From the NCBI GenBank assembly GCA_944323705.1, contig CALUTM010000016.1:1-37023 (forward strand): 37,023 nt of DNA. Reading direction: 5' to 3'. Numbering within the stretch: the stretch's first letter is position 1; every line of letters begins with the position of its first letter. Below, piece by piece: positions 1-37,023 of the stretch. The translations under genes were made by a program, and so were the position numbers. Origin of the DNA: Candidatus Gastranaerophilales bacterium (lineage in GTDB: Bacteria; Cyanobacteriota; Vampirovibrionia; Gastranaerophilales; Gastranaerophilaceae). The notes under the pieces were generated by a model. That model saw only the letters and a list, made by a program, of their open reading frames with translations. It did no database searches and was not told the origin of the DNA.

Positions 1-25
1 TTCGGTGGTACTGTTTCTTACTATT

Positions 26-54
26 ATTATACGCTATTTCTCGTCAAAAATCAA
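26..54 (-). promoter_or_regulatory. sigma-70-type promoter firing leftward out of the window
   Basis: Read on the minus strand, TTGATT (49-54) and a perfect TATAAT (26-31) are separated by 17 bp. Transcription would start near position 19 and leave the window, so a gene divergent from rpsT probably lies just to the left. No gene is visible between here and the rpsT promoter. The rest of 55-155 is pyrimidine-rich with no convincing feature. Confidence 0.5.
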
Positions 55-155
55 CCATTTGTTGTGACAGAGCCATACTTTTTATTTTTCATCTCATCCC
101 TTCGGGCATTTATACTTTTACATTCCCTCCACGCACCTATTTTTTTCACATATTT

Positions 156-164
156 CCCCCCCCC
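156..164. repeat. run of nine C next to the rpsT -35 box
   Basis: Nine consecutive C residues directly abut the TTTACA box of the rpsT promoter. Such a homopolymer is out of place in this AT-rich DNA and could slip during replication. Any effect on promoter strength is inference. Confidence 0.6.
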
Positions 165-193
165 TTTACAAAAAACTTTGTTATGTTTAAAAT
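165..193 (+). promoter_or_regulatory. rpsT promoter
   Basis: TTTACA (165-170), 17-bp spacer, TAAAAT (188-193). The predicted start near 200 leaves a leader of about 75 nt before rpsT. In other bacteria the S20 leader is used for autoregulation. I see no strong hairpin here that would prove that. Confidence 0.6.
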
Positions 194-276
194 AGTTGTA
201 CTCACTATCCTCATGTGACAGGTGGGATTTTGGACGTCATTAACCCAATTTCTCATCATAAGGAAAGGAATATAAA

Positions 277-543
277 ATGGCAAATATTAAGTCAGCAAAG
301 AAAAGAGTTCTTATTGCAGAAGCAAACAGACAAAGAAATGTTGCATTCAAAAGTGCTATTAAAACTGCATTAAAAAAAGCATTGGAATTAGCTTCCGGTG
401 ACGACAAAGAAGCTTTGAACGCAGCTGTTTCAAAGGCATATCAATTATGCGACAAAGCTGTTTCAAAAGGTATTCTGCACAAAAATACCGCTGCAAGAAA
501 GAAATCGAGACTTGTTCTTGCTGTTAAGAAATTAGCAAAATAA
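277..543 (+). CDS. rpsT: 30S ribosomal protein S20 (bS20)
   Basis: An 88-aa lysine/alanine-rich protein that binds 16S rRNA in the small ribosomal subunit. It shows the S20 pattern: the MANIKSAKKRVLIAE start, a long basic helix, and the C-terminal HKNTAARKKSRL motif before a short basic tail. Length is normal for the family. The ATG is preceded by an AAGGAAAGG ribosome-binding site at about 7 nt. It is monocistronic, with its own promoter at 165-193 and an intrinsic terminator directly after the stop codon. The next gene is convergent. Confidence 0.97.
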   Translation: MANIKSAKKRVLIAEANRQRNVAFKSAIKTALKKALELASGDDKEALNAAVSKAYQLCDKAVSKGILHKNTAARKKSRLVLAVKKLAK

Positions 544-572
544 AAAATAGGGTGAAAGCCCTATTTTTTTTT
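544..572 (+). terminator. rho-independent terminator of rpsT
   Basis: An AATAGGG / CCCTATT stem with a short TGAAAG loop is followed by a run of T. It begins right after the rpsT stop codon and overlaps the last codons of the convergent radical SAM gene (poly-Lys tail and TAG). It can therefore serve both directions. Confidence 0.85.
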
Positions 573-1979
573 GATTAAATTTATCCCCGCCATAAAATAA
601 TTCTTTAATTCCACCAAACTTCTCAGCGACAATAATGTTTTTATAATAAATTTCGGACGAAGATAAAAACGCTTAAGAGCCCGTTTATGCAGCTCAAAAA
701 TTCTATCTTTGGTTAGTGCGTAGGATTTAACTACAGGTTGGTAATAAGCCTCCCGAAAATCCAAATTCCCCTCTACAAGCTTATTAGCCATCGCAAAGGC
801 AAAATATTTTGTACCGGGTAGCGGAGTTGCAGTATAAAAGCTTATAAAATTACTGTCAAGCTCTATTGCAAATTTAATCGTTTCTTCAACCGTCTGTTCG
901 GTTTCCCACGGCAAGCCTATAACAAAATAATTATAAATTTTTATCTTATTTTTTTTGAGAATTTTAACCGTATTTCGAATATCATCAAGAGTTATTCGTT
1001 TCCCGATATTATTCAAAATCATCTGAGAGCCGCTTTCAACACCGAGACTAACCAGTCGGCAGCCGGACTTATACATCATTTCAGCCATTTCTTCATCCAT
1101 TGTATCAGCTCTTGAATTTGATGACCAGGTAATCTTTAGCCCGCTCTCAATAATCTTTCTGCATAAACCCAATGTCCACTCACGGTCTAAATTAAAGATA
1201 TCAGACCAAAATACAAAATTCCTGATATTATACTTTTCTACACAAACTCTAATTTCTTCAACGATATTTTCTGCGGAACGCATCCTGACTTTACTTCCCG
1301 AAACAGGTGTTGCAAGGCAGAAAAAGCAATGAAAGGGGCACCCTCTTGCAACCTTTATTACAGCCTGCACTTTCCCGTTATCAGGTCTTTTATATCTTGT
1401 GTTATCAACCAAGTGCCTTGCGGGAAAAGGCAATATATCTAAATTTTCTATAAAAGGTCTGCTTTCATTCTTTACTGCCTGAAAATTTTCCCGATAACAA
1501 ATTCCTAAAATTTCATTATCAGGCACCCCTTCCAAAATATCCTTTAACGTTAATTCAGGCTCCCCCATAATAACATAGTCAACAAACGGATTCTCATAAA
1601 TCGTATTTGTATTGTATGTTAGAAACGGAGCCCCCTTTACTATGGTACAAACACCCGGCAGTATTTCTTTTGCAAGCTTTACCGCAGCCATATCCGAAAC
1701 AAAAGTCGGAGTTGCAATATTAACAACGAGATAATGCGGCTTAAACTCGTTTAAATCTTTTTTATAGTCTTCCCCCTGACTATAGTCCCTAATCATCGCC
1801 TCAAATCCGCATTCCTCTGCGATTGCTGCCATGTACATTAAATCAGTAGGAGGCAAGGGTGGTATCACCAACAGCTCCTTTGTAGGCTGCTGACACCTGT
1901 CCTCCCTGTTAATAACAGGAGCAGGAGGATAAATTAAAAGAATTCGCTTACTCTGCTTCAACTGTTTTATCCTTAACAT
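561..1979 (-). CDS. B12-binding-domain radical SAM protein
   Basis: A member of the large cobalamin-dependent radical SAM superfamily; the substrate is unknown. An N-terminal Rossmann-like half (residues about 10-150, with ILLIYPP and the later MGEPELTL segment) fits a B12-binding domain. The central radical SAM core carries RGCPFHCFFC near residues 214-221, the CX3CX2C ligand set for a 4Fe-4S cluster. Further on are GVESGSQ and the FVIGLPWET strand typical of these enzymes. Relatives act in lipid, hopanoid, pigment or RNA methylation and rearrangement, so no product is assigned. ATG at 1979 is used. A TTG nine bases upstream is possible, and neither has a clear ribosome-binding site. The start lies inside the end of the MFS gene, so translation is probably coupled. 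Confidence 0.85.
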   Translation of the reverse strand: MLRIKQLKQSKRILLIYPPAPVINREDRCQQPTKELLVIPPLPPTDLMYMAAIAEECGFEAMIRDYSQGEDYKKDLNEFKPHYLVVNIATPTFVSDMAAVKLAKEILPGVCTIVKGAPFLTYNTNTIYENPFVDYVIMGEPELTLKDILEGVPDNEILGICYRENFQAVKNESRPFIENLDILPFPARHLVDNTRYKRPDNGKVQAVIKVARGCPFHCFFCLATPVSGSKVRMRSAENIVEEIRVCVEKYNIRNFVFWSDIFNLDREWTLGLCRKIIESGLKITWSSNSRADTMDEEMAEMMYKSGCRLVSLGVESGSQMILNNIGKRITLDDIRNTVKILKKNKIKIYNYFVIGLPWETEQTVEETIKFAIELDSNFISFYTATPLPGTKYFAFAMANKLVEGNLDFREAYYQPVVKSYALTKDRIFELHKRALKRFYLRPKFIIKTLLSLRSLVELKNYFMAGINLIKKK

Positions 1980-3324
1980 TAGCCGCAATTACGGAAGCCG
2001 CAACAAGACACAATGCACCGATTAAAAATGTGTACTCCCAGTGGTAATTTACACCGCCGATTACATTAAACGAACATTTATTTATAATCCAAGATACCAG
2101 TGTGCAAACAAAAACTTGCGGCCCTGCGATAAATATATTAAAAATACCCATTACCGACCCTTCAGTACCGGGTTTTATATATTGCGAAAGCATTGCAAAC
2201 GGAAGAGCACAAATACTTGCCCAACCAATACCTGATACAGCCATAAGCAAAGCTACCAGTTTCAGGTTAAAACAAAAAGCCATCCCCAAATAAGCCGCAG
2301 CCATCGAAAGCATTGATACTATATGAACCTTTTTGTTTCCGTACTTAACGGAAAGCACCCCTATCGGTATCGCCACAAGAAAGCATACAAGATTAAATAT
2401 TGCAAAACAGGTTGACGAAAAATTAGTAGCATTCAAGACCTGCGTATCATAACCTGCCTTTACGATTTCAGAAACGTCCGACAAATCAGGAACCGCAAAA
2501 ATTGTATGGACACAATACTGAGTGAAGTTAATCATCAAACACATAGTACCAATCCATGTAAAAAATTGCATCCAACAAATCTTGCCAACTTCGGGCGAAA
2601 GTGCAAAAAACTCTTTCAAAGACTTTATAAAGCTAAATTTTACTTCCTTCTCTTCTTTTTGGATTTGAATACGTTTTTCCTTAATAGTCATACAAGTCCA
2701 CATCATACCCAAGGCAAAAGCCAAAGCTGCCATAATAAATTGAGCATTTATAGACATTTGGTAACCAAAAGCCCACTTCAAAAACGGAGCAGTACCTGCT
2801 GCAAAAACAGAGCCCAAACCGATTGCCAAACTGATATATGAATTAGCTATCGAATGTTGCTCCTTGGGGACAACATCAGGCACCAAAGCTCTGTAAGGTC
2901 CTTGGGCTATATTCACGCAAGCATCCAAAATCCAGATCATAGCCGCAGCGAACAATAACGCTCCGACATCAGGCAGCTTGATATGTAAAGCCGCACCAAT
3001 ATAATTGGTTATCAACTCGGAATTAGGCAATGCCCATAATGCGACAGCAGAAAGAAGTGCACCTCCAAGCAAATAAGGTCTTCTTCTGCCAAACGGAGAG
3101 TCAGTCTTATCACTTAAGGCACCAATTAAGGGTTGAACTACCATTCCCGTAAAAGGTCCCGCAAGCCATATCAAACCGAATATAAACGGATCCGCACCCA
3201 AATCCTCCGTTACAGGGCCTGACAATATAATTCTCATTTGCCAAGCAAATTGCAAACCAAAAAATCCGAGTGCAAAACTCAAAAATTTAGCCGTTGTAAA
3301 TTTTTTCAAAGCATTATCTTCCAT
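1948..3324 (-). CDS. MFS sugar:cation symporter (GPH / SUC-type)
   Basis: A polytopic inner-membrane transporter with about 12 hydrophobic segments in 458 aa. DKTDSPFGRRRPYLLGG, between TM2 and TM3, is the RxGRRRP loop typical of the glycoside-pentoside-hexuronide and sucrose (SLC45-like) transporter group. PxxGALSD just before it also matches. The likely substrate is a small sugar, but specificity cannot be read. ATG at 3324 is chosen over ATG 3342 for two reasons: GGGAG sits at ideal spacing before it, and the promoter at 3352-3380 places the mRNA start close to the 3342 codon. The gene overlaps the downstream radical SAM gene, suggesting one transcript. Confidence 0.85.
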   Translation of the reverse strand: MEDNALKKFTTAKFLSFALGFFGLQFAWQMRIILSGPVTEDLGADPFIFGLIWLAGPFTGMVVQPLIGALSDKTDSPFGRRRPYLLGGALLSAVALWALPNSELITNYIGAALHIKLPDVGALLFAAAMIWILDACVNIAQGPYRALVPDVVPKEQHSIANSYISLAIGLGSVFAAGTAPFLKWAFGYQMSINAQFIMAALAFALGMMWTCMTIKEKRIQIQKEEKEVKFSFIKSLKEFFALSPEVGKICWMQFFTWIGTMCLMINFTQYCVHTIFAVPDLSDVSEIVKAGYDTQVLNATNFSSTCFAIFNLVCFLVAIPIGVLSVKYGNKKVHIVSMLSMAAAYLGMAFCFNLKLVALLMAVSGIGWASICALPFAMLSQYIKPGTEGSVMGIFNIFIAGPQVFVCTLVSWIINKCSFNVIGGVNYHWEYTFLIGALCLVAASVIAANVKDKTVEAE

Positions 3325-3351
3325 CTGGTCTCTCCCACACATTCTTATACC

Positions 3352-3380
3352 AGTTTACAAGTAAAAAAAAACTGCGTCAA
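3352..3380 (-). promoter_or_regulatory. promoter of the MFS / radical SAM pair
   Basis: On the minus strand, TTGACG (3375-3380), a 17-bp spacer rich in T, then TAAACT (3352-3357). It lies in the rph-MFS gap and gives a leader of about 20 nt to the ATG at 3324. Confidence 0.45.
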
Positions 3381-3407
3381 GCAAAATGGTTCGGCATTTC
3401 GCATTAG

Positions 3408-4103
3408 TTAATACATACTTATTATTTTATCAATACCCGATTTTGCAACATTAAAAAGTTCCAGCATTTTTTCATACTCATAAGGTTCACCTTCGGAAGT
3501 AGTCTGAAAATCAACAATTTTACCGCTCTTTGTTAAAATAACATTAGAATCGACCTGAGCGTGAGAATCCTCTTCGTAATTTAAATCCAATCTGATTTCT
3601 CCGTCAACTATTCCTGCAGAAACGGCTCCTATTGGTTCTATAATTGGATTTTCCATCAATTCGCCTGACAAAAGAAGTTTATCGACCGCATCTTTTAGAG
3701 CCAAGTAGCCGCCGCAAATACTTGCAGTTCTCGTACCACCATCAGCCTGTATCACATCAGCATCAACAGTTATAGTCATTTTAGGAAGTTTCTCCAAATT
3801 AACACAAGCCCTCAAACTCCTTCCAATCAATCTTTGAATTTCCTGAGTCCTTCCCGAAACTTTTTCTCTTTCTCTGCGGCATCTTGTATTGGTAGCGGAG
3901 GGCAAAAGAGAATACTCTGCCGTAACCCATCCTCTGTTATCTTCTTCATCCATCCATTTTGGTTTCTTAAGTTCTACAGATGCCGTAACAATAACCTTCG
4001 TATCTCCAAATTCTACCAATATAGAACCCGGAGCGTGCTTAGTATAATTATGAGTAAATTTAACACTTCTTAACTCATTATTTTCTCTTCCGTCCTGTCG
4101 CAT
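3408..4103 (-). CDS. rph: ribonuclease PH
   Basis: Phosphorolytic 3'-5' exoribonuclease that trims tRNA 3' ends, cytosolic and normally a hexameric ring. Family marks are MRQDGRENNELR at the start, GDTKVIVTASVE, GWVTAEYSLLPSAT, a run of arginines in RCRRER and GRTQEIQRLIGRSLRA, and VDADVIQADGGTRTASI with the phosphate/active-site residues. The protein is 231 aa, close to the family norm. The start is fixed at ATG 4103 by GGAGG five nt before it; the in-frame TTG at 4115 lies inside that ribosome-binding site. The MFS gene downstream has its own promoter. Confidence 0.95.
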   Translation of the reverse strand: MRQDGRENNELRSVKFTHNYTKHAPGSILVEFGDTKVIVTASVELKKPKWMDEEDNRGWVTAEYSLLPSATNTRCRREREKVSGRTQEIQRLIGRSLRACVNLEKLPKMTITVDADVIQADGGTRTASICGGYLALKDAVDKLLLSGELMENPIIEPIGAVSAGIVDGEIRLDLNYEEDSHAQVDSNVILTKSGKIVDFQTTSEGEPYEYEKMLELFNVAKSGIDKIISMY

Positions 4104-4140
4104 ATAACCCTCCAAACAGTGTATTTATTCTAAGATACCA

Positions 4141-4169
4141 TTGACAAAACAAAAAAACAAACATAACAT
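4141..4169 (+). promoter_or_regulatory. strong promoter of the 104-aa gene
   Basis: A perfect TTGACA (4141-4146), 17-bp spacer, TAACAT (4164-4169). An inverted repeat ACATG-TTT-CATGT (4167-4179) overlaps the -10 and the predicted start, and could be an operator. Confidence 0.7.
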
Positions 4170-4175
4170 GTTTCA

Positions 4176-4195
4176 TGTGTTTAAAATTAAACACA
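4176..4195 (+). promoter_or_regulatory. 9-bp inverted repeat in the leader before the ribosome-binding site
   Basis: TGTGTTTAA and TTAAACACA are perfect arms separated by AA. The repeat begins at the predicted transcript start and ends one base before AGGAGG (4197-4202). As RNA it would place a hairpin against the Shine-Dalgarno site, affecting 5' stability or initiation. As DNA it could be a repressor site. Both are inference. Confidence 0.5.
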
Positions 4196-4208
4196 CAGGA
4201 GGTAAATT

Positions 4209-4523
4209 ATGACGGAAGGAATCAGTTCAACTTCACTATCAGGCAGCAGTCTTGCCAGTATAATGCAAAGAACAACAGCATCTGCCGCAACAACGGAAAG
4301 TTCTGCAACCGAGACAACCAAATCGTCTTCCGAGATTCTTTCGGAATTAAGACGGGACGGATTGTCATCTGCTAAATCTGCTCAAGAGATAGCTGACGAG
4401 TATGGAGTTTCGCTTTCTAAAGCACAAGAAATTTTAAATGAACTAAAAGGCGAAAATTCTAACGGCGGTTTTGTTTTGGACAATCCAATACCTGAAGATT
4501 CGACAGTCTCTTACCATGTATAA
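4209..4523 (+). CDS. small orphan protein with Ser/Thr-rich N-terminus and HTH-like helix pair
   Basis: I do not recognise this 104-aa protein. Residues 5-40 are almost entirely Ser, Thr and Ala, so probably disordered. Residues 42-80 form amphipathic helices, and AQEIADEYGVSLSKAQEILNEL (58-79) reads like a helix-turn-helix or UBA-like helix pair. The last 24 residues are polar. There is no signal peptide or membrane segment. It has a near-perfect promoter, a leader hairpin and an AGGAGG ribosome-binding site, so it is probably highly expressed. The stop codon lies inside a long inverted repeat. It sits beside flagellar-type genes but on the opposite strand. A small DNA-binding protein or an exported/chaperoned protein are both possible. 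Confidence 0.75.
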   Translation: MTEGISSTSLSGSSLASIMQRTTASAATTESSATETTKSSSEILSELRRDGLSSAKSAQEIADEYGVSLSKAQEILNELKGENSNGGFVLDNPIPEDSTVSYHV

Positions 4524-4602
4524 AAAGGGGTTAATAAATTATAAATAAGGATGTTTTATTTATTGCTCCATACACTAAAGGACCTTTTTGAAACATGGTA
4601 AA
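4511..4602 (+). repeat. long nested inverted repeat spanning the stop codon and 3' UTR
   Basis: Three sets of complementary arms nest inside one another: TTACCATGT (4511-4519) with ACATGGTAA (4593-4601), AAAAAGG (4522-4528) with CCTTTTT (4583-4589), and AATAAAT (4533-4539) with ATTTATT (4558-4564). Interior loops are small. The outer arm includes the last sense codons. It is separate from the GC-rich terminator hairpin that follows at once. Confidence 0.6.
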
Positions 4603-4603
4603 G

Positions 4604-4630
4604 TCGAGAGCCCCTCTTCGGGGCTCTCGA
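4604..4630. terminator. GC-rich hairpin between convergent genes
   Basis: TCGAGAGCCCC and GGGGCTCTCGA form an 11-bp perfect stem with a TCTTC loop. The T-tract is weak on either strand (CATTTTC rightward, CTTT leftward). Its position between two stop codons argues for a bidirectional terminator. Confidence 0.7.
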
Positions 4631-4673
4631 TCATTTTCGACTGTATAAAATCCCGTATGGGGAAGTTTTGAAA

Positions 4674-6149
4674 TTAGCCGGAGAATGTTTTGTAAGAAGA
4701 TTCAATGTTGTCGTTGATAACTTTGTCAACAGCTTCGATTTCTGTTGTAATCTGAGTTCTTTCGTTATCAAGTCTTTGAAGTTTTAATTCAAGGTTTCTG
4801 TCCTCTTGTTGAATAATTTCAGTTTTAGCATTGATTTCTTGTTGAGCTTTATCATACAAGTACTGATCATATTCATACTGGTTATACGCATCCTGATATG
4901 CAGCTTCGTCCGTAACCTGTGTAGCAGCAAGTTCAATATCTCTATATGCGATTACTGCACCCGTTGTTGAATCAATAGTAGGTATACTTATTTGGGTAAT
5001 ACGTCCTTGAGAGTCAAATTGCAGCTTACATTGATCAACCTGCTCGGAAGTTGTATATGACCCGTTTGCAGTATATGAAAATGTTTGAGTAAATTTATCA
5101 GGACTCGTTACATCACTATCTAGAGCAAATTGTACAGTACGAACTCCGGTGTCGCTTGTTGTTATAAACACATAAAAATTATCTTCTGTGATACTGGAAT
5201 CTTGGGAACCGTATGTATTACGAATAGCTTGCTTGTAACCTTCCCAGTCGAACTCATCACCAAATTCTTTCACGGCATCGCTAAACTTATATGCCACTTT
5301 ACCTGCAATTGTTGTAGCACCGGCATTAGGATTATCAAGAGTACCCGTACCGTCTTTTGAAGCCAAGAAATACTGTGCATCATTGACTTGCTTGAGGGAA
5401 TACGTTCCGTCACCATTATCAGTTACATACATAGAGTTTGTTGATAGCTGTGCAACCGTGCCATTAATTGATACATAGTAATTTGATAAATCTGCAGCAT
5501 TAATTTTGCGTTCAACAGTTTCTGTATTTTCTCTTAAATGGCTGTAATTTTCCTTATCATCAGCAGCATCATATTCTTCTTTTGAAGCCTTTTTATAATA
5601 AGTCTTAGCTTCATCGAAAGCTTCAACATTTGCATAGCCTTCTGCTGTTAATTCCATATATTCTGCAGGGTCAGCACCTTCTTCTATCAGCTGAGCACCT
5701 GTTACCGAGGTACCGTTTATATAAATATCACCCTCCTGGTATTCACCTTCAACAGTGCCATAAAATCCTGTAGGTTGAACTGTTGTTGTATCTACAAATT
5801 CACCCTTGATTACATCACCTGCATTACCAACAATGGAAGAACCATAATTGGAAGTGATGGCTGCTCCTGTTGCAGTTTGCTGAATTTCGACGATATAATT
5901 TTCTCCAGACGGTTTAACAGTTCCAACAGAGAATGTAGTAGCCCCGTCTGTACCAGAGTATTCTATAGTAGTATAGTCTTGAGTTGAAGGAGGAGTCGGT
6001 ACAGTCATTGCAAGCAAGCTGTTATACAATGCGGTACATTGTTGAGATAAAATTGTTCTTTCCTGGTTAATCTGTTGTCCTTGATATTCAAGGTTAGACT
6101 GCCTTGCCTGTAAACTTAATAACCTTGCTTGTGATGCTGACATACCCAT
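4674..6149 (-). CDS. MGMSASQARLL-family protein with coiled-coil ends (putative late flagellar-class gene)
   Basis: A 491-aa protein of unknown function. From memory, proteins starting MGMSASQARLLSL recur in gut Melainabacteria; this was not checked. Residues 1-50 and about 415-491 are long amphipathic coiled-coil helices: Gln-rich at the N-terminus, and ELKLQRLDNERTQITTEI near the C-terminus. They flank a beta-rich, Thr/Asp/Gly-rich middle (about 60-410) with no signal peptide. Conserved helical ends around a variable middle resembles flagellin/FlgL-like axial proteins, but I see no direct homology. ATG 6149 has GGAGA at 8 nt. The key evidence is upstream: a sigma-28 promoter (6259-6285) and a leader element (6191-6232), both shared with the 694-aa gene. 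Its neighbour upstream is the giant FliD. Confidence 0.8.
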   Translation of the reverse strand: MGMSASQARLLSLQARQSNLEYQGQQINQERTILSQQCTALYNSLLAMTVPTPPSTQDYTTIEYSGTDGATTFSVGTVKPSGENYIVEIQQTATGAAITSNYGSSIVGNAGDVIKGEFVDTTTVQPTGFYGTVEGEYQEGDIYINGTSVTGAQLIEEGADPAEYMELTAEGYANVEAFDEAKTYYKKASKEEYDAADDKENYSHLRENTETVERKINAADLSNYYVSINGTVAQLSTNSMYVTDNGDGTYSLKQVNDAQYFLASKDGTGTLDNPNAGATTIAGKVAYKFSDAVKEFGDEFDWEGYKQAIRNTYGSQDSSITEDNFYVFITTSDTGVRTVQFALDSDVTSPDKFTQTFSYTANGSYTTSEQVDQCKLQFDSQGRITQISIPTIDSTTGAVIAYRDIELAATQVTDEAAYQDAYNQYEYDQYLYDKAQQEINAKTEIIQQEDRNLELKLQRLDNERTQITTEIEAVDKVINDNIESSYKTFSG

Positions 6150-6190
6150 AGTTAGTGTCTCCTTTTCCTTTTATTTAATTTTTTATTTTT

Positions 6191-6232
6191 GTTACATTAG
6201 ATGTTACTTAATGCCTATTGTGTTACATTAGA
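6191..6232 (-). promoter_or_regulatory. shared 42-nt leader element, copy A
   Basis: Read toward the 491-aa gene, this begins TCTAATGTAAC, has a central GTAACAT and ends TCTAATGTAAC. It matches the copy at 22649-22690 in 36 of 42 positions by eye, with no gaps. It lies downstream of the sigma-28 -10, so it is in the 5' UTR, ending 41 nt before ATG. Confidence 0.75.
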
Positions 6233-6258
6233 GGTTTTATTTTTCCTCTTTAATATGT

Positions 6259-6285
6259 ATTACGGCATATTTTCAAAAAACTTTA
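6259..6285 (-). promoter_or_regulatory. sigma-28 (FliA-type) promoter, copy A
   Basis: On the minus strand, TAAAGTTT (6278-6285), exactly 11 bp, then GCCGTAAT (6259-6266). The enterobacterial sigma-28 consensus is TAAAGTTT-N11-GCCGATAA. The block from here up to 6323 aligns ungapped with 22484-22547. It includes an upstream ATGTAAACTTTTGTAA segment. Confidence 0.8.
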
Positions 6286-6323
6286 GAGTTTTAATAAAAA
6301 TCGTTACAAAAGTTTACATAAAT

Positions 6324-6461
6324 AATGCAAAAGTTGCCTGACAAACAACTATACAAGCATAAACTGCAGTCTTTATATGTGTTACGGGATTTGGTAACAA
6401 ATTTTGTTCCACATACATAATCAAAATAACTAAAGGTCATAGGATAAAGGTGCACATTTTC
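6324..6461. other. remaining FliD-to-491-aa gap
   Basis: No gene is seen. GGTAACAAATTTTGTTCC (6393-6410) is a near-palindrome that could be an operator. There is no convincing terminator after fliD, so some readthrough into the 491-aa gene is possible. Confidence 0.4.
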
Positions 6462-9400
6462 TTAAGTAATCAAGAATGAACTGTACTGCTGCTGCATTTG
6501 TGCTATCAGCAAATCCATAGCCGAGAATTTAGCTTCCAACCTGGCTCGATACCTTTCGATATCTTCATTTGCTTTAACAATTTTCCTGTCAAGATTTTGT
6601 ATTTCACTTTGGTAGGAATTTTCAGTAACCGCAAAATATCCTGATACTGATTGCAGAGCGGATTCAACAAGGGTTTCTACTTTAGTAAAGATACCCGTAT
6701 TGTTAGCACCACCGATTAGCAGGTCTTTAACGGCGTCCTCATCAGCCTCGTAGGCTTCAATAAATTTATCTTTATCGAACGTCAGGGCAATAATACTTTC
6801 ATTTGATGTTGAGATATTATTTGCACTTGCAGAATCAACGGAAACACCTATGGCATCGAGGTTTCTGAACACTGTTGTTCCCATATCGGAACTTGTCATA
6901 AGGTTTCTAAGTTGATTTCTGATAAGTTTAAGCGTTGTTTCGCTGTGCAAATCTCCTTCTTTGGAGATAGCTTCATCAACGTTCTTCATCAATTCGTTGT
7001 AGGAATCTACTACATCTGATATCGCGTTTGCAAGGGTTTCCTTATCTCTTTCTACCGTAAGAGTAACTGCAGAGCCTTCTGTCAGCCCTTTCAGATTAAT
7101 CGTAAGCCCTTTTATTCTTGAGATATCGCTTGTAATTGTATTTGATGTTGATGTATAAGTAGTACCGTTAATCGAAACTCTTGCATTTTCACCTATGGTT
7201 TGAGAATCTACATTCATTCTTGTAACGTCGACAGAGCCGTCGGCATTCCATTCTGAGCTTGTAAAGCCCATAATATCGGTAAAGTTACTTGTACCTGCTT
7301 CGATATTTATTAAAGCCGAGCCTGTAGTGCGTGATTTTATAACGAATTTACCCTGAATATTATCCCAATAAGCCGTTGCATTTGCGGCATCATTAGAATT
7401 AATTTGAGAGATTATATCAGATAATCTGGTAGTACTTGTAATCGTAAACGTAGCGTCACCGACAACAAAAGTACCTTCCGTAATTTGTCCGTTTCTGAAC
7501 AATCCGGCATCTGTCAGGACAGAATCCGCGTTAACCCTGTAGAGTTCTCTGGAGCTGACAACGTTTCCGTTTTCGTCTTTTGCAATACCCGTAATAGCGG
7601 AGAAGTTGCTTGTATCGGTGGTTGAACCGATTTCTACCTGATTACCGTCTTTAGAATATATTGTCAGGTATCCGTTTTCGAATTTCAAATCCAAATCGGA
7701 GAATGCTGTTGCAAGTCTTGCCTTCAAATCATCAAATGTTTCGTTTGAATTAATTTGGATGGTGGCTTTTTCACCGTTTCTGTATACGGAGAGTGAGCCG
7801 TCCGAAATATTAAGCAGTCCCATTTGGGTCGAGCCGTCGGCATAATTTGCGACCGAGAGCGTCTTTTCTTCGATTGAAGTTGTAGTTGCTTTTACGGTAT
7901 CGTTACTCGATACATATCCGCCCAAATCATTGTGGTAAACCAGTCCTACGGTTGCGGGAAGGTTTGAAGTCGTACCGTCAGTATTAATCGTAAACGTATC
8001 ATATCCGCTTTGAATCATGATTTGACCGTCGGACAATGTTGCTTCGAGTCCCAAATCTCTGAATTTTTGTAACAATGAGCCTATTGTCTCGTCAGCCGTA
8101 ATCTTTATTGTACTGGTTTCTCCGTTTACGGTAACCGACAAATCACCTTCGGATAACAGGAGTCCGTTGTCAAAGTAGCTTAACAGAGTATCTTCTGTCG
8201 CGGCGGAATAAGTTGTTACGAGTTCGGAAGTTTGTTCAAGTCCCGTATATTCTTTGGTTTCCGTAATACCGTTTGTAAACAATTGTTCTACGACATTGGA
8301 AGCATTGGTTGTACTGTTGGATTTAGCGACGTATGAGTCACCTTTTCCGACAACAGACAGAACCGCACCGTTCGGACCTTCTACAAGACTGGTTTCGAGC
8401 CCGAAGCTTTTCAGTGTATCCATAAGTGAGCCGAGAGTTTCATCGGAGGAAATCAGGGCTGTGTATCTTACACCGTTATTATAGATATAGTATTCACCCG
8501 TTGTTACGCCGAGCTCGGAGAGAAGAGTATCTCTTGTTGCGGCGACATCCATTGTGGAGGTTTCAACGACATCTATTGTCGAACTCTTATAAGTATTTGT
8601 CGTTATCCAATCGTTAAGTCCTATACCAAGCAATTCCAATGCATTGGAGGCTTTGTCAGAACCTGTGTAATTTTGTAGCAGACTGTCTCCTGTATTCTTA
8701 ATAATAAGTTGTCCGTTTTCATTAATAACGGATTCGAAACCGTAGAGAGCCAATTCGTCCATAAGGGTTCCGACGGTATCATCCGCTGCAAGAGAGATAT
8801 TTGTCTGAACCCCGTCTTTAATAACCGTGATATATCCGTCCTCATAAACGCCTTCGTTTATGTCGGCAAGCTTAGTATCTCTGTTAATTGCTCTTACTTC
8901 ATCTTTAGGAATATCTAAACCGTTGGAGGTATAGATATTAACAAAATCCCATTCGGCAAACAGAGTTGACACGACATTTGAATTTTGTCCCGCAAGAGCA
9001 GAGGTTGCAAGATAAGTATTATTATAAGCACCAACGGAGATTGAGCCGTCTTCTGCAATATCTGCAATTAAGCCATATTTAGCCATTGTAGCCATAAAGT
9101 CATTTACGGTTGTATCCGCGGTAATTGTTTCTGTGTTTCTGACGCCGTTTGAGTAGATATAATAAGTACCCTCTGTAATACCGAGATTATTGCCGGCTTC
9201 ATCTGTCAATTCGCTCAATTTTGTTGAGCCGTTTACGACATTATTTGAATCTTCTTCATAGTTTAGGTTATCGCTTGTAGAATCATATCTTGTGGACCAA
9301 TTACCTGAAATCCCGATTTTTTCGAGAATGTTTGAGGCATTGGCGGTTGTAATACCGTCAGTTGTCAGGTAGCTGTCGTTATCTCCGTCAAAATACAGAC

Positions 9401-12400
9401 GCCCTTCCTGTGATATACCAACCGTAATTCCGTATTGAGACAATTTAGCGGCAAGAGTTTCCAGCGTATCATTCGTATCGATGTTTAGCGTGCTTCTTGT
9501 ACCGTCTTGATAAACATATATTTGTCCCGCCGTAATCCCTAAGTTTACGCCGGAAGCGTCCGTAAGTTCGGAGAGCCTGTCTGACATGGATATTCTGACG
9601 ATTCTTTCTTCCGTATCGCCGAGATGGTCACTTTTTTGAGTAATCTCACCGAGCGTCCAATCTTCGAGCCCGAATATTTCGAGAATATTAGAGCCGCCTG
9701 TAATTGTACTTAAGTAGCTTTCGCCAATACCCGATACGGAGAGTCTTCCCATATCGTCAATGGAGGTTGAGAATCCGTATTGAGCGAGAAGGTTTCTGAA
9801 ATCACCGACAGTCACTATGTTTGTGGTATCTATATTGATCGTATAATTAACACCCTGCTGAGTTATGACAATATTTCCGCCAGTAACTCCGAATTCGGAA
9901 AGCAGAGAGTTGTCAGTCATATTGGTAATTGTCATCTGAACGAGGTTTGTAGACACGTTATAAGTCGTATCGGTTCCGTACTCTTTTGTATAATTCCCCA
10001 TCAGGAATTCGCCCAGATAGCCTGAGATATCAAAATCATTCAGACTTGAGCTTGTAACACTGAATCTTCCCATCGCATCGATTGAGGCATTAATACCGTA
10101 AGAAGCAAGGGTGTCAATCACATCATAGAGAGATTGTGTCCTTGAGAATCTGAGCGTAACGTGTTGTTCACCGGCATCTGAATATGTATCCAATACCATT
10201 TCCACTGCATCGCTCGGCGGGAAAGTAAGCGTTCCGCCGCCTGACTGCATCAGGTTTTCCAGTGTGGTCGTTCCTGTTGCTGCGACAGTAACCGTATGTT
10301 TCAAGGTATCAGACGTTCTGTTTACGGTAACTGTTTGTACATTTTCGATAAGGTTGCTCAAATTCATTGCACTCAAGATATTTGAGCCGCCCGCAACTGC
10401 TTGCAGATAGACATTTCCGACACCTGTAATTGTAGCTTTTCCTTGAGAATCAATAGTTCCGATGAGTCCGTATTGTGAAATTTGTTTGAAGAATTCGTCG
10501 ACTGTTTGAGTCTCGTCAACCTGTATGGTTACGAACGTTCCGTCCGTTTTATGAACGACAAGATTACCGTTACCGTTATTAAATCCGTTTATGGATGAAA
10601 GTACGGTATCACCTCTTACGACAAGGTCTGTTTTTTCTTCCGTCAATTCGTTTGAATCAGTATTTACCCATCCGCCTCTTATTTCGGATATCCAGGAGTT
10701 ACCGTCTCCTGTTGTAATATTCAGGGCATTTTCAATATTATCGGACATCTCTTTAATATAACATCCGTTATTAGCCGTAAAAGTAATCTTTCCGTCCTGT
10801 ACATCGGCAGAGATTCCGTAACCTGCGATTGTAGAGATGATATCATCTACGGTTTTATCAGGTGTCACCGTGATAACATGTTCAGTACCATTTGTAACTA
10901 CGGTAATATACCCGTTTGAGGTTACACCCAAATCTTCAAAAGTCGTACTTGTTGTCATGGTTGTTTCTTTTTCTTCGGCGAACCTGTTAGAATCGGTATT
11001 GGAGTATGAATCTTCCTGAGATGTCGTATAATAAATACCTGCCAATTTAAACGCATCCTCAACCGCAGTAGAGACACTGGTTATATATGAGTTGTCGGAG
11101 GGAGAGCCTAAACTAATTTTGCCGTTATCTATTGAAGCGGAGATTCCTGCGGCACTTAATTTTGCGATAATATCGCTTATTGTATCGGAAGCCGCTATTG
11201 TTATTGTTCCGCTGCCATTTTCATTTTTGTAGGTTATAGAGCCGCTTGAATTATTACCGACAATCTCACCGTATGTAGTATCAAGATTTGCGGTAACAGT
11301 TCCCGAAACAGATAAGGTATTGGAATCTGTATTCACATAAGAGCTTGTGTATGTATAATCTCGCCCGGTTTGGAGATTCAATCCCAGCTGTAAACTACTA
11401 CTCATACCTTCAATATAAGCAGTTTGACTACCTATTAATACAAGCCTGCCTTGATCGTCTATATGCCCTTCTATCCCGTGAGCAGCCAGACGGGTGAGCA
11501 TTGAGCCGATTGTTTCGCTAACTGTTAGAGTAAGAGTTACATCATCTCCGTGGTTATTGAGATAAATATATCTGTTGGTTCCAAGCCCGTCATCAATTTC
11601 GCCTATTGTTGTATCTTCAGACAAGCTGACATTATTGTATGCATTAACTCCGCCGTCCTCAAGACTCGATAACCCGCCTAACAGGTAGTAATTTGAAGAA
11701 CTGCTGAAATTTAACTGACCGTTAACAAAAGCCGCATTACCGTTATTATTCAGGTCATAAACAACATCACCTATTGTATTTGAACCGTTATAGGTATATG
11801 AATCTACTACCCTCCCCCCGCTAGCATTTGTAACATATATCGTATAATCATCCGTAACTTTGAGGGATTTTGCAGAATAATCCCAGTAGTTAACAGCAAA
11901 CCCATAAACTGATGCATTAGTGGTGAAATATGTATCACGGGAGTTATTAATAGCCGAAACATTAACAACCCCCGAGGTTGTATCATACAAATCAGTAACA
12001 GTTTGTGATCTGTAAAAATTAAAAAGCAAGGCGACTTGATTGTTTGAATACCCTGATGTAGCATGAAGACCCGTACCAGTAACAAATAATGCTGACGCAT
12101 CGTTTGCCTGCCCGACAGTACCGCTCACGTAGTTATTCCTAATTGCTACTGAGACATTCTTTCCGTCTATTACCTGGAAATATCCCAAAATACCTGCACT
12201 GTATGCGACACCTCCAATAGAACCGCCATAAAAATCATCTGAGCCTAAATTTCCGTCAAACTGACAGTTTGAAATAGTAAGCAGCTTATTACCGGCAGAG
12301 CTGCGACTGTTTATACTGCCTACAATACCGCCCTGTATATATATTTGATCACCTGATGTCACAAGAGAACTGTAGGATTTTTCGACAAGAGATGTTACAT

Positions 12401-15400
12401 TTGAATAATTACTATTTGCAGCACCGACGATACCGCCTACGGTACAGCTATTACTGATAGTGATTGCGGTTGTTTTGGCATTACTGACCGTACCGTTAAT
12501 CAAAGAACCCACAACACCTCCTGTAACTCGATAAGTACCGGAAATATATCTACCATTATACCTTGCATTTGAGATAGTAATTCCCTCGATAGTAGAGTTT
12601 TCTGCAGTTGCAGCCAAGAAGCCTGCCACATGTCCCAGGCTTACACTATCAGATGTTATATTAATTGTAGCATTGTTTATGCGTACATTCTTAATCTCTG
12701 AATTGATAACATGACCAAACAATCCGTTATAATTATCGCTAGAAGAGCTAACATTAATTGTCATATTAGATATTGTATAACCTGCTCCGTCAAAATCTCC
12801 CCGGAAGCTTCGGGAGCCGGTACCAATACCTTTCCAGCTTCTACCCGACAAGTTGATATCATTAGTCAAGACAAATGTTTTTCCAGCCATCGACTGCCCG
12901 TTGTTTACAAGATTAGCCAAATACTCTAGCTCTGTGGCAGTACCGATACCGATAACCGTACCCGTAACTCCCGATGCCGTAATAGAACCGTCTATTTCAT
13001 ACTTGGTGGAAAGCAGAGTAGAAGAGGTATCTGCCGTAACAGTTTCGGTATAAGTGACAGCGGTCGAAGACGTGGCAGTCATTCCTATGGTCGTCGCTAC
13101 CGTTCCGATTCCTAGTTTATCCGCAAGAGGTCCATCTATATAGTAACCGTTATTCAAATCCCCGACAGATATAACCCCATTGTTCAACGATACATCGCCA
13201 TACGCACTTAAATTGCCCAACAGATGATCGAGAGTCGTATTACCGTAGTGTCCTATTGCTCTATAGCTTCCAATACTGCTTTCCATTTGGATGTGGTACT
13301 CCGTTAAAAGATACGGTGTAGGCATACTAACGCCTAGTCCCCATGCATTTGAATCCCAATTTGCGGTGGACAACTCCCGCAGCTCTTCAAAGCCGACAAA
13401 AGAAGTGTAGTTATTATTAACGGTAAAATAGGTGCTGCCCGGTCCGACCAGGCTCGATGTAACACCGGTAATTGCGTAAGTATCTGATATATTAACCGTA
13501 CCGCTTGATGCCGTACCTCCATAGAACTGACCTATGAGAGCTCCAACGTTAGTAATACTTCCCCGGGTTATCGATACCGTATCCGAGGTATAACTGTCCG
13601 ACAAATTGAAAGTTACATTAGAGCAGTTTGAAGCATACTTTGTTACATACCCTACCAATCCTCCGATATTACCGCCGGATGTTGTACGTGACGAACTGAG
13701 TGTAATATAATTAGAAGTACTGTTTGTAATATTAATAACACGTTCCGTACTTCCTTGAGAAAATTCAACATGCCCGACTATTCCGCCTAAAGAATAGGCT
13801 GCACCTCCTATTGATGTATAACTCACATAAGAACCGTTAAGAGTTGCACTATCAAGCATTTTCCCGGCTATACCGCCAACGTGTGTGGAAGTATTAGTCG
13901 AAGAAAGATTACCACCATAGACTTGAGCCCGATATACATTAGAATCCCCTGTGAGTATGCCTACAATACCGCCAACCTCTGTAGCTGAAGTTCTGGCCTG
14001 CTTTATCGTAATATTCCGTCCTTCAACATAAGCAATTGTGGAAGAAGCTCCAACACTGCCTGCAATAGCACCCATATAAGTTGCAGCGCTCACAGAACCA
14101 CTTGCTGCTATAGACACACTACTCAATGTAAGATTCTTTATGGTTCCGCCTTCTACCGCACCAAAGAGACCGCCGACGGTTGTACTTGCAGCAAGAGTTT
14201 GCCGTAACCCGCTGATTGTGTATCCGCCGCCGTCAAATACACCTGCAAAAGCATTGGCAGATGAGTCTCCGATTGATATCCATTTGGTCGATGACAAAGT
14301 TATACTATTTTGCAATATGAAAGTCTTGCCTTCCATATTATTGCCTGCGTTAACCTGACTTGCCAACCAACGCAGTTCTTGTTCGGTAGAAATCCCGATA
14401 ACATCACCCGTTACCCCTGTTGATGTTATTGTACCGTTAATAGGACCATATAAAAGTTCCTGCAATGTCGTACTGCCTGTTGCCAAAACCGTTTCCGTAT
14501 AAGTTATTGCCTCACTTGATGTCACCGTCTGAGCCGTCGTAACAGTTATAGTGCCTGTCTTTACGGTATCAATACCGAGTGCGGAGGCAACATTACCCGC
14601 AATGTAATTACCGTTGGTAGAATTGAGGGAAATAACACCGTCATTAACCGAGCCAACTATACCATACTGGGCAAGCTGATTGAATATGTCACCTATTGAG
14701 CTGTTCTGAGTAACGTTAATCTCTGCAACGAACTCTCCGGTTTTATCAAACACCGCCAAAGGTGACCCCAATCCTTCAACATTAGTCCCGACGATTCTGC
14801 CATCAGCTATAGCATCAGCAAAATCCCCGCTTTCATCAAGCATTCCTAGATAATATTGTTCTACAACATCTTTATCATAATATGCACTATTTATGGTATT
14901 TCCGCTTGCATTATTGGAAAACAAACCTCCTGCACCAGGTGCTCCATGAAAAGATGTATATAAATCGTTTACGTTTGAATTGATTATACTTGAAAATAAA
15001 GTTGCAGAAGAATTTAGTAGTGAACTTCCTTTTACATAAACATTATCAATTTTACCATTAGAAAAATTAGCTGCTAAAGCGTCAGCATTTGAGGCATATA
15101 AATCTACATTAATAACTGTATCTGTCAAAGTACTACCAATCAGAGAACAAGCGAGAGCCGAACTTGTACGTGAATTTACTAAACCACTAATATAAACATT
15201 GTTAATAGCTGTATTCCGCCCATATCCTACCAAAGAAGCCGCAGGGTTAGTACTATTACCCGTTATTGTAACATTATCAAACGCAATATTCTCTATTATT
15301 GCCCCTTCAGTCATATTGAATACTGCGTAATATCCCGTACCGGAAGAAGATTGAGAAACAGAAAGATTTGAAACCGTATGCCCGTTACCCTCCAAAGTAC

Positions 15401-18400
15401 CCCGGAAATTCGCAATCGAAACCCAATCATACCCGCTAGCATCAATATCGTTCATCAAAACAACTCTTTGTCCTGCTGTAGCATTTGCCAATGCATCGTG
15501 CAGTTCAGAGACATTCGTTACCGCAATATCAGTACCGGTAGGGGTCACCGAAGTAACCTGATTTATCAAGTGAGGATTTGTTATACCCAAATCCTTAAGC
15601 GTAGTGTCTAAAGTTGCCACAACCTCAGAAGTATAAGTTATTGCAATACTGGAGCTTACAGTCTGACCGATAGTAAATGTCGTATTTATTCCAGGCTCTA
15701 CTGTTATACCCAGCGAAGACAAATACAATTGGCTATCATCATTTGCACCTTCAATATAATTACCGCTCTCTGAATAAAAACTGATTACACCGTTTGTTAT
15801 ACTGCCCTGTATTCCGTAATTCTTTAAAGCATCAAACACATCACCAATCGTAGGAGCGTCATCATAGTTAAAACTTATATTACCTATAACTTCCTGTTCA
15901 GAATTATTTATATCTATACTGATTCCGGCTAACCCAAAAGCATCAAGAGTTGATAGCAAAGTATCTTCATTAGCAAAAACAGTGTCGGTATATGTTATAC
16001 CGACAGTAGAGCTCTGAGTTGTGTTAACAATTTCAGTTGTTGTAAATGTTGTTATACCCAGAGCCGCGGTTATACCATCCGCGATATACTTTCCTTCAGG
16101 AGAAGTTAGAGAAATAACACCGTCTGCAATAATGCCGTCTATGCCGTATGCCTTCAATCTGTCAAGAAAGTATCCGATAGTCGTTGTATTGCTTCCCGAT
16201 ACGTTACCTATATTATTCCCTTCGGAATCATAAATATTCACAAGAATTCGTCTTGCTCCGCTCGTTAGGATACCCAAATCGCCAAGTGTTGTATCCCTGT
16301 CAGCATAAACTTCTTCCTTTGTATACAAGGTATCACCCGTCGCAGAAACAGAAGAGGTATTCGTGATTGATTGCATTCCCAAAGCCTCAGCAACAGTACC
16401 AGTAAGAACACCGCCATTGATTGACAAACGTCCCGTATGATCCAAAGAAGCCGTCCCGCCGTTGGAATAAATCATGTTAATCAACTCATTTATGGTCGTT
16501 GATGCCGATACCGCAAGGTCTGTACCGTTAAAGTTCAAAGTATAGCCGCTCTGAACTTCGTTTGTCGTTCCGAGAGCAGAAATTATCGTTCCAAGAGTTG
16601 TTTCTCCCGTTACGGCGGCAGAAGTCGTAACTGTCATTACCGAACCTAAAACATAACTGCTCAGGCTAGAAGTCTCCAAGCCCATAGAAGTTTCCAAAGC
16701 CGCATTTTCTATATAACCGTTATTGACCGTAAGAAAACCATCCTGCAAAGAAGCGGTTACGTCAGAGGATGAGTTTATCCAATCCAACATATTCCCGATT
16801 GTGGTTCCCTCACCGACAACCGTCGTCCCGACAAGCGTACCGTCACTGTTATAAAGATTAACCGTCCGCTCCGCCTCACTCATGGAATCTAAAATTCCAT
16901 ATTCTGAAAGCATTGTATCCCTTGTAGCATCTATACTTACCGTGGTTTTGGAATACAACTCGTTTGAAGTTACGTACTTGCCTGAAATCGTCGTTGTAAG
17001 ATTCAAAACGTCCGCAAGATTTGAAGTTCCGCCCGTTAATACAGCATTCTCGATAGTGATTCTTGAATTATCACTGTCCCAACTTGAACCTATGCCTTCA
17101 TCGGCAAGTGCGTCCATCAAATCCTGAATGGTCATTGTCTGCGAAAGATTAACGGTTCTGCTCTCTCCCCTTACGTCAAATACTGCCGTACCGTCAGCCG
17201 CAAGTCCCAAATTCTCTAAAGTAGTCGTTAGTGAAGCATTAATCGTATTGGTGACAGTATGTCTCAACGCCTGAGTCTTTGAATAAGTAGAAGCAACCGT
17301 TATATGGTCAGTTGAAATGGTTCCCGAGCCGTATAAGCACTCCAACAAGTTCGTTCCCTGAATATAACGTGCCTCGGTCTCTCTAATCGTACCGTCGTTT
17401 ACAAGTGCCTGAACATCGGTATCGGAAAGTGTCTTAAAAGCACCGCCCGTTATCGTAAGAATTCCCGTTTCTTCATCAAGACTCGTTGCGATACCAAGAT
17501 TTCCCATGTCGGTCATAAAATCGCCGATTGTCTGACCCGAGTATATTTTTTCATAAAATTTATTACCGTCAGCATCAGTAACTTCAAGGTACCCTTCTTT
17601 TACCTTCAAATCATCCACAAGCCGCGTCTGCAAGGTTACGATTTCATGAACTTCCACCGTCTCGGTAAGCGGTTTACCGTTAACCATCGCGGTATAAGGT
17701 TCTCTTTGCAAGCCCAAAGCGTCTATGGCGTCAAAAGTTCCGCCCTCTATTGTTCCGCCCGCAATCTCGACCGTGCCATCCGAATTCAATGCCGCATACA
17801 ACCCCGCATTCGACATATCCTGCAAAAGTTCGCCCAAAGTCGTGGTTGTTCCGACAGTTATCGTCGTATACTCGTTATTTGAATTTTTTACTATAACTGT
17901 TTGACCGTCAGTAATATTCACCCCGTCGCCCAAATCTTTAAGCAAAGTAGATGAAGTCGCAGCAGTAACCTGGGTTACAACCGTTACATGGCTCAAATCC
18001 GCCGTGCTTTGGGTCTTTCCGTAAATATCCACAGCAAGTCCCAGAGCGTCCAATATATTAGTAGAACCCTCACTCGTTATCTCTGCGTCTGATATCGTAA
18101 ATACCCCCGTTGCATCAAGAACCGCATCAATATTATTAGCCTTCAAGTCTGCAATAAAAGAACCCAGGGTGCTCGTATCGGAAATTGTTATATCGTAGTC
18201 CGCATCGTTTGCATGAACCGTAATTACACCCGCCTGAACACCGAGTTCCGACATTAAAGTAGCTTCTGTAGCAGCAGAATAAACAGTATCCGTTTTAGAG
18301 GTCTGCAAGTTGTTACTCGTATACCCCTCATTTACCCCCTCAAGGTGTAATGCCTGAACAATCCCCGTTCCGTCGATATCGTTTATATCGCCGTCATCAA

Positions 18401-18977
18401 TGTTCATACTGAATACACCCGTCTCCTCATTATAACTTGCCTCTACCCCAATATTCTTGAGTTTTTCTATAAAAGTAGCAATCGTATCATTCTCTGTTAT
18501 GGTAATACCGCGTTCCACCCCGTTTACGTTAACGCCGATATTACCCGCATTCACACCTAAATTTATAAGCTTTGAGTCCATTGTAGCTGTCGTCGTCTGA
18601 ATAATCGTAGTCATATAACTGTAATTACTCATCGCAGAAGTCTCTGAGGCAAGCTTATCCACAAGTACGTTATACTCAGCCTCCTCAGCCTCTGGAGTGA
18701 CCGAAGCCGTTAAGATATCCAAATTCGAAGATGTAGCAAGGTTTTGTGCAAATAAATCCATTGAAGCAACACCGAATTTTGCGTCCGTAACCTTCTCTAT
18801 CATTGATCTGAACGAAGAGAAAAAGCTCTTTATGTTGCCCAAAGTTTCCTGTAGTGATAATACATTCTCTTTCTCTTCTTCAAGCGTCTCAACTTTAGCC
18901 TGCTTTAAGGCTACAAGTGATTCTACCCAAGAAGATGTATCTAATCCGGATGCCAATCCGCTGAATGATATAGTCAC
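6462..18977 (-). CDS. fliD: giant flagellar filament cap protein FliD (HAP2), 4171 aa
   Basis: FliD caps the growing flagellar filament, is exported by the flagellar type III system and often acts as the tip adhesin. The N-terminus (residues about 3-75, with SFSGLASGLDTSSWVESLVA and a following coiled coil) is the FliD_N domain. The last 200 or so residues, from GLTEGSAVTLTVERD through KFIEAYEADEDAVKDLL to the coiled coil ending MQQQYSSFLIT, are FliD_C. Ordinary FliD is about 450-700 aa. Here some 3,800 residues lie between, made of about 25 hook-IN-like repeats and three beta-helix inserts. The sequence is Thr/Ser/Asn/Gly-rich with few Cys. The reading frame is open throughout. The start is GTG at 18977 with AGGA 7 nt upstream. 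A vegetative promoter lies 134 nt upstream. No fliS, flagellin or other flagellar gene is in the window. Confidence 0.9.
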   Translation of the reverse strand: MTISFSGLASGLDTSSWVESLVALKQAKVETLEEEKENVLSLQETLGNIKSFFSSFRSMIEKVTDAKFGVASMDLFAQNLATSSNLDILTASVTPEAEEAEYNVLVDKLASETSAMSNYSYMTTIIQTTTATMDSKLINLGVNAGNIGVNVNGVERGITITENDTIATFIEKLKNIGVEASYNEETGVFSMNIDDGDINDIDGTGIVQALHLEGVNEGYTSNNLQTSKTDTVYSAATEATLMSELGVQAGVITVHANDADYDITISDTSTLGSFIADLKANNIDAVLDATGVFTISDAEITSEGSTNILDALGLAVDIYGKTQSTADLSHVTVVTQVTAATSSTLLKDLGDGVNITDGQTVIVKNSNNEYTTITVGTTTTLGELLQDMSNAGLYAALNSDGTVEIAGGTIEGGTFDAIDALGLQREPYTAMVNGKPLTETVEVHEIVTLQTRLVDDLKVKEGYLEVTDADGNKFYEKIYSGQTIGDFMTDMGNLGIATSLDEETGILTITGGAFKTLSDTDVQALVNDGTIRETEARYIQGTNLLECLYGSGTISTDHITVASTYSKTQALRHTVTNTINASLTTTLENLGLAADGTAVFDVRGESRTVNLSQTMTIQDLMDALADEGIGSSWDSDNSRITIENAVLTGGTSNLADVLNLTTTISGKYVTSNELYSKTTVSIDATRDTMLSEYGILDSMSEAERTVNLYNSDGTLVGTTVVGEGTTIGNMLDWINSSSDVTASLQDGFLTVNNGYIENAALETSMGLETSSLSSYVLGSVMTVTTSAAVTGETTLGTIISALGTTNEVQSGYTLNFNGTDLAVSASTTINELINMIYSNGGTASLDHTGRLSINGGVLTGTVAEALGMQSITNTSSVSATGDTLYTKEEVYADRDTTLGDLGILTSGARRILVNIYDSEGNNIGNVSGSNTTTIGYFLDRLKAYGIDGIIADGVISLTSPEGKYIADGITAALGITTFTTTEIVNTTQSSTVGITYTDTVFANEDTLLSTLDAFGLAGISIDINNSEQEVIGNISFNYDDAPTIGDVFDALKNYGIQGSITNGVISFYSESGNYIEGANDDSQLYLSSLGITVEPGINTTFTIGQTVSSSIAITYTSEVVATLDTTLKDLGITNPHLINQVTSVTPTGTDIAVTNVSELHDALANATAGQRVVLMNDIDASGYDWVSIANFRGTLEGNGHTVSNLSVSQSSSGTGYYAVFNMTEGAIIENIAFDNVTITGNSTNPAASLVGYGRNTAINNVYISGLVNSRTSSALACSLIGSTLTDTVINVDLYASNADALAANFSNGKIDNVYVKGSSLLNSSATLFSSIINSNVNDLYTSFHGAPGAGGLFSNNASGNTINSAYYDKDVVEQYYLGMLDESGDFADAIADGRIVGTNVEGLGSPLAVFDKTGEFVAEINVTQNSSIGDIFNQLAQYGIVGSVNDGVISLNSTNGNYIAGNVASALGIDTVKTGTITVTTAQTVTSSEAITYTETVLATGSTTLQELLYGPINGTITSTGVTGDVIGISTEQELRWLASQVNAGNNMEGKTFILQNSITLSSTKWISIGDSSANAFAGVFDGGGYTISGLRQTLAASTTVGGLFGAVEGGTIKNLTLSSVSIAASGSVSAATYMGAIAGSVGASSTIAYVEGRNITIKQARTSATEVGGIVGILTGDSNVYRAQVYGGNLSSTNTSTHVGGIAGKMLDSATLNGSYVSYTSIGGAAYSLGGIVGHVEFSQGSTERVINITNSTSNYITLSSSRTTSGGNIGGLVGYVTKYASNCSNVTFNLSDSYTSDTVSITRGSITNVGALIGQFYGGTASSGTVNISDTYAITGVTSSLVGPGSTYFTVNNNYTSFVGFEELRELSTANWDSNAWGLGVSMPTPYLLTEYHIQMESSIGSYRAIGHYGNTTLDHLLGNLSAYGDVSLNNGVISVGDLNNGYYIDGPLADKLGIGTVATTIGMTATSSTAVTYTETVTADTSSTLLSTKYEIDGSITASGVTGTVIGIGTATELEYLANLVNNGQSMAGKTFVLTNDINLSGRSWKGIGTGSRSFRGDFDGAGYTISNMTINVSSSSDNYNGLFGHVINSEIKNVRINNATINITSDSVSLGHVAGFLAATAENSTIEGITISNARYNGRYISGTYRVTGGVVGSLINGTVSNAKTTAITISNSCTVGGIVGAANSNYSNVTSLVEKSYSSLVTSGDQIYIQGGIVGSINSRSSAGNKLLTISNCQFDGNLGSDDFYGGSIGGVAYSAGILGYFQVIDGKNVSVAIRNNYVSGTVGQANDASALFVTGTGLHATSGYSNNQVALLFNFYRSQTVTDLYDTTSGVVNVSAINNSRDTYFTTNASVYGFAVNYWDYSAKSLKVTDDYTIYVTNASGGRVVDSYTYNGSNTIGDVVYDLNNNGNAAFVNGQLNFSSSSNYYLLGGLSSLEDGGVNAYNNVSLSEDTTIGEIDDGLGTNRYIYLNNHGDDVTLTLTVSETIGSMLTRLAAHGIEGHIDDQGRLVLIGSQTAYIEGMSSSLQLGLNLQTGRDYTYTSSYVNTDSNTLSVSGTVTANLDTTYGEIVGNNSSGSITYKNENGSGTITIAASDTISDIIAKLSAAGISASIDNGKISLGSPSDNSYITSVSTAVEDAFKLAGIYYTTSQEDSYSNTDSNRFAEEKETTMTTSTTFEDLGVTSNGYITVVTNGTEHVITVTPDKTVDDIISTIAGYGISADVQDGKITFTANNGCYIKEMSDNIENALNITTGDGNSWISEIRGGWVNTDSNELTEEKTDLVVRGDTVLSSINGFNNGNGNLVVHKTDGTFVTIQVDETQTVDEFFKQISQYGLIGTIDSQGKATITGVGNVYLQAVAGGSNILSAMNLSNLIENVQTVTVNRTSDTLKHTVTVAATGTTTLENLMQSGGGTLTFPPSDAVEMVLDTYSDAGEQHVTLRFSRTQSLYDVIDTLASYGINASIDAMGRFSVTSSSLNDFDISGYLGEFLMGNYTKEYGTDTTYNVSTNLVQMTITNMTDNSLLSEFGVTGGNIVITQQGVNYTINIDTTNIVTVGDFRNLLAQYGFSTSIDDMGRLSVSGIGESYLSTITGGSNILEIFGLEDWTLGEITQKSDHLGDTEERIVRISMSDRLSELTDASGVNLGITAGQIYVYQDGTRSTLNIDTNDTLETLAAKLSQYGITVGISQEGRLYFDGDNDSYLTTDGITTANASNILEKIGISGNWSTRYDSTSDNLNYEEDSNNVVNGSTKLSELTDEAGNNLGITEGTYYIYSNGVRNTETITADTTVNDFMATMAKYGLIADIAEDGSISVGAYNNTYLATSALAGQNSNVVSTLFAEWDFVNIYTSNGLDIPKDEVRAINRDTKLADINEGVYEDGYITVIKDGVQTNISLAADDTVGTLMDELALYGFESVINENGQLIIKNTGDSLLQNYTGSDKASNALELLGIGLNDWITTNTYKSSTIDVVETSTMDVAATRDTLLSELGVTTGEYYIYNNGVRYTALISSDETLGSLMDTLKSFGLETSLVEGPNGAVLSVVGKGDSYVAKSNSTTNASNVVEQLFTNGITETKEYTGLEQTSELVTTYSAATEDTLLSYFDNGLLLSEGDLSVTVNGETSTIKITADETIGSLLQKFRDLGLEATLSDGQIMIQSGYDTFTINTDGTTSNLPATVGLVYHNDLGGYVSSNDTVKATTTSIEEKTLSVANYADGSTQMGLLNISDGSLSVYRNGEKATIQINSNETFDDLKARLATAFSDLDLKFENGYLTIYSKDGNQVEIGSTTDTSNFSAITGIAKDENGNVVSSRELYRVNADSVLTDAGLFRNGQITEGTFVVGDATFTITSTTRLSDIISQINSNDAANATAYWDNIQGKFVIKSRTTGSALINIEAGTSNFTDIMGFTSSEWNADGSVDVTRMNVDSQTIGENARVSINGTTYTSTSNTITSDISRIKGLTINLKGLTEGSAVTLTVERDKETLANAISDVVDSYNELMKNVDEAISKEGDLHSETTLKLIRNQLRNLMTSSDMGTTVFRNLDAIGVSVDSASANNISTSNESIIALTFDKDKFIEAYEADEDAVKDLLIGGANNTGIFTKVETLVESALQSVSGYFAVTENSYQSEIQNLDRKIVKANEDIERYRARLEAKFSAMDLLIAQMQQQYSSFLIT
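11850..12965 (-). other. beta-helix / GLUG insert 3 in FliD (residues about 2005-2376)
   Basis: Paralogous to insert 2. It opens VIGIGTATELEYLANLVN, then GKTFVLTNDINLSGRSWKGIG and FDGAGYTISNM, with GLUG turns NGLFGHV, TGGVVGSL, VGGIVGAA and QGGIVGSI. The same flanking phrase (GSIT(S/A)SGVTG) precedes inserts 2 and 3, suggesting duplication. Confidence 0.7.
13320..14410 (-). other. beta-helix / GLUG insert 2 in FliD (residues about 1523-1886)
   Basis: It opens VIGISTEQELRWLASQVN, then GKTFILQNSITLSSTKWISIG and FDGGGYTISGL. Repeated GLUG-type turns follow (VGGLFGAV, VGGIVGIL, VGGIAGKM, LGGIVGHV, IGGLVGYV). Such modules occur in large surface adhesins. Confidence 0.7.
14770..15510 (-). other. 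beta-helix insert 1 in FliD (residues about 1155-1405)
   Basis: It opens with the VSELHDALANA and RVVLMNDIDASGYDW pattern, then GTLEGNGHTVSNL, then short Asn/Ser-rich strands of right-handed beta-helix type. It interrupts one hook-IN unit; the next TIGD-type strand resumes at about 14690. Confidence 0.6.
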
Positions 18978-19117
18978 AATACTGTCCTGCTTTTGATGCT
19001 ACATACTTTATAACAATGCAAATTTCCATACGTTGGGGCAAATATCTTATAAATTCCGTGATATTAAAATTGATTCGTTTCCTGTTGAAAAATTTTACAT
19101 CGCTACTTTATATAAAT

Positions 19118-19145
19118 ATTATAGCATATATTTATAAAACTTCAA
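19118..19145 (-). promoter_or_regulatory. fliD promoter
   Basis: On the minus strand, TTGAAG (19140-19145), 16 bp, then TGC-TATAAT (-10 at 19118-19123), an extended -10 of vegetative type. The predicted start near 19111 gives a leader of about 134 nt. No sigma-28-type box was found in this gap. Confidence 0.65.
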
Positions 19146-19154
19146 GTTAGAAAT

Positions 19155-20042
19155 TTAAACACTTACCTCTGCCGGATGTTCTATGACAGAGCGTACATAA
19201 TTGTAATATTCGTTTTTGTAACCGTATTTTTCTATCTTGCTCAAAAGCTCACTTTTGGTTATAAATCCCTGATTGAATGCAATCTCCTCAAGGCAGGCTA
19301 TTTTTACTCCCTTGTTTAATTCCATTGTCTGCACAAACAAGCTTGCCTGAAGCATTGAATCATGAGTTCCCGTATCAAGCCACGCAAAACCGCGTCCCAA
19401 AATCTCTACATTTAACCTGCCCGCTTCAAGATAAATTCTGTTTAAATCCGTAATCTCCAACTCACCACGCTTTGAAGGAGATAACTGTTTGGCATAATCA
19501 CAAACATTTCCGTCATAAAAATACAAGCCCGTTACAGCATAATTGGATTTCGGACAAAGCGGCTTCTCTTCTAATGATATTGCCTTATTGTTTTCGTCAA
19601 ACTCCACAACACCAAATCGCTCGGGGTCTTTTACCGTGTAGCCGAATACTGTCGCTCCGCAATTTTTTCTCAGTGCGTTTTTCATTATTGTCGAAAACCC
19701 GTGTCCGTGGAAAATATTGTCACCCAAAATTAAGGCAACATCTTCCCCCGCAACAAAATCCTCCGCTATCAAAAAAGCATCAGCAATACCCCTTTGAACA
19801 TACTGTATTCTGTAACTTAAATTCAGACCGTATTGAGACCCGTCGCCAAGCAGCTTGATAAAATTGTCATAATCCGTTTCGTTTGTGATAATAAGAATAT
19901 CTTTTATCCCCGCCAACATCAGCGTAGAAAGCGGATAATAAATCATAGGTTTGTCATAAATAGGAAGAAGTATTTTTGATATAGGTTGAGATGCCGGGTA
20001 TAACCTCGTTCCGGCTCCGCCTGCCAATACAATCCCTTTCAT
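19155..20042 (-). CDS. rfbA: glucose-1-phosphate thymidylyltransferase (RmlA)
   Basis: Makes dTDP-glucose from dTTP and glucose-1-phosphate, the first step to dTDP-rhamnose and other dTDP-sugars. The 295 aa show the nucleotidyltransferase signature LAGGAGTRLYPAS at 7-19, then the catalytic-site region ISKILLPIYDKPMIYYPLSTL, the metal-binding LILGDNIFHGHG, and the C-terminal LDTGTHDSMLQAS. Length is typical. GGGGG lies at good spacing before ATG 20042. It is 12 bp downstream of the thioredoxin-like gene, so probably cotranscribed. Other rml genes are not in the window. Its position just upstream of fliD invites, but does not prove, a role in filament or surface glycosylation. Confidence 0.93.
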   Translation of the reverse strand: MKGIVLAGGAGTRLYPASQPISKILLPIYDKPMIYYPLSTLMLAGIKDILIITNETDYDNFIKLLGDGSQYGLNLSYRIQYVQRGIADAFLIAEDFVAGEDVALILGDNIFHGHGFSTIMKNALRKNCGATVFGYTVKDPERFGVVEFDENNKAISLEEKPLCPKSNYAVTGLYFYDGNVCDYAKQLSPSKRGELEITDLNRIYLEAGRLNVEILGRGFAWLDTGTHDSMLQASLFVQTMELNKGVKIACLEEIAFNQGFITKSELLSKIEKYGYKNEYYNYVRSVIEHPAEVSV

Positions 20043-20054
20043 ATAATCCCCCTT

Positions 20055-20411
20055 CTAAAAACTCCTTATCTCATTCTCTATACAAGCATTATCCGACAAG
20101 CAGGAAGGTGTCACAACTTCCGCCTTGTTTGAATTTATAAGCAATACATAAGGCACATATCTGCCTTTATACTTTTTCATCAACTCATAACCGTAAGGTG
20201 TTGACGCATCTACCTTCAAAAACGCACAGCGTTCGCCATACATCTTTGACAGCTTATCATACCGCGGACTGAATTTTGTACAATACCCGCAATCAGGTGT
20301 ATACAAGTACAAAAAAACCTTACCCTTACTCTTCAAAGCGTCCTCAAGCTTCCCCGCATAAACGGGAAGAGATGATATTAAAAGTAAGAATAATAAACAC
20401 TTTTTAAACAT
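20055..20411 (-). CDS. exported thioredoxin-like protein (CGYC)
   Basis: A 118-aa thioredoxin-fold protein acting outside the cytoplasm. Residues 1-19 are a signal peptide (FLLLISSLPVYA, cleavage likely before Gly20). VFLYLYTPDCGYC places the redox motif at 41-44, followed by SPRYDKLSKMY and the cis-Pro-like YVPYVLLINS strand. A second Cys pair near the C-terminus (PSCLSDNAC) is unusual for thioredoxin and might form a structural disulfide. It is the first gene of a pair with rfbA. No Shine-Dalgarno site is visible; the -10 box of its promoter ends 6 nt before ATG. Confidence 0.85.
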   Translation of the reverse strand: MFKKCLLFLLLISSLPVYAGKLEDALKSKGKVFLYLYTPDCGYCTKFSPRYDKLSKMYGERCAFLKVDASTPYGYELMKKYKGRYVPYVLLINSNKAEVVTPSCLSDNACIENEIRSF

Positions 20412-20417
20412 AAAGAG

Positions 20418-20446
20418 ATAATATCACTTATATATTATATTTTCAA
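20418..20446 (-). promoter_or_regulatory. promoter for a leaderless mRNA (thioredoxin-like / rfbA)
   Basis: On the minus strand, TTGAAA (20441-20446), 17 bp, then TGA-TATTAT (-10 at 20418-20423). Only six bases separate the -10 from ATG, so transcription should start at or within a base or two of the A of ATG. Confidence 0.65.
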
Positions 20447-20474
20447 TAGGTAAGCAGAACTCCCGTTTTGCACC

Positions 20475-20502
20475 TTGACTTTTTTTTCGCAATCATTAAA
20501 CC
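20475..20502 (+). promoter_or_regulatory. possible dnaJ-like gene promoter
   Basis: TTGACT (20475-20480), 16 bp, then a weak TAAACC (20497-20502) six bases before ATG. No ribosome-binding site is visible. It is divergent from the promoter above. The -10 is poor, so this is tentative. Confidence 0.3.
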
Positions 20503-20508
20503 TAAAGT

Positions 20509-21474
20509 ATGACTAAAGATTACTACAAAATTTTAGACATATCGGAGTTTAGCACAACAGAAGAAATCAAAACCGCATACAGGCACCTTGCCAGAAAGTG
20601 GCACCCCGATGTTGCAGGCAACTCTCCCGACGTAATCGCTAAGTTCAAAGAAATTAACGAAGCGTACGAAATCCTTTCCGATAAAAACAGAAAAGCGGAT
20701 TACGATACGGCTAAAAGATTTTATTCTTACGCTGCAAACGGCTCTCAGAGCAAAAAAAATCACGAGAATCATAATAATGCGGAAAATCCGAACAACAAAA
20801 AAAACTTCAGTTGGGAAGATTTGTTCGGAAAAAAAGAAAAGAAACCCAAGGCACCCCAAAAAGGTGACGATATATTTTCGGATGTTGAAATCTCGGTTTT
20901 TGAAGCCGTCAGCGGAACTTCAAAAATAATCAACATGCTTCAAACAAACATTTGCCCGAACTGCAAAGGCAGAAAGTTTGTAAACGGCAACAAATGTCCT
21001 TATTGCAACGGCAAGGGAGAAAGTTCTACATATAAAAGATTTAACGTAAAAATCCCCGCCGGAATAAAAGATAAATCAAAAATCAGGCTCGCCGGAGAAG
21101 GTGAAAAGGGAAAAAACGGAGGTGCAAACGGGGATTTGTACCTTACGATACATATCAAAGAACCCGTTAACTATAAAACCGACGGACTAAACATCCTTAA
21201 AACTATTGCAGTAGCACCGCACGAAGCAATCCTCGGAGGGAATATCAGCGTTCCGACTCTTAAGGGCAACGTGTCTCTAAAGCTTGCTCCCAACACAAGA
21301 AGCGGACAAAAAATAAGACTTGCCGGATGCGGTATTGAACAAAATAATAAAGTTGGTGATATGATAGTTACTGTAGAAATACAAATTCCAAAAAGTTTAT
21401 CTGAGGAAGAAATCAATCTCTACAAAAGGCTGCAAGAACTTGCAGGAGATAATATAAGAGAAAGAATAGAATAA
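20509..21474 (+). CDS. DnaJ-like Hsp40 co-chaperone with a half zinc finger
   Basis: J-domain protein that would stimulate DnaK ATPase. The J-domain spans residues 3-70, with HPD at 32-34. A polar Asn/Lys-rich linker (about 74-115) replaces the usual Gly/Phe region. Then comes only one pair of Cys motifs, CPNCKG (149-154) and CPYCNGKG (163-170), where classic DnaJ has four. The C-terminal substrate-binding domain follows (FNVKIPAGIKDKSKIRLAGEG, GDLYLTIHI). At 321 aa it is shorter than DnaJ (about 375) and close to CbpA, so it lies between type I and type II. queE starts 2 bp after the stop, indicating one operon. Confidence 0.88.
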   Translation: MTKDYYKILDISEFSTTEEIKTAYRHLARKWHPDVAGNSPDVIAKFKEINEAYEILSDKNRKADYDTAKRFYSYAANGSQSKKNHENHNNAENPNNKKNFSWEDLFGKKEKKPKAPQKGDDIFSDVEISVFEAVSGTSKIINMLQTNICPNCKGRKFVNGNKCPYCNGKGESSTYKRFNVKIPAGIKDKSKIRLAGEGEKGKNGGANGDLYLTIHIKEPVNYKTDGLNILKTIAVAPHEAILGGNISVPTLKGNVSLKLAPNTRSGQKIRLAGCGIEQNNKVGDMIVTVEIQIPKSLSEEEINLYKRLQELAGDNIRERIE

Positions 21475-21476
21475 CA

Positions 21477-22139
21477 GTGGCTAAAATTAAAGAAATATTC
21501 GCATCAATTCAGGGTGAAGGACCTTTTGTGGGTTATAAACAGTTGTTTATTCGATTTTGCAAATGTAACCTGAATTGCAAATACTGCGATACTGATTTTT
21601 TTGCGACGGACGCAAAAGAGTATTCACCGCAAGAGATTTCCGAAATTATAAAAGAAATGGGGGAAAAATGCCATTCTGTGTCGCTTACGGGCGGAGAACC
21701 GCTTCTGTACAAAGATTTTATTAAAGAATTTGCACCCGAAAGTCCGCTCCCCATATATCTGGAAACGAACGGCACATTATATTGCGAACTGGAAGAGGTT
21801 ATTGACTATATTACATTTGTTTCCGCAGACATAAAACTCCCGAGTGCCACCGGGATGAAACCTTTATGGACGGAACACGACAGATTCTTTGAAATAGCCG
21901 CAAAAAAAGATTTGTTCGCAAAGGCAGTATTCGATTCTCACATAACCCCTAAAGAAATAGAAAGCATTTGTAATTTATGTTCAAAGTACAATATTGAACT
22001 TATATTACAACCAATGATGAATGGAGTAACCCCGGTCATAGAATCCGATTTTATGGAAAAAGTTTTGGATTCCTGCCTTGAAATTTACCCCAAAGTCCGT
22101 TTAATTCCTCAGGTACACAAGTTTATAAATGTAATATAA
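21477..22139 (+). CDS. queE: 7-carboxy-7-deazaguanine synthase (QueE)
   Basis: Radical SAM enzyme that converts 6-carboxy-tetrahydropterin to 7-carboxy-7-deazaguanine on the route to queuosine in tRNA. IFASIQGEGPFVGYKQLFIR at 7-26 is the QueE N-terminal signature. CNLNCKYC supplies the cluster cysteines C30, C34 and C37. SLTGGEPLLY is the SAM-binding GGE motif and IYLETNGTL follows. The 220-aa length is typical. The start is GTG at 21477, 2 bp after the dnaJ-like stop; its ribosome-binding site is weak, consistent with translational coupling. Other que genes are not in the window. Confidence 0.93.
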   Translation: MAKIKEIFASIQGEGPFVGYKQLFIRFCKCNLNCKYCDTDFFATDAKEYSPQEISEIIKEMGEKCHSVSLTGGEPLLYKDFIKEFAPESPLPIYLETNGTLYCELEEVIDYITFVSADIKLPSATGMKPLWTEHDRFFEIAAKKDLFAKAVFDSHITPKEIESICNLCSKYNIELILQPMMNGVTPVIESDFMEKVLDSCLEIYPKVRLIPQVHKFINVI

Positions 22140-22210
22140 ACGAATTTTCCGTCATTCAGAGGACGAAAATAGCCATTTTAGTGAGTCCGATGAATCTCGA
22201 AATGATTTGC

Positions 22211-22270
22211 CGCACGCGTGTGAGCCTTTGGCGAACAATAGCGTGCGTAAGTGATTGGGCGTATGCCCAA
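22211..22270 (+). repeat. 60-bp dispersed repeat, copy 1
   Basis: It starts CGCACGCGTGTGAGCC and ends GGGCGTATGCCCAA. It contains GCACGC/GCGTGC arms and a TTGGGC-GTAT-GCCCAA hairpin. The second copy is at 25183-25241, about 85% identical by eye. Confidence 0.75.
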
Positions 22271-22339
22271 AGATTAATACATTTGAGCGTAAGCGAAAAT
22301 GTCGGAAACAACGGCTGTTTTTCTTCTCTTTTGGTTCTG

Positions 22340-22375
22340 TTTTCTCTTCTTTTCTTGCCTAAAAAGAAGAGAAAA
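22340..22375. repeat. 14-bp perfect inverted repeat
   Basis: TTTTCTCTTCTTTT (22340-22353) and AAAAGAAGAGAAAA (22362-22375) flank an 8-nt spacer. This is a purine/pyrimidine-segregated hairpin, possibly a terminator or part of a mobile repeat. Confidence 0.65.
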
Positions 22376-22410
22376 TGAACAAATATTTTTTAAAAAGTTT
22401 TTAAAGTTAA

Positions 22411-22434
22411 TGTCGGGCAATGCCACGACCTACA
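22411..22434 (+). repeat. GTCGGGCARTGCCACG dispersed repeat, copy 1
   Basis: Short repeat TGTCGGGCAATGCCACGACC plus TACA. Near-identical copies are at 24804-24827, 24999-25022 and 25148-25171, with a partial one at 24867-24882. The core CGGGCAATGCC can fold back on itself. Confidence 0.75.
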
Positions 22435-22454
22435 GGTGATTTTAGCAGGCAGGG

Positions 22455-22473
22455 TGCGTCGTTTTGACGCACA
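22455..22473. other. GTGCGTC/GACGCAC hairpin
   Basis: A 7-bp perfect stem with a GTTTT loop lies just upstream of the shared sigma-28 block. There is no T-tract after it. It could insulate the promoter or be a repeat remnant. Confidence 0.5.
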
Positions 22474-22483
22474 ACACAACTCA

Positions 22484-22547
22484 ATTATGTAAACTTTTGT
22501 AAAGATTTTTTCTAAATTTCTAAAGTTTTTCAAAAATATGCCGTAAA
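22484..22547 (+). promoter_or_regulatory. sigma-28 (FliA-type) promoter block, copy B
   Basis: TAAAGTTT (22521-22528), exactly 11 bp, then GCCGTAAA (22540-22547). The whole 64-bp block matches the block upstream of the 491-aa gene in 56 of 64 positions by eye, without gaps. Conservation extends about 35 bp upstream of the -35, covering ATGTAAACTTTTGTAA, which suggests an activator site or UP element. The predicted leader to ATG 22710 is about 155 nt. Confidence 0.8.
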
Positions 22548-22648
22548 TATTAGTACAAAGATAATACAACTATATACGCGGACTGACACATTTTGAGTTG
22601 AAGGTCTGAAACCCCATAGGGGCAGAAACTACAGAGCAAAATATGCGG

Positions 22649-22690
22649 TCTAATGTAACACAACAGGTATTGAGTTACATTAAATGTAAC
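22649..22690 (+). promoter_or_regulatory. shared 42-nt leader element, copy B
   Basis: It carries three arms in series: ATGTAAC, central GTTACAT, then ATGTAAC. The central arm can pair with the left one (TAATGTAAC/GTTACATTA, 9 bp). It can instead pair with the right one (the 17-bp palindrome GTTACATTAAATGTAAC at 22674-22690). It ends 19 nt before ATG, close to the GGAGGG ribosome-binding site. A 5' hairpin CCCC-ATA-GGGG lies upstream at about 22612-22622. Confidence 0.75.
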
Positions 22691-22709
22691 TTAATATATT
22701 GGAGGGATT

Positions 22710-24794
22710 ATGGCAATACAGGATTCGTTTAACTTAAGTAATGCATTAAATTCTCAGTCTTATGCATACAAGTGCTGGTACAATTACAACTACGGTAACA
22801 ACACTATGAATATTAGTGCAAGCGATATGGGCGAAATAACCCAAACCTGGAACAGTGAACTCTCCAATTGGCACGCAACCGCTATGGATGATGAAAACGC
22901 TTACGAAATCGAAGACGATGATTTTAGTGCTGCCAGAGAAAATGGTAAAGAAAATGCTAAGGAAAAAACGGGTTTCGATGGCAATAAAGGCGGCTCTATT
23001 GCAAGAGGTGTTGTTGATGGAACATTGGGAGTAGCAGGAGCAGTAGTGGGAACGGTAGGAACGAAAGTTGCTACCAAACTTGTTAGTAAAGCTGTTGAAA
23101 AAGGAACCGGAGCAATAGCTAACAAAGTTGCTGATAAAATGGTCGAAAAGGTTGCGACAAAAGCTGCTGATAAAATAACTGAGGAAACAATGAAAACTGC
23201 CTCTCAAGAAGCAACAAAAGAAGTTGGTAAAAGCATCGGATGTATCGTCGGTTGTGTACTTGGCTTGGCAACGGGTACTGCATACATGGCAAAAAAACCG
23301 AATAAAACCGAAAAAGAAGCCTGCGATGCTTTGCAGAATGAGATGATAAATGCAGATAATGCTTTATATGCCGCACAGGAAGAAATGTCCGTTGCGGGAG
23401 AAGAAGTCGAGGCTTTATCCGATGAAGCTGCTGCCTATAACGATGATGCAAACGAAACCATAGAAGAAGATAAATCTGAATATGATACCTATAAAGCTTC
23501 TTACGATGCCCTTATGGCAAAAGTTGAAGCAGGAGAAACTTTAACTGAAGAGGAAAAATCGCTTTTACAAGAACTGGTGCCTTTAATGCAGGAATTAGGA
23601 GTAGGTATCCAGGAAACTTCTGACGAAACAACAGATTCCGTAAATGAAGTTTACGATACCATGGGTGAATATCAACAAAATTATGATACCGCAGCAGAAA
23701 CGGTCGGTGAAGTTCAAGGATTGACCGACTATGCAGAAGGATTTGATGAAACAGCACGTACAATGTGCTACGTAGAATCTGCCGCACAGGGTCTTAATGC
23801 TGCAAGCAGTGCTAAAGCTTCGTATGAAGCATTTGCACTTGCAAGTTCTGGTGCTTGGGCTTTTGGAGCAACTGCTTGGGCTTATGGTTTTGGCGTAATG
23901 GGTGCTGCAGGAGCCGCAATGAGCGGGGTTGGCGTAGCACAACAAATTAGCTATGCCGGAGATATCGGTACAGAAATAGACATGAGAAAATCTACCCAGG
24001 ATTTGAATACAACAACTAATGATATCTATGATGAGTCAATAGACGGTTATGAAGGTACAATGGCAACGGTTGAAGACTTGTCGATGCAAATACCTGAAGA
24101 TATTGCTGAAATGCAGGAAGAAATGGAGATACCTGAAGAAGCTCCGTCTATACCCGAGGGTGACGGCTCGGCTGCTTCGGCAGGCGGTAGCAGCTTTGGA
24201 ATCCCCGCATCAACTCAACAAACCTCTACAGGTTCATCAAGTGGTGGCGGCAGCAGTTTTGGAGTTCCTGTTCAGAATCAACAAACCGCAGCAGCACCGA
24301 CAGGCGGCAGCAGTTTCGGAGTTCCCGTTCAGAATCAACAAACCGCAGCAGCACCGACAGGCGGCAGCAGTTTTGGAGTTCCTGTTCAGAATCAACAGAA
24401 CGCAGCAGCTCCAACAGGCGGCAACAGCAGCTTTGGAATCCCTGTTCAGAATCAACAGAACGCAGCAGCTCCGACAGGCGGCAGCAGTTTCGGAGTTCCT
24501 GTTCAGAATCAACAGAACGCAGCAGCTCCGACAGGCGGATTTGGTATCGCCGCACAAACGCAACAGTCCTCTGCGGCTCCGCTAAATAATGCGTTTGGTA
24601 TACCTGCACAAACTCAAGGGGTACAAATGGCGAATAATACGGCAGTACAATCCGATAGCGGAAGTAATTTCGGTATCCCCGCAGAAAAAGAAGAGGATGA
24701 ACCAACTATTGCATCAAACGTGTCGGAAAGCGGATTCGGAATATCAGACTCTGAAGAAAAAGACGGCGAAAAAGTAAAAGAAGAAAAAGCTTAA
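22710..24794 (+). CDS. alanine-rich coiled-coil protein with C-terminal FG repeats (putative sigma-28 regulon member)
   Basis: I do not recognise a family for these 694 aa. There is no signal peptide. Residues 1-90 are polar (Asn/Trp/Tyr near the start, then acidic). Residues about 95-200 form Ala/Gly/Val/Lys helices with small-residue zipper spacing and one hydrophobic stretch, IGCIVGCVLGLATGTAYMA. Residues about 205-350 are acidic coiled coil. Residues about 365-415 are another Ala/Gly hydrophobic stretch containing GAWAFGATAWAYGFGVMGAA. The tail (about 485-694) is disordered, with ten FG motifs, five of them in near-identical SFG(V/I)PVQNQQ units. Coiled coil plus Ala/Gly-rich hydrophobic hairpins is loosely like type III translocators, but this is analogy only. 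ATG has GGAGGG at 4 nt. Promoter and leader match those of the 491-aa gene. Confidence 0.8.
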   Translation: MAIQDSFNLSNALNSQSYAYKCWYNYNYGNNTMNISASDMGEITQTWNSELSNWHATAMDDENAYEIEDDDFSAARENGKENAKEKTGFDGNKGGSIARGVVDGTLGVAGAVVGTVGTKVATKLVSKAVEKGTGAIANKVADKMVEKVATKAADKITEETMKTASQEATKEVGKSIGCIVGCVLGLATGTAYMAKKPNKTEKEACDALQNEMINADNALYAAQEEMSVAGEEVEALSDEAAAYNDDANETIEEDKSEYDTYKASYDALMAKVEAGETLTEEEKSLLQELVPLMQELGVGIQETSDETTDSVNEVYDTMGEYQQNYDTAAETVGEVQGLTDYAEGFDETARTMCYVESAAQGLNAASSAKASYEAFALASSGAWAFGATAWAYGFGVMGAAGAAMSGVGVAQQISYAGDIGTEIDMRKSTQDLNTTTNDIYDESIDGYEGTMATVEDLSMQIPEDIAEMQEEMEIPEEAPSIPEGDGSAASAGGSSFGIPASTQQTSTGSSSGGGSSFGVPVQNQQTAAAPTGGSSFGVPVQNQQTAAAPTGGSSFGVPVQNQQNAAAPTGGNSSFGIPVQNQQNAAAPTGGSSFGVPVQNQQNAAAPTGGFGIAAQTQQSSAAPLNNAFGIPAQTQGVQMANNTAVQSDSGSNFGIPAEKEEDEPTIASNVSESGFGISDSEEKDGEKVKEEKA
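24246..24533 (+). repeat. five tandem 57/60-bp repeats coding FG units
   Basis: Units start at 24246, 24303, 24360, 24417 and 24477. Four are 57 bp and the fourth is 60 bp, gaining one codon (GGNSSFG). Each encodes GG(N)SSFG(V/I)PVQNQQ(T/N)AAAPT. DNA identity between units is very high, so copy number may vary between strains by slippage. Diverged FG units lie on both sides. Confidence 0.9.
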
Positions 24795-24803
24795 TAGTGT
24801 TAT

Positions 24804-24827
24804 TGTTGGGCAGTGCCACGACCTACA
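24804..24827 (+). repeat. GTCGGGCARTGCCACG dispersed repeat, copy 2
   Basis: It begins ten bases after the 694-aa stop codon, with TTGG for TCGG at the start. A heptamer array follows immediately. A truncated further copy (TTGTCGGGCAATGCCCGC) lies at 24866-24882. Confidence 0.7.
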
Positions 24828-24830
24828 AGC

Positions 24831-24858
24831 TAGTGACTAGTGAATAGTGAATAGTGAA
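24831..24858 (+). repeat. heptanucleotide tandem array 1 (TAGTGAM)
   Basis: One TAGTGAC followed by three TAGTGAA units. It sits between two copies of the GTCGGGCA repeat, the same arrangement as array 2. Confidence 0.8.
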
Positions 24859-24907
24859 TAGATTTTTGTCGGGCAATGCCCGCTTTTGCTTAGCAAGTGT
24901 AAACGTT

Positions 24908-24928
24908 CCCTCTCCTAACAGGAGAGGG
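24908..24928. repeat. CCCTCTCCT/AGGAGAGGG hairpin with GGTTAGGGTGAGG tail
   Basis: A 9-bp perfect stem with loop AAC, then TTAGGGTGAGG. It resembles a widespread bacterial intergenic repeat, stated from memory. A related stem forms the valS terminator at 27041-27060. Confidence 0.7.
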
Positions 24929-24998
24929 TTAGGGTGAGGTGTCAATCTTCTACAGAAAATAGAGGTAAATGCCGAGGATATACAATATAAAAAGTTAT

Positions 24999-25022
24999 TG
25001 TCGGGCAGTGCCACGACCTACA
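24999..25022 (+). repeat. GTCGGGCARTGCCACG dispersed repeat, copy 3
   Basis: TGTCGGGCAGTGCCACGACC plus TACA, followed directly by the same CAAGC linker and heptamer array seen after copy 2. Confidence 0.75.
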
Positions 25023-25025
25023 AGC

Positions 25026-25143
25026 TAGTGACTAGTGACTAGTGAATAGTGAATAGTGAGTAGTGGTTAAAAAAGTGACTAAGTGACTAAGTGACTGAGT
25101 GATAAAGTGAATAGTGAATAGTGAGTGGTGAGTAGTGAGTAGA
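25026..25143 (+). repeat. heptanucleotide tandem array 2 with octamer interruption
   Basis: Two TAGTGAC, two TAGTGAA, TAGTGAG and TAGTGGT are followed by three 8-mers AAGTGACT. Then come degenerate GAGTGATA and AAGTGAA, and TAGTGAA/TAGTGAG-type units up to the next GTCGGGCA copy. It is about 118 bp with no open frame of note. Confidence 0.8.
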
Positions 25144-25147
25144 TTTT

Positions 25148-25171
25148 TGTCGGGCAATGCCATGACCTACA
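25148..25171 (+). repeat. GTCGGGCARTGCCACG dispersed repeat, copy 4
   Basis: TGTCGGGCAATGCCATGACC plus TACA (one C-to-T change). It closes heptamer array 2. Confidence 0.7.
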
Positions 25172-25182
25172 AATTTATAAAA

Positions 25183-25241
25183 CCGCACGCGTGTGAGCCT
25201 TGGCAAGCCATAGCGTGCATAAGCGATTAGGCGTATGTCCA
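25183..25241 (+). repeat. 60-bp dispersed repeat, copy 2
   Basis: It starts CGCACGCGTGTGAGCC like copy 1 at 22211-22270 and keeps GCACGC/GCGTGC, but the second hairpin (TTAGGC-GTAT-GTCCAA) is decayed. Confidence 0.75.
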
Positions 25242-25250
25242 AGTGTATAG

Positions 25251-25279
25251 GGTGCGGTAAATCTTAGATTTGCCGCACC
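25251..25279. terminator. 14-bp near-perfect hairpin downstream of rqcH
   Basis: GGTGCGGTAAATCT and AGATTTGCCGCACC pair with only one T/G (wobble) position and almost no loop. It lies 49 nt beyond the rqcH stop. There is no T-tract, so the terminator call is tentative; it may be another repeat. Confidence 0.45.
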
Positions 25280-25327
25280 GAATAATGTTTCGGGAATCAA
25301 AGATTACTAAAACTTATACTCTGGTAT

Positions 25328-26755
25328 TTAAACCAAAATTTCTTTTTCATTCTTATAAGTTACATATCCCAAAGGCGAAGCAGGAGGTTTCCTCAAATAC
25401 TTCGCCTTTGTGTATATTACTCCGACCTTTGAAGGCTGTTTTGCAGAAGAATTTTCTCTTGCCAATTTGCAGCACTCGAATAATACACCCTCGTCAGGTT
25501 CAACACCGTTTACCCTCAATAAGACGTGAGACCCGGCACAAAGCCTTGTGTGGAACCAATAATCTTCATCACGTGCAAGTTTTGAGACAATATAATCATT
25601 CTGTCTGTTATTCCTGCCGATATAAACGTCAAACCCGTCTATAACGGTTTTATAAATTTCGGGTTTTTCATTCTTTTTATAACTCTTTTCTTCCAATTTT
25701 AATTCCTGTTTAATATCTGCAAGATTCCTAATATTTTCTGAACATTCTATACTATAAAGGAGATTTTCAAAATACTCAAGTTCCATATTTAAATCCGACA
25801 ATAACTTTTCGGACTTTTCTTTTGTCACCTTTGATTTATTATAAAGTTTAAAATACCTTTGGGCATTCTCCTTTAAGCTTTTTGTCTCATCTAAATCTAT
25901 AATAATATTTTTATTATTAACATAATCAAATACTTCTACCTGCTTTTGGTAATCACATTTACGGTAAATATTGGCAGTCAAAAGTTCTCCGTATAATTTG
26001 TACTTTTCCGTGTTATCGCGTTTATTCAATAAAACAGTAATCTTACTTATCGAGCCGTTAATCTTTCTAAGCTTCGGCACAACAATTGCCCGCAGACGAG
26101 CCTTTGCCTCCCGAAAATTCAAGTCTTCCTGTAGCTTAGAATAATAATCGTCAAGAATTTCGTTTATCGAACAAGATTTCGGATAATCAAGAACTTTATA
26201 CAAACACGGAATATCCTCGTTTAGCGGATGAAGAGGAGGATAAGTGTATTTTAAACCGCCCTGAAGCTCTCTGTAACGACTCTTCTCCGAGCCGACATTA
26301 TGAGCACAGCCGATTATAACAGAGGTTTCTCTATCATACAATATTACATTTGAATGTTTGCCCATAAGTTCCACGCACAAACAGAGCGAACGTTTCTGAG
26401 ACAATTCATCGGTAATTTCAAAAAATAACTCCAATATCCGCTCATTTTCAACAACTCTTGCGTCATCGACCCTGCACCCCTCCAAATATTTTCTCAAAAG
26501 CATACAAAACATCGGAGGATGTTTGGGAATACTAACAGAACGTCTCTCTTCCCCCGCCTTTGACATAAAAGCAAGATGATAAACCTGAGGATTAATATTT
26601 ACGTACAATTTTCGACTCTCGCCGTTATTTCTTAATAAAAAAATAAAATCCCGCCTTGTAGGCTGCTGAATTTTTTGCAGCCTTGAACCGATTATGAAAT
26701 CAATATTTTCAATAAAAAAGTCATTTAAGGTGCGGAAATCTATATTTAACATCAT
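25328..26755 (-). CDS. rqcH: RqcH / NFACT-family ribosome quality-control protein
   Basis: Homologue of bacterial RqcH (eukaryotic Rqc2/NEMF). It binds stalled 50S-peptidyl-tRNA and adds C-terminal alanine tails. NFACT-N spans about 1-230 (FRTLNDFFIENIDFIIGSRL, LYVNINPQVYHL, MGKHSNVILYD). A short helical middle (about 230-365) follows. NFACT-R comes at about 375-475 (GFDVYIGRNNRQNDYIV, DYWFHTRLCAGSHVLLRV). At 475 aa it is roughly 100 residues shorter than the B. subtilis protein, mostly in the coiled coil and C-terminus. The Asp-Arg pair needed for tailing in B. subtilis appears here as Glu105-Arg106 (VVENERIL). The ATG overlaps the stop of the upstream 85-aa gene by 4 bp. Confidence 0.92.
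   Translation of the reverse strand: MMLNIDFRTLNDFFIENIDFIIGSRLQKIQQPTRRDFIFLLRNNGESRKLYVNINPQVYHLAFMSKAGEERRSVSIPKHPPMFCMLLRKYLEGCRVDDARVVENERILELFFEITDELSQKRSLCLCVELMGKHSNVILYDRETSVIIGCAHNVGSEKSRYRELQGGLKYTYPPLHPLNEDIPCLYKVLDYPKSCSINEILDDYYSKLQEDLNFREAKARLRAIVVPKLRKINGSISKITVLLNKRDNTEKYKLYGELLTANIYRKCDYQKQVEVFDYVNNKNIIIDLDETKSLKENAQRYFKLYNKSKVTKEKSEKLLSDLNMELEYFENLLYSIECSENIRNLADIKQELKLEEKSYKKNEKPEIYKTVIDGFDVYIGRNNRQNDYIVSKLARDEDYWFHTRLCAGSHVLLRVNGVEPDEGVLFECCKLARENSSAKQPSKVGVIYTKAKYLRKPPASPLGYVTYKNEKEILV
25371..25409 (-). other. double-stem hairpin inside the rqcH coding end
   Basis: AAAGGCGAAG and CTTCGCCTTT form a 10-bp perfect outer stem. GAGG and CCTC form an inner stem with a 3-nt loop. 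It encodes AKYLRKPPASP in NFACT-R, so coding constraint may explain part of it. Confidence 0.5.
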
Positions 26756-27009
26756 CTGCCCCGATAATAATACTGATTATAATTCGATTGTACGTTAGAA
26801 TAGTTTGAATAACTATTATACACCCTGTTTCTTGTTGCATAATTCGATTGAGCTTGCCAGTATGGTATAGGCTTATTATTAACCTGACGGTTATAATTGT
26901 TTCTGTATGACTGTGTAGTCATGGTTTTATACGCATAAGGATTTATTGATGAAGCATAAGCCGCACCGCTCAGGATTAGTGCAACCAGTAAAATAACAAG
27001 ATTTTTCAT
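26752..27009 (-). CDS. small exported Asn/Tyr/Gln-rich protein
   Basis: An 85-aa protein of unknown function. Residues 1-19 are a clear signal peptide (MKNLVILLVALILSGAAYA, cleaved before Ser). The mature 66 residues are extremely rich in Asn, Tyr, Gln, Ser and Arg, with repeated YNxYSNYS-like pieces, no Cys, and a basic YYRGR end. Low complexity of this kind suggests an extracellular or periplasmic disordered or self-associating peptide. The stop codon overlaps the rqcH start (ATGA), so translation is coupled. No ribosome-binding site is present; a TATAAT ends 6 nt before ATG. Confidence 0.75.
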   Translation of the reverse strand: MKNLVILLVALILSGAAYASSINPYAYKTMTTQSYRNNYNRQVNNKPIPYWQAQSNYATRNRVYNSYSNYSNVQSNYNQYYYRGR

Positions 27010-27015
27010 AATAAT

Positions 27016-27021
27016 ATTATA
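27016..27021 (-). promoter_or_regulatory. -10 box for a possible leaderless mRNA (85-aa gene / rqcH)
   Basis: A perfect TATAAT on the minus strand lies six bases before ATG. The region where a -35 should lie is occupied by the valS terminator and contains no good hexamer, so this is weaker than the 20418 and 34760 cases. Confidence 0.4.
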
Positions 27022-27033
27022 CTCTAATTTCCG

Positions 27034-27060
27034 AAAAAATCCCTCTCCATAAGGAGAGGG
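27034..27060 (-). terminator. rho-independent terminator of valS
   Basis: Read leftward, CCCTCTCC-TTAT-GGAGAGGG is an 8-bp stem followed by ATTTTTT. It starts six bases after the valS stop codon. The stem resembles the repeat at 24908-24928. Confidence 0.85.
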
Positions 27061-27066
27061 AAAAAG

Positions 27067-29739
27067 CTATTTCAAAGATTTTATCAAATCCTTTATTACG
27101 CCTTCTTGTACAGTAATTTCCTCAATTCTTGCATTAGTCTGCTCTACAAGTTCCTTGGGAGCATTCGCAACAAATTTTTCGTTTTTCATTCTGCCAAGCA
27201 AAGAATTTTTCTCATTTGTTAATTTTTCCAATTTCTTTTCCTGACGCTTAATCTCAGCCTCCAAGTCAATCAGACCTGCAAGCGGGACTATAAGTTTAGA
27301 TGTCGAAACAACCGCAGTTGCCGATTGAGACGGTATCGGTGCGTCCATAGCTTCATAGGAAATATTATTAACTTTTGCAAGTCTGTGAATATAAGATTCT
27401 ATTTCCGCAAAAATTTCTTTTTCTTTTCCTTCCGCTCTTATCTCAACGTCAACGGTAGCAGATGTCGAAATATTAAAGCTTTGTCTTACATTTCTTAAAG
27501 ACGTAATTGTATCAAAAACAAGCTTCATTTCTTCCGCTTCTTTAGGATACGACAGTTCATCTTTATAGGTCGGAAACTCGGATACAATCAAAGCCTCATA
27601 ATCTCCGGATTCCGGTCCGAAACCGCTTATACTTTTTATATTCTGCCATACATTTTCAGTAATATGCGGCATTATAGGATGAAGCATTCTCAGCGACATA
27701 TCAAGAACGTATCTCAAAACTCTTTGAGTATTTAGTTTCAAACTGCTATCCTGAAGTTGGATTTTTGCAATCTCAACATACCAATCGCAGTACTCGCTTC
27801 TGAAGAAATCATAAAGAGTATGTGCAATTTCACCGATTCTGTACTCTTTCATATACTGATTTACAGTTTTAGCGGTTTCATTAAGTCTGTCCAAAATCCA
27901 CTTATCAACCAAAGTCAATTTATCTTTGTCAATCGGTTTATCGTCAACACCTTCAAGGTTCATAAGTACAAATCTTGAAGCATTCCAGATTTTGTTCGCA
28001 AAGTTTCTTCCGTATTCAAACCTTTCATCAGAGATTTTGATATCCTGACCGCCGTATGTACAAAGTGATGTCATCGTAAATCTTAAAGCATCACACCCGT
28101 ATTTATCTATGATCTGAACAGGGTCAATCGTATTCCCCTTGGATTTTGACATCTTTTGACCTTTTTCGTCTCTAATAAGTCCGTGAATATATACGGTTGA
28201 AAAAGGTGCTTTCCCCGTGAATTCCAACCCCATTGTTATCATTCTTGCAACCCAGAAGAAAATAATATCAAATCCGGTTACAAGAACAGATGTCGGGTAG
28301 AATTTCTTAAAATCATCCGTTTCCGCATTCGGAAATCCCATTGTGGAAAACGGCCAAAGTCCCGAAGAGAACCAGGTATCAAGGCAATCAGAGTCTTGAA
28401 CATAATTTTCAGGGTCAGGATTTTCCTTAGCAACAACCATTTCGCCGGTAACTTTATGATAATAAGCGGGTATTTGATGTCCCCACCACAATTGACGGGA
28501 AATACACCAGTCACGAATATTTTCCATCCAACCTAAATAATTCTTTTCCCATCGTTCGGGAATAAATTTAATTCTTCCGTCTTTAACAGCCTCAATAGCT
28601 TCTTTTGCAAGCGGTCCCATTTTTACAAACCACTGTTCGGAAAGAAGAGGCTCGATTGTAGTGTTACATCTCTGACACTTCCCGACATTGTGTTCGTGGG
28701 CTTTTACGCGAAGCAGGAAGTTGTTATAGCTCAACATATCGACAATCTTTTTACGAGCTTCATATCTGTCCAAGCCCTGATAATCCGGCGGAACCTCCGC
28801 ACAAGCTTTCATTTTTCCTTCTTCATCAATAACCCAAATCGGGCTAAAGTTGTGACGTTTTCCGACCTCATAGTCGTTCGGGTCGTGTGCGGGAGTAATT
28901 TTTACAGCCCCTGTACCAAAAGATTTATCGACATATTCGTCTGCAATAATCGGGATTCTGCGACCGCTCAATGGTATCATAACAGTTTTTCCGATTAGTT
29001 CAGAATATTTTTTATCAGAAGGGTGAACTGCAATCGCTACATCCCCGAATATTGTCTCAGGACGAGTTGTAGCAACTATAATTGCCCCGGGTTCTCCGAC
29101 AAGCGGATACGAAATTTCCCACAAATGTCCCTGCTCTGTCTCGTACTCGGTTTCAATATCCGAAATAGCACTCTGACAACGCGGACACCAGTTTACTATA
29201 TAAGCACCTTTATAGATTAAACCTTTATTGTAAAGAGTTACAAAAACTTCCTTTACGGCTTCCGAGCACCCTTCGTCAAAAGTAAATCTTTCTCTTGAAC
29301 GGTCAAATGAAGCCCCCAGACGTCTAAATTGATTAAGAATAGCGGATTTATGTTCGTTAGCCCACTTCCAGGTGCGTTTTAAGAATTCCTCACGCCCGAG
29401 ATCGTGGCGGGTCAGTCCTTCTTTTCTGAGTTCTTTTTCAACAACCGCCTGTGTCGCAATACCGGCATGGTCAGTACCGGGAAGCCATAAAGCTTCGTAC
29501 CCGCTCATTCTGTGATAACGGGTTAAAATATCCTGCAAAGTTCCGTCTAAAGCGTGTCCCATGTGCAATACCCCCGTAACGTTCGGCGGCGGAATTACAA
29601 TCGTAAACGGCGGCTTGGAGGAATGAGCGTCTGCCCTGAAATAATTTCCGTCCTCCCAGAACTTATACATCTTTTCTTCCGTTGACTTTGCATCATAAAC
29701 CGTAGGTAAATCTTCTATTTTTATCTTTGTTTCTGTCAT
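27067..29739 (-). CDS. valS: valyl-tRNA synthetase
   Basis: Class I aminoacyl-tRNA synthetase charging tRNA-Val, cytosolic. The 890 aa contain the HIGH motif as HMGH (59-62, in PPPNVTGVLHMGHAL), the editing-domain TTRPETIFGD, and KMSKS (about 528-532, in GQKMSKSKGN). The Val-specific anticodon domain and a C-terminal coiled coil (AEIKRQEKKLEKLTNEK onward), which contacts the tRNA, follow. Length is normal. GGGA precedes ATG at 5 nt. It is transcribed leftward, divergent from the exported-protein gene at 29820, and ends in its own terminator. No T-box leader is seen in the 80-bp upstream gap. Confidence 0.97.
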   Translation of the reverse strand: MTETKIKIEDLPTVYDAKSTEEKMYKFWEDGNYFRADAHSSKPPFTIVIPPPNVTGVLHMGHALDGTLQDILTRYHRMSGYEALWLPGTDHAGIATQAVVEKELRKEGLTRHDLGREEFLKRTWKWANEHKSAILNQFRRLGASFDRSRERFTFDEGCSEAVKEVFVTLYNKGLIYKGAYIVNWCPRCQSAISDIETEYETEQGHLWEISYPLVGEPGAIIVATTRPETIFGDVAIAVHPSDKKYSELIGKTVMIPLSGRRIPIIADEYVDKSFGTGAVKITPAHDPNDYEVGKRHNFSPIWVIDEEGKMKACAEVPPDYQGLDRYEARKKIVDMLSYNNFLLRVKAHEHNVGKCQRCNTTIEPLLSEQWFVKMGPLAKEAIEAVKDGRIKFIPERWEKNYLGWMENIRDWCISRQLWWGHQIPAYYHKVTGEMVVAKENPDPENYVQDSDCLDTWFSSGLWPFSTMGFPNAETDDFKKFYPTSVLVTGFDIIFFWVARMITMGLEFTGKAPFSTVYIHGLIRDEKGQKMSKSKGNTIDPVQIIDKYGCDALRFTMTSLCTYGGQDIKISDERFEYGRNFANKIWNASRFVLMNLEGVDDKPIDKDKLTLVDKWILDRLNETAKTVNQYMKEYRIGEIAHTLYDFFRSEYCDWYVEIAKIQLQDSSLKLNTQRVLRYVLDMSLRMLHPIMPHITENVWQNIKSISGFGPESGDYEALIVSEFPTYKDELSYPKEAEEMKLVFDTITSLRNVRQSFNISTSATVDVEIRAEGKEKEIFAEIESYIHRLAKVNNISYEAMDAPIPSQSATAVVSTSKLIVPLAGLIDLEAEIKRQEKKLEKLTNEKNSLLGRMKNEKFVANAPKELVEQTNARIEEITVQEGVIKDLIKSLK

Positions 29740-29804
29740 AATATTCCCTCTTTATTAACAATAGAATAACATAAAAATAAAGCGGATGACTTTTTGTGAA
29801 ATAT

Positions 29805-29813
29805 TGTTATAAT
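29805..29813 (+). promoter_or_regulatory. extended -10 promoter for a leaderless mRNA
   Basis: TGT-TATAAT matches the extended -10 pattern TGnTATAAT. Six bases separate it from ATG 29820. No ribosome-binding site is present, and the -35 (GATGAC) is poor. Confidence 0.55.
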
Positions 29814-29819
29814 AATTTT

Positions 29820-30311
29820 ATGAAAAAACTTTTTTGGGTATTATTAATATTTCTTATTTCTCCGCTTGCTTTTGCCGAAGATATGATATTGAATGCGGGT
29901 GTATCTATAAATGACATCCCAAAAGCCTTCTTCGGAAGTTGGAGAGTCAGTGCAAAGCTTGAGGACACGAACAGTTACGGAACTTTTAAACCCGTAAGCG
30001 TTGATTTGTGGAATTTATCAAGGGTTGGAGATAAAATAACACTTTCTAATCCCTTTAGCGGTGCAAATGCCGAAATTTCAGTCAAAACCGTAGAGGGTAA
30101 TCTTATTGTATTTTCTAAAAAAGCTCCTTATGATAATAAAATTTTAACGGACACTGTAACCCTCAGATTATCGGACAATTCTTTTTCAGGGATAAATGAT
30201 TTAACTCTTGAATCCTTTTCGCTTGTCGATAACCACCTTATGAAAAGCGAACATGCAAAATACATAATTAAAGGTGAAAAAATTTCGGGCGAAAGTGTTT
30301 TATCGGAATAA
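29820..30311 (+). CDS. exported protein of unknown function (about 163 aa)
   Basis: Residues 1-19 form a signal peptide (MKKLFWVLLIFLISPLAFA, then Glu-Asp). The mature part is beta-rich with the phrases IPKAFFGSWRV, VDLWNLSRVGDKITLSNPFSGA and LRLSDNSFSG. This suggests a small beta-barrel or lipocalin-like periplasmic domain, but I recognise no family. There are no Cys and no lipobox. ATG 29820 is preferred to the GTG at 29796: the signal peptide starts there, and the TATAAT at 29808-29813 lies inside the longer version. Confidence 0.75.
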   Translation: MKKLFWVLLIFLISPLAFAEDMILNAGVSINDIPKAFFGSWRVSAKLEDTNSYGTFKPVSVDLWNLSRVGDKITLSNPFSGANAEISVKTVEGNLIVFSKKAPYDNKILTDTVTLRLSDNSFSGINDLTLESFSLVDNHLMKSEHAKYIIKGEKISGESVLSE

Positions 30312-30317
30312 TAAATC

Positions 30318-30346
30318 TTTACTTTTTCTGAAAATAATAATATAAT
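30318..30346 (+). promoter_or_regulatory. promoter of the symporter / ilvE operon
   Basis: TTTACT (30318-30323), 17 bp, TATAAT (30341-30346). The start near 30353 leaves a leader of about 29 nt containing the AGAGGA ribosome-binding site. Confidence 0.6.
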
Positions 30347-30381
30347 ATTTGAGTTATATAAGTATTTGAGAGGATTTATAT

Positions 30382-31707
30382 ATGAAATTTCACATGCAAG
30401 TGTTGATTGCACTTGGTTTAGGCTTGAAGAGAAACTGGCATATCTTTGCCGGACTTATTTTGGGTGTTCTTGTCGGAATTTGGCTTCACAAAGAACCAAA
30501 CCCGTTGATTATGACAACTTTAACATTTATAGGACAAGTATTTATAAGACTTATACAGATGGTAGTCATTCCCCTTGTTATCTCTGCAATAGTCATAGGG
30601 ATTACAAGTATCGGAGACGGAAAACAGATTGGTAAACTCGGAACCAAAATGATTGTCTACTACGGAATTATAACCGTTATTGCCGTTACCATCGGTGCTA
30701 TTTTGGCTCTGTTACTAAAACCCGGCTTGGGTGCGGCTCATTACATAAACTTGGAAACCGCCGCTGATATTCAGGCTCAAGTAGCAGCTACAATAGAAGC
30801 CCAAAAAGGAAATCTATTAAATATAATCCTCGGCTTTATTCCGAAAAATCCGCTTGCATCCATTGCCAGCGGAGATATGGTTCCTATTATTGTTTTTGCA
30901 TTGATTTTCTCTGTTGCTCTTGCAAAAGTAGGAGATATAAACAGACCTTTTGTCGGATTTTTTGAATCAATATTTGCGGCAACAATGAAGATTACCGATT
31001 GGATTATGTGCTTTGCAGCCCCCGGTGTATTTGCCTTAACGGCTGTTGCAGTTTCTTCTTTCGGTGTTGATATATTTATGAGTATCTCCAAATATTTGGG
31101 AGTTCTTGCCATAGGATTTGCGATACAGTTCTTTATTGTGTATCCTGTATTCTTAAAAATATTTTCAAAAGTTCCGGTACTTATGCTCTACGCCGCAATG
31201 GCAGAAGCCATGATGGTAGCATTCGGTACTGCAAGTTCCTCCGCAACACTACCATTGACGATTGCATGTTGTGAAAAAAGAGGAATTTCTCATAAAGTTT
31301 CAAGCTTCGTTTTACCCTTGGGTGCAACGTTGAATATGGACGGAACTGCAATGCTTCAAACAATTGCCGTAATCTTTTTAACACAAGCTTACGGTGTAGC
31401 ACTAACCCCGTTTTTGGTTATTCAAATTGCACTGCTTGCCATTATTGCATCATCAACTTGTGCGGGAATCCCCGGTGCAGGTCTGATAACAATAGCATTA
31501 GTTCTCAACGGTATGGGATTAAGCCCCGAACAACTGGTAGCAGGGTTTGCATTCCTGTTTACCATCGAAAGAATTACCGATATGATGAGAACTCTGTTGA
31601 ATGTTACGTCTGATGCCGTTGTTGCGGCTGCAATTGCAGACAACGAAAACGAAATTAATTACGACTTATTGAATAATCCCGAAGAGTACGGGGATATAAT
31701 TAACTAG
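30382..31707 (+). CDS. dicarboxylate/amino acid:cation symporter (DAACS / GltP-type)
   Basis: Inner-membrane secondary transporter that takes up glutamate/aspartate or C4-dicarboxylates with Na+ or H+. The 441 aa show the family motifs. The first hairpin contains SSSATLP (about 285). TM7 carries LNMDGTA (about 317, the NMDGT cation/substrate motif). The second hairpin contains ASSTCAGIPGAG, and the C-terminal helix ERITDMMRTLLNVTSDA binds substrate. The Arg in RTLLNVTSD matches acidic-substrate transporters. AGAGGA precedes ATG. ilvE begins 17 bp downstream; a glutamate carrier next to a glutamate-dependent transaminase makes functional sense. Confidence 0.92.
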   Translation: MKFHMQVLIALGLGLKRNWHIFAGLILGVLVGIWLHKEPNPLIMTTLTFIGQVFIRLIQMVVIPLVISAIVIGITSIGDGKQIGKLGTKMIVYYGIITVIAVTIGAILALLLKPGLGAAHYINLETAADIQAQVAATIEAQKGNLLNIILGFIPKNPLASIASGDMVPIIVFALIFSVALAKVGDINRPFVGFFESIFAATMKITDWIMCFAAPGVFALTAVAVSSFGVDIFMSISKYLGVLAIGFAIQFFIVYPVFLKIFSKVPVLMLYAAMAEAMMVAFGTASSSATLPLTIACCEKRGISHKVSSFVLPLGATLNMDGTAMLQTIAVIFLTQAYGVALTPFLVIQIALLAIIASSTCAGIPGAGLITIALVLNGMGLSPEQLVAGFAFLFTIERITDMMRTLLNVTSDAVVAAAIADNENEINYDLLNNPEEYGDIIN

Positions 31708-31724
31708 CAGATAGGAAGAAAAGT

Positions 31725-32747
31725 ATGGAAAAGAATATTGACTGGGCCAATATCGGATTTGGCTATATGAAGACTGACTACAGATATGTATCAAACTTTA
31801 AAGACGGAAAATGGGATAACGGAGCACTCATAACCGATGAAAACATCGTTATTAATGAGTGTGCTTGCGTTCTTCAATATGCCCAGACGTGCTTTGAGGG
31901 AATGAAAGCGTACAGGACTGCTGACAACAAAGTAGTTTGTTTCAGACCCGACTTAAATGCAAAAAGGATGGCAGAAAGCTGTAAAAGACTCGAAATGCCG
32001 ATTTTCCCCGAAGAAAGATTTATCGACGCGGTAGCTCAAACCGTCAAAAAAAATATTGATTACGTTCCGCCATACGGTACCGGGGCTACGCTCTATATAA
32101 GACCTTATATGTTCGGTTCGGGTCCGGTAATGGGGGTTAATCCTGCCAAAGAATATCAATTCAGGGTTTTTGCGGCTCCTGTCGGTCCGTACTTTAAGGG
32201 CGGTGCTAAAGCTATTACCCTCAGGGTTCCTGATTATGACAGAGCTGCTCCGTTGGGAACAGGACACGTTAAAGCAGGTTTAAATTATGCAATGAGCCTG
32301 CATGCTATTGTTGAAGCACACGAGCTTGGGTACAACGAAAACCTGTATTTAGATTCCAAAACAAGAACAAAAGTTGAAGAAACAGGCGGTGCAAATATCA
32401 TATTTGTTATAAAAGATAATACGGTTGTAACTCCAAAAACCCCAACGATTCTTCCGTCTATTACAAGAAGGTCCTTAATGTATGTGGCACAACACTATCT
32501 CGGACTTAAAACTGAAGAACGCGAAATAAAATTTGAAGAAGTTAAAGAGTTTAAAGAATGTGCACTCTGCGGTACAGCTGCAATATTATCGCCTGTCGGC
32601 AAAATTGTAAACCATGAAGAAGAAATCGTATTCCCTGCAGGAAAAGGCATTTCTGGTGAAATAACGAAAAAACTTTATGATACACTTCTTGGAATACAAT
32701 TTGGAACAATAGAAGCACCTGAGGGTTGGATTAAGGTTATTGAATAA
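31725..32747 (+). CDS. ilvE: branched-chain amino acid aminotransferase (class IV)
   Basis: PLP enzyme that interconverts Leu/Ile/Val and their 2-oxo acids using glutamate/2-oxoglutarate. The 340-aa length and the long N-terminal arm match the BCAT type found in eukaryotes and many bacteria rather than the 309-aa E. coli form. Marks are CFEGMKAYR (57-64), RPYMFGSG, GTGHVKAGLNYA with catalytic Lys183, VEETGGANIIFV, and TILPSITRRSLM, the PLP phosphate region. AGGAAG lies before ATG. It is second in an operon with the symporter. The stop codon is only 2 bp from the stop of the convergent EF-hand gene, with no terminator between. Confidence 0.93.
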   Translation: MEKNIDWANIGFGYMKTDYRYVSNFKDGKWDNGALITDENIVINECACVLQYAQTCFEGMKAYRTADNKVVCFRPDLNAKRMAESCKRLEMPIFPEERFIDAVAQTVKKNIDYVPPYGTGATLYIRPYMFGSGPVMGVNPAKEYQFRVFAAPVGPYFKGGAKAITLRVPDYDRAAPLGTGHVKAGLNYAMSLHAIVEAHELGYNENLYLDSKTRTKVEETGGANIIFVIKDNTVVTPKTPTILPSITRRSLMYVAQHYLGLKTEEREIKFEEVKEFKECALCGTAAILSPVGKIVNHEEEIVFPAGKGISGEITKKLYDTLLGIQFGTIEAPEGWIKVIE

Positions 32748-32749
32748 CT

Positions 32750-33385
32750 CTATTCCGGCTTAAATTCTTTTTGGGCTTCACCAAGATTGTATGTGTTATA
32801 TATTTTTGAATACAAAGCGGCCGCTGCGGCTGCTTTGCTTTTTTGAGCGTAAGCAAGAACAGCATCAAAACCCTTTTTATTTATCGTTCCGTCGATATTT
32901 GAAAAGTTAGGGGTTTCGGATTTGCTTAACATATCTGCGGCAAGAATACTTGTGCCGTATTCCGCAACATCTATCTTTCCGTCCTTATTAATATCAAGGG
33001 CTTCGGATGTAAATGTACTATTTGGGGCAAAGACGGCATCCAATTCTTTTACGCCGACCTCCTTGTTTCCGCCCAACTCCTCATAAGCAGCACCTAAAAG
33101 AGCCTTTTTATCAAGTTTTCCCTGGGGCATATATCTGTATTCGAATTCCAGAGGCGGAAGGGCATCCAAATATTCATTATTTTTCTTTATAAAATTATTA
33201 ACATTTTCTTCCGTCGGCAATATCGGAGAAGGATTTACAATGTCCGAAACCAAAGGTTGTTCAAGATATGTATAATAATTTTCAACCGCATTTCTGCCAT
33301 ACTTTACCGACGGATTAGTAACCTTACCGTAATATTTTCCTTTTGAACCGTCTATTTTTGCTGTACCGTTATTTACTTCAAACAT
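32750..33385 (-). CDS. EF-hand calcium-binding protein, lineage-specific
   Basis: A 211-aa protein without signal peptide or TM segment. One canonical EF-hand loop, DINKDGKIDVAE (131-142), has Asp/Asn/Asp/Asp and Glu at the coordinating positions. A degenerate partner, SNIDGTINKKGF (162-173), follows. The N-terminal third (about 1-80) is Asn/Tyr/Pro-rich, and a poly-Ala stretch lies near 185-190. Function is unknown; calcium sensing or a structural surface role are both possible. ATG 33385 is chosen because GGAGGT lies at good spacing; the longer frame to 33472 adds 29 residues without a ribosome-binding site and runs into the divergent promoter region. Confidence 0.75.
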   Translation of the reverse strand: MFEVNNGTAKIDGSKGKYYGKVTNPSVKYGRNAVENYYTYLEQPLVSDIVNPSPILPTEENVNNFIKKNNEYLDALPPLEFEYRYMPQGKLDKKALLGAAYEELGGNKEVGVKELDAVFAPNSTFTSEALDINKDGKIDVAEYGTSILAADMLSKSETPNFSNIDGTINKKGFDAVLAYAQKSKAAAAAALYSKIYNTYNLGEAQKEFKPE

Positions 33386-33480
33386 TGTGACCTCCACACT
33401 ATACTTATATAAAAACATCCGACTGCAAAAAATTGCCATAAAGTTTACAAAATTTAACCTTTTATTTAACATCGTTGATG

Positions 33481-33486
33481 TATAAT
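33481..33486 (+). promoter_or_regulatory. -10 box of the mlaE promoter
   Basis: TGATG-TATAAT upstream of mlaE; no good -35 at 16-18 bp. The mRNA start would be near 33493, leaving about 27 nt of leader. Confidence 0.4.
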
Positions 33487-33519
33487 AAGTGAAAGAGGAT
33501 TATTTTTCGGAAACGGTTA

Positions 33520-34251
33520 ATGATAAGTTTTTTGGGGAAATGCATAGAAAATCTTTACAAAAGCATCTGTTATCTGGTAACAGGACGCTCCAGAATTATA
33601 CACGTATTAAATCAGGCAGCTGCAATCAGTTATGATTCACTAATAATCTCTCTTGTCATAGCCTTTGTTTCCGCTGCCGTTATAGCCATACAGGTTTCAA
33701 AACAGTTTTTAATGTCCGGTGCGGAAGCGTACGTCGGCGGCTCCATCGCAATCGTTATGATAAGGGAAATTGCACCGGGATTTGTAGCTCTTGCAATCGG
33801 AGCCAGAGCAGGTACGGCAATATCTGCAGAAATTGCGAATATGCAGGTAACTTCACAAGTAGATGCCATTAAAACACTAAAGGTTGACCCTGTCGGTTAC
33901 TATTTTGCCCCGAGAATACTTGCGGCGGCAATCACCGTCCCAATGGTTGTACTTATTGCAGAAGTCGTAGGTATTTTAGGAGGACTTTTAGTCTCAAATG
34001 CCACTATCCACTTACATCCCGCAAGATACATAAACTCAGTTTGGCTGTGGCTGAGCACCAGAGATATTTATATAAGCCTTTTTAAAGGTTTCATATTTGG
34101 AATCTTAATTGCGTTGGTTTGTGCAACGCAAGGATATAATACAAAAGGCGGGGCAAAAGATGTCGGAGAATCTACGACCAAAGCGGCAGTTCTATCTACC
34201 GTTTACATGTTGGTTGCGGATTTTTTAATTAATTTAGTATTTTACTTATAA
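33520..34251 (+). CDS. mlaE: MlaE-type ABC transporter permease (lipid asymmetry / YrbE family)
   Basis: Inner-membrane permease of the Mla/Mce/TGD lipid-transport ABC systems, which move phospholipid between membranes. The 243 aa have five or six hydrophobic segments. Family marks are VSKQFLMSGAEAYVG, MIREIAPGFVALAIGARAGTAISAEIANM (the EA-loop-like region 88-116 that meets the ATPase), QVDAIKTLKVDPVGYYFAPRILA, and the C-terminal GGAKDVGESTTKAAVLS. Partner ATPase (MlaF) and MCE protein (MlaD) genes are not adjacent, so they must lie elsewhere or the system is split. Plant and cyanobacterial TGD1-like permeases are close in length. The downstream hypothetical gene follows after 17 bp. Confidence 0.92.
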   Translation: MISFLGKCIENLYKSICYLVTGRSRIIHVLNQAAAISYDSLIISLVIAFVSAAVIAIQVSKQFLMSGAEAYVGGSIAIVMIREIAPGFVALAIGARAGTAISAEIANMQVTSQVDAIKTLKVDPVGYYFAPRILAAAITVPMVVLIAEVVGILGGLLVSNATIHLHPARYINSVWLWLSTRDIYISLFKGFIFGILIALVCATQGYNTKGGAKDVGESTTKAAVLSTVYMLVADFLINLVFYL

Positions 34252-34268
34252 AATGAAAGGACTTTAAA

Positions 34269-34754
34269 ATGAGGGTGTTCCCAATCACAATTCAAAATAA
34301 CACAAATTTCAAGTCAAAAATAATAAAGACCCAATTTCTTAATCACGGTTTTGATATGGCAATTGAAGAAACGAATTCGCCTTTAATGAAAGACCTCAAT
34401 CGTGCCAAGGGATTTTATGACAGTATCAGAACGATTGCAGCTGATACATCCAAAGCAACTTTTGAAATAAACGCGGAAGAAAAATCATCAAAGGCTATAA
34501 AAAATGTCGTTGCAACAGTTGATGGTAAAGATCAGGTAGTATTAAATAATAAAAATCCCAATCTTCTTCCGGGTTACTTGTGTGCAACCGGTATAAACAA
34601 ATACGCCTCAGAGATAAAACAAAAACCCGAAGAAACATACCTCGATGAGTTGGAAAGGTCTATAGAGAAATTGCAGGAGCAACTGAGTGCCGCTCAAAAT
34701 GAGTATGCCGAGGAGCTTCAAAGACAACTCAAAATCATGAAAAATAACATCTGA
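34269..34754 (+). CDS. hypothetical protein with C-terminal coiled coil
   Basis: A 161-aa protein of unknown function. It starts MRVFPITIQNNTNFKSKI, a short polar segment that from memory heads several Melainabacterial hypotheticals. The middle (40-125) is mixed alpha/beta. Residues about 124-158 (LDELERSIEKLQEQLSAAQN onward) form a clear heptad coiled coil ending in KNNI. There is no signal peptide or TM segment. AAAGGA precedes ATG at a usable distance. It sits 17 bp after mlaE and 41 bp before the sigma factor, which has its own promoter. Confidence 0.7.
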   Translation: MRVFPITIQNNTNFKSKIIKTQFLNHGFDMAIEETNSPLMKDLNRAKGFYDSIRTIAADTSKATFEINAEEKSSKAIKNVVATVDGKDQVVLNNKNPNLLPGYLCATGINKYASEIKQKPEETYLDELERSIEKLQEQLSAAQNEYAEELQRQLKIMKNNI

Positions 34755-34759
34755 CCGAA

Positions 34760-34788
34760 TTGCTAAACTGTTACTATCGTGTTAATAT
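34760..34788 (+). promoter_or_regulatory. promoter of the sigma factor operon, probably leaderless
   Basis: TTGCTA (34760-34765), 17 bp, TAATAT (34783-34788), then seven bases to ATG 34796. The -35 overlaps the alternative TTG start, which argues against that start. Confidence 0.5.
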
Positions 34789-34795
34789 ATGTGTT

Positions 34796-35593
34796 ATGGT
34801 CACAAGAAAGAATGAGCAGAAGACATACGAGTTTGTAGACTGTTGGCTTGAAGAATACCACTCGTCATCAGATAAATATAAAAGGGCGAAAGCAAAGGCA
34901 TTAATAGTCACCAGAATGCTTCCGATTATCAAGCGTATTGCAAGAACAATCGCAAGACGTGCAACCGACCCGATTGAAGATTTGGTACAAGCAGGGTCCA
35001 TAGGACTTTTGAAGGCTATTGAGAGCTATTCAAGAGAGGTTAATGATAATTTCAAGATATATGCAGGTTACTTAATAATCGGAGAAATGAAACACTACTT
35101 AAGGGATAAATTGAATACGATAAGAGTTCCCAGGCATATTCAGGAATTATCCTGCCGTATAAATAACTTTACCAAAACTCTTACAACGGAAGAGTTGAAC
35201 GAGTTAACAAATGATGATGTGGCTGAAGCTCTTAAAATTTCAAAAAGAGACGTGGATTTTGTATTGCAGGCAGACAGAAGAAAGTCCACTCTTTCGCTTG
35301 AAGAAATTTACGGTACAGACTCCGATAATAATTTAAGTTATGAAGAAGTTATAACGGATGATAACTATAAAGAACTCCGGGATTTGGAAGATATGAAGAT
35401 TATTTTTCGGGAGGTCATAGAAAAACTGCCGACGGAATACAAAGAAGCAGTGGAACTTTATTATTACAAAGATATGAGCAAAAAAGAAATTGCCGAATAT
35501 TTAAACATGACACAAATGCAAGTTTCCAGGAAAATGAAAAAAGCGTTCAGTATGCTATACAAAATGCTTGCCGATACTACAATAGAGGTGTAG
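34796..35593 (+). CDS. group 3 sigma-70-family RNA polymerase sigma factor (SigF/SigB/FliA-like)
   Basis: Alternative sigma factor of 265 aa. Region 2 covers about 35-105: DPIEDLVQAGSIGLLKAIESY, then FKIYAGYLIIGEMKHYLRDK. Region 3 runs about 109-165, from IRVPRHIQELSCRI. Region 4 (about 200-255) has the HTH YKDMSKKEIAEYLNMTQMQVSRKMKKA. There is no region 1.1. GEMKHYLRDK...IRVPR resembles cyanobacterial SigF and Firmicute SigB/F/G more than enterobacterial FliA. In cyanobacteria SigF controls pilus and motility genes. It is joined directly (TAG then ATG) to a prepilin peptidase gene. It is the only sigma factor here and a candidate reader of the sigma-28-type promoters. ATG 34796 is chosen because a promoter overlaps the TTG at 34760. 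Confidence 0.88.
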   Translation: MVTRKNEQKTYEFVDCWLEEYHSSSDKYKRAKAKALIVTRMLPIIKRIARTIARRATDPIEDLVQAGSIGLLKAIESYSREVNDNFKIYAGYLIIGEMKHYLRDKLNTIRVPRHIQELSCRINNFTKTLTTEELNELTNDDVAEALKISKRDVDFVLQADRRKSTLSLEEIYGTDSDNNLSYEEVITDDNYKELRDLEDMKIIFREVIEKLPTEYKEAVELYYYKDMSKKEIAEYLNMTQMQVSRKMKKAFSMLYKMLADTTIEV

Positions 35594-36496
35594 ATGGAAT
35601 TTTATATTTTATTTTGGATTTGTATCATAGGACTCTGCTTGGGAAGTTTTTTTAACGTTGTTATACTACGTTCATTAAGCGGAGAGAGTATTGTATTTCC
35701 GCCGTCCAAATGCCCGAAATGTCAGCACAAATTGTTCTGGTGGCATAATATTCCTATACTTTCTTATATTATTTTAAGAGGAAAGTGCTATTTCTGTCGG
35801 GAAAAAATAAGTATTCAATATCCGATAATAGAGTTTTTGACAATGATTATTTTTGCGGCTTCATACCTTAAATTCGGGTTTTCGTGGAAATGCTTATTTG
35901 TTATATTTTGGCTTTCTTGCTTCTTAATAATGACAATGACAGACCTGAGAGAAAAAGTTGCGGATTGTAATATTGCAATTATCGCAGCTCTTTCGGGGAT
36001 TCTTTATAATTTTCTGCAGACAGGCGGAAACGGTATAATAAGTTCGGTATTAGGGTTAATAGCCGGAGCCATAGTCCTTGAAGCAATTGCACGAAGCGGC
36101 TGCCTCCTTGTCGGGACAAGGGCAATGGGAGAAGCTGATACCTATGCAGCAGGAGCTCTCGGGGCTATTTTCGGACTTCAAAATACAGGTTACGTATTAT
36201 TATATGCTCTTATAGCTTCTATGATTTTTATCATACCAATGTTTTTATATAATCGATATCGGCAAGGAGACAAATATACCTGCATATTATCAATACTTTT
36301 CATATTATCGGCACTTGTTTACAATAAGTTATATCCGAACTTTTGGATGGCGGGAATACTTACCCTCATAGGATTTATGTTGGCAGCGGCAATACTTAAA
36401 AGCATTAAAACAAAAGAAAACAGAAATTATTTACCGTATATTCCCGCATTTGTTCTCGGTGCTTTATATTTTATCTTTTTTAGTGTAAACTTCTGA
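35594..36496 (+). CDS. pilD: prepilin peptidase (PilD / A24 family)
   Basis: Membrane aspartyl protease that cleaves and N-methylates type IV prepilins and type II pseudopilins. The N-terminal domain has GSFFNVVILR and two Cys pairs, CPKC (40-43) and CYFC (65-68), as in bifunctional enzymes. The catalytic region has Asp117 (TMTDLREKVAD) and the second Asp182 in GEAD (179-182), where the family has GxGD. About eight TM segments are predicted. At 300 aa it is slightly longer than usual because of an extra C-terminal hydrophobic region. It starts immediately after the sigma factor stop with GAGGTG as ribosome-binding site, and a hypothetical gene follows at 1 bp. Confidence 0.88.
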   Translation: MEFYILFWICIIGLCLGSFFNVVILRSLSGESIVFPPSKCPKCQHKLFWWHNIPILSYIILRGKCYFCREKISIQYPIIEFLTMIIFAASYLKFGFSWKCLFVIFWLSCFLIMTMTDLREKVADCNIAIIAALSGILYNFLQTGGNGIISSVLGLIAGAIVLEAIARSGCLLVGTRAMGEADTYAAGALGAIFGLQNTGYVLLYALIASMIFIIPMFLYNRYRQGDKYTCILSILFILSALVYNKLYPNFWMAGILTLIGFMLAAAILKSIKTKENRNYLPYIPAFVLGALYFIFFSVNF

Positions 36497-36497
36497 T

Positions 36498-36881
36498 ATG
36501 AGTGTATCGTATCCGAATCAATACAGAAATTATTGCGTTTTTGATATTAAAGAAAGAAAATCTCTTGCCGAGATTAAAACTTCTCTTGAGAATCCCAAGT
36601 CGGAAGAAGAGGTTTTGGAAAATTTGTATACGCTTAATATGATGCTTGATGAAGGAAATAATGAAGTAAAAGACCTTTATCCGTTGTTATCCAAGTACAA
36701 TAATACAACATCGCCAAATATTCAGACTTATTTAGCGGGGATTTATCGCAAAACTAAAATTCCCGACGCTTTTGGTCCCTTATGTGCAATGCTCATAAGA
36801 AACTCTATCAACCCTCCAAAAGATTGTAACTTTGACCCGAATGAAGAGATTGGCGGAGCTATTTTAGACTATTTAGCTTAA
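36498..36881 (+). CDS. hypothetical protein, third gene of the sigma-pilD operon
   Basis: A 127-aa soluble protein of unknown function. Helical segments (SLAEIKTSLENPKSEEEVLE, VKDLYPLLSKYN, AFGPLCAMLIRNS) could form short HEAT-like alpha-hairpins, but no repeat register is firm. It starts 1 bp after the pilD stop and has no separate ribosome-binding site, so it depends on coupling. Its 3' end overlaps the convergent partial gene by 23 bp. Confidence 0.7.
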   Translation: MSVSYPNQYRNYCVFDIKERKSLAEIKTSLENPKSEEEVLENLYTLNMMLDEGNNEVKDLYPLLSKYNNTTSPNIQTYLAGIYRKTKIPDAFGPLCAMLIRNSINPPKDCNFDPNEEIGGAILDYLA

Positions 36882-37023
36882 ATTCTCTTGCCATTTCTTC
36901 CAATGCTTTATATACCTTGCGTAAAAACGGAGTATCAGTATCTTTTTTTACCTGCATAATTCGCATTGTCTTGGGATGCGTAAGTTGAATGTCAAGATAA
37001 TCCGCAGCCTGACTTCCCAAAAC
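36859..37023 (-). CDS. partial CDS, C-terminal end only
   Basis: An open frame runs in from the right edge and gives the last 54 residues of a leftward gene. Its segments include SQAADYLDIQLTHPKTMRIM and FLRKVYKALEEMAREF, ending KLNSLK before TAG at 36859-36861. The amphipathic helix near the end and ordinary codon use support coding. The family is not recognised. It overlaps the convergent 127-aa gene by 23 bp. Confidence 0.6.
   Translation of the reverse strand, partial: VLGSQAADYLDIQLTHPKTMRIMQVKKDTDTPFLRKVYKALEEMAREFKLNSLK

Follow-up and report, generated by a model that had tools for sequence, protein, structure and literature searches.

A 4171-residue FliD-like protein with about 26 IN-like units and central beta-helix inserts in Candidatus Gastranaerophilales

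The flagellar cap protein FliD is customarily about 400-700 aa long, a length that is customary and not defining, and the termini of flagellar proteins are conserved as a rule. The head of FliD can be removed or exchanged, even for a larger one, and it is the legs that decide capping (PMC8533109). FliD travels through the export channel in unfolded form, and it is adhesive in P. aeruginosa PAK (PMC8306008). Among described cases, the closest to the protein reported here are the giant flagellins (PMC6248924) and laboratory FliD chimeras (PMC8533109). The initial annotation of this locus knew of no FliD of such size, and we likewise found none of comparable size in the open-access literature, including that on FliD and on Melainabacteria.

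Domain architecture of the giant FliD

The window analyzed here, a stretch of 37,023 nucleotides from a Candidatus Gastranaerophilales genome, carries a single open frame that runs uninterrupted for 12.5 kb from position 18977 to position 6462 on the minus strand, to which the feature has been corrected. The frame opens with a GTG codon that is common to the nearest orthologue (L049) and comprises 4171 codons. The length first proposed for the product (4171 aa) is hence borne out, and it lies outside the 400-700 aa FliD range and is about seven times that of the normal FliD (578 aa) encoded on a different contig of the same genome. The reading of both ends as FliD domains was also upheld. Pfam places FliD_N, the N-terminal leg, at residues 10-111 (18645..18950, minus strand; E 1.6e-13), with 51.6 bits against a curated cut-off of 24.8, and FliD_C, the C-terminal leg, at residues 3929-4163 (6489..7193, minus strand; E 1.2e-35), within the last 250 residues and with 123.5 bits against a cut-off of 25.4. 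The FliD_C leg additionally matches solved FliD structures at E 1e-18. The giant falls below the NCBIfam FliD equivalog cut-offs of 444-469 bits (74.8 bits), as does the normal FliD of the same genome (127.5 bits), and Pfam detects neither Flagellin_N nor Flagellin_C anywhere along it. A phage origin was considered and rejected, since PHROGs returned no match for the FliD ends. The two FliDs of the genome are 56% identical over the first 115 residues and 44% identical over the FliD_C leg. The giant is a second, duplicated FliD that accompanies the normal one, and not the sole FliD of its genome.

Between the legs, a hidden Markov model iterated from one internal unit recognizes 25 IN-like units at E<0.01, or 26-27 when interrupted ones are counted, with a median spacing of 113 aa across all giants. 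Nine of these units form an N-side array at residues 131-1083 (15729..18587, minus strand), and 13 form a C-side array at residues 2454-3903 (7269..11618, minus strand), the last of which is the nearest to Pfam Flagellin_IN. The normal FliD of the same genome contains two homologous units, and the units are confined in this genome to the two FliD genes. As a guard against circularity, a control model was trained exclusively on residues 126-3700 of the giant; it matches 15/15 normal FliDs (E 4e-17 to 1e-3), but no hit came from 134 control ORFs or 200 shuffles. Together with the unit count, this supports the original description of a giant FliD built from some 25 hook-IN-like repeats. A Pfam search for the domains first suggested as a check gave a divided answer: it recovers FliD_N and FliD_C, but single units stay under the Flagellin_IN (PF07196) cut-off, the last unit reaching 21.9 bits against 22.7 (22.6 bits for the normal FliD). 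In the genome search the last unit alone scores (E 4.5e-4), the remaining ones being weaker, and it is through the iterated profile, below the Pfam cut-off, that the units are related to the Flagellin_IN type.

An AlphaFold model of a 1200-aa relative presents the better units as strand-strand-helix-strand-strand domains (pLDDT 80-97), in agreement with the beta-grasp domain that has been assigned to FliD, FlgK and FlgL (PMC1949818). The leg helices are placed at residues 15-64 and 1143-1199, the N-terminal one with low confidence, and the model leaves the linkers, some of the units and the overall arrangement uncertain (pTM 0.37). The best 18 structural matches of this model are all FliDs.

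The idea that a single repeated unit extends through the whole middle holds for both arrays, but not for residues ~1160-2370, which are mostly occupied by beta-helix inserts. This hypervariable central part (residues 1121-2434; 11676..15617, minus strand) contains three IN units, each broken by a long insert. The first insert (residues 1158-1412; 14742..15506, minus strand) is M26_N/GLUG-like, with both GLUG and M26_N marginal in Pfam. The second (residues ~1552-1860; 13398..14324, minus strand) is a parallel beta-helix, and the third (residues ~2025-2365; 11883..12905, minus strand) has no Pfam match of its own and aligns with the second. AlphaFold models residues 1480-1985 as a confident parallel beta-helix (pLDDT 89.4, pTM 0.90), with strands and helices from the IN unit that it interrupts on either side. 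For the central insert, profile and fold searches both point to the IgA1-protease beta-helix; besides IgA1 proteases, the fold search returned generic beta-helix enzymes only. The HExxH zinc-protease motif is absent from all 4171 residues, so that calling the insert a protease would be unjustified, and this reading was rejected: the likeness concerns the beta-helix alone. The central inserts are classed as GLUG/IgA1-protease-type beta-helices placed within IN units.

Sequence constraint, distribution and genomic context

Aligned with a 4650-aa orthologue, the giant is 84-94% identical toward its ends, and identity falls to 31-38% in the least conserved stretches of the center, where the large length differences also lie. 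At the ends, constraint on the protein is strong (pN 0.04-0.06); pN is used here without a dN/dS figure because synonymous sites are saturated. Conserved ends and a diverged middle recur in 6/7 giant pairs, the exception being small tandem neighbors, and none of the 29 large inserts in eight complete giants comes within fewer than four junctions of an end, against an expectation of 8.9 (p < 1e-4). The conservation gradient runs through several units past the legs, and unit positions are kept at both ends among orthologous giants.

The survey of relatives was carried out on sampled genomes of this phylum, all of them metagenome-assembled genomes (MAGs), and the relatives are Candidatus Gastranaerophilales/Melainabacteria, mostly from gut assemblies. 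Giants are not unique to this genome: they are common in the genus, and far longer ones exist. An order-wide survey finds a FliD_C ORF of more than 1000 aa in 17 of the 21 good genomes of the genus, 16 of which also carry a normal FliD. The giant is missing from the other four, which indicates that it is dispensable for flagellation. Complete giants of the genus range from 1,200 to 6,131 aa, many others being cut by contig ends, so that their lengths are lower bounds. In sister genera, a FliD of 6,589 aa shows both end domains, FliD_N and FliD_C, clearly. A more divergent set from sister genera attains up to 11,051 aa; its FliD_C is recognized (E 9e-10), its FliD_N is not. Other families of the phylum present only ordinary FliDs in the sampled genomes, the largest having 736 aa. 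A tree of C-terminal parts sets the giants apart from the normal FliDs of the genus (13 normals, 100/100) and is compatible with a single origin of the giants of the genus, without proving one.

Several arrangements were observed in the course of this survey. Two rumen-type genomes harbor tandem giant pairs of ~4,900-5,400 and 1,300-1,400 aa (L055/L056, G005:C12; L059/L060, G013:C36), and a second large FliD-like frame starts head to head alongside the 11,051-aa FliD_C protein (L162/L163, G200:C5). Elsewhere, a gene adjoining a 7,267-aa FliD_C protein (L173:893-3601, minus strand, G205:C6) encodes RTX-like GGxGxD repeats/DUF3060 followed by a flagellin C-terminal domain.

The giant gene sits among housekeeping genes, outside any flagellar cluster, and the 4650-aa orthologue, from another MAG, shares with it both the upstream neighbors (rfbA, thioredoxin and DnaJ) and the layout. 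Upstream of the gene, a sigma-70-like promoter (TTGAAG - 16 bp - TATAAT; 19118..19145, minus strand) was read by eye. No sigma-28 site was found upstream of giants, nor any link of the gene to the flagellar regulon. A near-perfect sigma-28 site (TAAA-N15-GCCGATAT) precedes the normal fliD in four species (L006, L008, L014 and L015), and none was found upstream of normal fliD in the window's own genome. The window also encodes a SigB/SigF/FliA-type sigma factor (34760-35593, plus strand) that passes, alone among the curated cut-offs, the general sigma-70 one. A further gene (4674-6149, minus strand) codes for a protein of 491 aa (MGMSASQARLL...) that matches nothing in Pfam or NCBIfam and has at least six relatives in its own genome. 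Members of this 491-aa family adjoin giant FliDs in three loci (L047, L049 and L164) and lie near flagellins in another (L079), a placement that may possibly point to a flagellar exported family of a new kind.

The genome of the window encodes FlhA, FlhB, FliP, FlgK, flagellins, FliS and a FliF-like protein, and has eight flagellin-type genes besides FlgL. Nearly all genomes of the genus carry two FlhA-type export gates; the second adjoins a FliF-like gene, and a third protein of ~495 aa matches the C-terminal half of FlhA only (FlhA-type loci L076, G000:C22; L077, G000:C39; and G000:C10:37381-38424). A coupling of the giant to the second export gate was rejected, since two near-full-length FlhA-type copies occur with or without the giant.

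Proposed role and alternative explanations

The giant is best read as a duplicated FliD that has kept its legs and would carry a long arm whose tip is hypervariable and beta-helical, probably serving at the end of the filament as an adhesin exported by the flagellum, a reading to which we assign a probability of roughly 0.55. The chain would leave the cell unfolded by way of the flagellar type III channel, the legs would join or replace the normal FliD in the filament-end cap, and the IN units would form an arm that leaves the cap and then comes back to it. Given that both ends of the FliD chain sit in the cap, conserved ends and a variable middle fit an arm with a distal tip. The middle of the giant would thus be the distal tip of the arm, where the beta-helical, fast-changing center could contact gut surfaces, mucus, food particles or other cells. 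Such an appendage fits the work reporting that the legs suffice and the head is replaceable (PMC8533109). Several observations speak against the tip arm: no sigma-28 promoter was found before the giants, the gene lies among housekeeping genes, four of 21 good genomes of the genus have no giant, the unit numbers are unequal on the two sides, which disfavors a model in which outgoing and returning arms simply pair, the global arrangement of the model is uncertain at a pTM of 0.37, and all the genomes are MAGs.

The same legs, being complete, would also allow the giant alone to cap a subset of filaments, perhaps the ones built from the product of one of the eight flagellin-type genes, with a head that is structural or protective and not adhesive. 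The fast-changing center and its beta-helix inserts suggest a contact surface over a structural part, and we regard this explanation as unlikely. It is somewhat more doubtful still that the FliD signals merely provide an exit via the flagellar channel, a known secretion route (PMC8306008), for a product that is released into the medium or matrix and does not stay at a cap, given that no part of the giant is more conserved than its two legs, which are required for capping alone. The several-fold variation in length between species and the absence of the gene from some genomes would suit a dispensable gene, or a slippage-driven repeat expansion without a function of its own. The IN-like units of the giant, however, are mutually only ~15-43% identical, and hence old and not the products of recent slippage; pN is low outside the center and unit positions are kept at both ends among orthologues, which makes this explanation highly improbable. 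Finally, joined or collapsed repeats in the assembly deserve next to no credence, although the genomes are MAGs and several giants stop at contig ends, because the units are too dissimilar for collapse, the 12.5-kb frame is unbroken, an independent orthologue has the same layout and neighbors, and the ends are strongly constrained at the protein level.

If the adhesive-arm reading is extended to relatives of up to ~11,000 residues, the tip of the flagellum may bear long, fast-changing arms. We tentatively propose, at slightly under even odds, a giant filament-tip family reaching such lengths, in which the duplicated cap would provide the anchor, the flagellar channel the secretion route, and the chain between the legs a hypervariable adhesive arm. 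If true, this would define a class of giant adhesins delivered by the flagellum, with chains that rank among the longest yet proposed to pass a type III export channel, and would imply that the flagellar cap can be converted into a giant surface-contact device. The limit of the export channel would come into question, with one unfolded chain of 4,000-11,000 residues against ~500 for an ordinary flagellin, and the giants would constitute a natural test of the claim that the legs alone matter for FliD capping. They could also be a basis for the contact of flagellated, uncultured gut Gastranaerophilales with their surroundings.

Comparison with known systems

The giant shares both legs, N- and C-terminal, and the type of its IN units with the FliD/HAP2 cap (PDB 5h5v, 6sih and 9gnz), but it has 4171 residues and ~26 units against 578 residues and two units in the FliD of the same genome, carries beta-helix inserts and coexists with a normal FliD. 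Giant flagellins (>1000 aa; PMC6248924) are likewise exported and combine a hugely enlarged exposed middle with conserved ends, yet they are flagellins that make up the whole filament, whereas the giant FliD is a cap protein without a flagellin domain. In a similar vein, the P. aeruginosa FliD chimeras (PMC8533109) keep their legs and have the head exchanged, also for a larger one, but they are laboratory-made and their heads span a few hundred residues. The beta-helix and GLUG domains of IgA1 proteases (PDB 6xja and 3n6z) correspond in profile and fold to the central insert, which differs from the M26 enzyme in the absence of the protease motif and in its position within an IN unit of a FliD. 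As in SiiE and the 51-domain Mobiluncus adhesin (PMC6272769, PMC10619420), a very long chain of small repeated domains is presumed to hold the binding part off the cell; those adhesins rely on other secretion routes and anchors, whereas the giant has the legs of FliD.
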